From the NCBI RefSeq assembly GCF_002954615.1, contig NZ_MSCJ01000001.1, positions 2,666,001 through 2,730,000 on the forward strand: a DNA stretch of 64,000 nt, given 5' to 3'. The position numbers and the translations under genes are program-made. Numbering within the stretch: the first letter of the stretch is position 1; the number at the start of each line of letters is the position of its first letter. Positions 1 to 64,000 of this stretch are shown one piece after another. This stretch comes from Photobacterium angustum. Lineage in GTDB: Bacteria > Pseudomonadota > Gammaproteobacteria > Enterobacterales > Vibrionaceae. The notes under the pieces were generated by a model. The model did no database searches. It saw only the letters and a program-made list of their open reading frames with translations, and was not told the origin of the DNA.

Positions 1-322
1 TCGGTTTCGCCTTCACTTTTTGCTCCGTTTTACTCATGCTGCCAGCGGTGGCTATTTTCCATGCTAAATACAATAAGTACGTACACCCAACAACTTTTAA
101 TACCTCGTGAACCATAGGATAACGTTCAAAAATAATGCCGAGCCCTGCCGCCAGTAAACTGATCATGCTCGCCATACCCACACTGATCCCCGTAATATGC
201 GGAACACTACGCCAATAACCAAAGTTCGCTCCAGAGGCGGTCACCATCATGTTGTTAGGCCCCGGCGTGCCTGTCATTAATATGGCAAATAAAATAACTG
301 AAATGATTGCTGATCCTTCCAC
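1..322 (-). CDS. LysE/RhtB-family amino-acid exporter, N-terminal part
   Basis: This is the start of an inner-membrane exporter of the LysE/RhtB family, which expels amino acids or related metabolites; the 3' end lies outside the window. The visible ~107 residues hold hydrophobic segments and the family's TGTPGPNNM signature at residues 17-25. A GTG start at 322 is chosen because AAGGAA sits 5 nt upstream on the minus strand. It is divergent from a MocR-type regulator whose first ATG is at 501, and the shared 178-bp gap holds a perfect palindrome, so the regulator may control this exporter (inference). The substrate cannot be told from the sequence. Confidence 0.85.
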   Translation of the reverse strand, partial: MEGSAIISVILFAILMTGTPGPNNMMVTASGANFGYWRSVPHITGISVGMASMISLLAAGLGIIFERYPMVHEVLKVVGCTYLLYLAWKIATAGSMSKTEQKVKAKP

Positions 323-373
323 ACACTTTCCTTAATAAATAATAGAAATAAAACTATCCAGATCATCCCCCAC

Positions 374-395
374 GAAATTGTACCGATACAATTTC
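374..395. promoter_or_regulatory. 22-bp palindrome, candidate operator
   Basis: The arms GAAATTGTA and TACAATTTC are perfect reverse complements around the centre CCGA. The site lies between the divergent exporter gene and the MocR regulator, where an operator would control both. The assignment to MocR is inference. Confidence 0.55.
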
Positions 396-500
396 AGTTA
401 TTTCGCGACAACATAAAAAATCTCTGGCAATACGGTTGTTTTGTGCGCACAATTTAACCTAACAAGGGAAGTTATTAAGATCAAAGGATTTATTGTCACC

Positions 501-1904
501 ATGACAATCGAGAAGAAGTTATTAAATATCCAACTTATCGCTAGAACTAAAGAACCACTTTATCGTCAAATTGCAGATGGAATTGCACGAGCTATCGAGC
601 AAGGTGACATCGCAATTGGGGAGAAACTCCCCACACACCGCGCACTTGCCGATCAATTACAGGTTACCGTCGGTACAGTGACACGTGCTTATGCAGAAGC
701 GGAACGACGTCATCTTGTCGAAGCGCGTATTGGGGCTGGGACGTATGTCTGTGATAACAATAAAAACCATCACTGGATCTATCAATTAGAAGAATTACAG
801 ACTGAAGAATGTAATTTCGGCTATAACATTCCTCCGCGATTTGATCGCAGTGAGATGATAAGCAACGCCATGGCAAAAATTAGTGCCAATCCCTCGCAAT
901 TAAATGACATGATGCTGTATCAGCCACCGCAAGGGATCGATAATCATCGTCATATCGTTTGCCAATGGCTAAATCAGAAAGGTATTGATGTTTCATCAGA
1001 GCAGATGTATTTCACCTCAGGCGCACAACATGCTGCGGAATTATTGCTGAGTATTTTCTGTCGTGCTGGTGATACCGTGTTAGTCGAACAATTTTGCTAT
1101 CCCGGCTTTCTAACCCTTGCTCGTCAACATGGTATTACCCTAAAAAGTGTTGAGATGGATGAAGATGGGGTGATCCCTGCAAGTCTCGCATCGGCCTGTG
1201 AACTCTACCAACCACGGCTAATATATTTAACACCAACCCAGCAAAACCCAACTTCGGTAACAATGCCGCTCTCTCGTCGTGAAGAAGTGATTAGCGTGTG
1301 TCGTGAGCATAATGTGTTAATTGCGGAAGATGACGTCAACGGATTACTGCCGCCCTCACCGCCACCGCCTTTAATCAACCTAGCACCTGAACATGTAATC
1401 CACATCGGAGGGTTATCAAAATGCCTCGCACCAGGACTTCGCTTAGGTTACATCCAAGTGCCGAAACAGTGGCAGCAACACCTAAGTGCAGCACTCTATA
1501 ACCACAGCTTAATGATCAGCCCACTGCTCTCTGCTATCGCTTGTGAATTAATTGTTCAAGGTGATGCCGATCGGGTATTAACGACCGTCCGTACTGAAAT
1601 ACAACAACGGCAATTATTGGTACAGCAATACCTTGGTGAGTTTGCCATTACAACCCAGACTTATAGTTTTCATGTTTGGCTGCAATTACCAGAAGACTGG
1701 CGCTTAAGTGATTTTATGGCAGCAACAACAGCTCGTGGGGTCATAGTTAAATCAGCAGAATTATTTACTCCCAGAGGTAATCATATTCAACCAGCAGTAC
1801 GACTCGCCATTAGCTCGCCGTTAAATCAGCAGCAATTGATCTTTGGCTTAAAAACCATTGCTGAGTTATTACGCCACCCCCCTTTATCCCATTTTTCGCT
1901 GTAA
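501..1904 (+). CDS. MocR-type GntR/aminotransferase-like transcriptional regulator
   Basis: This is a PLP-dependent regulator of the MocR (GntR/class I aminotransferase) family, 467 residues. The N-terminal winged helix-turn-helix spans about residues 17-86 (PLYRQIADGI, then LPTHRALADQL and TVGTVTRAY). The rest is a fold-type I aminotransferase domain with the PLP-binding lysine in GGLSKCLAPGLRLGY (about Lys307). The frame is open from a TTG at 441, but the ATG at 501 gives the normal family N-terminus. Such regulators often sit divergent from a gene they control, here the LysE-type exporter. The yheT gene follows after 12 bp and may be co-transcribed. The effector is unknown. Confidence 0.9.
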   Translation: MTIEKKLLNIQLIARTKEPLYRQIADGIARAIEQGDIAIGEKLPTHRALADQLQVTVGTVTRAYAEAERRHLVEARIGAGTYVCDNNKNHHWIYQLEELQTEECNFGYNIPPRFDRSEMISNAMAKISANPSQLNDMMLYQPPQGIDNHRHIVCQWLNQKGIDVSSEQMYFTSGAQHAAELLLSIFCRAGDTVLVEQFCYPGFLTLARQHGITLKSVEMDEDGVIPASLASACELYQPRLIYLTPTQQNPTSVTMPLSRREEVISVCREHNVLIAEDDVNGLLPPSPPPPLINLAPEHVIHIGGLSKCLAPGLRLGYIQVPKQWQQHLSAALYNHSLMISPLLSAIACELIVQGDADRVLTTVRTEIQQRQLLVQQYLGEFAITTQTYSFHVWLQLPEDWRLSDFMAATTARGVIVKSAELFTPRGNHIQPAVRLAISSPLNQQQLIFGLKTIAELLRHPPLSHFSL

Positions 1905-1916
1905 CAGAGGATATTC

Positions 1917-2888
1917 ATGTCTCAATTTACGCCAGCATCAGGATTACAAAATCCACATATTCAAACCTTATTACCGCGATTTGTTCGTCGCCAGCCACTA
2001 TTTACACCAGTGACACAGCGACTGACCACGCCTGATGATGACTTTCTTGATCTCGCTTGGACAGAATCTCCTACCGACGATAGCAAACCATTAATGATCC
2101 TATTTCATGGTTTAGAAGGTAGCTTCCATAGTCCGTATGCCAATGGACTATTGTATGCTGCAAAACAACAAGGTTGGCTTGGGGTAATGATGCATTTTAG
2201 AGGATGCAGCGGTGAACTAAATCGTCAACCTAGAGGCTATCACTCAGGTGAAGTCAATGATGCACGCTTTTTCATTACATGGTTACGTGAGCAATTCCCC
2301 CAACGGCCTTTTATCGCAGTGGGAGTATCCCTTGGCGGCAACATGCTGATTAACTACCTGGCAAAATATGGTGATGACAGTGATCTCGTTGCCGCTCAAG
2401 CGGTGTCTCCCCCATTAAATTTAGCCTCATGCTCGGCACGTATCCAACAAGGCTTTTCTAAGATCTATCAGCAATATTTACTCAGTTCGATGAAACGCAC
2501 AATGGCAAAACGAATAACACTTCATCAAGACAAAATGCCCATCACCCACCAGCAATTAGAGGCGATAAATACGGTATGGCAATTTGATCAGCACATTACC
2601 GCCCCTCTCCATGGTTTTATTGATGCTGACGATTATTATCAACGTTGTAGTGGCCTTCAACAGCTCAACTTGATCAGCACACCACTGCGAATTATCCATG
2701 CCAAAGACGATCCGTTCATGACCGAATCGGTGATCCCATCACAACCATTGCCGGATAATATCGACTACAACTTATATGAAAAAGGTGGCCATGTTGGGTT
2801 CGTTAGTGGTTCTATTTTTAAACCGACGTTTTGGCTCGAACACAGCGTTCCAACATGGTTTAAAACCAAACTCACCACTCCTCAATAG
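1917..2888 (+). CDS. yheT: YheT-family alpha/beta hydrolase
   Basis: This is a putative alpha/beta-hydrolase of the YheT/EMB8 family, 323 residues, of unknown substrate. The visible triad candidates are Ser138 in GVSLGGN, Asp264 or Asp265 in HAKDDP and His292 in KGGHVGF; the oxyanion-hole motif LFHGLEGS is near residue 63. The start has an AGAGGA ribosome binding site. It precedes yheU and prkB, and the yheT-yheU-prkB-crp neighbourhood is conserved in enteric bacteria and vibrios. The family is clear, the physiological role is not known. Confidence 0.92.
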   Translation: MSQFTPASGLQNPHIQTLLPRFVRRQPLFTPVTQRLTTPDDDFLDLAWTESPTDDSKPLMILFHGLEGSFHSPYANGLLYAAKQQGWLGVMMHFRGCSGELNRQPRGYHSGEVNDARFFITWLREQFPQRPFIAVGVSLGGNMLINYLAKYGDDSDLVAAQAVSPPLNLASCSARIQQGFSKIYQQYLLSSMKRTMAKRITLHQDKMPITHQQLEAINTVWQFDQHITAPLHGFIDADDYYQRCSGLQQLNLISTPLRIIHAKDDPFMTESVIPSQPLPDNIDYNLYEKGGHVGFVSGSIFKPTFWLEHSVPTWFKTKLTTPQ

Positions 2889-2948
2889 GGCTAGTGATAT
2901 TTTTATCATATACTGCGCATATCAGTAACGCAGTCGACGAGACATAAA

Positions 2949-3164
2949 ATGATCATTCCTTGGCAAGATATCGCCCCAGAAACACTGACTAACCTGATTG
3001 AACAATTTGTGCTTCGTGAAGGCACTGATTACGGAGAAGTTGAAATGAGCTTAGAAAACAAAGTGAATTACGTAATGCAGCAATTGAAATCCGGTGATGC
3101 TGTGATTGTATTTTCTGAATTACATGAATCTGTCGACATAAAATTACGCAATCAGTTGCAATAA
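2949..3164 (+). CDS. yheU: YheU-family small protein (UPF0270)
   Basis: A 71-residue protein of the uncharacterised UPF0270/YheU family, recognised by the N-terminus [20 protein letters not shown] and the segment [17 protein letters not shown]. It has no signal peptide or membrane segment and looks like a small soluble helical protein. It lies 60 bp after yheT and before prkB in the conserved order. A weak inverted repeat (TGAGTCGT at 3177-3184, ACGACTCA at 3197-3204) follows the stop codon but lacks a U-tract. Confidence 0.9.
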
Positions 3165-3345
3165 GTTTTATTAATGTGAGTCGTGCTTAGAGAGTTACGA
3201 CTCAAAACTTGCCTCCGCTAGCAGTTTCACTTTTCAATCCCGACATCCTTGTTAACTTGTAGTAGCATTGTCGCCCTATCTGGCAATTTTATTATTGCCT
3301 GCTTTATCATTTATCTTTCGATAATCAACAACGACAAGGTTAGTC

Positions 3346-4215
3346 ATGTCTGCAAAACATCCTATTATTGCAGTTACTGGTTCATCAGGAGCAGGAACCA
3401 CGACGACTTCTGAAGCATTCCGAAAGATGTTCAATATGATGAACATTAATGCGGCATGGCTAGAAGGCGATAGCTTCCATCGCTATACCCGCCCTGAAAT
3501 GGACACTGAGATCCGCAAAGCTAAAGAGCAAGGTCGACACATCAGCTATTTTGGCTCAGAAGCCAATGACTTTGCCCAATTAGAGCAATTTTTCAAACAA
3601 TATGGTGAAGATGGCACAGGTCGCTTTCGCCGTTATCTACACACGTTTGACGAAGCTGTGCCCTACAACCAAATGCCCGGAACCTTTACTCCGTGGCAAC
3701 AATTAGCAGAAAACACCGATTTACTCTTTTATGAAGGTTTACATGGTGGGGTTGTCGATGGCGAGATCCATGTCGCACAACATGTTGATCTTCTAATTGG
3801 CATGGTACCCATTGTTAACTTGGAGTGGATCCAAAAAATTGTTCGTGACACGAGAGATCGAGGGCATTCTCGCGAAGCGGTGATGGAGTCTATCGTTCGA
3901 TCAATGGACGATTACTTAAATTATTTAACCCCGCAATTTTCACGTACGCATATCAACTTTCAACGTGTACCAACCGTTGATACCTCAAACCCTGTGAGTG
4001 CCAAAGGGATCCCAAGCTTGGATGAAAGCTTTGTTGTGATTCGATTCCGCGGTTTAAATAATGTCGATTTTCCGTATTTACTTTCTATGATCCAAGGCTC
4101 ATTTATGTCACGTCATAACACGCTTGTCGTCCCTGGCGGAAAAATGAGCTTTGCAATGGAATTGATCATGCGTCCACTTATCGAGAAACTGATTAATACG
4201 GGGAAAATCAGTTAA
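3346..4215 (+). CDS. prkB: Phosphoribulokinase-like protein PrkB
   Basis: This is a 289-residue member of the phosphoribulokinase/uridine kinase P-loop family, of the type found beside crp in heterotrophic gammaproteobacteria. The Walker A region GSSGAGTTTTSEAF is at the N-terminus, and LFYEGLHGGVV carries the acidic residue typical of the kinase core. No RuBisCO gene is present, so a Calvin-cycle role is unlikely; the true substrate in such organisms is unsettled. The gene ends at a bidirectional hairpin shared with the convergent OsmC gene. Confidence 0.9.
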   Translation: MSAKHPIIAVTGSSGAGTTTTSEAFRKMFNMMNINAAWLEGDSFHRYTRPEMDTEIRKAKEQGRHISYFGSEANDFAQLEQFFKQYGEDGTGRFRRYLHTFDEAVPYNQMPGTFTPWQQLAENTDLLFYEGLHGGVVDGEIHVAQHVDLLIGMVPIVNLEWIQKIVRDTRDRGHSREAVMESIVRSMDDYLNYLTPQFSRTHINFQRVPTVDTSNPVSAKGIPSLDESFVVIRFRGLNNVDFPYLLSMIQGSFMSRHNTLVVPGGKMSFAMELIMRPLIEKLINTGKIS

Positions 4216-4241
4216 GTCAGCACAAAACCAAAATGAATAGA

Positions 4242-4271
4242 AAAAAGGTTGGCGTAAACACCAACCTTTTT
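4242..4271. terminator. Bidirectional intrinsic terminator prkB/OsmC gene
   Basis: AAAAAGGTTGG and CCAACCTTTTT pair across an 8-nt loop. The A- and T-tracts on the two sides serve both convergent genes. Confidence 0.85.
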
Positions 4272-4285
4272 CATCTCAATCAATA

Positions 4286-4690
4286 TTAGGCAGTGATGAT
4301 TTCATACGAATGAGTCAACTTAACCTTTTCACCAATCATCAAGCATACAGAGCAATATTTCTCTAAAGAATCAGCAATGCTGTTAGCCACTAAGGTTTCA
4401 TTTAAATCAAAACCTGAAACGATAAAATGCAAATTGGCTGTGGTAAATAAACGTGGAGCTTGCTCTCGACGCTCTGCTGAAATAAGAACTTCACAACCCA
4501 CAATATTTTGCACCTGGGATTGTAAAGCACTGACAACATCTACTGAGCTACACCCTCCCGCCGCCATTAATACCAATTCCATCGCACTTGGGGCTTTATC
4601 CCCTCCATTACCATCCATGACTACACTGTGACCAGAGCTTGATTGACCTAAAAAGGTCATATCTTCTACCCATTTTACTCGGGACTGCAT
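4286..4690 (-). CDS. yhfA: OsmC/YhfA-family protein
   Basis: A 134-residue OsmC-family protein, the subgroup YhfA that lies divergent from crp in enteric bacteria. OsmC/Ohr relatives reduce organic hydroperoxides with two cysteines; here the candidates are in GGCSSVD (about residue 47) and in EKYCSVCLMIGEK near the C-terminus. The conserved AAGGC motif matches the redox-active helix of the family. It is probably cytoplasmic. Peroxidase activity of YhfA itself is not established to my knowledge. Confidence 0.88.
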   Translation of the reverse strand: MQSRVKWVEDMTFLGQSSSGHSVVMDGNGGDKAPSAMELVLMAAGGCSSVDVVSALQSQVQNIVGCEVLISAERREQAPRLFTTANLHFIVSGFDLNETLVANSIADSLEKYCSVCLMIGEKVKLTHSYEIITA

Positions 4691-5072
4691 CGCTTAATCC
4701 TTATTCAAACGCCCAATAATTGTCTCTAGTTTTATTGATATAATAATGAATGTAAATCCTAATTCTCCGCATTAATAACAACTTTTTTCCTCTCTAAAAA
4801 TCGTCGTAATAATCTTTACTTATCACACTGCTTAAAATTATCTCGCCGCATTGTGATCCTGTGCACAGTTATCCATATGAAATGAACGAATCTACTAGAT
4901 CAATATCAAGAAAAAGGCGTAGAAAAAGGATACACTCTAACTTATTCAAGTTAGCTTGCAGCCCAGCGGCTGAATGGATACCCTGTCAGTAGGCAGTTTT
5001 TTTTCTCATGATAAAACTTAGAAGAAAAGAGACCAATGCTGTTGGGCAACAAATGCAGAGGAAGTTAGTAAT
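4691..5072. other. 382-bp gap between yhfA and crp
   Basis: No gene is seen here. The gap holds the divergent promoters of yhfA and crp and one good CRP-like site (separate entry). A GC-richer stretch at about 4961-4995 ends in a run of eight T's just before the crp leader, but I could not find a convincing stem for a terminator. Confidence 0.6.
4852..4867. promoter_or_regulatory. CRP-binding site upstream of crp
   Basis: TGTGA-N6-GCACA matches the CRP consensus TGTGA-N6-TCACA at 9 of 10 positions. It lies about 205 bp before the crp start codon, which suggests autoregulation as known for E. coli crp; the binding itself is inference. Confidence 0.6.
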
Positions 5073-5705
5073 ATGGTTCCAGGTAAACCGCAAACAGATC
5101 CAACTTTAGAGTGGTTTCTTTCCCATTGTCATATTCACAAGTACCCATCGAAAAGTACGCTGATCCACGCAGGTGAGAAAGCAGAAACGTTGTACTACAT
5201 TGTGAAGGGTTCTGTTGCTGTACTAATCAAGGATGAAGAAGGTAAGGAGATGATCCTTTCTTACCTAAACCAAGGTGACTTTATTGGTGAGCTTGGCTTA
5301 TTCGAAGAAGATCAAGAGCGTACTGCTTGGGTTCGTGCGAAAAGTCCTTGTGAAGTAGCAGAAATTTCATTCAAAAAATTCCGTCAGTTAATTCAGGTTA
5401 ACCCTGATATTCTGATGCGCTTATCTGCTCAAATGGCAAGTCGCCTACAAGTGACAAGCCAGAAAGTAGGTGATTTAGCATTCTTAGACGTTACAGGTCG
5501 TATCGCACAGACATTGCTAAATCTTGCAAAACAACCAGATGCAATGACGCACCCTGATGGCATGCAGATTAAGATCACTCGTCAAGAAATCGGTCAAATT
5601 GTTGGCTGTTCTCGTGAAACAGTGGGTCGTATTCTGAAAATGCTTGAAGAGCAGAACTTAATTTCTGCTCACGGTAAGACGATTGTTGTTTACGGTACGC
5701 GTTAA
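5073..5705 (+). CDS. crp: cAMP receptor protein (catabolite activator)
   Basis: CRP is the cAMP-dependent global regulator of carbon catabolism, 210 residues as usual. The N-terminal cyclic-nucleotide domain includes [23 protein letters not shown] (cAMP contacts Glu and Arg-Thr), and the C-terminal helix-turn-helix is [24 protein letters not shown]. It is read from its own promoter and ends at a strong terminator. In vibrios CRP also acts on competence, quorum sensing and nucleoside uptake; the window carries one such partner, cytR. Confidence 0.98.
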
Positions 5706-5727
5706 TTTTTAACGTCTTTAGCCGTAC

Positions 5728-5756
5728 AAAAAGCCGCACACTGTTGCGGCTTTTTT
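5728..5756 (+). terminator. Intrinsic terminator of crp
   Basis: AAAAAGCCGCA pairs with TGCGGCTTTTTT around a 6-nt loop directly after crp. The A-tract on the other side could also serve the convergent lipoprotein gene. Confidence 0.9.
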
Positions 5757-5763
5757 CATTTTC

Positions 5764-6585
5764 TTACCCTTTCAAACAAGTATGAACCTGCTTTTTATCA
5801 AGCTTTGCTTCGTTAATTCTGGCGCTATGCATGCAGTAAAAAAAGTAGCTAACATACTCTTTCATCTCTTCTTTCGCAGAAATAATTTCATCACCACGCC
5901 CCATTTGTTTAAGCGCTATCTGCTGGCACATGCTGTTATAGCGACTTAAGGTTTGGTTACACTCCTCAGTAGAACTAAACTGCAAGCAACGTTTAGATTT
6001 AGCTTTATCACAAACAAGCGCATCACCATTTTGACCTAACCATGAACGAGTACTATTCAGCATGAATGCAGTTTCAAAAGTGTTTTTTAAAGATTGATTT
6101 AACTGCTCATGATTAGCGACCGTAAACTCACGTTTAGCAACGACCTGATCTTTATACAGCAATTCAAATACCCAAGAACCACTGACTAATTCATAAGGTT
6201 CTGAAAACTGCCAAAGCGCCAAGTTTTTATCGTGTTTGTACATGGTATCGGACCATGTTGATACCGTCGTTGCTTGCTTCGTTGCTGGGTTTATCAGTTT
6301 AGGATGCGTCATACGCGCTGTAATAGGAAATGCCGTTTTTGATTTCATCTCATCACTGGCGCCATCAGGGATCTCTATTGCATAACGAAACCCGATATAT
6401 TGCCCAAGTTTCGGGGTCACTAATTTAGTACTTGCCTTTACCGTATAAACAGCCCCATTTTGGGTGATCACACCACCTTCTGAAATCGTCACCTTAGGTA
6501 CATTGTTATCCACTGAAGATAAAGAACTACATCCGGTCAATGCTAACAATAACAGCCCTACTATTGTGATCCATCTAAGATTCAT
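5764..6585 (-). CDS. Lipoprotein, possibly DUF3859-like
   Basis: A 273-residue exported protein with a clear lipoprotein signal (MNLRWITIVGLLLLALTGC; lipobox LTGC, lipidated Cys19). The middle part (about residues 33-160: KVTISEGGVI, LGQYIGFRYAIEIPDG, SWVFELLYKDQVVAKREFTV) resembles a beta-rich DUF3859-type domain, a family recalled from memory with moderate certainty. The C-terminal third has six cysteines (for example VCDKAKSKRC, EECN, MCQQ, YCMH, TCLKG), which suggests disulfides in the periplasm. Function unknown. It is convergent with crp and monocistronic. Confidence 0.8.
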   Translation of the reverse strand: MNLRWITIVGLLLLALTGCSSLSSVDNNVPKVTISEGGVITQNGAVYTVKASTKLVTPKLGQYIGFRYAIEIPDGASDEMKSKTAFPITARMTHPKLINPATKQATTVSTWSDTMYKHDKNLALWQFSEPYELVSGSWVFELLYKDQVVAKREFTVANHEQLNQSLKNTFETAFMLNSTRSWLGQNGDALVCDKAKSKRCLQFSSTEECNQTLSRYNSMCQQIALKQMGRGDEIISAKEEMKEYVSYFFYCMHSARINEAKLDKKQVHTCLKG

Positions 6586-6813
6586 ATTACTTCCACCTAA
6601 TCCAAAAGCATTGAAGAAAGAAATACTTATTGATAACTTTCTAACTAAAACAAAGCATTAGATAATAAAGCAATGTGACATTTTTGATGTACCGATAAGA
6701 TCACAAATTAGCAATTACATGCAAAATAAAATCGCTAAAAGGAATGAGTAATGCTTTAACAAATAATTCATCAATCCCATTCAAACTTTGTGTCTTTTAT
6801 GAGAACAATTAAT

Positions 6814-6841
6814 TTGTATTGCTCAAATTAAGTGCTACATT
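6814..6841 (+). promoter_or_regulatory. Candidate sigma-70 promoter of small gene
   Basis: TTGTAT and TACATT are separated by 16 bp; the predicted start site (about 6848) lies about 35 nt before the ATG of the 60-residue reading frame. Confidence 0.4.
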
Positions 6842-6882
6842 CTGCGTATGAATGGACTTTCTTTTTCTCGCGGTAATGGAAT

Positions 6883-7065
6883 ATGGATATTGAACGTTTT
6901 GCCCCGAATAGCTACACCACTGTACCTGGCGCTATCGCTCCTCAACCTACAACTATTGAGATGACAGGCTTTAGTGACCGTCGTTGTTATTTAGAACAGC
7001 AGACAGGTTTACGTCGCTGTCCTGCTGAAGACAGTGGTATTTGGGGATCCCCCCTCGACAATTAA
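6883..7065 (+). CDS. Possible small protein of 60 residues
   Basis: I do not recognise this protein. It starts MDIERFAPNSYTTVPG, has a Cys-Arg-rich middle (RRCYLEQQTGLRRCP) and ends GIWGSPLDN. It has no signal peptide or membrane segment. Support for a real gene: it stands alone in its own interval, a plausible promoter lies 40 bp upstream, and a strong terminator begins 8 bp after the stop codon. Its base composition is gene-like compared with the AT-rich DNA before it. Against: the ribosome binding site is weak. No function is proposed. Confidence 0.5.
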   Translation: MDIERFAPNSYTTVPGAIAPQPTTIEMTGFSDRRCYLEQQTGLRRCPAEDSGIWGSPLDN

Positions 7066-7072
7066 CAGATTC

Positions 7073-7101
7073 AAAAAAAGCAGCCAAATGGCTGCTTTTT
7101 T
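7073..7101. terminator. Bidirectional intrinsic terminator
   Basis: GCAGCC and GGCTGC pair around AAAT, flanked by an A-tract and a T-tract, so it can end both the small gene on the plus strand and the DUF1338 gene on the minus strand. Confidence 0.88.
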
Positions 7102-7120
7102 AATGCATCGCTTACATCAT

Positions 7121-7909
7121 TCAAGAGTTATAAGTACTCTCAAAGATCTTATCAGCCGAAGCTTCAACAAACCCGCTATAAATCTCACCATCAGGCTGCA
7201 AATAACGTTTAGCAAACTCATAAAACCCACCAGAGACCAGCATCTCACCATCAGAAAACGTGACCATGACTTTATCAGCCATGGTTGCTGATTGCTCTAG
7301 CATCACAGTAGGATCGCCTTTTACCGCACCGCCTGCCTGATTAATATCAAAACCACTCGATTCAAGAAAATGGTTCACTTCAGAAATTTCATTAAATTGC
7401 TCAAGCTGATTAATATCAACAGTAAAATGATTGGCACCAAAACCATGTGCTGCTACCCATCCTGCATATTCACTTTCTGCATTTAAAAGCTGATAACTAT
7501 CGCGACTTAATTGCCATGGTTTACCTTGAGAGAGAAAAGCAGGATTGGCAAAATAGTCATCATCAACTTGATCGACAAGCTGCCGTACTTCTGTTTGCAA
7601 CTCTGTTGAACATAATCCTAATTGCAGTTCACTAATAAATACTTTAGGCGCAGCAGGATCGGGGTGTTCAAAATGCTCTGCATATAACTTTTTCGCTTTG
7701 AAATGGTATCGACCTTTGGGTTTATAACCTACCGCAATAAATGGAGCCGCTAATCTTGCTAAACCACATTTAGGTAAGGCAAAGGTACGCAACGCAATAT
7801 GATCATTTCTAAGTGGCGCATCTTCGGTAAGCAATTGCCGAATATTCAGCGCTGAAGGACATAATCGCTGAGTATAATCTTGCCATAACGCGGTAAATAG
7901 TTGTTCCAT
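7121..7909 (-). CDS. DUF1338 family protein (HglS/YdcJ-like dioxygenase)
   Basis: A 262-residue protein of the DUF1338 family. Characterised members (HglS, 2-oxoadipate dioxygenase/decarboxylase of lysine catabolism) are Fe(II)-dependent with a His-His-Glu site; here the likely ligands are His in NDHIALRTF (near residue 37), His in GANHFTVD and Glu in GGFYEFAKR. The ATG at 7909 is preferred over a TTG at 7918 because AAGGA is 9 nt upstream of the ATG. It directly follows astD, and this gene is commonly linked to vibrio arginine succinyltransferase genes. The substrate here is unknown; it may act on a side product of arginine catabolism (inference). Confidence 0.85.
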   Translation of the reverse strand: MEQLFTALWQDYTQRLCPSALNIRQLLTEDAPLRNDHIALRTFALPKCGLARLAAPFIAVGYKPKGRYHFKAKKLYAEHFEHPDPAAPKVFISELQLGLCSTELQTEVRQLVDQVDDDYFANPAFLSQGKPWQLSRDSYQLLNAESEYAGWVAAHGFGANHFTVDINQLEQFNEISEVNHFLESSGFDINQAGGAVKGDPTVMLEQSATMADKVMVTFSDGEMLVSGGFYEFAKRYLQPDGEIYSGFVEASADKIFESTYNS

Positions 7910-7953
7910 GCTGCACAATCCTTACTGTAAATAATACAGTGAACTTATTAATC

Positions 7954-9411
7954 TCAGAGTGAAATACCCGGAGATAACTGCTCAGGTAAGCATGTTGACT
8001 CACCTTCCATTGATGCCATTGGGTAAGCACAATAATCAGCAGCGTAGTAAGCACTTGGGCGTAAATTACCAGATGCTCCTGGGCCACCAAACGGTGCATC
8101 TCCACTCGCTCCCGTTAACTGGCGATTACGATTTACAATCCCCGCGCGAATATGATCAATAAAATATTGCCATTCACTATCATCGGTTGATACAAGCCCA
8201 GCTGATAAGCCATAACGGGTGTCGTTCGCAAGACAGACGGCTTGAGCGAGATCTTGATAACGCACTACCTGCAATAATGGGCCAAAATATTCTTCATCGG
8301 GTAAATTTTCGATATTCGTAACATCAATGATCCCTGGTGTAACCACCGCACCTTGTCCGCGCTTTGCCTCTACCAATACTTCGCCACCAAGCGATACTAA
8401 TTGTCGCTGAGTTTGCACAATATTGTCTGCTGCTTGACGGGATATTTGAGGCCCCATAAACGGTGCAGGCTCGGCAAATGGTCCATCGACAACAATAGCT
8501 TTGGTTGCTTCCACTAAAGCTGCCAACAACGTATCCCCTTCGCTACCCAAGGGTAAGTATAGTCGGCGAGCACAAGTACAACGTTGTCCTGCGCTGATAA
8601 AAGCAGATTGTAAAATGGTATAAACGGTAGCATTGAGATCACCATAAGCATTGGAGATCACCATAGGGTTATTCCCCCCCATTTCTAATGCCAGCATCTT
8701 GCCCGGTTGACCTGCAAATTGGCGATGCAGAATATGCCCAGTATTAGCACTGCCCGTAAATAATAAACCATCAATATCTTTTGAAGCGGCGAGTGCCTCT
8801 CCGGTTGGGCGAGCTCCCTGCACAAGATTAATAACCCCATCAGGTAATCCTGCTTGTTGCCAGAGTTTCATTACAACTTCAGCCGTTTTAGGCGTTAATT
8901 CAGAAGGTTTGAATACCACCGTATTACCTGCAAGCAATGCGGGTACGATGTGGCCATTGGGTAAATGACCGGGGAAATTATAGGGCCCAAATACAGCCAT
9001 CACCCCTAATGGTCGATGACGTACAATCGCTGTCGTACCTGCGATATCTTTTTCGCGTTGGCCTGTCCGTTCATGATAAGCACGTAAAGAAATCGCCACT
9101 TTCCCTACCATTGCTCCTGCTTCTGTTCGAGTCTCCCATAACGGTTTACCCGTTTCTTCTGCTATCGTAATGGCAATATTTTCACTATTCTCCTTCACCA
9201 ACTCGGCAAATTGTTCCACGATGGCTTGGCGCTCAACAAGGGAAGTATGACGCCATTGAAGTAACGCTGCACGCGCAGCATTCACCGCTTGCGAGACTTG
9301 CTCGCTTGTCGCGGCTCGGCCTTGCCAAATCACTTCATCAGTAAAGGGGTTGAGCGATGTTATCTCATCACCTAAACCATCGACCCATTGACCCGCAATC
9401 CATTGACTCAT
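7954..9411 (-). CDS. astD: N-succinylglutamate 5-semialdehyde dehydrogenase
   Basis: AstD oxidises succinylglutamate semialdehyde to succinylglutamate with NAD+ in the arginine succinyltransferase pathway. It is a 485-residue aldehyde dehydrogenase with the oxyanion Asn145 (GPYNFPGH), general base Glu243 (LEMGGNNP), the cofactor loop FTGSANTG and the catalytic Cys278 (SAGQRCTC). It lies 29 bp after astA in the order argD-astA-astD-DUF1338 on the minus strand. The astB and astE genes of the pathway are not in the window. Confidence 0.95.
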
Positions 9412-9440
9412 ACTTCTCTCCCCTCTTTGTATTCGTAGTT

Positions 9441-10457
9441 TTACAGCTCAATAAAGCGCACAGGCTCACCGGTATTAACCATGAGAGTATCAGCGACCTC
9501 TTGCGTCATAACCACGGTTTGCGCTTTATCATTGATTTCCAGTGGGCTCGCAACAGCACGAAAATCAGTAAATGATGTATTCGCCACTAGGCACTGCTGT
9601 TCACTTTGATGATCGTTAATTTCAACGATATAACGTTTTGAATGACGAACAGTTTCAACATTACGTACATCACATTCAACCGTAGGGCCTGCATCAAAAA
9701 TATCGACATAGCCACGGCATGAAAAACCTTCATTTTCTAGCAAGCGTAATGCAGGACGCGTATTGTCATGAACTTGACCGATGACCGCTTGGGCTTCTTT
9801 GCTCAGTAAATTGACGTATATCGGAAGTTTAGGCATTAAGTCCGCAATAAAGCCTTTTGCTCCGATACCCGTTAGATAGTCAGCATGAATAAAATCAATC
9901 GAGAAAAAGTTATCTTTTAACCATTGCCAAAAAGGTGAGTTCCCTTCTTCATCGGAAACACCGCGCATTTCGGCAAATACCACATCAGCGAAACGATGGC
10001 GATGCTCTGCCATCATTAAAAAGCGCGCTTTAGACAATAGGCGACCATTTAAACCTTCACGCCATGGTGTACGTAAAAATAATGTGCAAAGCTCGGTATC
10101 ACCGGTGTAGTGATTACCTAATGTCAGTAACTGTACGGTATTGTGTACCCCTAATCGGCGCGAGGCATGAACCACAGTACTTAGATGATAGTTATAAAAA
10201 GGGGCTTCTAAGCCAATCGCCGCTTCAATGGCAGTAGTACCTGCTATCTCGCCGGTATCTGTATCTTCAGCGACCATCAGGTAGCCTTCATCCTCAGGGC
10301 GAACGACATGTTTGGCAAAGCTGCGCTCTGAATGAGCAATGCGGTTACGAAGCATTTCTTCGTTAACAGGTAATGAAGTAAAACCATGACCTGATTCTTC
10401 AGCGCACTGCATGAGTGCAGAATAATCATCAGCGATGATAGGACGAATGACCAGCAT
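9441..10457 (-). CDS. astA: Arginine N-succinyltransferase
   Basis: AstA transfers succinate from succinyl-CoA to the alpha-amino group of arginine, the first step of the AST pathway. The 338-residue length is normal. Recognisable segments are [30 protein letters not shown] at the N-terminus and [31 protein letters not shown] in the GNAT-like core. Its start is 115 bp after the argD stop and its stop 29 bp before astD. In relatives the operon is induced by arginine and nitrogen limitation; I found no clear sigma-54 promoter here. Confidence 0.95.
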
Positions 10458-10572
10458 CGACTTCCCTCCTGATGCAGGTAGTGACTATTGCCACTAACTA
10501 GATGGATAACAATAAGTCTTATAAGATAACTGGCAGTCGTTCCTCAACTGCCAGCAGCAATGCAAAGTAGAA

Positions 10573-11796
10573 TTACTCGGCGTTATAGAGTGTTGCGATA
10601 GCGCGTTCTAGACGAGCCATACCTTCATCCACATCGGCTTTTTCAATCACTAGCGATGGCGTAAAGCGCACAACACTCGTACCAGCAACTAACATCATCA
10701 AGCCTTCTTTACCGGCTTGAACAAGAATGTCACGTGCACGACCTTGCCACTCTTCTGTGAGAGACGCTCCCAGCAGTAAACCTTTACCGCGGATCTCAGC
10801 AAAAATTGGGTATTTAGCATTAATCGCTGTGAGCCCTTCACGGAACCATTGTTCACGCTCTTTCACTCCAGCTAAAACATCGGGTTTACTCACTTCATTA
10901 ATTACCGCTTCCGCAACAGCGCACGCTAACGGATTACCACCATACGTTGAACCATGAGTCCCGACTTTTAAATGCTCTGCTAATGCTGTTGTGGTAAGCA
11001 TTGCGCCAATAGGGAACCCCCCCCCCAGCGACTTAGCCGTGGTTAAAATATCAGGTGTGACACCTAAACCTTGATAAGCATAAAAATCGCCAGTACGACC
11101 ATTACCGGTTTGGACTTCATCAAATATCAATAAGGCTTGGTGCTTATCACATAATTCACGCACGCCCTGAACAAACTCAACACTCGGGCTAACCAAACCA
11201 CCTTCACCTTGCAATGGCTCCATCATCACCGCACAAGTTCGCTCAGACATGATCTCGGCTAAAGCTGATAAATCATTGTAAGGAATATGCGTTACCGCTT
11301 GAGGTTTAGGGCCAAAACCATCGGAGTAAGCTTCTTGCCCACCAACCGTAACGGTGAAAAAAGTACGACCGTGGAAGCCTTGATGAAAGGCAATAATTTG
11401 ATCTTTTTCAGCACTAAACTTATCGACTGCATAACGGCGAGCCAATTTCAGTGCCGCTTCGTTAGCTTCAGCACCCGAGTTAGCAAAAAAGACTTTGTCA
11501 GCAAAACATAACTCAGTGAGTTTTTTCGCTAAACGCAACGCGGGTTCATTGGTTAACACATTACTTAAATGCCATAATTTATCGGCTTGATCTTTTAATG
11601 CGTTAACCATTATTGGATGGCAATGACCCAGACAACTCACCGCAATTCCACCGGCAAAATCGACATATTCACGATCATGTTGATCCCATACTCGCGCACC
11701 ACTGCCACGTACTGGGATCTCAGCCATAGGTGAATAACAAGGTACCATTACCTCATCAAATAAATTACGTTCTACTCTTTGCTCTGTAGTCATCAC
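10573..11796 (-). CDS. argD: Acetylornithine/succinylornithine aminotransferase
   Basis: A class III PLP aminotransferase, 407 residues, with the PLP lysine at Lys255 ([13 protein letters not shown]) and Asp226 (LIFDEVQTG). In vibrios one such gene serves both arginine synthesis (acetylornithine) and catabolism (succinylornithine); its place ahead of astA-astD fits that double role, so astC is an alternative name. The codons for Leu257-Gly260 contain ten consecutive G's (11017-11026 on the plus strand as C's), directly beside the active-site lysine; the frame is intact here. Confidence 0.93.
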
Positions 11797-11849
11797 ATTA
11801 TCCTTCTGTGTATAACGCTATAATCATAGTATTTACATTTTATTAACCT

Positions 11850-11886
11850 TTGCCAATAGCAGAATATTTTTTTTGCTCTTTGGCAA
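11850..11886. repeat. Interrupted inverted repeat upstream of argD
   Basis: TTGCCAA (11850-11856) and AGCA (11858-11861) are matched by TGCT (11874-11877) and TTGGCAA (11880-11886). It lies 54-90 bp before the argD start codon, so it could be an operator or a leader hairpin. There is no matching known consensus. Confidence 0.45.
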
Positions 11887-12070
11887 TGATGCTGTTTTTA
11901 ATAAAACTGACATAGTTATGCGTTATCTCGGCAAGTTTATTAACTAACAAAGGCAGAAAGGTGTGTTTCCTATCAGGAAATGAATAGTACAGAGAAATAT
12001 GCTAGTGAATAGCTTTGCAATTTCAACAAATGAGAGTTGGAAGTATAAAAATAGAAGAGATGTGGGTGAT

Positions 12071-12111
12071 ATCGCGATTTTAAGACAGGAATATAATAAA
12101 AATCGCGATTT
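12071..12111. repeat. Paired TCGCGA palindromes after pabA
   Basis: ATCGCGATTTT (12071-12081) and AAAATCGCGAT (12099-12109) form an 11-bp inverted repeat with a 17-nt spacer, and the second copy is itself the 12-bp palindrome AAATCGCGATTT (12100-12111). It lies 10 bp after the pabA stop codon and could fold as a terminator-like stem, without a clean U-tract. Confidence 0.55.
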
Positions 12112-12121
12112 AATTCGAAAT

Positions 12122-12697
12122 CTAGCGCTTAAGAAAGTTGGCTAATAAGGCGTGACCTTGTTCGGTCAGAATGCTTTCAGGATGAAATTGTACCCCTTCT
12201 AACGGCAATGTTTTATGGGCAATCCCCATAATTTCATCAAACTCCCCTTCACGTTCTGTCCAGGCAGTGATGTTAAAGCAATCTGGCAGCGTATCTTGTT
12301 TAACAACCAATGAATGATAGCGAGTCACTGTTAATGGATTATTTAACCCTTCAAATACATTGGTATTATTATGCTTGATCGGAGAGGTTTTACCATGCAT
12401 CACTTGCCTTGCTCGTACCACATCCCCACCAAAAGCTTGTGCTAACGATTGATGACCTAAGCACACGCCTAAAATAGGCAATTTACCAGCGAAGTATTCA
12501 ATAGCTTGTAGTGATATACCTGCTTCATTTGGGGTACAAGGTCCAGGAGAGATGACTAAATGGGTGGGTGCTAGCGACTCAATACCTGCGAGATCAATCT
12601 CATCATTACGGACAACCTTAACCTCAGCGCCTAACTCACAAAAGTATTGATACAGGTTATAAGTAAATGAATCATAGTTATCAATAATTAACAGCAT
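12122..12697 (-). CDS. pabA: Aminodeoxychorismate/anthranilate synthase glutamine amidotransferase
   Basis: This glutaminase subunit supplies ammonia to PabB (p-aminobenzoate for folate) and possibly to TrpE. It is 191 residues from [14 protein letters not shown], a standard class I amidotransferase with the nucleophile Cys in [10 protein letters not shown] and the His-Glu pair in VQFHPES. The frame stays open 22 codons further upstream, but the ATG at 12697 gives the canonical N-terminus. It lies downstream of trpS, separated by a terminator, and upstream of argD on the same strand. Confidence 0.93.
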
Positions 12698-12763
12698 ATA
12701 TCTACAGCGACCTTTTCTATTCTGCGCCCTATTGTGCAACACATCACTAGAAACGCAAACCAT

Positions 12764-12790
12764 AAAAAAAGCAGAGCAAATGCCCTGCTT
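12764..12790 (-). terminator. Intrinsic terminator of trpS
   Basis: On the minus strand AAGCAGGGCA pairs with TGCTCTGCTT, followed by a run of seven T's. Confidence 0.85.
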
Positions 12791-12811
12791 AATCTATTTA
12801 ATCATTATTGA

Positions 12812-13834
12812 TCAGTATGGACGCGCCACAAAGCCTACCGCTTGGTATGCTTTTTTCAGTACTTCAGCCGCGCGTGCAGAGGCTTTTTCAGCACCTTGCT
12901 TCATTACGCTATCAAGGTAAGCACGATCAGCACGAATACGATGGTATTCAGCTTGTACTGGCTCAAGCATAGCAACTAATGCTTCACCGACATCTTTCTT
13001 AAATGGGCCATACATTTCAACGCCTGCATATTGTGCTTCAATTTCAGCATACGTCTTTCCTGTTGCGCCTGAATACAGACCCATTAGGTTTGAGATCCCT
13101 GCTTTGTTCTCTGTATCAAATGCAATACGTGGCGGTGTTTCTGCATCAGTTTGTGCTTTGTTAACCTTCTTAAGAATCGATTTTGGATCTTCCAACAAAG
13201 TGATCACATTCTTACGGTTATCATCAGACTTAGACATTTTCTTAGTCGCGTCTTGTAGGCTCATTACACGCGCACCAACCGATGGAATGTACGGCTCAGG
13301 AATTTGGAAAATTGAACTTTCTTCTGTGCCGTACAAATTATTAAAACGCGTAGCAATATCACGAGCTAACTCTAAGTGCTGCTTCTGATCGCTACCTACA
13401 GGTACTTGATGTGCGCCATATAATAAAATATCAGCAGCCATCAATACTGGGTAACCGAATAAGCCCACGTTTACATCATTCGCATGACGCGCTGATTTGT
13501 CTTTAAACTGCGTCATACGACTTAGCTCACCCATTTGGGTGTAACAGTTTAATAACCAGCCTAGTTGAGCATGCTCAGGCACATGTGACTGAACAAATAA
13601 CGTGCTCTTTTGTGGATCAACACCCACCGCTAAACAAATCGCTAATGCATCTAACGTTGCTTCATGCAGCGCTTTAGGATCTTGACGTACTGTAATGGCA
13701 TGCAAATCAACCACACAGTATTGGCAATCGTAATCGTCTTGCATCTGTTCCCACTGACGCAGCGCACCTAGGTAGTTACCAATACTTAATTCACCAGAAG
13801 GCTGTACGCCACTTAATACAATGGGTTTACTCAT
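12812..13834 (-). CDS. trpS: Tryptophanyl-tRNA synthetase
   Basis: TrpRS charges tRNA-Trp. It is a class I synthetase of 340 residues with the HIGH-type motif in [12 protein letters not shown] (residues 12-23) and KMSKS at residues 199-203. It is the last gene of the damX-dam-rpe-gph-trpS series on the minus strand, as in other gammaproteobacteria, and is closed by a terminator. Confidence 0.97.
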
Positions 13835-13867
13835 GATCAGACAATCCTGTTAGTTTCTTATTCATAG

Positions 13868-13895
13868 AAAAGCGAGAGGCATACTCCCGCTTTTT
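13868..13895 (-). terminator. Weak hairpin between gph and trpS
   Basis: On the minus strand AAAAAGCGGGAG pairs with CTCTCGCTTTT with one mismatch, followed by TTTTCT. It may only attenuate read-through into trpS. Confidence 0.35.
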
Positions 13896-13925
13896 ACTTT
13901 GTTAGCCAGTGTACACTGGAATGTA

Positions 13926-14618
13926 CTAGTCGCCTAGTTTAACCACATTTGCTAATTGCTTGAAGTGATCGCACACAACATCAGGTGCACTCTCTGCAAT
14001 AGGCTGACCGTAGTTATAGCCATAGGTTAAGCCCAACGAATGGCATGTTGCAGCTTTTGCTGCCAAGATATCATTGCGAGAATCCCCCACCATTAACATC
14101 TCAGACGCGGCAATATTATGTTTTTCCATTAACCAATGCAGTGCATAAGGATCTGGTTTTTTCAGTGGGAAAGTATCACCACCAATCACATCAACAAAAT
14201 ACTCGCTGATGCCATGCTCTTCAAGTAAATGCGGGACAAATTGCGACGGTTTATTGGTCACAATCGCCATTGACATACCCGATTGATGAAATGCAGCGAG
14301 AGTCGCTTTTACGTCGGCATACAATGCACTTTTTACATGACCGCCAAGCTCGTAGTAGTGATCAAATAATTGGCGAGCTTCTTTTTGTAGCTCTGGATCA
14401 ATCGTTGGATCGACATCAACACTTCGGCTTAATGCGCGACCAATTAAAATATCAGCACCATTACCGATCCAAGTGGTAACTTGCTCTACGGTCACGCCTT
14501 CTCGTCCAAGGTGACGCATCGTTTTATCAGCAGCATCCGCTAAATCAGGTACGCTATCGAGTAATGTGCCATCTAAATCAAACGCTATAAACTTGATGTT
14601 TTCAAATACCATTAGCAT
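13926..14618 (-). CDS. gph: Phosphoglycolate phosphatase
   Basis: Gph removes 2-phosphoglycolate, which arises during DNA repair. It is a 230-residue HAD-superfamily hydrolase with motif [11 protein letters not shown], motif II IVTNKP, and motif [13 protein letters not shown] and [15 protein letters not shown]. Two ATGs are possible, 14618 and 14612; the second gives the stop-start overlap TAATG with rpe and implies translational coupling. It sits between rpe and trpS in a conserved order. Confidence 0.95.
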
Positions 14619-15286
14619 TTAGCCTCAGCCAATTCTGCGCGCATTTTGTCTATCGCGACTTTATAATCAGGTTCATTAAAAATGGCAGAACCCGCGACAA
14701 ACATATCTGCGCCAGCAGCTGCAATTTCTCGAATATTATCAACTTTCACGCCACCATCAATTTCAAGACGAATATCACGGCCTGATGCATCAATACGTTT
14801 ACGAACTTCACGTAGTTTATCAAGTGTTGCTGGAATAAAAGATTGACCGCCAAAACCTGGATTCACTGACATCAATAAAATCATATCGACCTTATCCATT
14901 ATGTAATCAAGGTGGTGAAGTGGCGTTGCCGGATTAAAAACCACACCCGCTTTACAACCATGCTCTTTGATCAGTTGTAAAGTACGGTCAACATGATCTG
15001 ACGCTTCAACATGAAACGTGATCATTGTTGCACCAGCTTTAGCAAAATCAGGAATAATGCGATCCACCGGTTTTACCATTAAATGCACATCAATCGGTGC
15101 GGTAATACCGTAGTCACGAAGAGCCTTACAGATAGGTGCACCAAACGTTAAATTAGGCACGTAATGGTTGTCCATTACATCAAAGTGAATAACGTCTGCA
15201 CCCGCTGCTAACACCTTGTCAACGTCTTCACCCAAACGTGCAAAATCAGCCGATAAGATAGATGGAGCAATCAAGAAGTCCTTCAT
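14612..15286 (-). CDS. rpe: Ribulose-phosphate 3-epimerase
   Basis: Rpe interconverts ribulose 5-phosphate and xylulose 5-phosphate in the pentose phosphate pathway. It is 224 residues from [16 protein letters not shown], with the TIM-barrel metal and substrate motifs [34 protein letters not shown] and LEIDGGV. The ATG at 15286 follows GAGG; the frame is open 32 codons further upstream without similarity. It overlaps the start of gph. Confidence 0.96.
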
Positions 15287-15465
15287 GTACTTGCCTCTCT
15301 TCGATACACAAAACCTGATACTTGGAAAACCAAGCCCAATAAATTGCCATAATTCTACCCGAACCGCGAAATATTGTCCCAATGGATTTATTTATTACTT
15401 CAGTTGATCAAAATGATGAGACAAGCCACTACACTCAGTAAAAGAGCGAGATAAAAAGAGGCGAG

Positions 15466-15672
15466 GTGGATATAACTAAGTCAAAGAAAAGCACACCAAT
15501 ACAAGTTATTGTGAGTGTGTTAGCAGCGTTATTTGGCGTTCAATCAGATAATAATCGGCAGCATGATTTTAAACAATCAAGCCCATGGCCATTTATAGTT
15601 GTGGGAATTGTAATTATTGGCGCAATGATTATGGCAATCATTGCCGTTGCGCGATGGGCAACGGCGATATAA
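15466..15672 (+). CDS. DUF2970 family small membrane protein
   Basis: A 68-residue protein with a polar N-terminus (KKSTPIQVIVSVLAALFGVQSDNNRQHDF) and one C-terminal membrane segment (PWPFIVVGIVIIGAMIMAIIAVARWA), typical of the DUF2970 family. The start is a GTG with AGAGG 4-5 nt upstream. It is the only plus-strand gene in this stretch, and its stop codon abuts the stop codon of dam with no base between. Function unknown. Confidence 0.82.
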   Translation: MDITKSKKSTPIQVIVSVLAALFGVQSDNNRQHDFKQSSPWPFIVVGIVIIGAMIMAIIAVARWATAI

Positions 15673-16530
15673 TCATTCTTCTTCAGAAGAAAACGCGGGC
15701 GCCTGCTCTGTGCTTGATACAGAGAATAGGGCTAACAGCTCATCGACCTTATTGCGCCCACTGCCATTGCGGCTAATGGTGCGTTTTACTTTAACTACTG
15801 AAAGATCTGCACCTGTGTATAAACGACGCGTTAGTGCTGTATCGTGGTTAGAAATTAACACCGCAATATCTCTATCCGTTGCTGCTTTTTCTGCAACATC
15901 AGCAAGGGTGGCTTGATCATCTAAGCTAAAACCATTACCTGAATAAGAGGTAAAATTAGCCGTGCTAGATAATGGCGCATAAGGCGGATCGCAGTACACC
16001 ACACACCCTTTTCTCGCGCGTGAAAATGTTTGGAGATAACCTTCACAGACAAACGTGGCTCGTTTTGCTTTTTCCGAGAAATAATACATTTCAGCTTCAG
16101 GGAAATAAGGCTTTTTATACGAGCCGAACGGCACATTGAAGCCACCTTTTTTGTTATAACGACATAAGCCGTTAAAACCATGGCGGTTCATGTATAAGAA
16201 ATACAATGAGCGTAAATACGGATCATCACTCGCATTAAATTCTTCACGAATTTTCAAATACGCTTCTTTGTTATTGTATTCAGGCGTGAAAAGTTTACGT
16301 GCATCTTCAATATAACGTTCAGGCTCATGCTTGAGGATGTTATAAAGATTGATCAGATCAGGGTTGATATCGGCCAATAAGTAATGGTCGTAATCGGTAT
16401 TAAGAAAAACCGACCCCGCCCCAACAAAAGGCTCAACCAATTTACGCGCAGGCGGTAGATGTCGTTTAATATCCTCAACGAGAGAGTATTTACCCCCAGC
16501 CCATTTTAGGAATGCACGATGCTTTTTCAT
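15673..16530 (-). CDS. dam: DNA adenine methyltransferase (GATC)
   Basis: Dam methylates adenine in GATC and serves mismatch repair and replication control. It is 285 residues from MKKHRAFLKWAGGKYSL, with the AdoMet motif FVGAGSVFLNTD and the catalytic motif DPPY in YCDPPYAPL. The ATG at 16530 is chosen because the 27 codons before it lack family similarity. It lies downstream of damX. The stop codon abuts that of the convergent DUF2970 gene, leaving no room for a terminator between them. Confidence 0.97.
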   Translation of the reverse strand: MKKHRAFLKWAGGKYSLVEDIKRHLPPARKLVEPFVGAGSVFLNTDYDHYLLADINPDLINLYNILKHEPERYIEDARKLFTPEYNNKEAYLKIREEFNASDDPYLRSLYFLYMNRHGFNGLCRYNKKGGFNVPFGSYKKPYFPEAEMYYFSEKAKRATFVCEGYLQTFSRARKGCVVYCDPPYAPLSSTANFTSYSGNGFSLDDQATLADVAEKAATDRDIAVLISNHDTALTRRLYTGADLSVVKVKRTISRNGSGRNKVDELLALFSVSSTEQAPAFSSEEE

Positions 16531-16644
16531 TAAGCTAAACCCACCAACACTAGCAATATTGTCACGAAAGGTCGCGGATTGTACCTCATTTCTACCCTCT
16601 ACCGATACCAATTCACGTAAATAACTGCCCTCATGGCTTTATTT

Positions 16645-18270
16645 TCAACGTTCTATTTCTTGTTGAATTTTTCGATATGATTTAGGCCACGGGCTTAACG
16701 CTTTTAATTGCTTCGGTAAAGCTTTTATTGCCGAGCGTGCCCGAGTCGCTGTTGTGTAATCACCCGAAATAACAATAAACCATATTTTGCCGTCTCGACG
16801 TGTTTTATAAATACGAGAAGAAGACTGGATCTTATTCTTTTCAATAAAGGCTTTGGTTTCATTCCAACTCATTGAAGCTGACAATTGAATTGCATAATGC
16901 CTTTTATTTATCGCTAGTATCGAGGCCGTATTAGCAAGCTTAATCGGCGTTTGAACAACTACCTCCTTTTTCGGCAGACGCAGTTTACTGTCTGGCTTTG
17001 CAGTCATTGCCGTTGCAGAGAGCTTTACTTCGGGCTCTGTCACCTTAACAGCAGGTAAAGAGTTTACATCATGTGACGTAATATCAGTCGCTGACGCACT
17101 TGGGGCTTTTACGTTCGTCGCATCTTCTGAAATCACTATATTATCTGAAGCGGTTTGCTGGCGAGTTTGGGTTGCTACACCATCAGATACAGCAGGTTCA
17201 TTTTGAGCAGGTACGTCTAGCACCTCTTGGGTAAATTCTTTGGCTGCACTTTCGCCTGTACCACCAACACGTTGCTCATCCATCATCGCATCAATCAAGG
17301 GTGATGGTACAACTACCCGTTGCGCTTCTTTTTCAGCACGCCCCACCGTCAGCCCTTCACTATGGATCTCTATCGGTAATGGCTTTTCATCAATAACGAT
17401 GTCTGTATTCTCGATAGGATCAGCCACAATAGGCTTGGCCTCAGATGCAAGAGAGGTATCACTAGGCGTAACTTCAGTTGTATTTGTATTTTGTAATGTC
17501 TTAAATCCAAACCATCCCGCAATGATGATGCAGACTATAACAATTAAACCTATTAACAGCTGCGTTGGGGGTAAACGTCGCGATCCTTTAGTCATAGCAG
17601 TAACGTCCTGTTGTGGTAATTGTTGTAATGCACCAGGGCGAGGTTCAACTCTCGCTAATCGTGACTTAATGTCTCGTCGATGCTGACTTCCGAGTTGCTC
17701 ATCATTAAGTAACATTTCGCTAAACTGACTAATTTCATTAGGGCTTAGCTCACTAATGTCTAACTCAAGTAAGGCCGGCCCTATTGTACGAACAATATCG
17801 CCGAATGGCTGAGTTATGGCATTAGGATCAGCAAAGAGCAATACATTAATTTGCCAACCAGAATGCATTTCTGTTTGACGAACCAGTGCCCATAATTCAG
17901 TAAGTAATTCAGGCGCCAAAAAGTGTGCATTATCAATAATAATAACGAAGTTGATCTTTTCAGGCAGTAAATGCTCAGCACTTTGACTTAACGAGTCTTG
18001 CTCGTTAAACATCGGAGTGGAGTGAAATTGTTGCAGTAGAAGTGTTCGTTGTTGCAGTAGTGTTTGATCATCAGTGCACGTTAGCAATGCTTGTTCAGCA
18101 TGTTGTGCATAGTTTTCGAGATATTGATGCGCGAGCCACGTTTTTCCAGAGCCTTGCGTACCGTTCAATAAAATAAGATGAGAGCTAAATCGAGTAAGAA
18201 ATTGTACTCGAGAGAGCAACTGGATCTGGCTATCCAGATCCAAGTTTTTTGCCTCTAGTGTGCTACGCAT
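16645..18270 (-). CDS. damX: DamX-like cell-division SPOR-domain protein
   Basis: DamX binds septal peptidoglycan and takes part in division. This 541-residue protein has an N-terminal ATPase-like domain with Walker A GTQGSGKTWLA (about residues 38-48), one membrane segment LLIGLIVIVCIIIAGWFGF near residue 240, a long low-complexity linker, and a C-terminal SPOR domain (HYAIQLSASMSWNETKAFI through KIWFIVISGDYTT). It is 13 bp after aroB and before dam. The AAA-like part is shared with vibrio DamX proteins. Confidence 0.92.
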   Translation of the reverse strand: MRSTLEAKNLDLDSQIQLLSRVQFLTRFSSHLILLNGTQGSGKTWLAHQYLENYAQHAEQALLTCTDDQTLLQQRTLLLQQFHSTPMFNEQDSLSQSAEHLLPEKINFVIIIDNAHFLAPELLTELWALVRQTEMHSGWQINVLLFADPNAITQPFGDIVRTIGPALLELDISELSPNEISQFSEMLLNDEQLGSQHRRDIKSRLARVEPRPGALQQLPQQDVTAMTKGSRRLPPTQLLIGLIVIVCIIIAGWFGFKTLQNTNTTEVTPSDTSLASEAKPIVADPIENTDIVIDEKPLPIEIHSEGLTVGRAEKEAQRVVVPSPLIDAMMDEQRVGGTGESAAKEFTQEVLDVPAQNEPAVSDGVATQTRQQTASDNIVISEDATNVKAPSASATDITSHDVNSLPAVKVTEPEVKLSATAMTAKPDSKLRLPKKEVVVQTPIKLANTASILAINKRHYAIQLSASMSWNETKAFIEKNKIQSSSRIYKTRRDGKIWFIVISGDYTTATRARSAIKALPKQLKALSPWPKSYRKIQQEIER

Positions 18271-18283
18271 GATTAACCACTAC

Positions 18284-19363
18284 TTAGTGATTAATCACAT
18301 CCCGCAATACTTCATGTGTCACATTAGACACGACTTCAGCACTGCCAATGGATGTCGGTAGAACCAATCGTAGTTGGCCTGATAATACCTTTTTATCGCG
18401 CATCATGTGCTTAATAAAATCATCGAAGCCCATTGTTTCAGGTGCGATTACCGGTAGCTTTGCTCGCTCATGTAGTCGAATAATTCGCGCTACATCGTCA
18501 TCACTAATAAGGCCTTGTATTGCAGCAGTTTTAGCCGCTAGTACTGTACCTGCCGACACCGCTTCGCCGTGCAGCCAGTTACCATAGCCCATCTCTGCTT
18601 CAATCGCATGACCAAATGTATGACCGAGATTAAGTAAAGCTCGTACACCTGATTCTTTTTCATCAGCCGCAACAACATCTGCCTTAATTTGACAACAACG
18701 TGCAATGGCATAACACAATGCATCGTTATCGAGTGCTTGTAAGCGTTCAATGTTGTCTTCTAACCAGACAAAAAAGTCGTGATCGGCAATAATGCCATAC
18801 TTGATCACTTCAGCCATTCCCGCTGCAAACTCACGTTCAGGTAGGGTTTGTAAGCAGTGATTATCAATCACTACCGCTTTGGGCTGATAAAAAGCGCCTA
18901 TCATATTTTTACCCAATGGATGATTCACTGCGGTTTTGCCACCAACAGATGAGTCCACTTGAGAAAGTAATGTTGTAGGTACTTGAATAAAATCTACGCC
19001 ACGTTGATAACTTGCAGCAGCAAAGCCCACGACATCACCAATGACGCCGCCACCGAGCGCTACAATCACAACATCACGACCATAATTACCATCAAGTAAG
19101 AAAGTCATGATTTGATTAAAAGTCTCTAACGTTTTGTATTGTTCACCATCAGGGAGAGAAAGTAATGCCACTTGGCACTCTAATGAACTGATGGTTTCCA
19201 TTACCTGCTGTGCATACAGCGGGGCAACAGTTTCGTTACTGACCACTACCACCCGCTTTCCCGCAGGAATCGCAGATGCAAACAACGCCGAGTTGCAAAA
19301 CAACTCGGCGCCAATTGAAATAGGGTAGCTTCTGTCATCTAAATTGACATTGATCCGTTCCAT
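18284..19363 (-). CDS. aroB: 3-dehydroquinate synthase
   Basis: AroB makes 3-dehydroquinate from DAHP, the second step of the shikimate pathway. It is 359 residues with the NAD-binding segment [15 protein letters not shown], the motif [25 protein letters not shown] split across the active site, and metal ligands in [11 protein letters not shown] and LHGEAV. It lies 24 bp after aroK and 13 bp before damX in the conserved aroKB-damX-dam order. Confidence 0.97.
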
Positions 19364-19387
19364 GGTCAGCTTCTCTCTTTTTGTTGA

Positions 19388-19906
19388 TTAACGCTCTTCT
19401 AGCATTTTGATGATTTGGTTTGCCACTACCTTCGCACTTTGATCATCAGTGCGAACAACGTAGTCAGCTACTTCTTCATATAATGGATTGCGCTCTTCTG
19501 CAAGTGCTTCCAGCACTTCACGAGGCGTATCAGTTTGAAGTAGAGGACGCTTTTTATCGCGTTGAGTTCGAGCTAGTTGCTTCTCGATAGTCGTCTCTAG
19601 ATAAACTACGATACCACGTGCAGAAAGGCGATTACGGTTCTCTTTAGTTTTAACAGAACCACCACCAGTTGCCAGAACAATGCCTTGCTCTTGTGTTAGA
19701 TCGTCGATAACTGCTTCTTCGCGAACACGGAAACCGTCTTCACCTTCAACATCAAAGACCCAACTAATATCAGCACCTGTACGTTCTTCAATAACTGTAT
19801 CTGAGTCAAAGAATTCCATATGCAGCTGCTGTGCAAGGTGTCTACCAATAGTGCTTTTGCCGGCACCCATTGGGCCGACCAAGAAAATATTTCGTTTTTC
19901 AGCCAT
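19388..19906 (-). CDS. aroK: Shikimate kinase I
   Basis: AroK phosphorylates shikimate. It is a 172-residue P-loop kinase from [11 protein letters not shown], with Walker [13 protein letters not shown], the shikimate-binding [11 protein letters not shown] and the GGG motif ATGGGSV. The ATG at 19906 gives the usual N-terminus; a second ATG lies three codons upstream. It heads the aro-dam unit and follows pilQ at a distance of about 390 bp. Confidence 0.97.
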
Positions 19907-20292
19907 TTTTAGCAATTTTACGCGCGGTTAATAAAACGACACCACCCGCAGGCTCTATTAATTAATAAGCCCGAGGCGCCAAGTTCCTCACATATAATTC
20001 GTGATAAGACAGAAAATTATCTCAGGACTGATAGCTATATTGCAAGCGCTAGTCACTCCTAATCAGTATTTTATTATGCCTGTCCTACCAAAAGAGGTCG
20101 CCATAATGGCTCAGCAGCGGTCTAAGGTCAATCGTAATAACCTTGTAATTCCGCTATCGCTGAGCATGAATACGGCAAAATAATAATTATATAGCCCAAT
20201 AAAAACAACGGATGGAACTAATTTAATAAGAATCCATCCGTTGCTATAACAGTGTAGCTAAATTTTTATGGTTTGTTGATTAGCAGTAAATA
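19907..20292. other. 386-bp gap between pilQ and aroK
   Basis: No convincing gene is present; a 60-codon plus-strand frame at 20001-20183 lacks a ribosome binding site and similarity. The gap carries the pilQ terminator and the aroK leader. An AT-rich palindromic core TATTAATTAATA (about 19956-19967) flanked by GC-rich arms could fold in the aroK leader. Confidence 0.5.
20201..20243 (-). terminator. Intrinsic terminator of pilMNOPQ
   Basis: CAACGGATGGA (20206-20216) and TCCATCCGTTG (20233-20243) form a perfect 11-bp stem with a 16-nt loop, and on the minus strand TTTTT follows. Confidence 0.85.
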
Positions 20293-22017
20293 CTACTGAA
20301 TAACAATTTTAGGCGTCACGAAGATAAGTAATTCACGTTTACCCATTTGTTCCATTTTATGACGGAATAATGCACCTAATACTGGAATATCGCCCAATAA
20401 CGGTACCTTACGTGTCACGTTAGTCATACTATGTTGGTAAATACCGCCTAAGACCACTGTCTCGCCGTTATTTACCAGTACTTGAGTACCAATACGTTGA
20501 GTATTAATAGAAATCGCAGTACCCGTGCCTGTAGGGACATCTTCACCTTTGTTATCTTGAGTCACTTCAAGATCTAACACAAGTTTATCATCCGGTGTAA
20601 TTTGTGGTGTAACCATTAAACTCAGCACTGCTTTTTTAAACGATACCGATGTTGCACCACTGGATGATGCTTCTAAATACGGAATTTCTGTACCTTGCTC
20701 GATATACGCCGTTTTCTTATTGGTTGTCATCAAACGAGGACTAGAGATAATTTCTGCTTTATTTTCAGTCTGTAACGCCGAAAGCTCTAAATCAAGTAAG
20801 ATATTCCCTAGCTTTGCCACTTGGAACGCTATTGAAGCCGCACCTGCGCCAGCACCTAGATTGACGTTAAGGAAATCATCAACGGTTGCATCTTCACCTA
20901 ATAAGCCAGAGCTTGCTAAATTACCTTCAATTGAACCGCCAACCGTCGTATCACCATTAACTTTCGATACCCCCCAACGCACACCAAGCTCATCAATATC
21001 ACCTTCATTAATGGTGACAATACGCGCTTCGATTTGTACCTGCTTAACCGGGATATCAAGTGATGACACAATATCTTTGATACTACGAATATTATCAGGG
21101 GTATCTTTGATGATGAGCGCATTGGTACGCTCATCAACATGTAATGAGCCACGCTCAGAGAGCATCCCAACACCATCAGTACTGCCGCTTAAAAGCTCTG
21201 CAATGTCCGTTGCTTTCGCATAGTTCACTTGAATCAAATCAGAACGCAGACTCAACAACTCTTGTTGCTTGCGCTTAGCTTCCATTACCTGATGTTCGCT
21301 TGCGGTGAGTTCCGCTTTAGGGGCAACCAATAACACAGAGCCACGCACACGCTTATCTAAGTCTTTTGATTGCAGAATAATATCTAACACTTGCGGCCAA
21401 GGCACATCATCAAGACGTAGCGTGACATTACCACTAACAGAATCTGAGACCACCAAGTTAAAGTCGTTATAATCAGCAATTAACTGCAAAACATTACGCA
21501 CAGGGATATCTTGGAAGTTAATTGAGATCGGCTTGCCTTTATAATTGATCTTGGCGTTAGAGCTAGTGCCTTTTACCGCTTTTTTCACACGCTTTTCAAT
21601 GATAACTTCAAGACGCTTACCACGAAGATTATAATCATAATCGTAGCTGCCTTTCATATTGAAAATTAAGCGCGCACCTTTAGATACACGCATAGTTTCT
21701 ATACTATTAACAACCGTTGCAAAATCAACGACATCAAGCGTATAAACCATGTCATCTTTAAGTACGGTATCAAAAATATCTAGCTGCAGTTTGTTACCAT
21801 TACGACGTAAATCAACTAACGACTGCGGCTTATCTAAACGAACGGTTAATACCCCTCGTCCTTTTCCATCACGACGAAAATCAATGGCTTGAATCTGATT
21901 ATCGATCATTCCAGCTGCAGGTACAGCAGCAACACTCGGAAAAGCTAATGCTCCACAGCATAATAGCCAAAGTGTTGCTAGATACTGGCGGCTTAACATC
22001 CACACATTCCCTTTCAT
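20293..22017 (-). CDS. pilQ: Type IV pilus secretin PilQ
   Basis: PilQ forms the outer-membrane ring through which the type IV pilus extends; in vibrios this machine mediates DNA uptake. It is 574 residues with a signal peptide (LATLWLLCCGALAFPSVAA), an AMIN-type domain (about residues 40-135, IQAIDFRRDGKGRGVLTVRL), a secretin/TonB short N-terminal domain (ISINFQDIPVRNVLQLIADYN), an N1 domain and the secretin core ending VPLLGDIPVLGALFRHK and RELLIFVTPKIV. It is the last gene of the pilMNOPQ operon. Confidence 0.96.
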   Translation of the reverse strand: MKGNVWMLSRQYLATLWLLCCGALAFPSVAAVPAAGMIDNQIQAIDFRRDGKGRGVLTVRLDKPQSLVDLRRNGNKLQLDIFDTVLKDDMVYTLDVVDFATVVNSIETMRVSKGARLIFNMKGSYDYDYNLRGKRLEVIIEKRVKKAVKGTSSNAKINYKGKPISINFQDIPVRNVLQLIADYNDFNLVVSDSVSGNVTLRLDDVPWPQVLDIILQSKDLDKRVRGSVLLVAPKAELTASEHQVMEAKRKQQELLSLRSDLIQVNYAKATDIAELLSGSTDGVGMLSERGSLHVDERTNALIIKDTPDNIRSIKDIVSSLDIPVKQVQIEARIVTINEGDIDELGVRWGVSKVNGDTTVGGSIEGNLASSGLLGEDATVDDFLNVNLGAGAGAASIAFQVAKLGNILLDLELSALQTENKAEIISSPRLMTTNKKTAYIEQGTEIPYLEASSSGATSVSFKKAVLSLMVTPQITPDDKLVLDLEVTQDNKGEDVPTGTGTAISINTQRIGTQVLVNNGETVVLGGIYQHSMTNVTRKVPLLGDIPVLGALFRHKMEQMGKRELLIFVTPKIVIQ

Positions 22018-22030
22018 AACTTATCCTTGA

Positions 22031-22546
22031 TTACTGCTGAACTAGCGCCAGTTTAGTCGGTCGTTTAAGCCAACATCCTTTGCCATCTGGTAATGTTTCT
22101 TCGATTTCAATTATTTTGTCGCTAACCGTAAGTACCTTGCCGCGATTTAGACCAATATATTGCCCTGGCTTAATTTTCATTAAGTCGCCTTCAGGTGTAA
22201 AAACTAATCCCCAAAGTTGCTTCTTGTTTCCAATCGCCCCTTTCATTGAGAGTTTTTCTAACGCAAAGTTTTCAAGTTTGCTGAGTTGGCGGTCAAGCTG
22301 AGGTTGCCAACACTCGCCCGTTTCTTTCTTGGCTAGTAACTGCTCTGGAATTGGTTTAACAAACGGTACTCGTTTGCTCGTCATGACAAACTTTTCAGCC
22401 TCAAAGACAAAAGGCTCAGGCAAAGGCTTAACTCGCGCTTTTGCTTCGTTATGGGTCGTTGCGATAAACTCTGCGACAGAATCATCATTGGCCTGACACC
22501 CCACTAAACCAATAACAATAGGTAATAACCACACTACTTTTTTCAT
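22031..22546 (-). CDS. pilP: Type IV pilus assembly lipoprotein PilP
   Basis: PilP is the periplasmic lipoprotein that links the PilN-PilO inner-membrane pair to the secretin PilQ. It is 171 residues with a lipoprotein signal (MKKVVWLLPIVIGLVGC; lipidated Cys17), an unstructured proline-rich linker and a C-terminal beta domain (MKGAIGNKKQLWGLVFTPEGDLMKIKPGQYIGLNRGKV). Only 3 bp separate it from pilO and 13 bp from pilQ. Confidence 0.94.
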   Translation of the reverse strand: MKKVVWLLPIVIGLVGCQANDDSVAEFIATTHNEAKARVKPLPEPFVFEAEKFVMTSKRVPFVKPIPEQLLAKKETGECWQPQLDRQLSKLENFALEKLSMKGAIGNKKQLWGLVFTPEGDLMKIKPGQYIGLNRGKVLTVSDKIIEIEETLPDGKGCWLKRPTKLALVQQ

Positions 22547-22549
22547 AGC

Positions 22550-23164
22550 TTAGCCCTCATCACTATTGATCTTTTCTTGGCTTGGTGTCTTGAAACGATA
22601 GGTCGTTGCAGAGACTTTCAAAGACAAGGTTTCATCAGGCTGACCTAACGGCTTAACTCGACTTAACTCAGCATTGTTTAAGTTAACAATACGAGGCAAG
22701 CTCGCAACGGCTTCCGCGAACTTACCAATTTGCTCGTAATTCCCCGTCAACTGCATATTGATAGGTAATTCGTAATATAACTCGTGCTCAACTCTGGGTG
22801 CCCATTTGATTGATTGGAACACCAAACCATTATTGACACCGATATCATTAATCCCCGCGAGCAAACTCGCTAGCTCTTGCTCCTCCGGTAATTGCTCAAT
22901 CATTTCATTGTAACGGCGGTTTAATTCTGCAACTTGCTCTTTAACCCTCGGCAGTGCAGCGACTTGTGAAGCTCGACTGACTAACTGTGATTTAAGGGTC
23001 TGCTCTTTTTGTTTCATTTGCTCAAGCTGATCATTTTTAGGGCTAACCCAATACCAATAACCAAACGCGCTTAACGCCACAGCCAAGACCGTTGCCACAA
23101 TACATTGAGGCAGCAAAGGCCATTCAGTGATTTCATCTAATTCAAGTTCTTGCCAATCAGCCAT
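22550..23164 (-). CDS. pilO: Type IV pilus inner-membrane protein PilO
   Basis: PilO pairs with PilN in the inner-membrane alignment subcomplex. It is 204 residues, with one membrane segment (CIVATVLAVALSAFGYWYWV), a coiled-coil stretch (QLEQMKQKEQTLKSQLVSRA to NRRYNEMIEQL) and a periplasmic ferredoxin-like domain (ELYYELPINMQLTGNYEQIGKF). One base separates it from pilN. Confidence 0.94.
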   Translation of the reverse strand: MADWQELELDEITEWPLLPQCIVATVLAVALSAFGYWYWVSPKNDQLEQMKQKEQTLKSQLVSRASQVAALPRVKEQVAELNRRYNEMIEQLPEEQELASLLAGINDIGVNNGLVFQSIKWAPRVEHELYYELPINMQLTGNYEQIGKFAEAVASLPRIVNLNNAELSRVKPLGQPDETLSLKVSATTYRFKTPSQEKINSDEG

Positions 23165-23165
23165 A

Positions 23166-23771
23166 TCACTTACCCTTATTAATGTCTTTTTTTGCGACTT
23201 TATTTACTTTTGGTTGCGCAAAAGAAGGCACAGTTAAATCAAAAGAAGCATTGAACTGAGAAAGCTGCTCAGACTGACTACCTTTGGTTGTCACCAAGGA
23301 GTGCATATCAACATTAATGAACCATTTAGATTGCTCTGCCCCGCCAAGTAATGCGGCTAAGTGACCATTAGAGTCACCCACCCCTTTAATGCCGACTCGT
23401 TGTGAGTTCAAATTTAATGATTCAAGATACACACCGCCTGGTACAACATTCGGTAATTGATTCAATAACTGCGTTGCGCGATTACGTGATTGTTGAATAT
23501 CAGCAATCACGTTTAGCCTCAGCTGAATCGCTTTACGCTGCTCTTCTAACTTAGGTAGAAAGGCTAATCGTTTTTCGAGTAAATCAATTTCTTGTTGAAA
23601 TTGGTCATTACGGCCTTGTTGCTGTTGTTGCTGCAAATCTAGGTATTGAACTACCCCATAATTCGCTAAAAACGCGACCAACACCGCAGAAGCCATAAGC
23701 CCGATAAAACGCTGTTTATGTTGCTTACGACGTTCTTCACGCCATGGCAGAAGGTTTAATTTATCGATCAT
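23166..23771 (-). CDS. pilN: Type IV pilus inner-membrane protein PilN
   Basis: PilN is a bitopic membrane protein whose short cytoplasmic N-terminus (INLLPWREERRKQ-type; here IDKLNLLPWREERRKQ) binds PilM. It is 201 residues with one membrane segment (FIGLMASAVLVAFLANYGVV), a glutamine-rich coiled coil and a periplasmic domain. The start overlaps the pilM stop codon by 4 nt (ATGA), which implies coupled translation. Confidence 0.95.
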   Translation of the reverse strand: MIDKLNLLPWREERRKQHKQRFIGLMASAVLVAFLANYGVVQYLDLQQQQQQGRNDQFQQEIDLLEKRLAFLPKLEEQRKAIQLRLNVIADIQQSRNRATQLLNQLPNVVPGGVYLESLNLNSQRVGIKGVGDSNGHLAALLGGAEQSKWFINVDMHSLVTTKGSQSEQLSQFNASFDLTVPSFAQPKVNKVAKKDINKGK

Positions 23772-24751
23772 GCCATCCCCCGTAACGCTAATCCGGTCGC
23801 GACAGCATATTGACTCGACATATCACTCGGCAATATCACTTTCTTCGGCTGGCTAAAATGTTCGAACGGTTTGATCCAAACAACCTCTAATCCCACTAAC
23901 TGCTTTAATAGGGCATCTGAAATCAAGGACTGACAACCACCAGCAAGCCATAACCCTTTAATGCTACAGCGAGGATGTGTTGAGTTATAAAGCTGAATTT
24001 GGCGCTTTAATTGTTCAGCAAATTGCTCGGTAAAACGCTCGACAGTATTCTCTTCTTCAGCATCTTGTTGATATGGTGAATCCTCAAATTGACTAGTACC
24101 AAAGCGAATTTCACGATGGTAAGCATTGCTACCTTCCGGTTTCATGCAAAATTCTGTGTGGCATTTACCGACATCAACCAGCCCCCACTGCGTATACTGA
24201 CTGCCTATCTCAGCTAAATATTCGGTTAGCCATAACAATGCGTTGGTCTGTAATTCAACGACCGTTGGTTTAAAGCCAACTTTCTTTAACACAGTAACGC
24301 GGCTATCGATGGTTTCTTTACGAGAAGCAAAGACTTGATATGGTGCTGTAGTGGCTACTTCTGAGAAACGTTCACTCACCATTGGGAAATAATCAAACCA
24401 CAGCTCTTCAACAGGAAAAGGGGACGCAGCGCCTAAGGCTTGGACGATCGCAAACTCAGCCTCATCTTCATTGAGACTGGTATCGAGTTGGACAACTTTG
24501 CTGATAACAGCACTATCTGGTAAGGCTAAAGTAACGTTTTTGGCTTGCCACGGCAGTTGTTTCTTTAATTGACGTATTGCTGACAACAGCGCTGTCGCAT
24601 TTACATTATGCTGTTCGTTGATTACCGATTTGGTTAATTCAACCTCAGCGTATGCAGCCAATTCAAACTGATCTTTTTTCTGCTGTAGCGCCACAGCTTT
24701 TATGCTATGGCTACCAATATCTACCCCAACACTTAATGGGTTCCGAAACAT
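23768..24751 (-). CDS. pilM: Type IV pilus actin-like ATPase PilM
   Basis: PilM is a cytoplasmic actin-like protein that binds ATP and the PilN N-terminus. It is 327 residues with phosphate-1 motif VGVDIGSHSIKAVAL, the motif WGLVDVGKCHTEF (phosphate 2) and the adenosine motif LWLAGGCQSL. It is the first gene of pilMNOPQ and is divergent from mrcA across 148 bp, an arrangement conserved in gammaproteobacteria. Confidence 0.95.
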   Translation of the reverse strand: MFRNPLSVGVDIGSHSIKAVALQQKKDQFELAAYAEVELTKSVINEQHNVNATALLSAIRQLKKQLPWQAKNVTLALPDSAVISKVVQLDTSLNEDEAEFAIVQALGAASPFPVEELWFDYFPMVSERFSEVATTAPYQVFASRKETIDSRVTVLKKVGFKPTVVELQTNALLWLTEYLAEIGSQYTQWGLVDVGKCHTEFCMKPEGSNAYHREIRFGTSQFEDSPYQQDAEEENTVERFTEQFAEQLKRQIQLYNSTHPRCSIKGLWLAGGCQSLISDALLKQLVGLEVVWIKPFEHFSQPKKVILPSDMSSQYAVATGLALRGMA

Positions 24752-24899
24752 CCGTGTTATGCTCCCATGTGGCGAAAAAACAAACTATTTCGAATAAACA
24801 CCATCAATGGCATTAATTTTCTTTTTGTTATCTTTATACTAGTAATTGAAAGATAATGGATAATGACAATTAGCACGATGGCGTAACGGGAAATCTCAA

Positions 24900-27524
24900 G
24901 TGAAGTTCATAAAGCGATTACTAATACTTGCATTAATTTGCATAATTCTTGGAGTTGGTACTATTTTTGGCTTTTATCTGTATGTAAAGCCAGACCTTCC
25001 AGATGTAGCAAAGTTAAAAAATGTCGAGCTGCAAACACCGATGCAGGTGTATAGCGAAGATGGTAAACTGATCTCACAGTTTGGTGAAAAGCGACGTATA
25101 CCTCTGACATTAGATGAAATTCCTCTTCTCATGCGAGAGGCTTTTATTGCGACGGAAGATAGTCGTTTTTATGAGCACCCAGGTGTCGATCCTATCGGTA
25201 TTGCCCGTGCAGCTTTTGTCGTATTGACATCAGGATCAGCTCGTCAAGGTGCCAGTACCATTACCCAACAGCTTGCACGAAATTTCTTCTTATCCAATCA
25301 GAAGAAAATTATGCGCAAAATTAAAGAAGCTTTCATTGCTATTCACATTGAAAAGCTGCTGACTAAAGATCAAATTCTTGACCTCTATTTAAACAAAATT
25401 TACCTCGGTTATCGCGCCTATGGTGTAGGTGCTGCAGCGCAGGTGTATTTTGGTAAAACGGTTGATCAACTGACATTATCTGAAATTGCAGTTATTGCGG
25501 GCTTGCCAAAAGCACCATCCACAATGAATCCAATTTATTCCATTGACCGAGCAACAACTCGTCGTAATGTCGTTTTAGGTCGTATGCTTGAAGAAGGCTA
25601 CATCACCAAAGCACAAATGGATGCTGCGCGCGCTGAACCTATAGTCTCTCACTATCATGGCGCAGAAATTCAACTTTACGCACCTTATGTTGCAGAGCGT
25701 GCTCGTGCATGGATGGTGGATCGCTATGGTGCTGCTGCGTACGAAAAAGGCATGAAGGTATATACGACCATCAATAGCAAACTTCAGCTTGATGCCCAGC
25801 AAGCCGCAGTCAATAACCTGCTAAATTATGACCACCGTCATGGTTACCGTGGTCCAACAGCCGTTCTTTGGAAGCCAGGGCAGCCGGCATTAAATGCCAA
25901 TCAAATTGTAAATAAACTTCAAGATCAGCCTATCTATGGCAAGCTTATCCCTGCTGTCGTAACGAAAGTTGATGGTAAAACCGCAGCTATCGTGACTAAA
26001 AATGGTGATATTGCCACTATCGATTGGAATGGTATGAAGTGGGCTCGCAAGTTCCTTTCTGACTCTAGTCAGGGTCCAGCTCCCAAAAAAGCCAGCGATA
26101 TCCTTACTGCAGGTCAACAAATTTGGGTTCAACATAACCAAAATGTTGTGAGTGATAAAAAAGACGGTGCAACAGTCACGACGAATCAATGGCTACTTAG
26201 CCAAGTTCCTGCGGCAAATACGTCTTTTGTTGCTATGTCACCAGAAAATGGTGCCGTGTTGGCAATGGTCGGTGGTTTTAATTACACCCGAAGTAAATTC
26301 AACCGTGCAACGCAATCTATTCGTCAGGTAGGCTCAGGTATTAAGCCATTTATTTACTCTGCAGCAATAGAGAAAGGCTTAACCCTCGCAACTCTCATTA
26401 ATGATGCGCCAATTACTAAATGGGATAAATGGCAAGGTACAGCATGGCGCCCTAAAAATGCTGATGGTAAATATGGTGGTCCTACCCGTGCTCGTATCGG
26501 TCTAGCTCGCTCAATTAACGTAATGGCTATTCGTGCACTTCGTATTGCTGGGCTAGATTTCACCATTGATTACCTTACTCGCTTTGGTTTTAAACGTGCA
26601 GATTTACCTCGCGCAGAGCCTATTGCTCTTGGTGCTGGTAGCTTAACGCCACTAGAACTTGTACAAGGTTACTCAGTATTTGCTAATGGTGGTTATGCTG
26701 TTGAACCGTTCTTAATTAACAAGGTTGATAACAATGATGACCAGTTAATTTACTACGCTGATCCTGCTGTTGTTTGTAACGATGCATGTCAAGCAACAAA
26801 CCCACAAGCAAAAATGCAAGTGGCAATGGCAACCGCTGTTGAAGATCATAAATTCGATCAATCAACAGATACCACAACAACGACTACGGCAACTACCACA
26901 GCGCCGAGTGAAACTGAAAAACCAACGCCGGAAGATCTAGAAAAAGTGATACCTATGCCACCAGTTCGCTACGCACCAGAGGTGATCAGCGAGCAGAATG
27001 CGTTCCTTGTGCGCGAAATGCTAAACAGTAACATCTGGGGTGAGCCGGGACATCTATATGGGACAGGCTGGCGTGCAAGAGTACTTAAGCGTCATGATAT
27101 TGGTGGTAAAACAGGTACAACCAATAACGCGAAGGATGCATGGTACACAGGTTATGGTCCAAACATTGTGGCAACGACTTGGGTTGGTTTTGATGATCAT
27201 CGTCGTGAATTAGGTCGCACCAGTTGGAACAATAATCTTGGTAAAAACCAAACAATCGGTGGTGAGTTCGGTGGTAATGCTGCACAACCCGCATGGATTA
27301 ACTTTATGCGTCAGGCGTTGAAAAATACCCCTGAACAAGAAAAGCAAATTCCAAGTGATATTGTAAAAGTGCGTATCGACCGTGCAACAGGTCAACTGTC
27401 AAACCGTAATGATGCAAGCTCAATGTATGAGTATTTCATTAAAGGTACTGAGCCGACACGCTCTGTACAGCAAGCGGTATCAGAGCAAAAATTTGATACA
27501 GAAACGGCTGAAGAGTTGTTCTAA
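24900..27524 (+). CDS. mrcA: Penicillin-binding protein 1A
   Basis: PBP1A is a bifunctional peptidoglycan synthase anchored in the inner membrane. It is 874 residues with an N-terminal membrane segment (LLILALICIILGVGTIFGFYLYV), a GT51 transglycosylase domain with the catalytic glutamate in ATEDSRFYEHPG and QGASTITQQLARN, an OB-like insert, and a transpeptidase domain with SGIKPF (SxxK), SIN and KTGTTNNAKDAWYTG. A GTG start is used. A threonine-rich stretch (TDTTTTTTATTTAP, about residues 660-675) interrupts the transpeptidase domain before the KTGT motif. Confidence 0.96.
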   Translation: MKFIKRLLILALICIILGVGTIFGFYLYVKPDLPDVAKLKNVELQTPMQVYSEDGKLISQFGEKRRIPLTLDEIPLLMREAFIATEDSRFYEHPGVDPIGIARAAFVVLTSGSARQGASTITQQLARNFFLSNQKKIMRKIKEAFIAIHIEKLLTKDQILDLYLNKIYLGYRAYGVGAAAQVYFGKTVDQLTLSEIAVIAGLPKAPSTMNPIYSIDRATTRRNVVLGRMLEEGYITKAQMDAARAEPIVSHYHGAEIQLYAPYVAERARAWMVDRYGAAAYEKGMKVYTTINSKLQLDAQQAAVNNLLNYDHRHGYRGPTAVLWKPGQPALNANQIVNKLQDQPIYGKLIPAVVTKVDGKTAAIVTKNGDIATIDWNGMKWARKFLSDSSQGPAPKKASDILTAGQQIWVQHNQNVVSDKKDGATVTTNQWLLSQVPAANTSFVAMSPENGAVLAMVGGFNYTRSKFNRATQSIRQVGSGIKPFIYSAAIEKGLTLATLINDAPITKWDKWQGTAWRPKNADGKYGGPTRARIGLARSINVMAIRALRIAGLDFTIDYLTRFGFKRADLPRAEPIALGAGSLTPLELVQGYSVFANGGYAVEPFLINKVDNNDDQLIYYADPAVVCNDACQATNPQAKMQVAMATAVEDHKFDQSTDTTTTTTATTTAPSETEKPTPEDLEKVIPMPPVRYAPEVISEQNAFLVREMLNSNIWGEPGHLYGTGWRARVLKRHDIGGKTGTTNNAKDAWYTGYGPNIVATTWVGFDDHRRELGRTSWNNNLGKNQTIGGEFGGNAAQPAWINFMRQALKNTPEQEKQIPSDIVKVRIDRATGQLSNRNDASSMYEYFIKGTEPTRSVQQAVSEQKFDTETAEELF

Positions 27525-27540
27525 ACGCTGTTACCGATAT

Positions 27541-27571
27541 AAAAAGAGCGCTCATTGAGCGCTCTTTTTTT
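27541..27571. terminator. Bidirectional terminator mrcA/oxyR
   Basis: AGAGCGCTC and GAGCGCTCT pair around ATT, with an A-tract before and T-tract after; it serves both convergent genes. Confidence 0.9.
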
Positions 27572-27588
27572 ATTTCAGTAAACAGAGA

Positions 27589-28500
27589 TTATGGCTGAGT
27601 ATGTTTAGCAAAAACTTCTGGCATTTTTTCTTTGATCACTTCAGCTAGCTTTTCATATCGCGCTTTAAGTGGTGAGCCTGGACGATAGGCTAATGTGATC
27701 AAACGCGTTGGCTGAGGATGTTTCGCTGCGATATAACACACCCCATCACGGCAATGCTCTTTCGGGCTTGCCAATTGTGGTAGTAACGTAATACCACTGC
27801 CCGCTGCAACCATGTTACGTAACGTTTCTAAACTGGTGGCTTTAAAGCGACCGTCATCACGCGCGCCTGCTGCAAAACAAAAACCAAGAGCTTGATTACG
27901 TAAACAGTGTCCGTCTTCTAGCATCAATAAACTTTCGCCGTGCAACAAAGACATATCAATATCTTTTTCACTCGCCCATTTATGTGTTTCAGGCACAGCT
28001 AACATCATCGGCTCATCATAGAGCGGCAACTCAATGAACGGTTCACTTTCTTTTACCGCAGCTAAAATAATGCAATCTAATTTGCCTTCTTCTAACTGTT
28101 GTACCAATTGATGAGTTTGCGCTTCATGTAAAAAAAGTTCTAACTCAGGAAATGCTTCTTTCAAGCTTGGGATAATTTGCGGTAACAGGTACGGACCAAC
28201 CGTTGGAATAAAACCAATATGCAGCGGTCCAGACATACTTTCTCCTTGCACACTAGCAAGTTCTGTAAGTATTTTGACTTCAAGCAACACTTTCTGTGCC
28301 TGAGCGACTAAACTCAGACCTGCGTCAGTGAACAGTACTCGACGGCTAGTTCTTTCTAATAATGAAACACCTAGCTCATCTTCTAGTTTTCTTATTTGTC
28401 CACTTAATGTGGGCTGACTGACGTAACAAGCTTCGGCTGCTTTGCGAAAATGTTTGTGCTCAGAGAGAGCAACAAGATATTCCAGATCACGAATATTCAT
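27589..28500 (-). CDS. oxyR: Hydrogen peroxide-sensing regulator OxyR
   Basis: OxyR is the LysR-type sensor of H2O2. It is 303 residues from MNIRDLEYLVALSEHKHFRKAA, with the helix-turn-helix near residues 18-38. The redox pair is Cys199 and Cys208 in GHCLRNQALGFC, the same numbering as E. coli OxyR, which supports the ATG at 28500 over one two codons upstream. It is divergent from a peroxiredoxin-glutaredoxin gene, with an excellent OxyR operator starting 15 bp before its own start codon, so autoregulation is likely. Confidence 0.97.
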   Translation of the reverse strand: MNIRDLEYLVALSEHKHFRKAAEACYVSQPTLSGQIRKLEDELGVSLLERTSRRVLFTDAGLSLVAQAQKVLLEVKILTELASVQGESMSGPLHIGFIPTVGPYLLPQIIPSLKEAFPELELFLHEAQTHQLVQQLEEGKLDCIILAAVKESEPFIELPLYDEPMMLAVPETHKWASEKDIDMSLLHGESLLMLEDGHCLRNQALGFCFAAGARDDGRFKATSLETLRNMVAAGSGITLLPQLASPKEHCRDGVCYIAAKHPQPTRLITLAYRPGSPLKARYEKLAEVIKEKMPEVFAKHTQP

Positions 28501-28514
28501 TGGCATGTCTTATA

Positions 28515-28551
28515 ATAGGATTTAACTATTGAAACCATAGCAGCAAACGAT
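28515..28551. promoter_or_regulatory. OxyR operator, four half-site blocks
   Basis: ATAG (28515), CTAT (28526), ATAG (28537) and CGAT (28548) lie exactly 11 bp apart with 7-bp spacers, matching 15 of the 16 block bases of the consensus ATAG-N7-CTAT-N7-ATAG-N7-CTAT. The last block touches the candidate -35 of the peroxiredoxin promoter, the usual position for activation. Confidence 0.82.
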
Positions 28552-28578
28552 TGGAGCTATCAAGAGTAAAGTTACATA
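28551..28578 (+). promoter_or_regulatory. Candidate promoter of the peroxiredoxin gene
   Basis: TTGGAG (28551-28556) and TACATA (28573-28578) are 16 bp apart; the OxyR site overlaps the -35 edge. The leader to the ATG would be about 70 nt. Confidence 0.5.
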
Positions 28579-28655
28579 ATAACCACAGTAAACGGCGCAA
28601 ATGATTAAACACTCCGATTACATCAGACTCATTTATATTTTTAAGGGATTACATT

Positions 28656-29384
28656 ATGTTCGCATCTAAAGAAGGTCAGGCTGTACCACAAGTTACTTTT
28701 CACACACGTAAAGGTGATCAGTGGGTTGACGTAACAACTGAAGATTTATTCGCTAATAAGACCGTTGTCGTATTCAGTCTACCTGGCGCATTTACACCAA
28801 CATGCTCTTCAAGCCACCTACCTCGTTACAATGAGTTAGCACCTGTATTTGCTGAAAATGGCGTGGATGACATCCTATGTGTATCTGTAAACGATACGTT
28901 CGTAATGAATGCATGGAAAGCCGATCAAGACGCTGAAAACATCACTTTCATTCCCGATGGTAATGGTGAGTTCACTAAAGGCATGGGCATGCTTGTTGAG
29001 AAAGATGACCTAGGTTTTGGTGCACGTTCATGGCGTTACAGCATGCTAGTTAAAAATGGCGTTGTTGAAAAAATGTTCGTTGAAAATGAAGAACCAGGCG
29101 ACCCATTCAAAGTGTCTGACGCAGACACTATGCTGAAGTACATCGCACCAGAGCAAAAGCTACAAGAATCAATTACCGTATTCTCTAAACCTGGTTGCCC
29201 TTTCTGTGTGAAAGCGAAACAGAACTTGATCGACAAAGGTCTACAGTATGAAGAAATTATTCTAGGCAAAGATGCGACAACCGTTTCTTTACGTGCAATT
29301 ACAGGTCGTAGTACGGTTCCCCAAGTATTCATCGGTGGTAAGCACATCGGTGGTAGCGAAGAGCTAGAAACTTACCTAGGCTAA
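28656..29384 (+). CDS. Hybrid peroxiredoxin-5/glutaredoxin
   Basis: A 242-residue fusion of a Prx5-type peroxiredoxin (residues 1-165, peroxidatic Cys50 in [14 protein letters not shown]) and a glutaredoxin (residues 172-242, active site CPFC at 181-184). Such hybrids, known from Haemophilus, reduce peroxides with glutathione, the Grx domain recycling the Prx cysteine. The OxyR operator upstream and divergent oxyR indicate induction by peroxide. It ends at a strong terminator. Confidence 0.95.
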
Positions 29385-29482
29385 GTTTTCAAGTATTGTC
29401 TGGATTGTGGTCCAGATTGTTCATCAATTAAAACCTGCAGTTTAATTGGTGAGCAAAACAAAACCGCAACAACTCTCCAAAT

Positions 29483-29510
29483 AAAAAGCCCTCTGATGAG
29501 GGCTTTTTTT
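29483..29510. terminator. Terminator after peroxiredoxin and argH
   Basis: GCCCTC and GAGGGC pair around TGAT with flanking A- and T-tracts, serving the convergent genes. Confidence 0.88.
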
Positions 29511-29536
29511 GATCTAGATAATTCGCATATTAACCG

Positions 29537-31414
29537 TTAAGCAACATTGACTGTTGCTATACGTTGCTCTTGATCTAAACGCACTTCTAATGCGACTTCA
29601 TCACAAGCATGTTGACGCGGACAACGATCGCAATCTTTCATTACCTTTTCTGGCAGTAATGATTTCGATGTCGGGGTAAAGCCTCGCTTCATAAAGAACT
29701 CTGGGACACGTGTTAGTACAAAGACTTTCTTAATTGCCATTTGCTCGGCTTTTTCAAGCAAATGCTCAACAATTGCTTTGCCTTGTCCTTGTTGTTGCCA
29801 GCCAGCTTCAACACCTAAAGAGCGAATTTCCGCAAGCCCTGAATCATAAACATATAACGACGCACAACCGGTCACGACACCATGATGTTCTGCCACCGCA
29901 AACGAGCCAATATCACGAACTAATTCATTTCGGTTACGTGGTAGGTTTTCACCCAGCCCTGCCCAGTACACCACCATGCCTTCAATGGCATCAAGATCCG
30001 TTAAACGAGCACCACGAACCTTCACGCTTGGTGAGTAACGTTTTTCTAACCGCTTCTCTGCTTGACCAATCGCATAATCGACTTGATTTGGCGCAACGCC
30101 ACCCAGCGCGCAACGCTTATCAAGACAAGATTCAATGGTCAGAATTGGATACACGTCATCATCAATCACTTCAGAGAATTGCTTCATTTCCTCAAGCGAT
30201 AACTCTTCTAATGCGCAACCTTTGGCAATGGCAGCAACCACAGCTACTCCGACAATATGGTGCGCTTCACGGAATGGAATCCCTTTCGCCACTAAATAAT
30301 CAGCAAGCTCTGTCGCATTAGAATAACCTTGCATTGCAGCTTCTAAGGTACGGTCTTTATTAACCTGAATACCATCAAAACAAAGCGCAGCCATTTCCAT
30401 ACAGTCATGCCAGCTATCGAGGGCATCAAACAAGCCTTCTTTGTCTTCTTGCATATCTTTGTTATACGCAAGCGGCAACGCTTTCACTGTCATCATCATG
30501 CCAGTCATCGCACCATAAACACGCCCACATTTACCACGAATAAGCTCTAATGCATCTGGGTTTTTCTTCTGAGGCATTAAAGATGAACCTGATGTCACCG
30601 TATCTGCCAGCTCAATAAAGTTAGATTCACCTGAGTTGTAGAAGATCAAATCTTCTGCCATACGTGATAGATGAAGCATAGAAATAGAGGCAGTAGAAAG
30701 AAGCTCCATCACATGATCACGATCAGAAACCGAATCCAAGCTATTACGCGTGGCACGATGGAAACCTAAGCTATGTGCTAGCACTTCACGGTCAATCGGA
30801 TAAGCCGTACCCGCCAATGCGCCAGAGCCTAACGGACAAGTATCTAAACGTTCAAGGGCATCAGTTAAACGAGAATAATCACGCTCAAACATTTCGACAT
30901 AGGCTAAGCACCAATGAGCAAAAGTCACAGGCTGAGCACGTTGAAGGTGGGTGTAACCCGGCAGAACCGTGGCTTGATGATCACGTGCGACTGTCACTAA
31001 CTGCTGCTGTAAGCGGTCAAGCATTAATAGCAATTGCTGACCTTGCTGACGACACCATAATTTTAAATCGGTCGCCACCTGATCATTACGTGAACGTCCG
31101 GTATGAAGCTTTTTACCAAGATCACCGACTTTAGCGATCAATTGTTGCTCTACCCAACTATGAATATCTTCAGCATCTGAGCGTAAAATTTGCTCAGGAT
31201 CTTCCATCACAGCAAGCTTTAATTCATTCAATGCTAACTCAAGCTTTTGCTGCTCTTGCTCGGTTAATACATCGACCTGACGTAGGGCTTTAGACCATGC
31301 GATTGAGCCAACAATATCTTGCTCTGCTAGACGATAGTCAAAACGCAGTGAATCATTGAATTGTTTAAACCGTGTGTCAGCTGCCTGACTAAAACGTCCG
31401 CCCCATAATGCCAT
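29537..31414 (-). CDS. argH: Argininosuccinate lyase fused to N-acetylglutamate synthase domain
   Basis: This 625-residue protein joins two arginine enzymes. Residues 1 to about 458 are argininosuccinate lyase (signature [12 protein letters not shown], catalytic His region [13 protein letters not shown]). From about residue 465 a GNAT acetyltransferase domain follows ([16 protein letters not shown], acetyl-CoA loop QQQGQGKAI), with a Cys pair in [13 protein letters not shown] near the end. Such ArgH(A) fusions are known from marine gammaproteobacteria, where the tail makes N-acetylglutamate in place of a separate argA. It is the last gene of argCBGH. Confidence 0.95.
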
Positions 31415-31470
31415 GGTACCTCTCCTTTGCTCTACGTATCGACTTGCTTATCTTGTTATGGCGTGATCAA

Positions 31471-31495
31471 ACGGGGCTTAAGTAGGGAGCCCCGT
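31471..31495 (-). repeat. Hairpin between argG and argH
   Basis: ACGGGGCT (31471-31478) and AGCCCCGT (31488-31495) form a perfect 8-bp stem in the 92-bp gap. On the minus strand only TTTGATC follows, so it is probably an mRNA processing, stabilising or weak attenuating element. Confidence 0.6.
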
Positions 31496-31506
31496 GATTG
31501 TTTTTG

Positions 31507-32715
31507 TTATTTCTTTTGGCTATTTAAAGCACGAATACGACTTGCTAGTGAGTAAAGACGAATGAAGCCGCCAGCATGGCTGTGATCATAAACATCATCT
31601 TCACCAAAGGTCGCAAACTCTTCAGAATATAAGCTGTTAGTTGAGCGTTTCTGAATTACAGTTGCTTGGCCTTTGTACAGCTTAACGACCACTTCACCAC
31701 TCACATCTTTTGCTAGCTCATCAGCTGCTGCAATTAATGACTGGCATAATGGCGTAAACCAACGACCATCATAAATAAGGTGCGACGCTTTAAGACCCAA
31801 TGTTTGACGGAAATCGAACGATTCTTTATCGAGAACTAGCTGCTCAACCGCACGTAGCGCTTCCATCATAATCGTGCCTCCAGGTGTTTCATAACAACCA
31901 CGAGACTTCATACCGACTAAGCGGTTTTCTACGATATCGATACGACCAACACCATGCTCGATACCTTTTTCATTGAGGTACGTTAGCACGTTGTATGGCG
32001 TCATCGCTTCACCATCAACCGCAACCACTTCACCTTGTTCAATCTTAAGTGTTACCGTTTCAGCTTGATCTGGTGCTTGCTCTGGATCTTTTGTCCATAC
32101 CCAACATAGATCGTTTGGTGCGTTCCACGTATCTTCTAGCACCCCACCTTCTGTTGATACGTGCCAAGCATTCGCATCACGAGAGTAAATTTTTTCCAGC
32201 GATGCTGTACATGGAATATCACGCTCAGCAAGGTAATCTAACAATGCTTCACGACTACGTAGATCCCATTCACGCCAAGGAGCAATCACTTTAAGCTGTG
32301 GTGCTAGTGCAGCAAATGCACCTTCAAAACGTACCTGATCGTTACCTTTACCAGTACAACCGTGACATAACGCATCAGCACCAACTTCTAATGCACATTC
32401 AACTTGTGCTTTAGCAATAATTGGACGCGCCATTGAAGTACCCAGTAGGTATTTACCTTCATACACTGCACCAGTTTTTAGTGATGGGTAGATATAATCT
32501 TTCACCATCTCTTCTTTAAGATCAGCGATGTAACAAGATGAAGCTCCTGAAGCCAATGCTTTTTCTTCAATCCCAACCAGTTCTTCTTCGCCTTGACCTA
32601 CATCGGCCACGAATGCGACAACTTCACAGTCATAGTTCTCTTTCAACCATGGAATGATAGCCGATGTATCTAAACCGCCAGAATAGGCTAATACAACTTT
32701 ATTAATCTTGCTCAT
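31507..32715 (-). CDS. argG: Argininosuccinate synthase
   Basis: ArgG condenses citrulline and aspartate with ATP. It is 402 residues with the ATP-binding P-loop-like motif [14 protein letters not shown] at the N-terminus and the substrate segments [14 protein letters not shown] and [15 protein letters not shown]. It lies 74 bp after argB and before the argH fusion gene on the minus strand. No separate promoter was evident in the gap. Confidence 0.97.
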
Positions 32716-32789
32716 GTGCTGTTCTCCTTATCAGCCTTGCGGTTATTCCGTTCAGGCGATGTGCTAAATATTGTTAACTTAAAATTCAA

Positions 32790-33572
32790 TTACAACGTAA
32801 ATTTGGTACCGATACTTTGCCCGTCAAATAAGGCGGTTAACTTTTCAGGATAACGCCAACTTGCCACTTCAATAGGACGACCTAGCGCTTTTGCGGCATC
32901 AAATGCTGCGCGTACTTTGACAATCATGCCATCGGTGATCACCGCTTGTTCAATTAACAATTCAGCCTCAGCTTCTGTTAACGCTTCAATTAACTGCCCT
33001 TTGCCATCTAATACACCACTCACATCAGAGAGTAATACCAATTCACCATCAACGGCGGCGGCAACGGCAACGGCGGCTTGGTCGGCATTAACATTCATCA
33101 ACTCGCCCTGTGCATCTAAGCCAATTGAGCTAATGATTGGCATATAACCTGATGTCATAATTTGTGTGATCAGTACGCCATTACCCGGCTCAGCTTTACC
33201 TACAGAGCCTAATTCTGGATCTAATTGTGAAACGTCACACAAACCACCATCAGCCAGGCTGAGTCCTACCGCTTTAACGCCAGATTTAATCGCCTGCCCT
33301 TGAAGTAATTTGTTCGCCGTCCCTGCTAATGCACCAGCAATAACAGCAATTTGATCGCTAGGCGTTACGCGTAAACCTTGTTTTTTCACTGTCGGTAGTT
33401 GCAGTTTTGCCATTAAGTCATCAACTAAATAACCGCCGCCGTGGACTAACATCAGTGGGCGATGAGAGTTTTCTTGATAAGCATTAATCGCTGAAAACAA
33501 TTTTTCTAACGTTTCAGTACATGAAAGTACTGCACCACCTAATTTAATGACCAGTGGAACCTGACTCATCAT
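32790..33572 (-). CDS. argB: Acetylglutamate kinase
   Basis: ArgB phosphorylates N-acetylglutamate. It is 260 residues with the amino-acid kinase motifs VIKLGGAVL and [11 protein letters not shown], and [26 protein letters not shown]. It follows argC by 7 bp. This short form lacks the N-terminal helix of arginine-inhibited hexameric kinases, so feedback control probably falls on the acetylglutamate synthase domain of the ArgH fusion (inference from family knowledge). Confidence 0.96.
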
Positions 33573-33579
33573 CGAACTC

Positions 33580-34593
33580 CTACACTAAAGCGGTTAATTG
33601 CGGGAAACCATTTCGAATATTTATGCACTGCATCGCTTGCGAAGATGCACCTTTTAACAGGTTATCAATCGCAGATGTTAAAATAATATGCTGACCATTC
33701 ACCTGCCAGCCAATATCACAGAAGCAAGTCCCTACCACATTCTGTAGACGTGCCGCTTGTGTTCCTAAAAGACGTACCGCATGTTTATCTGCTGTAGATG
33801 CATATGCTAGGTTCAATGCTTCCGTTACCTGCTCTAGCGTAACGCCTTGTGCTAGCTTCGCTGTAATAGTTGCAAGAATGCCACGTTTAAAGTTGCCAAG
33901 ATGGGGGGTAAAAATAACGTCACGACCTAGATGAGTACTGATTTCAGGTTGGTGGCGGTGGGAAAATAAACCGTAAGCTTGCAGGCTTACTTCGCAGAAA
34001 CTATTAGTCATGGTCGCTTTTCTACCAGCGCCAGACACACCACTGACCGCATTAATCACTGGCCACTGCTCGGTATCAAGTAAACCCGCTTCAATTAATG
34101 GTTTAAGCGCTAATTGTGAAGCTGTTGGGTAACAGCCCGGAACAGCAATTAGTTGTGCTTTGGTAATTGCATCATGATTCCACTCCGCCAAACCATAAAC
34201 CGCTTGTTCAAGCCAATCTGAATATTGATGTTCAAAGCCATAATATTGGGTATAGAAATCATCACCTTTGACACGAAACGCACCAGACAAATCAAAAACC
34301 TGACACCCTTGTTCAAGAAAACTGGCAGCAAGGTCATGGCTGACTTGGTGGGCTGTGGCAAGTAAAACAACGTCAGCATTTTTAGCAATATCACTTGGAC
34401 TGATTAACGGCTGTAACGGTAAATCAACAATGCCTTTCAATTGACCATGCAAATCACTTAACGGTTTACCCGCATCAAGGCTGTTTTCAGAAACAAATAA
34501 ACCCGCAAGTTCTAAGTGAGGGTGCTTAACCACCATTTTCGCAAGTTCTGCGCCGGTATAGCCGCTTGCACCGATAATTAGAGTCTTTAACAT
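33580..34593 (-). CDS. argC: N-acetyl-gamma-glutamyl-phosphate reductase
   Basis: ArgC reduces N-acetylglutamyl phosphate with NADPH. It is 337 residues from [21 protein letters not shown] (dinucleotide fold), with the catalytic Cys in [13 protein letters not shown] and the conserved KPLIEAGLL and HRHQPEI segments. The ATG at 34593 gives the canonical start. It is the first gene of argCBGH(A). Its leader is about 280 nt long and carries an arginine-ending mini-frame. The usual divergent neighbour argE is missing. Confidence 0.96.
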
Positions 34594-34714
34594 TACAAAT
34601 TCCATTTTTAGTCTAATGATTGTTGTTACCGTTTAGGCGCAAATCTGGCTTGAGTCTTTATTTTTTTGCAGCAGTAACGTGTAACAAGGAGTGCTGAAAA
34701 CAGCAAATATGAGG

Positions 34715-34735
34715 GGCGCATACGCACCAAGCGAA
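34715..34735 (-). promoter_or_regulatory. Competing hairpin elements in the arg leader
   Basis: On the minus strand GGTGC (34728-34724) pairs with GCGCC (34719-34715) around GTAT. The first three bases of this hairpin are also the last three of TTCGCTTGGT (34735-34726), which is perfectly complementary to ACCAAGCGAA (34782-34773) inside the leader peptide frame. The two pairings therefore compete. Confidence 0.5.
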
Positions 34736-34741
34736 TATGAC

Positions 34742-34786
34742 TTAGCGTCGTCGGAAGGTATGAGTAAAAAGCTTCGCTTGGTTCAT
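34742..34786 (-). CDS. Candidate arginine leader peptide of argCBGH(A)
   Basis: A 14-codon frame on the minus strand encodes MNQAKLFTHTFRRR and stops with TAA right after CGA CGA CGC. AGGA lies 9 nt before the ATG. It starts about 90 nt after the predicted argC transcription start and ends about 150 nt before argC. Three arginine codons at the end of a short frame, in the leader of an arginine operon, with an inverted repeat spanning the frame, is the layout of amino-acid-sensing leader peptides. That it is translated and senses arginine is inference; I know of no established arginine attenuator in this family. Confidence 0.6.
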   Translation of the reverse strand: MNQAKLFTHTFRRR

Positions 34787-34851
34787 GTTAAAACATCCTA
34801 AATTAACAATGGAGACCCGGCATTCCTTGCTCAGGTTACGGCTAAATAAAG

Positions 34852-34911
34852 CAATAAATTATTCGTTTGCGTTGCATTTATATGTTTACTGATTAATTAA
34901 CGTACTGTCAA
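34852..34911 (-). promoter_or_regulatory. argC promoter with candidate ARG boxes
   Basis: On the minus strand TTGACA (34911-34906) and TAAACA (34888-34883) are 17 bp apart. Two 14-bp stretches, 34886-34873 and 34865-34852, have centres 21 bp apart as tandem ARG boxes do; the second contains CGAATAATT, matching the core TGAATAATT at 8 of 9 bases, while the rest matches poorly. ArgR repression is inference. Confidence 0.5.
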
Positions 34912-34996
34912 CAGAAAAGCCTTAAAAACCTCACTTTCCCAATCCTTTTCAAAACTTTTCCTTCATCTTTTTGTAACATTTTCATCATTCATCGAT

Positions 34997-35025
34997 TTGA
35001 CATCAGTTTGAGACAATATTATTAC
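34997..35025 (+). promoter_or_regulatory. Candidate ppc promoter, distal
   Basis: A perfect TTGACA (34997-35002) is followed after 17 bp by TATTAC (35020-35025), upstream of ppc. Confidence 0.42.
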
Positions 35026-35138
35026 TAACTGTTATTTGTTAGCAAACGAGCAATAATGAAACAAAATTACAGACTTCAATCGCATTTATGACCAAAATCA
35101 AAATAGATCGGTTTTAACACTTATAAATGTAATGATAG

Positions 35139-35168
35139 TTGACCTCAAAGTGAGATCACGGCTAGATT
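35139..35168 (+). promoter_or_regulatory. Candidate ppc promoter, proximal
   Basis: TTGACC (35139-35144) and TAGATT (35163-35168) are 18 bp apart, giving a leader of about 45 nt. Confidence 0.4.
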
Positions 35169-35219
35169 GTCTGTTAGAAGTTTAAATTGGATGTAACTAA
35201 ATTACGAGATGGATGCGAT

Positions 35220-37850
35220 ATGAATGAGAAATACAGCACGTTAAAAAGTAACGTAAGTATGCTAGGCCACCTGCTTGGTAATACCATTAAAACGGCACAT
35301 GGTGACGAACTGTTAGATAAAGTCGAAACTATTCGTAAACTATCTAAATCAGCACATTCTGGTAGTGAAGAAGATCGTGCAAAACTTATCGATGAGCTAC
35401 AGAACTTACCCGATGATCAATTACTTCCAGTTGCTCGCGCCTTTAGCCAATTCCTGAATCTCACGAATATTGCAGAGCAATACCATACTATCTCTCGTCA
35501 ATGTGAAACCACATTATGCAGCCCTGATGCACTCGATGAGCTATTTAATAAGCTGACCGATAATGATGTCAATCAGCTTGATTCTATTGAAGCGGTTCGT
35601 GAACTTAATATTGATTTAGTGCTAACAGCACACCCAACAGAAATCGCTCGACGTACCATGATTCACAAATTGGTACAGATTAATAAATGTTTATCTCAAT
35701 TAGAGCTTAGCGAGTTATCAACCTCTGAACGAGCACGTATTGAGCAGCGCCTTGAACAGCTTATTGCCCAAGCATGGCACTCAGATGTTATTCGTCAGCA
35801 ACGCCCAACCCCAATTGATGAAGCTAAATGGGGCTATGCCGTTATTGAAAATTCACTATGGCAAGCTGTACCAGAATTTCTTCGCCTATTTGATGAAAAA
35901 TTACAGCAACACCTTGGCGAAGCCCTTCCTCTTGACGCATCACCAGTCACCTTCTCTTCTTGGATGGGTGGAGACCGAGATGGTAACCCATTTGTTACCT
36001 CAAACGTGACACGTGAAGTGCTCTCTTTATCACGTTGGAAAGCGGCAGATCTTTACCTCAATGATATTCAAGAGTTGATCAACGAATTATCCATGACTCA
36101 GTGTAACGAGACAGTGCGTGAGCTTGCGGGCGAAGAGCATGAACCTTACCGCGCGATTCTAAAGCAACTACGTAATAAGCTAGTTCATACTCGTGACAAT
36201 CTTGATGCGAAGATTCATGGTCAAAAACCCGCCTCCGATATTGTTATTGAAGATATTGCAGAGCTGTGGGATCCACTGTATGCGTGTTACCAATCACTGC
36301 ATGAGTGTGGCATGGCTATTATTGCTGATGGCCTACTGCTTGATACATTACGTCGCGTTAAATGTTTTGGCGTACACTTAGTCCGTTTAGATATTCGTCA
36401 AGAAAGTACTCGTCATTCAGATGTGATATCAGAGCTTACTCGTTACCTTGGACTGGGTGATTACGACCAATGGAGCGAGCAAGATAAAATTGCTTTCCTT
36501 GTTCGTGAACTATCATCGAAACGTCCACTTCTTCCTCGTGACTGGGAACCATCGGCTGAGGTTAAAGAAGTCATTGAAACCTGTAAAACTATTGCAGAGC
36601 AATCCCGTGAAGCACTAGGCTCATACGTCATTTCAATGGCGCGTACGGCCTCTGATGTACTTGCCGTTCACTTACTACTGCAAGAAGCTGGCTGTCCATT
36701 TAGAATGGATGTCTGTCCATTATTTGAAACGCTTGATGACTTGAATAATGGTGCTGATGTTATTGAGCAACTACTGAATATTGACTGGTATCGTGGCTTT
36801 ATTCAAAACCACCAAATGGTCATGATCGGCTACTCAGATTCAGCTAAAGATGCGGGTGTAATGTCGGCAGGTTGGGCGCAATATAGCGCAATGGAAAAAC
36901 TGGTTGATGTTTGCGAACAAGCTGGGGTTGAAATCACCCTATTCCATGGTCGTGGCGGTAGTATTGGCCGTGGTGGTGCACCTGCACATGCTGCACTGTT
37001 ATCTCAACCACCACGCAGCTTAAAAGGTGGCTTACGTGTAACCGAACAGGGCGAAATGATCCGCTTTAAGTTAGGTTTACCAGAAGTCGCTATCAATAGT
37101 TTAAGCCTTTACGCGAGTGCAACACTTGAAGCCAACCTACTTCCGCCTCCAGCACCTAAACAGGAATGGCGTGAACTGATGGATGTGTTATCTGAAGTCT
37201 CTTGTGAAGCTTATCGCAATGTTGTCCGTGTTGATCCTGAATTTGTTCCTTACTTCCGTGCGGCTACGCCTGAACTTGAGTTAGGTAAACTGCCTCTTGG
37301 TTCTCGTCCAGCGAAACGTAATCCGCAAGGTGGCGTAGAGAGCTTGCGTGCGATCCCATGGATTTTTGCATGGAGTCAAAACCGTCTATTGCTACCAGCA
37401 TGGCTGGGTGCAGGCGAAGCAATTCAGTATTCAATCAACAAAGGTCACGCGAAATTGTTAGAAGATATGTGTCGAGAGTGGCCTTTCTTCTCTACACGTC
37501 TAGGTATGCTTGAAATGGTTTATGCCAAGACCAACACCGGTATTGCTAAATACTATGACGAGCGTCTAACAGATGAATCTCTATGGCCATTAGGTCAAAA
37601 GCTTCGTGATCAATTAGGTAAAGATATTAAGGCCGTTTTAACGGTTGAAAATAACGATCACTTAATGGAACAAGACCCTTGGGGCGCTGAATCAATTCGA
37701 TTACGCAACATTTATGTTGAGCCTCTTAACATGCTACAAGCAGAGCTGTTATATCGAACTCGACAGCAGGAAGAGTTACCTTCAGCACTTGAAGAAGCCT
37801 TAATGGTTACTATTGCTGGTATTGCAACAGGCATGCGTAATACTGGCTAG
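35220..37850 (+). CDS. ppc: Phosphoenolpyruvate carboxylase
   Basis: Ppc fixes bicarbonate onto PEP to refill oxaloacetate. It is 876 residues from [20 protein letters not shown], with catalytic His138 in [12 protein letters not shown], the motif [13 protein letters not shown], the glycine loop [12 protein letters not shown] and the conserved C-terminus MRNTG. The ATG at 35220 is preferred over an upstream in-frame start 11 codons earlier because GAGATGGA precedes it. A strong terminator follows. Confidence 0.97.
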
Positions 37851-37868
37851 CAGATTGCGATAATTAAT

Positions 37869-37895
37869 AAGGGCCATTTGATGGCCCTTTTTTTT
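37869..37895 (+). terminator. Intrinsic terminator of ppc
   Basis: GGGCCAT and ATGGCCC pair around TTG, followed by eight T's. Confidence 0.92.
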
Positions 37896-38258
37896 CCCGT
37901 TATTTATCGATATGTTAAGAAAAATCTTTTTTGTCTCAATATTGATACAGCATAAAGTTTCTTAACAGGGCTATGATAGTTGTAACTTCGATATGAGCGA
38001 TGATGTATAAGATTATCCAAGCCTTAATGGTACGAGTGATTTTTCGCTATCGAAGTAAGGTCACAAGATAATAAATTTGCAAGCCCGTATATCAGATATT
38101 TCATCTTGAAGTATCGATATTAAGCAAATTAATGATATTGTATGCGGTCTCAACCGAACTATAAGATATTAAGATTATAAATAAAAAGCGCCATTACGAA
38201 GCGTATGTAATCTAGTTCAGTTGTTATTTTTATTTGACGTATTTAACGGATAGAAGAG
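37896..38258. other. aphA upstream region with inverted repeat
   Basis: No gene is seen. ACTTCGATA (37985-37993) is matched by TATCGAAGT (38048-38056), a 9-bp inverted repeat 54 bp apart. TATTGATA at 37940-37947 matches half of the LuxR/HapR-type consensus. In vibrios aphA has a long leader that is a target of Qrr small RNAs; pairing could not be checked here. Confidence 0.5.
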
Positions 38259-38822
38259 ATGTCACTACCACACGTAATTTTAACCGTGCTGAGCAACAGA
38301 GAAGCAACGGGTTATGATATAACTAAAGAGTTTTCTCATAGTATTGGCTATTTTTGGAAAGCGAGCCACCAGCAGGTGTATCGTGAACTGAATAAGATGG
38401 CTACTAACGATCAAGTAACATGTCGACTTGAGCCTCAAGAGGGTAAACCTGATCGTAAAGTCTATGCCATCACAGATGCCGGTCGCCAAGCACTATTTAA
38501 TTGGTTTGAAGAGCCAGCACGTAATCCCACAACTCGCGATGAGTTCTCAGCAAAGCTGTTAGTTTGTGGTGTTCACAATTCAGAGCCAATGCAAAAGCAA
38601 CTTGCTGCATTGATCGATGAATCTCAAACACTGATCGGCCATTACAAAGAGCTAGAAAAACTTCATTTCAGCGATTACAAATCAATGGACCGCCAGCAAC
38701 GCTTAGATCGTTTAACACTTCGTCGTGGTTTACATAACCGCCAAGCTTGGATTGACTGGGCTGAAGAAGTGATTATTGAGCTAAAAGATATGGACAGTAA
38801 CGGTAGCCCTGTTGCGCTATAG
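38259..38822 (+). CDS. aphA: Quorum-sensing regulator AphA (PadR family)
   Basis: AphA is the master regulator of vibrios at low cell density and an activator of virulence genes in V. cholerae. This 187-residue PadR-family protein starts MSLPHVILTVLSNREATGYDITKEFSHSIGYFWKASHQQVYRELNKM, nearly the V. cholerae sequence I recall, followed by QEGKPDRKVYAITDAGR of the wing and a C-terminal dimerising helix region (TLRRGLHNRQAWIDWAEEV). It is next to ppc as in V. cholerae. Its targets in this organism are unknown. Confidence 0.93.
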   Translation: MSLPHVILTVLSNREATGYDITKEFSHSIGYFWKASHQQVYRELNKMATNDQVTCRLEPQEGKPDRKVYAITDAGRQALFNWFEEPARNPTTRDEFSAKLLVCGVHNSEPMQKQLAALIDESQTLIGHYKELEKLHFSDYKSMDRQQRLDRLTLRRGLHNRQAWIDWAEEVIIELKDMDSNGSPVAL

Positions 38823-38850
38823 GTTATTATCTTTCTAATCAAATAATTAA

Positions 38851-38875
38851 ACCGCAGTTTACTGCGGTTTTTTTT
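38851..38875 (+). terminator. Intrinsic terminator of aphA
   Basis: ACCGCAGT and ACTGCGGT pair around TT, followed by T's. Confidence 0.9.
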
Positions 38876-38900
38876 CGAAAAAAACATCGCAACGCTGCAT

Positions 38901-38934
38901 TAAAAAATAAAAAGCCCGCTAATAAGCGGGCTTT
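38901..38934 (-). terminator. Intrinsic terminator of metBL
   Basis: On the minus strand AAAGCCCGC pairs with GCGGGCTTT, then TTATTTTTTAA follows, 18 bp after the metL stop codon. Confidence 0.85.
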
Positions 38935-38951
38935 AAAATTTTATCAAACCG

Positions 38952-41366
38952 TTACAGTAAACAGGCCAGACGATTTATATCTGATAATAATGCACCAGCA
39001 GTTACATCACGCCCCGCTCCAGGTCCTCGAATCACTAACGGATTATCACGGTACCAATGGCTTTCAATGGCAAAGATATTATCGCACGGAAGCAAATTAG
39101 CTAGCGCGTGCTCTTGTGGTAATGCTTCAACACCAACATAAGCGTTGCCATGGCGATCTAATCGAGCTACATAACGCAGAACTTTGTCTTCCTCACGCGC
39201 ACTTTCTAATCGCTCGGCTAAAATCTCATCTAGCACTTGAGTTTGTTCAAAAAACTGCTCAACAGATAATGCTGCAAGTTCGCTTGGGACTAAGCTTTCA
39301 ACTTTAACCTGTTCAGGCTCAATTTCTAGGCCTGATTCACGGGCTAATATCACGAGCTTACGCATCACATCACTGCCATCTAAATCATGGCGAGGATCAG
39401 GCTCAGTGAGTCCTTGTTGCCACGCTTGTTCTACTAACTCAGAAAATGACACGCTGCCATCATACTGTTGGAACAACCAAGACAAAGTGCCTGAGAAAAT
39501 ACCAGAAACAGCAATGATCTGATCGCCACTCTCTCGTAAATCACGAACAGTATGATTCACCGGAAGCCCAGCACCAACCGTCGCGTTATACAACCAATGA
39601 CGGCTACTTTTCGCAAACGCATCAATCACCTCATGATAATCTTTACTGCTCGCAGAGCCCGCCACTTTATTGGCTGAAATTAAGTGCAAACCGTGTTCTG
39701 CTATTTCAGCATAACGCTTTGACAGCTCACTACTTGCTGTGACATCAAGCACAATCACATCGTCATAATCAGCATTCGCAAGATGAGAGAAAAGCGCACT
39801 CTCTTGATACTCTATGGCTTCTTGTTCGAATTGTGTCAGTGCTAGCGAAGGATCGATACCTGTAAAATTCATCCAACAACGACGACTATCGAGTACCCCT
39901 ATTAAAGTAAAACTTAAACCATGACGTTTTTCTAACGCTGATTTCTCTCGGTCGAATAATTCAAGCCAACGAGTACCAATATTGCCTTTACCACAAAGTA
40001 CTAGCCCTACTCGTTTTTGAGCTTGAAAGAGCGCTTGGTGAATATTACTGACCAAGCTTTCAGTTTCGACATGGCGCAATACAGCAACCAAACTTAATCC
40101 CGAATCCGCTTCTGTCATAAACTCAACCGGTAAGCCTTTTAGCTGCTGATAAAAACCATGACAGTGGATAGGGTTATTGATCACCCCAGCGCCCACAGCA
40201 GCAACCATTGAGAAGCCTTCTCGCAACCGTAATTCGGCAGGTGTTCCGCTATCTTGCAGTAAATTTAATACGTCATTCACCACCTCTCGAGTATAAGCCA
40301 GCATAATACGGCCTTTACTCTGCTCTAGGCTTTGCGCTAAAGGTGCTAATTGATGGCGCGACAATAAACGCTCAACGTCTTCACGTACATGTTGAACATC
40401 CATACCTCGTGGTACATCAACTTCAATCAAACACACATCATCAAGCGAAGAGACAATTTTTGCCCCTCGACCCGATGCCAGAACACGCTCTACTCGCGTA
40501 GAGCCTGATTCAGGTTGATGACTACAACGCAATGTTAAATCTATCGCACTTTGTGCCACAGGTTGTAATGTACGGCTATGCAAAACAGGGGCTGCAAGAC
40601 GAGCAAGCTCATTGGCTTCATCTAATCGTAATAACGGTAATAGGCAGGCATCGCTAACTTTACGTGGATCAGCACTATAGACTCCAGCCACATCACTCCA
40701 AATCGTAACTCGAGAAACATCTGCTAATGCACCAATGATTGTCGCAGAATAATCTGAACCATTTCGACCAAGTAAGACAGTTTCCCCTTGCTCATTTTGA
40801 GCCATGAAGCCTGTGATCACTAAACGGTGATGGCTATGTTGTGCAAACTGCTGTTGTAATAATGGCTTCGACGATCGGCTATCGACTTCTGGCTGTGCGG
40901 CGTGTTCGGCGCGTAAAAATAACCGAGAATCCAAATCTGTGGCGGGTAAGTCACGCTGGCACAGTAATGCCGCTAATAATCGCGCAGACCATACTTCACC
41001 ATACCCTTGAATGGTGCCTCGAAGTGCAGGGCTAATAGGGCTTTCACCATAGCGAGCAATCGTTGATAAATCATCATGTAGCAATTCAATCAAACGTTCT
41101 GCTGTCGGTGAATAAAGCAAAGACTCAATTAATTGTTGCTGATAGCTGCGGACAGATAACAAGGTCTCATGGGCTTGACGACCATCTTTTTCTAGTTGCG
41201 CTAACCATAATATAAGTTGGTTTGTTGTCTTTCCCGCGGCTGACACAACAATTAAATCTTCATTGTTTGAATACTCCGCCAGAATATCCGCTACTCGGCG
41301 ATAGCACTCAGGATCAGCTAAGCTACTACCGCCAAATTTATGTAATTGGCGTAATGCTTTTGTCAT
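38952..41366 (-). CDS. metL: Aspartokinase II/homoserine dehydrogenase II
   Basis: MetL is the bifunctional enzyme of the methionine branch. It is 804 residues: an N-terminal aspartokinase (KFGGSSLADPECYRRVA), two ACT-like regulatory segments in the middle, and a C-terminal homoserine dehydrogenase (GLVLCGKGNIGTRWLELFD, then LISANKVAGS and GLTEPDPRHDLDGSDVMRK). Its ATG overlaps the metB stop as TAATG, so it is translated with metB and should be under the MetJ boxes upstream of metB. Confidence 0.96.
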   Translation of the reverse strand: MTKALRQLHKFGGSSLADPECYRRVADILAEYSNNEDLIVVSAAGKTTNQLILWLAQLEKDGRQAHETLLSVRSYQQQLIESLLYSPTAERLIELLHDDLSTIARYGESPISPALRGTIQGYGEVWSARLLAALLCQRDLPATDLDSRLFLRAEHAAQPEVDSRSSKPLLQQQFAQHSHHRLVITGFMAQNEQGETVLLGRNGSDYSATIIGALADVSRVTIWSDVAGVYSADPRKVSDACLLPLLRLDEANELARLAAPVLHSRTLQPVAQSAIDLTLRCSHQPESGSTRVERVLASGRGAKIVSSLDDVCLIEVDVPRGMDVQHVREDVERLLSRHQLAPLAQSLEQSKGRIMLAYTREVVNDVLNLLQDSGTPAELRLREGFSMVAAVGAGVINNPIHCHGFYQQLKGLPVEFMTEADSGLSLVAVLRHVETESLVSNIHQALFQAQKRVGLVLCGKGNIGTRWLELFDREKSALEKRHGLSFTLIGVLDSRRCWMNFTGIDPSLALTQFEQEAIEYQESALFSHLANADYDDVIVLDVTASSELSKRYAEIAEHGLHLISANKVAGSASSKDYHEVIDAFAKSSRHWLYNATVGAGLPVNHTVRDLRESGDQIIAVSGIFSGTLSWLFQQYDGSVSFSELVEQAWQQGLTEPDPRHDLDGSDVMRKLVILARESGLEIEPEQVKVESLVPSELAALSVEQFFEQTQVLDEILAERLESAREEDKVLRYVARLDRHGNAYVGVEALPQEHALANLLPCDNIFAIESHWYRDNPLVIRGPGAGRDVTAGALLSDINRLACLL

Positions 41367-42532
41367 TAGTGAGCCTCCGCCGCGAGTTTAAAGGCTTGAT
41401 CAAGATCTTCTATTAAATCACGAGGGTCTTCAAGACCAACCGAAAGACGTAATAATGAGGTGGTGATCCCCGCTTCTGCCTGTGCTTCATCAGACATTGC
41501 ACGGTGAGTCATACTTGATGGATGCGCAATTAAGCTTTCAGTGCCACCTAACGACTCAGCCAGTGAAAACAGCTTTAACTCTTTCACAAACACTTCAAGT
41601 TGGGTTTGATCACCCGCAAACTCAAAACTCATCATAGAGCCAAAACCTTTTTGCTGGCGCTTGGCAATCTCATGACCAGGATGTGATGGAAGGCTTGGAT
41701 GATAAATAGTGCCCACCATCGCCTGTTGCTGAAGGTAACCTAATACCGCGACACCATTCTCTTCATGCATTCTCATACGCGGTGATAATGTACGTAGACC
41801 TCGCAGAGTTAGGTAAGCATCAAATGGTGCGCCAGTTGCACCAATGCAGTTCGCCCACCAAGCAATGGTTTCTGCCATTTCGGCATCTTTTGAAATCAGT
41901 ACCCCACCAACCACATCCGAGTGACCATTGAGGTACTTAGTTGTTGAGTGAACAACAAAGTCTGCGCCTAATTCAATTGGCTGTTGTAGTAACGGCGATA
42001 AGAAAGTGTTATCTACAGCAACAAGACAACCCACGGCTTTTGCTTGCTGACACAGCGCCGCAATATCAATCACACGCACTAATGGGTTAGATGGCGTTTC
42101 AACCCAGATTAATTTTGGTTTTTTTGCTAAAGCGGCAGCCAGTGCTTCTTGATCAGATTGATCAACAAACTCAACCTTAAAGTCACCTTTATTGGCGCGA
42201 GTATTAAATAATCGGTGAGTACCGCCATAACAATCATGCGGCGCAACAATCAAATCATCAGGGCCTAATAATGCCGTTACTAATAAATTCATCGCAGCCG
42301 TACCACAACTGGTAACAACACCACCTGCACCGCCTTCCATCTCACTAAGCGCATCAGCTAACGTATTTCTAGTTGGATTACCTGAACGAGAATAATCATA
42401 TTGCGGTACTTCGCCAAAAGCTGGAAAGCTATAGGTCGACGTTAAATAAATAGGAGGAACAACAGCGTTATATTGAGAGTCAACATCAATACCGGTTCTT
42501 ACTGCAATTGTCGCCAGTCGCTTATCACTCAT
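41366..42532 (-). CDS. metB: Cystathionine gamma-synthase
   Basis: MetB joins O-succinylhomoserine and cysteine into cystathionine. It is a 388-residue PLP enzyme from MSDKRLATIAVRTG, with the PLP lysine in VHSTTKYLNGHSDVVGG and the phosphate-binding SCGTAAMNL. The ATG at 42532 follows AAGGAATG; 12 further upstream codons are not conserved. It is divergent from metJ with tandem MetJ boxes about 75 bp upstream. Confidence 0.96.
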   Translation of the reverse strand: MSDKRLATIAVRTGIDVDSQYNAVVPPIYLTSTYSFPAFGEVPQYDYSRSGNPTRNTLADALSEMEGGAGGVVTSCGTAAMNLLVTALLGPDDLIVAPHDCYGGTHRLFNTRANKGDFKVEFVDQSDQEALAAALAKKPKLIWVETPSNPLVRVIDIAALCQQAKAVGCLVAVDNTFLSPLLQQPIELGADFVVHSTTKYLNGHSDVVGGVLISKDAEMAETIAWWANCIGATGAPFDAYLTLRGLRTLSPRMRMHEENGVAVLGYLQQQAMVGTIYHPSLPSHPGHEIAKRQQKGFGSMMSFEFAGDQTQLEVFVKELKLFSLAESLGGTESLIAHPSSMTHRAMSDEAQAEAGITTSLLRLSVGLEDPRDLIEDLDQAFKLAAEAH

Positions 42533-42606
42533 ACAAACATTCCTTGTCGGGGCAGGATTTAAACCCAAGATAATAAATTTATAACAACTTTAACCACTAC
42601 AAAACA

Positions 42607-42638
42607 AGACGTCAACACATCTGGACGTCTATATGTCT
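42607..42638. promoter_or_regulatory. Four tandem MetJ boxes
   Basis: AGACGTCA, ACACATCT, GGACGTCT and ATATGTCT lie end to end and match the 8-bp consensus AGACGTCT at 7, 6, 7 and 6 positions. They lie in the 306-bp metB-metJ gap, as in other gammaproteobacteria, and should repress metBL and perhaps metJ. Confidence 0.88.
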
Positions 42639-42838
42639 TTGCTTATGGCAGTAAATCCCGCTAAAATTCAGCCATAACAAAATAATGGTAACAACCTTAC
42701 TGTAATTTTTCTGTTCAATACGGGACAAAACCGCGATGTTCACGTAATATCGCCGCCCTACAATCCCCCGTTGCTAACAGAAAGTGTCGATTCCTGTTAC
42801 CACCATTATTAACCCAAATATCGCTGAGAAGGTAGAAC

Positions 42839-43156
42839 ATGGCAAAGTGGAATGGCGAATATATTAGCCCTTACGCGGAACACGGTAAGAAAAACGAACA
42901 AGTAAAAAAAATTACTGTTTCGATTCCATTGAAGGTGCTTAAGATTCTGACAGATGAACGTACTCGTCGTCAGGTGAATAACCTTCGCCACGCAACAAAT
43001 AGCGAATTACTTTGTGAAGCCTTTCTTCATGCCTACACAGGTCAACCGCTTCCCACTGATGATGACATTCGTAAAGATCGTCCAGACGATTTACCTGCAG
43101 AAGCAAAAGCATTAATGGATGCGATGGGCATTAGCTACGAAGACATTAATGAATAA
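42839..43156 (+). CDS. metJ: Methionine repressor MetJ
   Basis: MetJ is the ribbon-helix-helix repressor of methionine genes with S-adenosylmethionine as corepressor. It is 105 residues, nearly the E. coli length, with the DNA-binding strand [54 protein letters not shown] split across ribbon and helices. AGAAGG precedes the ATG. It is divergent from metBL, with its operators between. Confidence 0.97.
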
Positions 43157-43178
43157 TTATTGCAGTACTATGTATACT

Positions 43179-43205
43179 AAAAAACCAGCCTAATGGCTGG
43201 TTTTT
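43179..43205. terminator. Bidirectional terminator metJ/malic enzyme
   Basis: AAAAACCAGCC and GGCTGGTTTTT pair around TAAT. Confidence 0.9.
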
Positions 43206-43234
43206 ATTTGTTTATCATCAATGCAATAGCGCGA

Positions 43235-44482
43235 TTACACTTCCATATAACCCATAGGCATCTCAATACGCGCTACGCCTGAATCAATGGCCGCTTGTGC
43301 GACAGCTTTTGCGACACGTGGTAATAAACGCGGATCCATCGGTTTTGGAATAATATACTCTCGGCCAAATTCAAGGTGTGATGCACCCGAAGCCTCAAGC
43401 ACACTTTGTGGTACTGGCTCTTTCGCTAACTCTCTAATTGCATGAACGGCAGCTAATTTCATTTCATCATTAATTTGACTTGCACGCACATCCAATGCTC
43501 CGCGGAAAATAAACGGAAAACACAGAACATTATTCACTTGGTTAGGGTAATCAGATCGCCCCGTTCCCATAATTAAATCATCTCGAACTTGATGAGCTAA
43601 TTCTGGTTTTATTTCAGGATCAGGGTTAGAACAAGCAAATACAATAGGGTTTTCAGCCATTAGCGCTAGCGCTTCAGGTGGTAATAAATCAGGGCCTGAT
43701 ACACCAACGAAAATATCGGCTCCCGCAATCACATCTTCTAATGTGCGCTTATCTGTATTGTTAGCAAATAGCTGCTTATATTCATTTATATCATCACGGC
43801 GAGTATGAATAACGCCTTTACGATCGAGCATATAAATTTTTTCACGTTGCGCGCCACATTTTATCAATAGCTCCATACACGCAACAGCAGCAGCTCCCGC
43901 TCCCAAACAAACAATCACCGCTTCACTAATTTCTTTACCTTGTAGCTCTAAGGCATTGATCATACCTGCAGCTGTGACAATCGCCGTACCATGCTGATCA
44001 TCGTGAAACACGGGAACATTACAACGTTCAATTAAGCGCTGTTCGATCTCAAAGCAATCTGGCGCTTTAATATCTTCTAAATTAATGCCACCAAAGGTAT
44101 CGGCAATATTTGCAACAGTATCAACAAACTCATCTATAGTGCGATGTTTTACTTCAATATCAATTGAGTCAATACCAGCAAAACGCTTAAAAAGTAATGA
44201 TTTACCTTCCATAACAGGCTTAGAGGCTAACGGACCTAAATTACCAAGACCCAAAATAGCGGTACCATTGGTGATCACCGCGACCATATTACCTTTCGCG
44301 GTATATTTATAAACGTTATCAGGATCTTGAGCGATTTCCCTAACGGGCTCAGCAACACCAGGGCTATACGCTAAAGCAAGGTCTTCAACCGTATTAGCAG
44401 GCTTTGTCAGTGCAACGGCTATTTTTCCAGGAGTAGGAAGGGAATGGTAATCTAGAGCTTGTTGACGAAAATCTTCGGTCAT
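43235..44482 (-). CDS. Malic enzyme, short form
   Basis: This enzyme decarboxylates malate to pyruvate. It is 415 residues: the malic N-domain with YSPGVAEPVREIA, the motif FHDDQHGTAIVTAAG and the NAD(P)-binding domain (VCLGAGAAAVACMELL). It corresponds to the MaeB catalytic part without the phosphotransacetylase-like domain of E. coli MaeB. The cofactor, NADP or NAD, cannot be settled from the sequence. It is monocistronic and convergent with metJ. Confidence 0.92.
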   Translation of the reverse strand: MTEDFRQQALDYHSLPTPGKIAVALTKPANTVEDLALAYSPGVAEPVREIAQDPDNVYKYTAKGNMVAVITNGTAILGLGNLGPLASKPVMEGKSLLFKRFAGIDSIDIEVKHRTIDEFVDTVANIADTFGGINLEDIKAPDCFEIEQRLIERCNVPVFHDDQHGTAIVTAAGMINALELQGKEISEAVIVCLGAGAAAVACMELLIKCGAQREKIYMLDRKGVIHTRRDDINEYKQLFANNTDKRTLEDVIAGADIFVGVSGPDLLPPEALALMAENPIVFACSNPDPEIKPELAHQVRDDLIMGTGRSDYPNQVNNVLCFPFIFRGALDVRASQINDEMKLAAVHAIRELAKEPVPQSVLEASGASHLEFGREYIIPKPMDPRLLPRVAKAVAQAAIDSGVARIEMPMGYMEV

Positions 44483-44650
44483 AGTGATATTTGAGCCTCA
44501 ACGCTGACATTTATAATGGCAAATTACATCTATGTGTAATTCGTATTTGTTATTAAATCATATGCCATTAAGTATTAATTTCCCAGCTTATAGCCAACAA
44601 GTTTTATACATTTAACCAACAGTTATTCTTTACATATTTTATTGAAGCAT

Positions 44651-44681
44651 AAAAAAAGGGATGCTTTCGCATCCCTTTTTT
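44651..44681 (-). terminator. Intrinsic terminator of rpmE
   Basis: AAAGGGATGC and GCATCCCTTT pair around TTTC with a T-tract on the minus strand. Confidence 0.9.
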
Positions 44682-44702
44682 CTAAATTCATCTGGCAAGT
44701 AA

Positions 44703-44915
44703 TTACTTGCTAGTAAGCGCACCGAAACGCTTGTTGAATTTGTCAACACGGCCGCCAGAACTAACTTGACGTTGCTTACCAGTGTAGAATGGGTGGCACT
44801 TGTCGCATACATCAAGGTTGATGTCTTTACCCATAGTAGAGTTAAATACGAAAGTGTTGCCACAAGAACAACGTGCGTTTACTGCTTTGTACTCAGGATG
44901 AATACCTTGTTTCAT
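44703..44915 (-). CDS. rpmE: 50S ribosomal protein L31
   Basis: L31 bridges the subunits of the ribosome. This 70-residue form keeps the zinc ligands in RCSCGN and [10 protein letters not shown], so it is the zinc-containing C+ type. It is monocistronic and divergent from priA. A hairpin directly before its ribosome binding site resembles the autoregulatory L31 leader described for gammaproteobacteria. Confidence 0.97.
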
Positions 44916-44938
44916 GGGATAACCTCAAAATAAAGGCC

Positions 44939-44973
44939 GTGTCGCTCTCCCGATCCAAAGCCGGGCACCACAC
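44939..44973 (-). ncRNA. Candidate L31 ribosomal protein leader
   Basis: On the minus strand GTGT (44973-44970) pairs with ACAC (44942-44939) and, inside it, CCCG (44965-44962) with CGGG (44952-44949), leaving a purine-rich internal side AGAGCG. It ends 23 nt before the rpmE ATG. Leaders of this type bind L31 and shut off rpmE; I cannot confirm the match to the published motif here. Confidence 0.5.
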
Positions 44974-44989
44974 GTCGTTAAAAAATAGC

Positions 44990-45008
44990 TTGTCACATTA
45001 TGTGACAA
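44990..45008. repeat. 19-bp perfect palindrome upstream of rpmE
   Basis: TTGTCACAT and ATGTGACAA flank a single T. It lies between divergent rpmE and priA and could be an operator or the base of the rpmE leader. It is not a CRP site: the half-sites have the wrong order and spacing. Confidence 0.55.
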
Positions 45009-45181
45009 ATCAGGCGGCGTATAGTAATCAATCATCCGGCGGAGATCAATACAGATGCCGATTTTTCACGCGTAATTTCTTTGTACCACACCGCGTTCTT
45101 CACCTATCAGACTTAACAGCACTTATCGAGTTTCACTTGGTCTGGTATTATTCAACACAAGCTCAATGACAGCAGTAAATT

Positions 45182-47383
45182 ATGATCCCGAATATCGCTC
45201 GAGTCGCTCTCCCTATTCCCCTAGATAAAACCTTTGATTATTTAATCAAACCCAACGACCTACCTATTGTCGGCGGGCGTGTGCAGGTTCCTTTCGGGCG
45301 TCAACGTTTAATAGGTATCGTTACCGCACTGACAAATAGCTCTGAGTTTCCAATCGAACAACTAAAAGCTATTCAAAAAGTCATTGATAAAGCCCCACTG
45401 TGGATGCCGCCATTATTTGATTTGCTCAAATGGGCTAGTCAGTATTATCAGTACCCACTTGGTGATACGCTGGCTAATGCAATGCCGGCATTATTGCGAA
45501 AAGGACGTGAAGCCTCACAAACCACCCTGAAATTTTGGGCATTAACAGAAGCGGGAAAATCACAACCGCTAAATGGCCTAACTCGCGCACCCAAACAAGC
45601 CCAAATACTGCGTCTACTGCAAAACGGAGCTATCAGTCATGATGCGCTATTGAGCGAAGAAGTAAGCTCTACGACCTTAAAAACGTTAGCGAATAAAGGC
45701 TGGATCATTGAGCAACAGCAACAACCCAAAAGCCAAAACTGGCAGAAACAGTTTTCTGTTACTGAAGAAAAACCACGTTTAAATGAAGAACAAGCGTTAG
45801 CAATTGCCACCGTGAATAGTAACCCTAAGTTTGGCTGTTATCTTTTAGAAGGGATAACGGGCTCAGGCAAAACAGAAGTATATCTTAACTTGCTAGAGCC
45901 GGTGCTTGCCGCAGGTAAACAAGCACTCATCTTAGTACCTGAGATTGGCTTAACCCCTCAGACGATTAACCGCTTTCGCCGTCGTTTTAATGTGCCTTTA
46001 GAAACGGTTCACTCAGGGCTAAACGACAGCGAGCGTATGGCTGCATGGCTTGCAGGTCGAGATAATCAAGCGGGGATCATCATCGGGACGCGATCTGCAT
46101 TATTCACCCCCTTTGCAAACCTTGGCATCATCATTGTCGATGAAGAGCATGACGCGTCTTATAAACAACAAGATAGCTTACGTTATCATGCTCGCGATCT
46201 TGCAGTTATGCGCGCCAATAAAGAAAACATTCCGATTATTTTAGGCTCTGCAACACCAGCATTAGAAACCTTGCATAACGCTAAAACAGGCAAATACCAT
46301 CATTTAACCTTAACTAAACGTGCGGGTAACGCTCAATTGGCGCGTCATGGTGTGATTGATGTTAAAGGTTTATATCTTGATGCTGGGTTATCTGCACCAC
46401 TTATCGCTGAGATGCGTAAACACTTAAATGCGGGTAATCAGGTGATGTTATTTCTTAATCGCCGTGGTTTTTCACCTGCGATGATGTGCCATGAATGTGG
46501 TTGGATCGCCGAATGTCATCGTTGTGATGCTTATTACACCTTGCACCAGCAATCTGGAGAACTGCGTTGTCACCATTGTGCAACTCAGCGTCCCATCATG
46601 CCGCAATGTGAGCAATGTGGTTCGACTCAATTATTGCCCGTCGGTGTTGGTACTGAGCAATTAGAAAATCAACTCGCCACCCTATTTCCTGAATTTAAGA
46701 CGGTGCGCATTGATCGCGATAGCACGCGTCGCAAGGGGGCTTTAGAAAACTATCTCGAAGCGATTAAAAACAATGAGTATCAAATTTTAATTGGTACCCA
46801 AATGCTGGCAAAAGGCCACCATTTCCCGAATGTCACTTTAGTCGCATTAATTGATGTTGATAGCGCACTGTTTAGTAACGACTTCCGCGCATCCGAGCGT
46901 TTAGCACAATTGTTTATTCAAGTTGCAGGACGTGCAGGGCGCGCGAGTAAACCGGGCGAAGTGTTATTGCAAACTCACCACCCAGAGCATCAACTATTAC
47001 AATCATTGCTTCATAAAGGCTATGGCGTTTTCTCACAAACCGCCTTAATTGAACGCCAGCAAGCTATGTTACCGCCCTATACTCACCTTGTCTTAATAAG
47101 GGCGGAAGCTAATGACAGTGATACCGTTTGCCAACTATTACAGCAAATCCGTGGCATTTTTGAATCCAGCCCCGTTTATGATCAAGATTGCTGCGTATTA
47201 GGGCCCAACCCCGCTCCTCTTGCCCGTCGTGCTGGGCGTTATCGTTGGCAATTGATTTTACAAACCCCTAATCGCAAAGCCTTGCAACAAATACTCAGTA
47301 TTGCCAAGCCTGCAATTCAATTACTGCCGCTGGCTAAAAAAGTACGTTGGTCGATTGATGTAGAGCCGCAAGATTTAACTTAA
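45182..47383 (+). CDS. priA: Primosomal protein N' (PriA helicase)
   Basis: PriA restarts collapsed replication forks. It is 733 residues with the N-terminal 3'-DNA-binding domain (RVALPIPLDKTFDYL), the DEAD-like helicase core with Walker A GITGSGKTEVYL and Walker B IIVDEEHDASYKQQD, a zinc-binding insert of cysteines (MCHECGWIAECHRCDAYY, RCHHCATQRPIMPQCEQCGS) and the motif VAGRAGRASKPGEV. It is divergent from rpmE and upstream of cytR. Confidence 0.97.
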   Translation: MIPNIARVALPIPLDKTFDYLIKPNDLPIVGGRVQVPFGRQRLIGIVTALTNSSEFPIEQLKAIQKVIDKAPLWMPPLFDLLKWASQYYQYPLGDTLANAMPALLRKGREASQTTLKFWALTEAGKSQPLNGLTRAPKQAQILRLLQNGAISHDALLSEEVSSTTLKTLANKGWIIEQQQQPKSQNWQKQFSVTEEKPRLNEEQALAIATVNSNPKFGCYLLEGITGSGKTEVYLNLLEPVLAAGKQALILVPEIGLTPQTINRFRRRFNVPLETVHSGLNDSERMAAWLAGRDNQAGIIIGTRSALFTPFANLGIIIVDEEHDASYKQQDSLRYHARDLAVMRANKENIPIILGSATPALETLHNAKTGKYHHLTLTKRAGNAQLARHGVIDVKGLYLDAGLSAPLIAEMRKHLNAGNQVMLFLNRRGFSPAMMCHECGWIAECHRCDAYYTLHQQSGELRCHHCATQRPIMPQCEQCGSTQLLPVGVGTEQLENQLATLFPEFKTVRIDRDSTRRKGALENYLEAIKNNEYQILIGTQMLAKGHHFPNVTLVALIDVDSALFSNDFRASERLAQLFIQVAGRAGRASKPGEVLLQTHHPEHQLLQSLLHKGYGVFSQTALIERQQAMLPPYTHLVLIRAEANDSDTVCQLLQQIRGIFESSPVYDQDCCVLGPNPAPLARRAGRYRWQLILQTPNRKALQQILSIAKPAIQLLPLAKKVRWSIDVEPQDLT

Positions 47384-47585
47384 GACCAACAATGCGACAA
47401 AACTCACATAGTGAATGTAATTTATGCTATTTGAGGCATGTTTAATCCCGTGTATACGCTCTACAATATCAATAGTATTGACTAATATCAGTCATTTACT
47501 GCTTCGCTGGTTTCCGTCTCAGTCCTTTTGACTTCGAGCCACCAGCCGCATAATAAGAGAGATTTAGATAAAAGAGGAAAGCAAT

Positions 47586-48590
47586 ATGGCGACAATGAAG
47601 GATGTTGCCCAGCTAGCCGGAGTTTCGACTGCAACGGTTTCCCGTGCGCTAATGAACCCGGAAAAAGTATCGGCTTCAACTCGTAAAAAAGTTGAGCAGG
47701 CTGTCATGGAAGCTGGCTACTCACCTAACTCACTTGCCCGTAATTTACGTCGCAATGAGTCAAAAACGATCGTAACTATCGTCCCCGATATTTGTGATCC
47801 CTACTTCACAGAGATTATTCGTGGTATCGAAGAAGCCGCAATGGAGTACGGTTACCTTGTATTACTGGGCGACAGTGGTCAACAGAAAAAGCGTGAAAAC
47901 TCATTTGTTAATTTAGTATTTACTAAACAAGCCGATGGTATGTTACTACTTGGTACAGACTTACCTTTTGATGTTAGTAAACCAGAACAGAAGAACCTAC
48001 CACCTTTGGTGATGGCTTGTGAGTACGCACCTGAATTAGAGTTGCCGACTATCCATATTGATAATCTCACCGCGGCATTTGAAGCAGTTAATTATCTAAC
48101 ACAAATGGGTCATAAGCGTATTGCGCAAATTACAGGCCCCGACCAAGCGCCATTATCCCAGTTCCGAAATCAGGGCTACCAACAAGCACTACGTCGTGGT
48201 GGGATCACATTAAACCCAGCCTATACTGTGAAGGGCGATTTTAGCTTTGCTGCTGGTGCGCGCGCAGTTACCGCATTGTTGTCGTTACCAGAGCCACCAA
48301 CCGCATTGTTCTGTCATTCTGATGTGATGGCGATTGGCGCAATGCAGCAGGCAAAACGTCTTGGGCTTCGCGTTCCTCAAGATATTTCGATTGTTGGCTT
48401 TGATGATATTCAATTTGCTGAATATTGTGATCCACCATTAACAACCGTTTCTCAACCACGCTATGAGATTGGTCGTCAAGCAATGCTGATGTTACTTGAG
48501 TTGCTTAAAGGCAAGGAAGTACAAGCAGGATCTCGCTTACTTGATGCGAAACTGGTGATCCGTGAAAGTGCAGCCCCACCATCTCGATAG
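47586..48590 (+). CDS. cytR: LacI-family regulator CytR
   Basis: CytR represses nucleoside uptake and catabolism genes together with CRP, and in V. cholerae it also affects competence and biofilm. It is 334 residues with the LacI helix-turn-helix ATMKDVAQLAGVSTATVSRALMNPEKVS and the periplasmic-binding-like ligand domain (IVTIVPDICDPYFTEIIRGIE). AGAGGA precedes the ATG. The order priA-cytR-ftsN-hslVU is conserved in enterics and vibrios, which supports the assignment. Confidence 0.95.
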   Translation: MATMKDVAQLAGVSTATVSRALMNPEKVSASTRKKVEQAVMEAGYSPNSLARNLRRNESKTIVTIVPDICDPYFTEIIRGIEEAAMEYGYLVLLGDSGQQKKRENSFVNLVFTKQADGMLLLGTDLPFDVSKPEQKNLPPLVMACEYAPELELPTIHIDNLTAAFEAVNYLTQMGHKRIAQITGPDQAPLSQFRNQGYQQALRRGGITLNPAYTVKGDFSFAAGARAVTALLSLPEPPTALFCHSDVMAIGAMQQAKRLGLRVPQDISIVGFDDIQFAEYCDPPLTTVSQPRYEIGRQAMLMLLELLKGKEVQAGSRLLDAKLVIRESAAPPSR

Positions 48591-48749
48591 TAATAAAAAG
48601 ACTGTGAGCTTATGAAATAATCATAAGTTCACAGTTTTTGCAAACTATTGACCTTAACCCACACATTATTAGTGATAAAAACTAGTCAGTATCATTCCAA
48701 ATTTGTAACATAGAACTCTTTCCTTCTCTCAACATATTTGTCTATCACC

Positions 48750-49484
48750 GTGGCTACTAAAGATTATGTAAAACGCGGACGCTCGCCGAAACCGGCAAAT
48801 AAAAAAAGCAGTCCGAGTCGAAAAAAAGCCCCCGCTCCTAGTGGATTTCCAATCAAGTGGGCGGTCACCGCTATTGTTTTAGTATTTGGACTTATTACTG
48901 GTTTATTCTTCTTGTCTGGTACTGATGTTCCTGAAAAACCAGTTCCTAAAGATGAACTGCCAATTAGTGCAAAACCTCAACCCATTAATGAGGTTAAAAA
49001 AACCGCTAATAAAGAAGTTCTACCGCCAAAACCCGAAGAAAAATGGCGTTATATTCAAGAATTAGAAAATAAAAAAGTCATCGTGCCAGACGACTTGAAA
49101 AACCAACGTGTGCAGCCAGTGGAAAAAGAAACTGCAGCTAAAAAAACAGATACACCCAAACCGAAAGAGAACGCTCAAACTGATAAGCCTGTGGTTGCTG
49201 TAGACACAAAACCAAGTCCAGCAAAAACTCAACCCGAGGCGACATCAAATGTGCGCTTTGTATTGCAGTGTGGGGCTTACCGTAAGAAATCACAAGCCGA
49301 TGAACGTAAAGCAAAAATTGCATTCCAAGGCATGAATAGCCAACTTAAAATTAGCAGTGATGCAAAAGGAACCTGGTACCGTGTCGTATTAGGTCCTTAC
49401 TCACAAAAAAGCAGTGCTGAAAAAGATAAAGCTAAACTACAAAGTGCTGGTGTTTCACCGTGTGGTATTTGGCATTGGCAATAA
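48750..49484 (+). CDS. ftsN: Cell division protein FtsN
   Basis: FtsN activates septal peptidoglycan synthesis. It is 244 residues from a GTG at 48750, giving MATKDYVKRGRSPKPANKK, close to the usual FtsN N-terminus; the frame is open 4 codons further from a TTG. It has one membrane segment (WAVTAIVLVFGLITGLFFL), a long Pro/Lys/Glu linker with the essential-helix-like EEKWRYIQELENKKV, and a C-terminal SPOR domain (VRFVLQCGAYRKKSQADERKAKI). A terminator follows. Confidence 0.92.
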   Translation: MATKDYVKRGRSPKPANKKSSPSRKKAPAPSGFPIKWAVTAIVLVFGLITGLFFLSGTDVPEKPVPKDELPISAKPQPINEVKKTANKEVLPPKPEEKWRYIQELENKKVIVPDDLKNQRVQPVEKETAAKKTDTPKPKENAQTDKPVVAVDTKPSPAKTQPEATSNVRFVLQCGAYRKKSQADERKAKIAFQGMNSQLKISSDAKGTWYRVVLGPYSQKSSAEKDKAKLQSAGVSPCGIWHWQ

Positions 49485-49510
49485 CTCTCCAAGGTTAGCC
49501 AAACAATCAG

Positions 49511-49539
49511 AAGGACGTACCACTGTACGTCCTTTTTTT
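49511..49539 (+). terminator. Intrinsic terminator of ftsN
   Basis: AAGGACGTAC and GTACGTCCTT pair around CACT, followed by T's. Confidence 0.92.
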
Positions 49540-49582
49540 ATGTTAGATAAACGTAATAATAGCGACCAATTGACAGTTCATA

Positions 49583-49611
49583 CTTGAAAAGCCTTTCTTT
49601 CATCCCCAGAT
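49583..49611 (+). promoter_or_regulatory. Sigma-32 heat-shock promoter of hslVU
   Basis: CTTGAAA (49583-49589) is followed after 14 bp by CCCCAGAT (49604-49611), close to the sigma-32 consensus CTTGAAA-N13/14-CCCCATNT. The leader to the hslV GTG would be about 50 nt. Confidence 0.82.
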
Positions 49612-49666
49612 CTTTTCACATTAACGATACCGGCTATGCCGGAGCAGAACCAGAGAGGTTAACCCC

Positions 49667-50194
49667 GTGACAACTATTGTATCTGTACGTCGAAACGGTA
49701 AAGTCGTCATTGCTGGTGACGGCCAAGTATCACTTGGTAACACAGTAATGAAAGGCAACGCACGTAAAGTTCGCCGTCTATATAACAATAAAGTACTGGC
49801 AGGTTTTGCTGGCGGTACCGCTGATGCATTCACTCTATTTGAGCGTTTTGAGCGTAAGCTTGAGATGCACCAAGGCCACCTTCTAAAATCGGCCGTAGAA
49901 CTTGCCAAAGATTGGCGTACTGATCGCGCTCTGCGTAAGCTTGAAGCCTTGTTGGCCGTTGCCGATGAAACCGGCTCACTCATCATCACTGGTAATGGTG
50001 ACGTTGTGCAACCAGAGCACGACTTAATTGCGATTGGCTCTGGCGGTAATTTCGCCCAAGCCGCAGCAACAGCATTGCTAGAAAATACCGATTTAGGTGC
50101 GCGAGAAATTGCAGAGAAAGCCCTGAATATTGCTGGTGATATTTGTGTGTTCACTAACCACAATCACACCATTGAAGAATTAGAAACTAAGTAA
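49667..50194 (+). CDS. hslV: HslV protease subunit
   Basis: HslV is the proteolytic core of the HslUV ATP-dependent protease. It is 175 residues; the GTG start is followed by Thr-Thr, so removal of Met exposes the catalytic Thr ([24 protein letters not shown]). GAGAGG precedes the start. It is transcribed with hslU after 10 bp, under a sigma-32-type promoter. Confidence 0.97.
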
Positions 50195-50204
50195 GGAAGT
50201 TGTA

Positions 50205-51536
50205 ATGTCTGAAATGACTCCTCGCGAAATCGTTCATGAACTTAATCGCCATATTATCGGTCAAGACAAAGCAAAACGAGCAGTTGCAATTGCACTACGT
50301 AACCGCTGGCGTCGCATGCAACTTCCTGAAGAGTTGCGTGTTGAAGTAACGCCAAAAAACATTTTAATGATCGGCCCTACCGGTGTTGGTAAAACCGAGA
50401 TTGCACGCCGCTTAGCGAAACTAGCTAACGCGCCTTTCATTAAAGTAGAAGCAACAAAGTTCACCGAAGTGGGTTATGTTGGTAAAGAAGTCGAAACGAT
50501 CATTCGCGATCTGACTGATGTGGCTGTAAAAATGACACATCAACAAGCGACTGAGAAAGTCCGTTTCCGTGCTGAAGAATTAGCAGAAGAGCGCATTTTA
50601 GATGCCCTTCTACCACCAGCGCGTGATGCTTGGGGTCAAAATGAAGAAGCCCCTGCAGAATCTTCTACTCGTCAATCTTTCCGTAAGAAATTGCGTGAAG
50701 GTAAGCTAGACGATAAAGAAATTGAAATGGACATTGCAGCACCTCAAATGGGTGTAGAGATCATGGCGCCTCCTGGTATGGAAGAAATGACCAACCAGCT
50801 TCAGGGCATGTTCCAAAACCTTGCTGGCAATACCACTAAAAAGCGCAAGATGAAAATCAAAGACGCGCTAAAAGCAGCAACCGAAGAAGAAGCGGCGAAG
50901 TTAGTAAACCAAGAAGAGCTTAAAGAACAAGCCATTCATTCGGTTGAAAACAATGGTATCGTGTTCATCGATGAAATCGATAAAATTTGTAAGCGTGGCG
51001 AGTCTTCCGGTCCCGATGTTTCCCGTGAAGGTGTACAGCGCGACTTGCTACCATTAGTCGAAGGCAGCACAGTATCAACCAAACACGGTATGGTTAAAAC
51101 GGACCACATCCTATTTGTTGCATCAGGTGCATTCCAAGTGGCTAAGCCATCAGATTTAATCCCTGAATTGCAAGGTCGTTTACCTATTCGCGTTGAACTT
51201 GAAGCGCTAACAAGTCACGACTTTAAACGTATTCTGACAGAGCCAAATGCATCGCTAACAGAGCAATACAAAGCATTAATGGCAACAGAATCAGTTGAAA
51301 TCGAATTCACAGCTGACGGTATTGACAGCCTAGCGGATGCAGCATGGCAAGTGAATGAGCGTACAGAGAACATCGGTGCTCGTCGTCTTCACACCGTGAT
51401 GGAGCGTCTAATGGAAGAAATTTCCTATGATGCAAGCGAAAAGTCTGGTGATAAATTCACGATTGATGCTGCATATGTTAGCGAGCGTCTTGGTGAATTC
51501 GTACAAGATGAAGATTTAAGCCGTTTTATCCTGTAA
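50205..51536 (+). CDS. hslU: HslU ATPase subunit
   Basis: HslU is the AAA+ unfoldase that feeds HslV. It is 443 residues with Walker [14 protein letters not shown] (about residues 57-69), the pore motif GYVGKEVE, an intermediate domain (about 110-240), Walker [13 protein letters not shown] and sensor 2 [13 protein letters not shown]. The C-terminus DLSRFIL inserts into HslV. A terminator closes the operon. Confidence 0.97.
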
Positions 51537-51552
51537 TAACATTGCCTTTCAG

Positions 51553-51583
51553 AAAAACGGTGCCCTTGCGCACCGTTTTTTTT
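51553..51583 (+). terminator. Intrinsic terminator of hslVU
   Basis: ACGGTGC and GCACCGT pair around a 6-nt loop, followed by a run of T's. Confidence 0.88.
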
Positions 51584-51670
51584 ATTTTAACAACTATTAA
51601 TGGGATAAATTTGCGCCAATCCAAATTTTCGCCATAATAGCTATCCCCTCATTATTTAAGTATCTAGATT

Positions 51671-52579
51671 ATGAAATCATCTTCATCACTTGCTATTTGG
51701 TTAGATGCAGCAAGACCGAAAACCTTGCCACTAGCCATCGCATCAATTGTATGCGGTAGTGCGGTGGCAGGATGGCATGGAAGTTTTTCTGCTTTAATTG
51801 CAGCGCTCGCTTTATTAACCGCCCTTTTGCTGCAAATTCTTTCTAACCTTGCTAATGATTACGGTGACGCTGTCAAAGGCACCGATAATGATGATCGTTT
51901 AGGACCTCAACGTGCGATTCAATCAGGATTAGTAACCCCGAAAGCCATGCGCACCGCTATGTTCCTCAACATAATTATGACAGCAATCAGTGGCTTATCA
52001 TTGATCTTTATTGCCTGTCATAACCCTCATGACATCATTGGTTTTATACTGCTCGGCGCGCTAGCTATTGTTGCATCGATTGCTTATACCGTCGGTAATA
52101 AGCCCTACGGTTACCGTGGCTTAGGTGATTTATCAGTATTAATCTTTTTTGGCTGGCTAGGCGTTGCAGGCACTTACTACCTACAAGCTGGCAGCATTGA
52201 TTCAGTGATAATGTTACCGGCAACGGCCTGTGGTTTGCTTGCTGTGGGCGTTCTTAATATTAATAACCTCCGTGATATTGATAACGACCGAGCTTATGGT
52301 AAGCAAACGTTAGTTGTACGAATGGGACCGGAATGGGGCCGTAAATACCACCTCATCTTATTAGCAGCCAGTGTTGTATGTTTAACACTTTTTTCTCTAT
52401 TCGAAACAAAATCGCTATTTGGTTGGCTATTTTTATTGAGTGTTCCACTACTCTTTAAACATGGTCGTGCTGTTTATCATTCTAAAAATGGTGAAGAGCT
52501 CCGCCCAATGATGGCAACCATGGTCAAATGCGCTTTACTGACTAATTTATTGTTTGCTCTCGGGATCATCTTGTCATAA
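51671..52579 (+). CDS. menA: 1,4-dihydroxy-2-naphthoate octaprenyltransferase
   Basis: MenA attaches the isoprenoid tail in menaquinone synthesis. It is a 302-residue membrane prenyltransferase with about eight hydrophobic segments and the two Asp-rich motifs NLANDYGDAVKGTDNDDR (first) and NNLRDIDNDRAYGK (second). It precedes rraA in the conserved hslU-menA-rraA order. Confidence 0.96.
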   Translation: MKSSSSLAIWLDAARPKTLPLAIASIVCGSAVAGWHGSFSALIAALALLTALLLQILSNLANDYGDAVKGTDNDDRLGPQRAIQSGLVTPKAMRTAMFLNIIMTAISGLSLIFIACHNPHDIIGFILLGALAIVASIAYTVGNKPYGYRGLGDLSVLIFFGWLGVAGTYYLQAGSIDSVIMLPATACGLLAVGVLNINNLRDIDNDRAYGKQTLVVRMGPEWGRKYHLILLAASVVCLTLFSLFETKSLFGWLFLLSVPLLFKHGRAVYHSKNGEELRPMMATMVKCALLTNLLFALGIILS

Positions 52580-52701
52580 TTGATGATTGCGAATTGCAAT
52601 GACAGATCAACTGGTTATAATTTCAACAAGGCTTAAAATGAGTATCTCCTCGTTATAAGCCTTATTGATTTCCTTTCTTTCGCTAAATAAGAAGTCCACT
52701 T

Positions 52702-53187
52702 ATGGAATACAATACCTCTGAACTGTGTGATATCTATCTCGAACACGTTGATGTTGTTGAGCCTATGTTCAGCTCTTACGGTGGACGCAGCTCTTTTGGC
52801 GGTCAAATAACTACCATAAAATGTTTTGAAGATAACGGTGTTATTCGCCAAGTCTTAGAACAATCAGGCGTAGGGCGAGTGTTATTAATTGACGGTGGTG
52901 GCTCACTACGACGTGCATTAATTGATATCGATTTGGCTCACTTAGCGCAAGAAAATGAATGGGAAGGGCTGATTATTTATGGCTGTGTTCGCCATGTTGA
53001 TGAGCTAGATGAATTAGATCTTGGTATTCAGGCACTCGCCTCAATCCCTGTGGGCGCAGATCAACGTGATATCGGTGAGATTGACGTCGCAGTCAATTTT
53101 GGTGGGGTAACCTTCTTACCAGAAGATCATATCTATGCTGATAATACTGGGGTTATTTTATCGCCAGAGCCTCTTGATATCGATTAG
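52702..53187 (+). CDS. rraA: Ribonuclease activity regulator RraA
   Basis: RraA binds RNase E and lowers its activity. It is 161 residues, the standard length, with [35 protein letters not shown], the segment [23 protein letters not shown] and the C-terminal [19 protein letters not shown]. It is convergent with zapB. The 100-bp gap holds an imperfect inverted repeat (GGTATG at 53221, CATACC at 53246) without a U-tract. Confidence 0.95.
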
Positions 53188-53287
53188 ACATACAGCTAGC
53201 AATAAATAAAATTACGGCCCGGTATGCTGTCGTTCCTGAAAACAACATACCAAGCCGAAAACCGAAACAGATAAACTGAATTCAGTA

Positions 53288-53530
53288 TTATTCTACGTGT
53301 TCCATTTTGCCTAGTAGGTTGCGTACACGCTCCTGCCATGCATTGTGATCTTGACGTAGTTTTTCATTTTCTTCATTTAGATTTTCACGACCAGAGCGTA
53401 GTTCTTGCGCTTCCATCGAAAGTTGAGAGTTCTGCTCTTTTAATTCATCAATTTCCATTTGTAGAATAGAAATTGTATCAATTGCCATCTGAACTTTGGC
53501 TTCTAGTTGTTCTAACATTTCTAGAGACAT
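53288..53530 (-). CDS. zapB: Cell division protein ZapB
   Basis: ZapB is a coiled-coil protein that joins the Z ring through ZapA. It is 80 residues, almost wholly heptad coiled coil ([34 protein letters not shown] and [27 protein letters not shown]). It is minus-strand and divergent from glpX. A perfect palindrome lies in its leader at 53560-53576. Confidence 0.95.
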
Positions 53531-53559
53531 ATTGTTTACCTGATCTTAGCCCGTATGCT

Positions 53560-53576
53560 GGCTTAATCATTAAGCC
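53560..53576. repeat. 17-bp palindrome in the zapB leader
   Basis: GGCTTAAT and ATTAAGCC flank one C. It lies 30-46 bp before the zapB start, where it could be an operator or an mRNA hairpin. Confidence 0.5.
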
Positions 53577-53689
53577 AATCACCTACGCGCGAGTTAAATT
53601 CATATTCGCCTCTATTCTAACGAGGCAGTGACTATCTGGCATCCACAATTCTAATGCTTTTGGGCAAACGGATGAAAATCACACAAGTC

Positions 53690-53698
53690 TGATATAAT
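53690..53698 (+). promoter_or_regulatory. Extended -10 promoter element
   Basis: TGATATAAT contains a perfect TATAAT preceded by TGN, with no clear -35. A start near 53705 would give glpX a leader of about 435 nt, or a separate small transcript. Confidence 0.42.
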
Positions 53699-54139
53699 TT
53701 TTGCAAAGTGGACCCAAATATCCGACCACTGAGACAACCAAATACAGCGCGAAGTTCATTTTTAATCGGATCTCAGCTTTATTTGCTCTCTTCTCTGTCA
53801 AAAAAACACCAGCGAATAAGCTTAACTGTCACCTAACTTACGCTTCCTTATTTATATCCTAATTTGTACACAGTGTTTAGACCCAATACCACCAATATTG
53901 CTTTTTTGTCACGATTTATTCATTGATATTCTGTCACCAAAAATAACGTTAATCATTAGCATGACCAAATTCAGAATATGATAGTGCTTGTCATCATTTC
54001 GATCATTGATACACAGCGATTAATACTGACTATTATCATTGCAATACCGCTCCCTTTATTTTGCGCAATCGTTTCACCATCCCTTATGTTAAAATCGACT
54101 CAGTTTATTTATCTAATCGATTTTATATCTGGAGTTATC

Positions 54140-55147
54140 ATGAAACGCGATTTAGCAATGGCATTCTCACGGGTTACAGAAGGGGCGGCACTAGCGGGCC
54201 ATAAATGGCTTGGTCGTGGCGATAAAAATGCTGCTGATAATGCTGCGGTAGAAGTGATGCGTATTCTACTTAATCAAACTGAAATCAATGGCGAGATCGT
54301 AATTGGTGAAGGCGAAATTGATGAAGCGCCAATGCTCTACATCGGTGAAAAGGTGGGTTGCGGTGGCGATGCTGTTGATATTGCAGTCGATCCCATTGAA
54401 GGAACACGTATGACAGCGATGGGACAAAATAATGCCCTCGCTGTATTAGCCGCGGGTGAAAAAGGAAGCTTTCTAAAGGCGCCTGATATGTACATGGAAA
54501 AACTGGTGGTTGGCCCTGCAGCAAAAGGCGTGATTGATCTTGAGAAGCCACTCGTTGATAACTTGACGGCTATTGCTAATGCTCTAGGTAAATCATTGCA
54601 AGATTTAGTCGTGATCACCCTTGCCAAGCCTCGCCACGATGAAACGATTAAGCAAATGCAAGCAATTGGTATTCGTGTCTTTGCCGTGCCTGATGGCGAT
54701 GTGGCGGCGTCTATTCTAACTTGCATGCCAGATAGTGAAGTCGACGTGATGTACTGTATCGGTGGTGCGCCAGAAGGTGTTGTTTCCGCCGCAGCGATCC
54801 GTGCATTAGGCGGTGACATGCAGGCGCGTTTACTTCCTCGACATGAGGTAAAAGGTGATACCACAGAAAACCGCGAACTCGGTGAAATTGAAATTCGTCG
54901 TTGCCACGAAATGGGTATTAAAACCAACACATTACTGCGTATTGAAGATATGGCAAAAAGCGATAACGTGATTTTTGCAGGAACAGGGATAACTAAAGGT
55001 GACTTACTTGAAGGCATTCATCGTCAAGGAAATATCGCGACAACGGAAACCTTATTGATCCGTGGTCAATGCCGTACTATTCGTCGTATTAAGTCGACCC
55101 ATTACCTTGATCGTAAAGATGACATTGTAAAATCGCACATCATCTAA
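54140..55147 (+). CDS. glpX: Fructose-1,6-bisphosphatase class II
   Basis: GlpX dephosphorylates fructose 1,6-bisphosphate in gluconeogenesis. It is 335 residues from MKRDLAMAFSRVTEGAALAGHKWLGRG, with metal and substrate motifs GEGEIDEAPMLYIGEKVG, DPIEGTRMTAMG and CIGGAPEGVVSAAA. GGAG lies 6 nt before the ATG at 54140. In enterics it belongs to the glpFKX operon; here it stands alone, as in vibrios. Confidence 0.96.
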   Translation: MKRDLAMAFSRVTEGAALAGHKWLGRGDKNAADNAAVEVMRILLNQTEINGEIVIGEGEIDEAPMLYIGEKVGCGGDAVDIAVDPIEGTRMTAMGQNNALAVLAAGEKGSFLKAPDMYMEKLVVGPAAKGVIDLEKPLVDNLTAIANALGKSLQDLVVITLAKPRHDETIKQMQAIGIRVFAVPDGDVAASILTCMPDSEVDVMYCIGGAPEGVVSAAAIRALGGDMQARLLPRHEVKGDTTENRELGEIEIRRCHEMGIKTNTLLRIEDMAKSDNVIFAGTGITKGDLLEGIHRQGNIATTETLLIRGQCRTIRRIKSTHYLDRKDDIVKSHII

Positions 55148-55166
55148 TTGCGATATTCACATGCAA

Positions 55167-55194
55167 GAAAGCGTACTTCGGTACGCTTTTTTTT
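55167..55194 (+). terminator. Intrinsic terminator of glpX
   Basis: AAGCGTAC and GTACGCTT pair around the tetraloop TTCG, followed by a long T-tract. Confidence 0.93.
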
Positions 55195-55309
55195 CCCATC
55201 TCTCACTCCTAAGAAGCAAAATCAACGCAACCCGTTAGAATGGTAAAGAGATTGCTTTATTTAATAAGCTGATCCCATAATACCTAGAGAAATGAATATA
55301 TAGGTAGCT

Positions 55310-55924
55310 ATGAAAACCATCGAGAAAATCCTCTATCACTTAAAAAGTGAAGGTCCTGTCACGGCAAAAGTATTGGCTGAAAAGTTCTCCCTTACTACCA
55401 TGGGAATTCGTCAGCACTTACAAAGCTTAGAAGATGATGGGCTGGTTGATTTTAACGATGTCAAAGTCAAAGTCGGACGGCCTACCCGTCATTGGCAATT
55501 AACAGAGCAAGGACATCGTCGTTTTACTGATCGTCATCATGATTTAGCCGTACACATGTTAGAGTCAGTTGAAGATCTGTTCGGAACATCAGGGCTTGAG
55601 CAAGTCATCGCAAAACGCGAACAGCATACTTACGAACAGTATCAACAAACATTACAAACGTGCGAAACACTCAAAGAAAAGCTCGAACACCTAGCTCAAT
55701 TACGTACACAAGATGGGTATATGGCAGAGCTAATAACAACGCACGATGGTTATACCTTAGTTGAAAATCACTGCCCTATTTGTCGAGCAGCACAACATTG
55801 TCCTGCACTATGTCTCTCGGAACTTACGGTATTTAAACGCCTTCTTGGAGAAAACATCCGTATTGAACGTGAAGAACATATCATTTCAGGTCAAAGGCGC
55901 TGCACTTATCGAATAACATCATAG
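55310..55924 (+). CDS. HTH transcriptional regulator with Cys cluster
   Basis: A 204-residue regulator with an N-terminal winged helix (GPVTAKVLAEKFSLTTMGIRQHLQSLEDDGLV, then VGRPTRHWQLTEQGHRRF), a helical linker, and a C-terminal four-cysteine cluster at Cys155, 158, 164 and 168 (CPIC, then HCPALC). This suggests binding of an Fe-S cluster or metal. The spacing differs from that of SufR. It lies 15 bp before fpr and probably forms an operon with it, so it may regulate ferredoxin reduction in response to iron or redox state (inference). Confidence 0.85.
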   Translation: MKTIEKILYHLKSEGPVTAKVLAEKFSLTTMGIRQHLQSLEDDGLVDFNDVKVKVGRPTRHWQLTEQGHRRFTDRHHDLAVHMLESVEDLFGTSGLEQVIAKREQHTYEQYQQTLQTCETLKEKLEHLAQLRTQDGYMAELITTHDGYTLVENHCPICRAAQHCPALCLSELTVFKRLLGENIRIEREEHIISGQRRCTYRITS

Positions 55925-55939
55925 AATTAGGAGGCCATA

Positions 55940-56683
55940 ATGGCTGATTGGATTCCTGCTCAAGTTATTGCAAACCGCCACTGGAATAATAATTTATTCA
56001 GTTTGTCATTAGCGGCAAACATCGAGCCTTTTAAAGCTGGGCAATTTACCAAGCTCGGCTTAGAGATTGATGGCCAAATGATCCAACGCGCCTATTCTTT
56101 TGTTAACCCTCCCCAACAGCCAACCATCGATATTTACGCCACAAAGGTTCAAGGCGGGTTATTGTCACCACGACTCCATCAACTAGAAGAAGGTGATACA
56201 GTCCTGATCTCTGCGCGCGCTAATGGCTTTTTTACTCTTGATGAAGTCCCACAAGGCGATCACCTTTGGCTACTCGCAACAGGGACGGCTATCGGTCCTT
56301 ACCTGTCTATTTTACAACAAGGCGATGTCTGGCATCGGTTTAGAAAAGTCGTATTAGTTCATGCGGTTCGTTTTGCCGCAGATTTAAGTTATCAAGCAGA
56401 AATCACACAATTAAAGCAGCAATATGGCGATCAACTTATCGTCCAGCCTTTTGTCAGCCGAGAACCGTCTCCTCTTTGCCTTACAGGAAGGATCCCTCAA
56501 GCCCTTGCAGATGGGCAACTAGAGCGGCATGTTGGGCTAACATTACATCCAGATCAAAGCCAAATTATGTTATGCGGCAACCCTGAAATGGTAAAAGAGA
56601 CTAAAAGTGTGCTAGAAGCTCGAGGGTTTGCTAAAAATTTACGCCGAAAACCGGGACAAATTACTATGGAGCATTACTGGTAA
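55940..56683 (+). CDS. fpr: Ferredoxin (flavodoxin)-NADP+ reductase
   Basis: Fpr passes electrons between NADPH and ferredoxin or flavodoxin. It is 247 residues with the FAD motif RAYSFVNPP, the NADP-binding ATGTAIGPYLSIL and the cofactor-stacking aromatic C-terminus (MEHYW) of the bacterial subclass I type. AGGAGG precedes the ATG. It lies 15 bp after a Cys-cluster regulator gene. Confidence 0.95.
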   Translation: MADWIPAQVIANRHWNNNLFSLSLAANIEPFKAGQFTKLGLEIDGQMIQRAYSFVNPPQQPTIDIYATKVQGGLLSPRLHQLEEGDTVLISARANGFFTLDEVPQGDHLWLLATGTAIGPYLSILQQGDVWHRFRKVVLVHAVRFAADLSYQAEITQLKQQYGDQLIVQPFVSREPSPLCLTGRIPQALADGQLERHVGLTLHPDQSQIMLCGNPEMVKETKSVLEARGFAKNLRRKPGQITMEHYW

Positions 56684-56822
56684 TTATTAACACCCGATTA
56701 GTTGTATCAAATAGGAGATATATGCATTAAGTTGCTATTTATCTCCTACAAATCTCACCTCTAAGACGCCATATCCGTTATCTTTCCTTATAATGAAAGT
56801 AGTTGCACAGATGGAGTTGACG

Positions 56823-57161
56823 ATGGATACGCTACCCAATTTTGATGATATGGCAAAAATGGCAAAAGAAGATCCAGAACAATTTGAACGACTACGCCAA
56901 CAATTAATAGAAGATGCAATAAACCAAGCACATGACAGCATGCAACCACGCCTAAAGGCACAGCAAAGTCATATCGATCTAGTTATTAGTCGTGGAAAAA
57001 ACCCACTTCACACTACCATGTTGTTGCGAAATGAATTACAACGCCAATTAGTTCGCTTTGCCGAAACTCTCCAACATCCCTGCAACCAAGAAAATGCTGA
57101 TATCACGCCGATTTCATCTCATCCCAAACAATCCAAAAACACAGATAAAAGCTCTTTCTAA
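56823..57161 (+). CDS. DUF3135 family protein
   Basis: A 112-residue protein of unknown function that resembles the DUF3135 family (TLPNFDDMAKMAKEDPEQFERLRQQLIEDAI and the later NPLHTTMLLRNELQRQL). It is probably cytoplasmic and helical. The ATG at 56823 is preferred over 56793 because GGAG is 6 nt upstream. It stands between fpr and tpiA on the same strand; no terminator separates it clearly from tpiA. Confidence 0.82.
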   Translation: MDTLPNFDDMAKMAKEDPEQFERLRQQLIEDAINQAHDSMQPRLKAQQSHIDLVISRGKNPLHTTMLLRNELQRQLVRFAETLQHPCNQENADITPISSHPKQSKNTDKSSF

Positions 57162-57188
57162 CTACGCTTCCTGCAAGAAATTAACTAT

Positions 57189-57208
57189 ATTTTGAAATAT
57201 TTTGAAAT
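57189..57208 (+). repeat. Tandem 10-bp direct repeat upstream of tpiA
   Basis: ATTTTGAAAT occurs twice end to end, 30-50 bp after the DUF3135 gene and about 140 bp before tpiA. Confidence 0.5.
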
Positions 57209-57266
57209 TATGAGTTCACTTTTCGTCTTGAAAAAGGTACAACCGAGCTCATTAATGATTTTGGAC

Positions 57267-57300
57267 AGTAAAAATAAACCATTGTTGGTATATTTTTACT
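57267..57300. repeat. Inverted repeat upstream of tpiA
   Basis: AGTAAAAATA (57267-57276) and TATTTTTACT (57291-57300) are perfect 10-bp arms with a 14-nt spacer, ending 45 bp before the tpiA ATG. It may be an operator or a leader hairpin. Confidence 0.55.
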
Positions 57301-57345
57301 ACATCAAGTTAAGTTAATTACATCATTTAAATTTGGAGAAAAGCT

Positions 57346-58116
57346 ATGCGCCATCCTGTGGTTATGGGTAACTGGAAGCTAAACGGTAGCAAGGAAATGG
57401 TCTCTGGCCTTATCAAAGGTCTTGATGCAGCACTTAACGGTGTTGAAGGTGTTGACGTAGCCATCGCTCCACCAGTAATGTACTTGGATCTAGCTGAGCA
57501 GCTACTAAGCAAAGCGAACAGCAAAATCATCCTTGGTTCTCAAAACGTTGATCTACACAACAACGGCGCATTCACAGGTGATATCTCTCCTGCAATGCTT
57601 AAAGAATTCGGTGCTAGCCACATCATCATCGGTCACTCTGAGCGTCGTGAATACCACAACGAATCAGATGAGTTTGTTGCTCAAAAATTCGCATTCCTAA
57701 AAGAAAATGGCCTAACGCCAGTTCTTTGTATTGGTGAGTCAGAAGCACAAAATGAAGCTGGCGAAACAGTAGCTGTATGTGCACGTCAACTTGACGCTGT
57801 TATCAACACTCAAGGTGTTGAAGCACTGAACGGCGCAATCATCGCTTACGAACCAATCTGGGCTATCGGTACAGGTAAAGCAGCAACTGCTGACGATGCA
57901 CAACGCATCCACGCTGCTATCCGTGCTCACATCGCTGAGAAGAGTGAAGAAGTAGCTAAGAACGTTGTTATCCAATACGGCGGTTCTGTTAAGCCAGAAA
58001 ACGCAGCTGCATACTTCGCACAACCAGACATCGACGGTGCTCTAGTTGGTGGCGCAGCACTTGATGCTGAAAGCTTCGCTGCTATCGCTAAAGCAGCAGC
58101 TGAAGCGAAAAACTAA
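57346..58116 (+). CDS. tpiA: Triosephosphate isomerase
   Basis: TpiA interconverts the triose phosphates of glycolysis. It is 256 residues with Lys11 in MGNWKLNG, the electrophile His97 in IIIGHSERR, the base Glu169 in [12 protein letters not shown] and the phosphate loop [10 protein letters not shown]. Codon choice is strongly biased, as expected for a highly expressed gene. TTTGGAGA precedes the ATG. It is convergent with pfkA. Confidence 0.98.
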
Positions 58117-58137
58117 TCATTCTTTTTGATTAGCCTA

Positions 58138-58165
58138 AGAGGTCACCTACGGGTGGCCTTTTTGT
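58138..58165 (+). terminator. Intrinsic terminator of tpiA
   Basis: AGGTCACC and GGTGGCCT pair with one G-T wobble around TACG, followed by TTTTTG. Confidence 0.85.
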
Positions 58166-58205
58166 TTTTACCGCAAAAAAACCGCACTTTACCGATTTCA
58201 AGGTA

Positions 58206-58233
58206 ATAAAAAAGGCCGATAATAATCGACCTT
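58206..58233 (-). terminator. Intrinsic terminator of pfkA
   Basis: On the minus strand AAGGTCGAT pairs with ATCGGCCTT, followed by T's. Confidence 0.85.
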
Positions 58234-58261
58234 CTTTCTCTCTTACCGCTCGATAAATCTC

Positions 58262-59224
58262 TTAGAATAACTTCTCAGCTAACTCATAAAGATCGTTACG
58301 AACAGGACGACGCATATTTTCAATTGCATCGATGATATCGTGGTGAACAAGTTGCTCACACTGAATACCTACACAACGACCACCTTCTCCTTTTTGAAGA
58401 AGATCAACTGCGTATGCGCCCATACGAGAAGCAAGTACACGGTCAAACGCTGTTGGTTGACCACCACGCTGAATGTGACCCAATACTGTTGCGCGAGTTT
58501 CACGACCTGTTTCTGCTTCAATGAACTTAGCCAGTTCATTAACATCAGTCATTAGCTCAGTGATAGCAATAATTGCGTGCTTTTTACCTTTAGCAATACC
58601 TTCACGGATATGCTGAAGTAACTTTTCTTTATCTAGCCCTGTTTCTGGCGTGATAATGTACTCACAACCACCAGCAATCGCAGACATTAGGGTTAAGTCA
58701 CCACAATGACGACCCATCACTTCTACAATAGAGATACGTTGGTGTGAAGATGATGTATCACGTAAACGGTCAATTGCATCGATCACAGTGTTCATTGCTG
58801 TCATGTAACCGATAGTGTAATCAGTACCTGCAACGTCATTATCGATAGTGCCAGGAAGACCGATACATGGGTAACCCATCTCAGTTAACTTCTTCGCGCC
58901 CATGTATGAACCGTCACCACCAATAACTACTAATGCATCAATGCCGTGCAGTTTTAGGTTCTCAATCGCTTTTTCACGCACTTCCACTTCTCGGAATTCA
59001 GGAAAACGCGCAGAGCCTAGGAATGTACCGCCTTTGTTGATCACATCAGATACACTTTTACGATCTAGCTTTTCGATACAGTTGTTATAAAGACCTTGGT
59101 AGCCATCATAAATACCGTACACTTCTAGACCTTCAGTTAACGCTGCTCGAACTACGCCGCGAACTGCTGCATTCATACCAGGTGCGTCACCACCACTGGT
59201 CAAAACACCAATCTTCTTAATCAT
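58262..59224 (-). CDS. pfkA: ATP-dependent 6-phosphofructokinase
   Basis: PfkA commits fructose 6-phosphate to glycolysis. It is 320 residues from [23 protein letters not shown], with the ATP motif [11 protein letters not shown] and the catalytic [21 protein letters not shown] precedes the ATG at 59224; the frame is open 14 codons further. A TATAAT on the minus strand (59273-59268) may be its -10 box. It is convergent with tpiA and faces cpxP. Confidence 0.97.
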
Positions 59225-59325
59225 GGTTACCCTCTGACTTTGGGAATTGAAAATCAAATCCGACACGATTATACCGAGGTTCCCCTGCTCGATATCACAG
59301 CAACACCTGTGCTGTGCGTGTAAAA

Positions 59326-59341
59326 ACTGAAACTTTTCTAC
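59326..59341. promoter_or_regulatory. Possible Cra (FruR) site before pfkA
   Basis: ACTGAAACTTTTCTAC matches the Cra consensus RCTGAAWCGWTTCAGY at 13 of 16 positions. Cra represses pfkA in enterics; here the site would lie about 65 bp upstream of the predicted start of transcription. Confidence 0.35.
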
Positions 59342-59636
59342 TTACGTAGGAGTATTACAAGTTTGCAAAAATATTTAGTTGATTCATATCACGCAAGGTC
59401 GGGATTCAATCAAGCTTCTTTTTACACAAAAATTAACCTTATCTCTTTCGTTTTAAGCTGACGTTTCTACATAATCAGCCCGATTTTTTCGTGTACTTGA
59501 TGATCCAAATGCCTATGGTGTGTTCAATATCACGCAGTATAGCCGTTTTATGATGACAATTAATAACAAAACCTACGAGAAAATACGATCATCGAGGTGA
59601 TTTTTTTATGAGGGCTCTAACTCCTGAGTAGAAAAT

Positions 59637-59675
59637 CAAAAAAAAGCCACAACAGAAGTTATGGCTTTCTTTTTT
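59637..59675. terminator. Bidirectional terminator after cpxP
   Basis: AAAGCCA (59643-59649) and TGGCTTT (59662-59668) pair, with eight or more A's before and T's after. It ends cpxP and can also end any plus-strand transcript from the gap. Confidence 0.85.
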
Positions 59676-59696
59676 TTGTCTTTATTACTCAAACAC

Positions 59697-60164
59697 TCAG
59701 TGTGTTTTTTTCTCAAGTTTCATAAATCGCTTTTCGGCATGCTGTTGCTTTAATTCCACATATTTTGCTTTTTGCTCTGGGGTCAAAATATTCAACATTT
59801 GATGGCGTTGTTTTAATCGCTCAACACGGTGCTCGGCTTGTTTCTCTGACATACGATCGACCAGTTGACGTACCGCTTGCTCATCAAAATTATCTGCCAG
59901 TACTAATTTATCGAGTGCTTTGTGATCTGTTTGCATTTCAGTGCGATTAGCCTGTCGCTCCGCTTTCATCGCTTCACGATCTTTCTCTCGTAAGGTTTTC
60001 ATTTCGGCTTTTTGTGTATCAGTCAACTCTAGCTGTTTAAACAGACCACGCTCACCATGATGCCCTTTCATACCGTGTGAGTTCGGAGCTGCCATTACTG
60101 ACATCGAACCTAATACCATTGGTACTGCAATCGCCATCATCATTGTTTTTTTGAACATTTTCAT
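59697..60164 (-). CDS. cpxP: CpxP/Spy-family periplasmic stress protein
   Basis: CpxP is the periplasmic inhibitor and chaperone partner of CpxA. It is 155 residues with a signal peptide (MKMFKKTMMMAIAVPMVLGSMSVMA), then a helical protein with two LTxxQ motifs (LTDTQKAEM, LTPEQKAKY). The ATG at 60164 follows GGAGA; the longer frame is not supported. It is divergent from cpxRA with a CpxR box between them. Confidence 0.92.
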   Translation of the reverse strand: MKMFKKTMMMAIAVPMVLGSMSVMAAPNSHGMKGHHGERGLFKQLELTDTQKAEMKTLREKDREAMKAERQANRTEMQTDHKALDKLVLADNFDEQAVRQLVDRMSEKQAEHRVERLKQRHQMLNILTPEQKAKYVELKQQHAEKRFMKLEKKTH

Positions 60165-60236
60165 GCTTGTATCTCCAACTATTAGGGTGCGGCAACCTGC
60201 GCCATTGTGCTTGGTAATCATAATAACGGATCACAA

Positions 60237-60272
60237 GTAAAGCGTTGTCGAGTAAACGTAAAGCTACGTAAA
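60237..60272. promoter_or_regulatory. CpxR box with extra GTAAA repeats
   Basis: GTAAA-GCTAC-GTAAA (60258-60272) is a perfect GTAAA-N5-GTAAA CpxR site. Two more GTAAA copies lie at 60237 and 60252. The cluster is placed to control both cpxP and cpxRA. Confidence 0.85.
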
Positions 60273-60363
60273 TCAATAATAACGAAACTTGGCGTTCACG
60301 CTGACATTAGCGATACTAGGCTCAATACTCCATCACTCTCTTTATCTTTGAATAGGTTTGACC

Positions 60364-61056
60364 ATGGCAAAAATTTTACTTGTCGATGACGACATTGAGC
60401 TCACAGCATTATTAAAAGATATTCTCGAGCTAGAAGGCTTTGATGTGATTGAAGCCAATAATGGCCAGCAAGGATTAGAGAAGGTAGATAGCAGTATCGA
60501 TCTGATTTTACTTGATGTCATGATGCCAGTAATGAACGGAACGGAAATGCTACGTCGATTGCGAGAGTCCCATTCAACACCTGTGATGATGTTAACCGCT
60601 AAAGGTGATGAAATTGATCGTGTGCTTGGTCTTGAACTCGGCGCTGATGATTACCTGCCTAAACCTTTTAGCGACCGAGAGTTGTTAGCGCGTATACGCG
60701 CAGTATTGCGCCGTACTCAAGCCTCAAATGAAAAAACCACTGAAAAATCAGACCTACTCACCTATCAAGACATTACGATTTATCCTGGGCGACAGGAGGT
60801 AGTTTGTCAGGATATCCCAGTCGAAATGACGGGCACAGAGCTCGCTTTATTAAGCTATTTCATTCAGCGTCCAGGACAAATTATTGCAAAGGAATCTTTG
60901 AGTTTAGATGTGCTTGGTAAGCGTTTAGCACGGTTTGATCGCGCTATTGATATGCATGTATCCAATATTCGTAAAAAGTTGCCAGAGCGCTTAGATGGTA
61001 AGCCAAGAATTAAAACCTTACGCGGTAAAGGTTACTTATTGGTTGAGGAAGCATAA
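60364..61056 (+). CDS. cpxR: Response regulator CpxR
   Basis: CpxR is the transcription factor of the envelope stress response. It is 230 residues: a receiver domain with acidic pocket VDDD, phosphorylated Asp51 in LILLDVMMP and Lys in PKPF, and an OmpR-type winged helix (ESLSLDVLGKRLARFDRAIDMHVSNIRKKLP). The ATG at 60364 is used. Its stop overlaps the cpxA start by one base (TAATG). Confidence 0.96.
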   Translation: MAKILLVDDDIELTALLKDILELEGFDVIEANNGQQGLEKVDSSIDLILLDVMMPVMNGTEMLRRLRESHSTPVMMLTAKGDEIDRVLGLELGADDYLPKPFSDRELLARIRAVLRRTQASNEKTTEKSDLLTYQDITIYPGRQEVVCQDIPVEMTGTELALLSYFIQRPGQIIAKESLSLDVLGKRLARFDRAIDMHVSNIRKKLPERLDGKPRIKTLRGKGYLLVEEA

Positions 61057-62435
61057 TGAAATTTCCGGGGCTCACTAGCCTTTATGGCCGTATTTTTGCC
61101 GTCTTCTGGTTTACCCTTTTTGTTGTCGTCGTAACAATTGTTTTGTTATTTCAACTCGACCCTCGAACAGGACAAGCGATCCCCGAACCTCACCTTAAAC
61201 GTTTAGAATATACTGCGGAAAATATTAACCAAAAACTCAACACTCCACGAAACGAAACCGTTAAAAAACTGCAGCTAGAACAAAAAATTAAACGCTTAAC
61301 AAAACGTAAGAATAATCATGATATCCAGATTTATTTTACGACTCTTGATGGCGACATTATCTCACCACAAAAACACACTAAAGCACTGCGTAACTTTATT
61401 ACTATTGCTGATGACCCAAGTGCCCCTAAGCAACGCTTATATGGTCGCTGGATGATGGCAGGCCCCTTTCTGATCAATACACCGAATAGTGATATTTATA
61501 TGTATAGCGGCCAAGTATGGCGTGGCCCTTCCCCTTTTATCATCCAAATTTTGGATAAACCGGTTAAGCTCCTACTCGTGACAATGCTAGTCAGCACACC
61601 CTTTTTACTCTGGCTTGCTTGGGCAGTCACGCGCCCAGCAAGACGTTTACAACAAGCCGCAGAGCGTGTCGCACAAGGTGAGTTTACCGCCGATCCAAAT
61701 TTAGAAACCGGACCTCGAGAATTTAAGCAAGCTGGCGCAAGCTTCAATCAAATGGTGGGAGCATTAAATACCATGATCAGTGGACAGCAACGTTTACTGT
61801 CAGATATTTCTCACGAGTTACGCTCACCACTCACTCGTTTACGAATGGCTACCGCATTAGCTCAACGCAAACAAGGGGAAAGCAGTGAGCTAACACGCGT
61901 TGATACAGAGGCTGAACGATTAGAAACCATGATTGGCGAATTGCTTGAATTATCTAGAATGCAAGTCGATAGCCATCAACAAAATGAAAGGCTTGATAGC
62001 CAAACACTGTGGTATGAGATGCTCGAAGATGCTCGCTTTGAAGCCGAACAATGCCATAAAACTTTACGTTATAACACGCTGCAAGATTGGCCGATTAATG
62101 GTAACCCTAACCTGTTGATTAGCGCACTAGAGAACGTAATACGTAACGCAATCAAATACGGTAATGACATCATTGAAATACAGTTTACGGTTCAGCAGCA
62201 CCTGCTCACCATCACTATTGATGACAATGGTGATGGTGTGCCTGAAGCAGAATTAGATGATATCTTCCGCCCCTTTTACCGCGTCTCCACCGCACGAGAT
62301 CGTGACAGCGGAGGCACAGGGCTTGGTTTAGCCATTACAGAAAGTGCTATTCGACAACATAGAGGAACAATTCAAGCAAATAATAGCTCCCTTGGCGGAT
62401 TGAATATTACCATTACTCTGCCTCTGGCCCGTTAA
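61056..62435 (+). CDS. cpxA: Sensor histidine kinase CpxA
   Basis: CpxA senses envelope stress and phosphorylates CpxR. It is 459 residues with two membrane segments (about 12-33 and 171-191) around a periplasmic domain, HAMP, the H-box with His253 (SDISHELRSPLTRLRMA), and the ATPase domain with NVIRNAIKYG and DNGDGVPE and GGTGLGLAI. It overlaps the convergent GGDEF gene by 23 bp at the 3' end. Confidence 0.96.
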   Translation: MKFPGLTSLYGRIFAVFWFTLFVVVVTIVLLFQLDPRTGQAIPEPHLKRLEYTAENINQKLNTPRNETVKKLQLEQKIKRLTKRKNNHDIQIYFTTLDGDIISPQKHTKALRNFITIADDPSAPKQRLYGRWMMAGPFLINTPNSDIYMYSGQVWRGPSPFIIQILDKPVKLLLVTMLVSTPFLLWLAWAVTRPARRLQQAAERVAQGEFTADPNLETGPREFKQAGASFNQMVGALNTMISGQQRLLSDISHELRSPLTRLRMATALAQRKQGESSELTRVDTEAERLETMIGELLELSRMQVDSHQQNERLDSQTLWYEMLEDARFEAEQCHKTLRYNTLQDWPINGNPNLLISALENVIRNAIKYGNDIIEIQFTVQQHLLTITIDDNGDGVPEAELDDIFRPFYRVSTARDRDSGGTGLGLAITESAIRQHRGTIQANNSSLGGLNITITLPLAR

Positions 62436-64000
62436 CGTCATTAAAGAAATACACTTGATTTTTTCCCTGCCGCTTAACTTGATACATCGCCATATCAGCT
62501 TTGTGCATCAAATCATCAAGTGAAATTTCTTTGGCTGCTGAATAGCAACCACCAATGCTTGAATGAATAGGAATAAATACCTTATTTTCAACTTCAAACG
62601 GACAAGCCAGCATTTGCTGCAAAGCGGCTGCGTAATATTCAGGACTCGCTAAATGCTGAGCTGAATACAGTAAAACAGCAAATTCATCTCCGCCTAAACG
62701 TACCAGCAACGCTTTTGAGCCGAAGACTTTACGCATCATTAAAGCGAGATGCTTTAATACTTTATCTCCAGCGCCATGACCATATTGATCATTTATCGGC
62801 TTAAAGTCGTCCAGATCAATATACAAAAGGCAGATGACTTTAGATGACGTTACGCTATTACTCAGAATTTTATTGGCTTGTGTTAGAAAAGAAGCACGAT
62901 TTAAGAGTCCCGTTAAATTATCGTAATGCGCTAACGTATAAATACGCTGTTTATTAATATGTTCTTTTAATTGATAGCGTGCAATCCAATAAGATAAAAC
63001 GAAACTCAATATAATTGCGACATAAACTAAGGTTTGATGATGTTCGATCGCTTTAATGAAATCGCCACGTTTATCAAAAGCAACAAAGGAAATCAGTTTC
63101 CAAGCGGTCGAATTATTTTCTGTAACATGGTATTCCTGAAAGCAGTAAGGGTTAATTCGCCCAATGGCACCAACCGACTCAATGGTTAATACACCTTTAG
63201 ATGTAACAATTTGCCCCGACTGCATAGCTTGAATTTGTGCTTCTAATTCAGGGAACTGCTGATAAATAGTTTGCTCTTTTTTATTATCAAACATAAAGGC
63301 AAACTCTTTTTCTGGATACAAATTATTATAGAGATAATAGCCATCACTATTTACCAACATATAGTTTGTCCCCCCATTAAGGTTGAACAACCCTAGCCCT
63401 TCCATCAAATACTTCGCTAAATAGTTAATAATAACAATACCCTGCTTATTTCCCTCTTTATCAAATACAGGTGCAGATAAACGGATCATCGGCTTATAAG
63501 GCACTTCAATCTCACCATGCTCGATATTTAAATCAAGTGGAGATATATAGATCCCTTTGTGTTGTAATTTTGCCGCCTCAAGGAAATAGTATCGATGTTT
63601 TTTCTTCTGTAACTCATTAGAAGGCACAATCAATGCACGCCCGTCGTTAAAGTTAACCCGAGTAACTTCATTACCTTCTAAATCGAGATAGCGCATTTGA
63701 TCATAGATTTCTTTACGTTGACTCACCGATTTCAGAGCTTGTGAAAAACGTGCCATTCGCTGCTGTTTTTCAATACCATCTTTCAATCCGGTAATACGGT
63801 GGATCTCATGGTTATTGGCGATATCAGCCAATAATGCTGTTTCTCGTACTACTGAGCCTATTACCACTTGGATATAATTTTTTTTACCAACCAGCAGTGC
63901 TTTTTGCTGTACTTGAATATTACTTTTTCGTCGTTCAAGTTCAGATTGTGAGTTATAGTAAAAAATCGATAGAAAAACCGTTAACAACAATAAAAATATC
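62413..64000 (-). CDS. Membrane-bound GGDEF diguanylate cyclase, 5' end missing
   Basis: At least 529 residues are visible and the frame is still open at the right edge, within the first membrane segment, so the true start lies outside. It has an extracytoplasmic sensor of dCache-like layout (about 270 residues, with YFLEAAKLQHKGIYISPLDLN and DGYYLYN), a second membrane segment (TLVYVAIILSFVLSYWIARY) and a GGDEF domain with the intact signature RLGGDEFAVLL. It should make cyclic di-GMP. No EAL domain follows. The signal is unknown. Confidence 0.92.
   Translation of the reverse strand, partial: IFLLLLTVFLSIFYYNSQSELERRKSNIQVQQKALLVGKKNYIQVVIGSVVRETALLADIANNHEIHRITGLKDGIEKQQRMARFSQALKSVSQRKEIYDQMRYLDLEGNEVTRVNFNDGRALIVPSNELQKKKHRYYFLEAAKLQHKGIYISPLDLNIEHGEIEVPYKPMIRLSAPVFDKEGNKQGIVIINYLAKYLMEGLGLFNLNGGTNYMLVNSDGYYLYNNLYPEKEFAFMFDNKKEQTIYQQFPELEAQIQAMQSGQIVTSKGVLTIESVGAIGRINPYCFQEYHVTENNSTAWKLISFVAFDKRGDFIKAIEHHQTLVYVAIILSFVLSYWIARYQLKEHINKQRIYTLAHYDNLTGLLNRASFLTQANKILSNSVTSSKVICLLYIDLDDFKPINDQYGHGAGDKVLKHLALMMRKVFGSKALLVRLGGDEFAVLLYSAQHLASPEYYAAALQQMLACPFEVENKVFIPIHSSIGGCYSAAKEISLDDLMHKADMAMYQVKRQGKNQVYFFNDVNGPEAE

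Follow-up and report, generated by a model that had tools for sequence, protein, structure and literature searches.

The argC leader of Photobacterium angustum encodes MNQAKLFTHTFRRR, which sequence comparison confirmed as a real, conserved, arginine-coded leader peptide. It is probable that this leader is an attenuator of the argCBGH(A) operon, which would measure arginine through the translation of CGA CGA and would operate beside the control by ArgR. The window, i.e. the whole stretch of 64,000 nucleotides that was analyzed, contains the following features of this locus.

34883..34911, minus strand: likely argC promoter (TTGACA, 17 nt, TAAACA), identified by eye from Vibrio argC upstreams; not listed by the consensus promoter scan
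34850..34888, minus strand: degenerate ARG box pair (34888-34871 and 34867-34850) in 21-bp register, with 11 and 11 of 16 consensus letters
34796..34799, minus strand: Shine-Dalgarno AGGA of the leader ORF, 9 nt 5' of its ATG
34742..34786, minus strand: leader peptide ORF MNQAKLFTHTFRRR*, sequence read base by base
34773..34782, minus strand: arm 1, ACCAAGCGAA, codons 2-5, covarying with arm 2
34748..34753, minus strand: CGA CGA dicodon, which stays constant among the leaders (all 35 genus loci, 17 of 55 other-family argC upstreams)
34726..34735, minus strand: arm 2, TTCGCTTGGT, 3' of the stop, covarying with arm 1
34715..34728, minus strand: hairpin B, GGTGC-GTAT-GCGCC, with GGT common to hairpin B and arm 2
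34709..34720, minus strand: C-rich stretch after hairpin B, start of a candidate Rho-loading region; putative function suggested by C bias
34692..34705, minus strand: hairpin C, TGCTG-TTTT-CAGCA, from terminator scan and fold; by eye, several relatives have hairpins like it
33580..34593, minus strand: argC, first gene of argC-argB-argG-argH(A) (TIGR01850, 382 bits)

The leader ORF and its distribution in Vibrionaceae

The leader ORF is located between argC and the divergent gene ppc. It comprises 14 codons from the start ATG (34786-34784) to the stop TAA (34744-34742) and ends with CGA (34753-34751), CGA (34750-34748) and CGC (34747-34745). An initial annotation made from the letters alone had described this frame, with AGGA 9 nt upstream and a stop directly after CGA CGA CGC, and its coordinates hold base by base. 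The operon was identified by NCBIfam profiles as argC-argB-argG-argH(A), in which argH(A) is fused. Judged by the spacing to GGA, an argC start at 34593 is more likely than one at 34605. Four weak Rfam matches were obtained in 34300-35300, all of them below the gathering scores.

ARG boxes were scored against a 16-letter consensus, and the pair sum of 34888-34850 was attained at 0.02% of the window positions. Many relatives displayed ARG box pairs in the same register, and an argR gene was found in the P. angustum genome. Since the predicted promoter and the ArgR operator are both located upstream of the mini-ORF, the argC transcript should include it. The window genome also encodes a second ArgR-like protein (112 bits, under the cut-off), the gene of which adjoins two ornithine carbamoyltransferase-like genes (G000:C1:93146-96481; L250, L271 and L272); these may together form an arginine catabolic cluster. 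Another contig of this genome gave an additional, partial ArgC-like match with 35% identity (G000:C3:885259-885903).

A counterpart of the leader ORF was detected before argC in all 35 genus loci with argC; G012, which gave no argC match, stands outside this count. A covariance model was built from 38 leaders, and matches were accepted at E up to 1, with filters that may lose weak matches. Exactly one match was obtained in each of 52 genus genomes, and in all 51 genomes with a located argC it was directly 5' of this gene, on the same strand and 11 to 81 nt away. Many of these 52 genomes supplied leaders to the model and match by construction. Eleven matches (P. phosphoreum type and G012) are independent of the model building; they had lower scores, with E from 7e-9 to 2e-4.

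Among named relatives, 80 loci were found via ArgC and searched within 300 nt for a mini-ORF that starts with ATG and contains CGA CGA in frame. Such an ORF was present in 33 of them, belonging to Photobacterium (22 of 22), Grimontia (4), Enterovibrio (5), Veronia (1) and Vibrio (1, sp. Of7-15). The other 47 loci had none, and 45 of these were from Vibrio or Aliivibrio. In the comparison of Photobacterium and Vibrio argC upstreams that the initial annotation had proposed, all 22 named Photobacterium loci have the mini-frame and 45 Vibrio and Aliivibrio loci are without it. The 47 named loci without the leader ORF match an ArgR-type box well: the mean of the best box score (of 16) was 14.1 in them and 13.1 in the loci with the ORF. 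The ORF was also found in further Vibrionaceae genera (g28, g29, g31 in 2/2, g32, g33 in 2/2, g35, and g27 in 3/5) and was absent from genus g26; the genus counts and the named-locus counts overlap, because several loci are identical records. Vibrio mini-frames with a TTG start, ending in LRR or similar, were set aside because by eye they overlap the argC promoter. Some Aliivibrio argC upstreams, such as L108 and L113, contain another short ORF without Arg codons (ATG..VTLNG..LQ stop, by eye) after AAGGA-like letters.

Two matches not located 5' of argC (L110 and L136) were removed before leader entries were counted and C exposure was compared, and the remaining 77 leader entries represent 73 loci. 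A Shine-Dalgarno match of at least 4 nt was found in 55 of the 77 entries and a weaker one in 22; one Photobacterium clade has no clear Shine-Dalgarno before the leader ORF. The codon after CGA CGA was CGC in 65 entries, CGA in seven, TGC in three, and CGT and TGA in one each. The Photobacterium peptides have 14-16 residues and a C-terminal Arg-Arg-Arg, mostly after Leu or Phe, while by eye the N-terminal residues vary between clades (MNQA.., MDKFS.., MMPLA.., MKTNFSHNS..).

Within the window genome, CGN CGN CGN plus stop occurs at 50 places. Thirty of these were scanned and six examined closer, none of the six leading into an arg gene; the other 20, argC included, were outside the scanned set. 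ATG mini-frames were carried by three of the places (L179, L186 and L190). Clustered Arg codons were absent within 400 nt upstream of argF and carA of this genome.

Reading frame and codon choice in other families

Eighteen other families of the order Enterobacterales were represented by 55 genomes. In 17 of these, an in-frame CGA CGA mini-ORF was found within 300 nt of argC, and 13 of the 17 had a Shine-Dalgarno match of at least 3 nt. The 55 upstreams were hand-picked (15 + 40) from the 121 other-family genomes with a match, and families with very distant ArgC were left out. Dinucleotide shuffles of these upstreams contained on average 0.13 such mini-ORFs, with a maximum of 2 in 200 rounds. 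When the same letters were read in the other two frames, GAC GAC gave one and ACG ACG none, and the reverse complement gave none. Eight of nine other Arg pairs gave zero or one, and CGA CGC gave two. The stretch from -500 to -300 contained a single match, which fits a more distant leader of L228. With L228 counted, the mini-ORF was present in all members of f6 (4/4), f11 (2/2), f13 (3/3), f16 (3/3) and f17 (3/3), and in some of f2 (1/3), f25 (1/3) and f7 (1/5); ten of the 18 families had none before argC. Among genomes of other orders, none of the 20 read (of 85 with a match) had a CGA CGA mini-ORF before argC, and one other-order genome (L266) had an RR mini-frame without CGA CGA.

More than any other result, this frame test indicates that the letters act as codons and that the choice of CGA is itself important. 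Among the Arg codons of the window genes counted, CGT has the largest share (55%) and CGA accounts for 14.5%. CGA is a minority codon whose pair has nevertheless been kept, so that conservation extends beyond the residue to the codon itself.

A chance reading frame was ruled out by the frame specificity over the other families together with the covariance-model matches across the genus. The wider proposal that the ORF is no sensor, with CGACGA under constraint as RNA or DNA or with a frame due to chance, seems to us scarcely credible. It could draw on the arm letters, which are kept at the nucleotide level whatever the amino acid, but it is opposed by the frame specificity across the 55 other-family sequences (18 families) and by the conservation of start, open frame and nearby stop alike.

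Some leader peptides, such as the fungal arginine attenuator peptide and TnaC, arrest the ribosome from within the exit tunnel. An arrest of this type, with free arginine as the ligand, would agree with the constant length and C-terminal Arg-Arg-Arg of the Photobacterium peptides. However, by eye the residues upstream of the stall site differ between clades, and a peptide sensor leaves the choice of CGA over CGT unexplained, so that we regard it as very improbable here.

RNA pairings, C exposure and the putative termination step

The perfect complementarity of arm 1 (ACCAAGCGAA, 34782-34773) with arm 2 (TTCGCTTGGT, 34735-34726) and the overlap of the latter with the hairpin at 34728-34715, both part of the initial annotation, were confirmed; the letters in common are GGT. 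A 108-nt piece folded with the 10-bp helix between the arms (helix 1:2) at z -2.56, with 2 of 200 shuffles equally stable. The fold of the whole 227-nt leader was less special (z -1.38, 17 of 200 shuffles).

Over 38 leaders, the arms paired in 94.7% of the cells compared with 89.2% after shuffling, and double-change cells numbered 25 compared with 10.5. Pairing fell to 39% or less when one arm was slid by 1 to 3 columns, and RNAalifold recovered eight of the ten arm pairs unprompted. The count of pair types was not above that of the shuffles (8 and 8.9). The main compensatory change is CAA/TTGG versus CAG/CTGG, which may reflect few events; others were found in L023 and L160, and by eye L161 retained a shifted complementary pair. 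Residue 2 varies (Asn, Ser or Ile) while the letters of arm 1 stay, so the stretch of codons 2-5 appears to be held as RNA. For hairpin B, the mean stem score of 37 leaders was 13.5, compared with 7.7 after shuffling of all letters but the first five; singly, 12 of the 37 reached p 0.05 or less, and the window's own p was 0.125.

The pairings differ between clades. Helix 1:2 overlaps hairpin B by GGT, and the helix is missing in nine P. phosphoreum-type leaders, for which RNAalifold predicted a pairing between the Arg codons and a distal arm. The leaders of Grimontia and Enterovibrio pair their final Arg codons and stop with an arm adjoining a G-C hairpin, and in f17 the Arg codons are able, by eye, to pair with a CGTCGGT arm. 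In the f16 leaders (L048, L234 and L235), several codons separate CGA CGA from the stop, and a competition between CCGGGAGGC, GCCTGCCCGGG and GCAGGC is apparent by eye; the stall and stop positions would select pairings unlike those of Photobacterium, and the wiring seems different. The end of the peptide thus appears steadier than the surrounding RNA, as is expected of attenuators. The attenuator layout for arginine that had been proposed for the P. angustum leader is supported by the conserved frame, the Arg codons and the covarying arms; mini-frame and Arg codons are kept in 35 of 35 genus loci, and the arms are conserved and covary over 38 leaders.

The initial annotation had also stated that no U-tract terminator follows. 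In a stricter scan, 26 of 31 leaders had no terminator-like site and five had one, hairpin B itself in three. A looser scan of the window listed the hairpins at 34728-34715 and 34705-34692 as terminator-like, with weak T-rich tails (2 compared with 0.5 expected). The statement mostly holds, with the two weak sites of the looser scan to be added. Since a strong conserved U-run intrinsic terminator was not found, we would not file the leader as a classic attenuator of the trp or his type.

Intrinsic attenuation, in which hairpin B (or C) would be a weak terminator and helix 1:2 the antiterminator, appears improbable to us. The two window hairpins of the looser scan, the five leaders with a site and the overlap of the arms, which resembles classic attenuators, agree with it, but the 26 leaders without a site do not. 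In addition, Grimontia and f17 use the Arg codons as arm 1, so that starvation would favor hairpin B, which has the wrong sign if hairpin B terminates.

Rho is the likeliest terminator of the argC leader, as a predicted step with a predicted wiring, because a strong conserved U-tract terminator was not found and the leader is C-rich. Downstream of CGA CGA, C outnumbered G in 31 of the 33 named leaders; in the 47 named loci without the leader, C outnumbered G over a fixed stretch (bases -110 to -15) in 26. This C richness is only a hint of Rho. In folds of 56 entries (MNQA and other types), the downstream C was more open without a ribosome than with a stalled one in 36 and the reverse was found in five; the Grimontia-type folds agreed in 11 of 11 (reverse 0), and nine phosphoreum-type leaders gave none for and two against. 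The difference exceeded the mean of the shuffled controls in 33 of 37 leaders and in 11 of 11 of the Grimontia type, but was not significant singly (median p 0.175 and 0.125); the effect is small and the sequences tested are related. In the window the switch is also small, with hairpin B having five or three bp. The folding and ribosome wiring is the weak part of the explanation.

We propose the following scheme. With ample Arg-tRNA, the ribosome would finish the leader ORF and leave, helix 1:2 would re-form and hairpin B would be shortened; the C-rich leader would then lie open and ribosome-free, and Rho would stop transcription before argC. When Arg-tRNA is scarce, a ribosome would wait at CGA CGA and helix 1:2 would be unable to close, so that hairpin B could cover part of the C-rich strand and RNA polymerase could reach argC. 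ArgR would act separately, at the promoter. The initial annotation had a ribosome at the Arg codons mask the downstream arm. In Photobacterium, however, the estimated footprint of a ribosome on the CGA CGA dicodon would fall within the loop that the long helix encloses and leave the downstream arm uncovered, so masking needs a steric or queued-ribosome version. In the latter, a second ribosome at the start codon would sit over arm 1, behind the one waiting at CGA CGA; with CGA at codon 12 to 14 of the genus leaders, there would be room for this second initiation.

The same arginine-reading peptide could instead have its output in the stability of the mRNA or the translation of argC, comparable to the RNase G branch of the speF leader in Salmonella. 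We consider this unlikely, but less so than intrinsic attenuation. The lack of a strong conserved terminator would suit such an output, and the speF leader provides a precedent that reads two Arg codons and acts on decay (according to the accessible part of PMC6386406). In the fold of the whole leader (34820-34594, minus strand), moreover, the argC Shine-Dalgarno region pairs with a stretch 5' of the mini-ORF. This pairing is known from one sequence, though, in the window some 100 nt separate the hairpins from the argC start, and the C-rich bias suits termination better.

Comparison with known leader peptides

To our knowledge, teaching on gammaproteobacteria attributes the control of arginine biosynthesis to ArgR. 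With a leader peptide shared by several families, a translational sensor would be added to this textbook regulon, and arginine would join His, Trp, Leu, Thr, Phe and Ilv as attenuation-controlled. Such a peptide would also show that a single slow codon pair, CGA CGA, has been selected for sensing, and would offer a natural test case for synonymous codon choice in leader peptides and for attenuation without a strong visible terminator. Whether the argC leaders form a new attenuator class is more doubtful: one shared by several families of the order, lacking an intrinsic terminator, acting on top of ArgR and sensing CGA CGA via the inosine-containing tRNA-Arg is conceivable, and it might respond not to arginine alone but to both the charging and the wobble modification of a single tRNA.

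In the attenuators for His, Trp, Leu, Thr, Phe and Ilv in proteobacteria, the last element is a U-run intrinsic terminator. The argC leader resembles them in having a leader ORF with codons for the operon's own amino acid and alternative pairings after the stop, but differs in that a strong U-run terminator is not conserved. In E. coli tnaC, whether Rho terminates transcription ahead of a metabolic operon depends on a ribosome retained on a short leader ORF, and the stall is caused by the nascent peptide with free tryptophan. The argC leader may be likened to tnaC in its predicted ribosome-governed Rho termination, whereas in the argC leader the codon is apparently the sensor.

No description of an arginine-biosynthesis attenuator was found in the open-access literature. 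Six attenuators are listed in a survey of Shewanella regulation; they cover branched-chain amino acids, His, Thr, Trp and Phe, and Arg is not among them in the part available (PMC3223726), and the available part of a survey of proteobacterial regulons names no arginine attenuator (PMC5343134). Term searches of the accessible portions of PMC2659441, PMC2965389, PMC1382215, PMC13393422 and PMC3505737 found no arginine or argC leader or attenuator. The claim that arginine is not an established attenuator class in proteobacteria needs to be narrowed, because orf34 (SpeFL) before speF of Salmonella senses arginine; for arginine biosynthesis none was found. Arginine-sensing leader peptides in proteobacteria are thus already known, and what looks new here is a leader-peptide sensor for arginine biosynthesis, so far undescribed as far as the open-access literature shows.

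Codon choice has been addressed in a Salmonella his-leader assay, in which translation of CGA was slower than that of CGT or CGC, and attenuation was strongly relieved by Arg-Arg pairs containing CGA (PMC4046918, accessible part). In S. aureus rbfL, rare Arg codons of a leader ORF sense arginine limitation (PMC13009471, accessible part); rbfL differs from the argC leader in covering the rbf ribosome-binding site, in its Gram-positive host and in its non-biosynthetic operon.

The closest system is the Salmonella speF leader, which is compared here from the accessible part of PMC6386406. Its orf34 senses arginine via two consecutive Arg codons and Rho is involved. The two leaders have in common a short ORF, consecutive Arg codons, a gammaproteobacterial host and arginine sensing, the last being proposed for argC. 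Rho-dependent premature termination, a CU-rich sequence and a hairpin just after the stop in the speF leader can be likened to the argC leader, where the Rho step is a predicted one. However, the speF leader controls ornithine decarboxylase, while the argC leader precedes arginine synthesis genes. It has 34 codons with Arg at codons 12 and 13 and a conserved HIRRT..HIM core, and this core of the SpeFL/orf34 family (DUF2618) was not seen by eye in the argC leader peptides. Complete translation protects the speF leader from Rho, unlike in the scheme proposed for argC, and rare and frequent Arg codons are equally effective in it, which counts against the codon-choice reading of the argC leader. 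A CGACGA version of orf34, built by its authors, was still arginine-responsive (PMC6386406).
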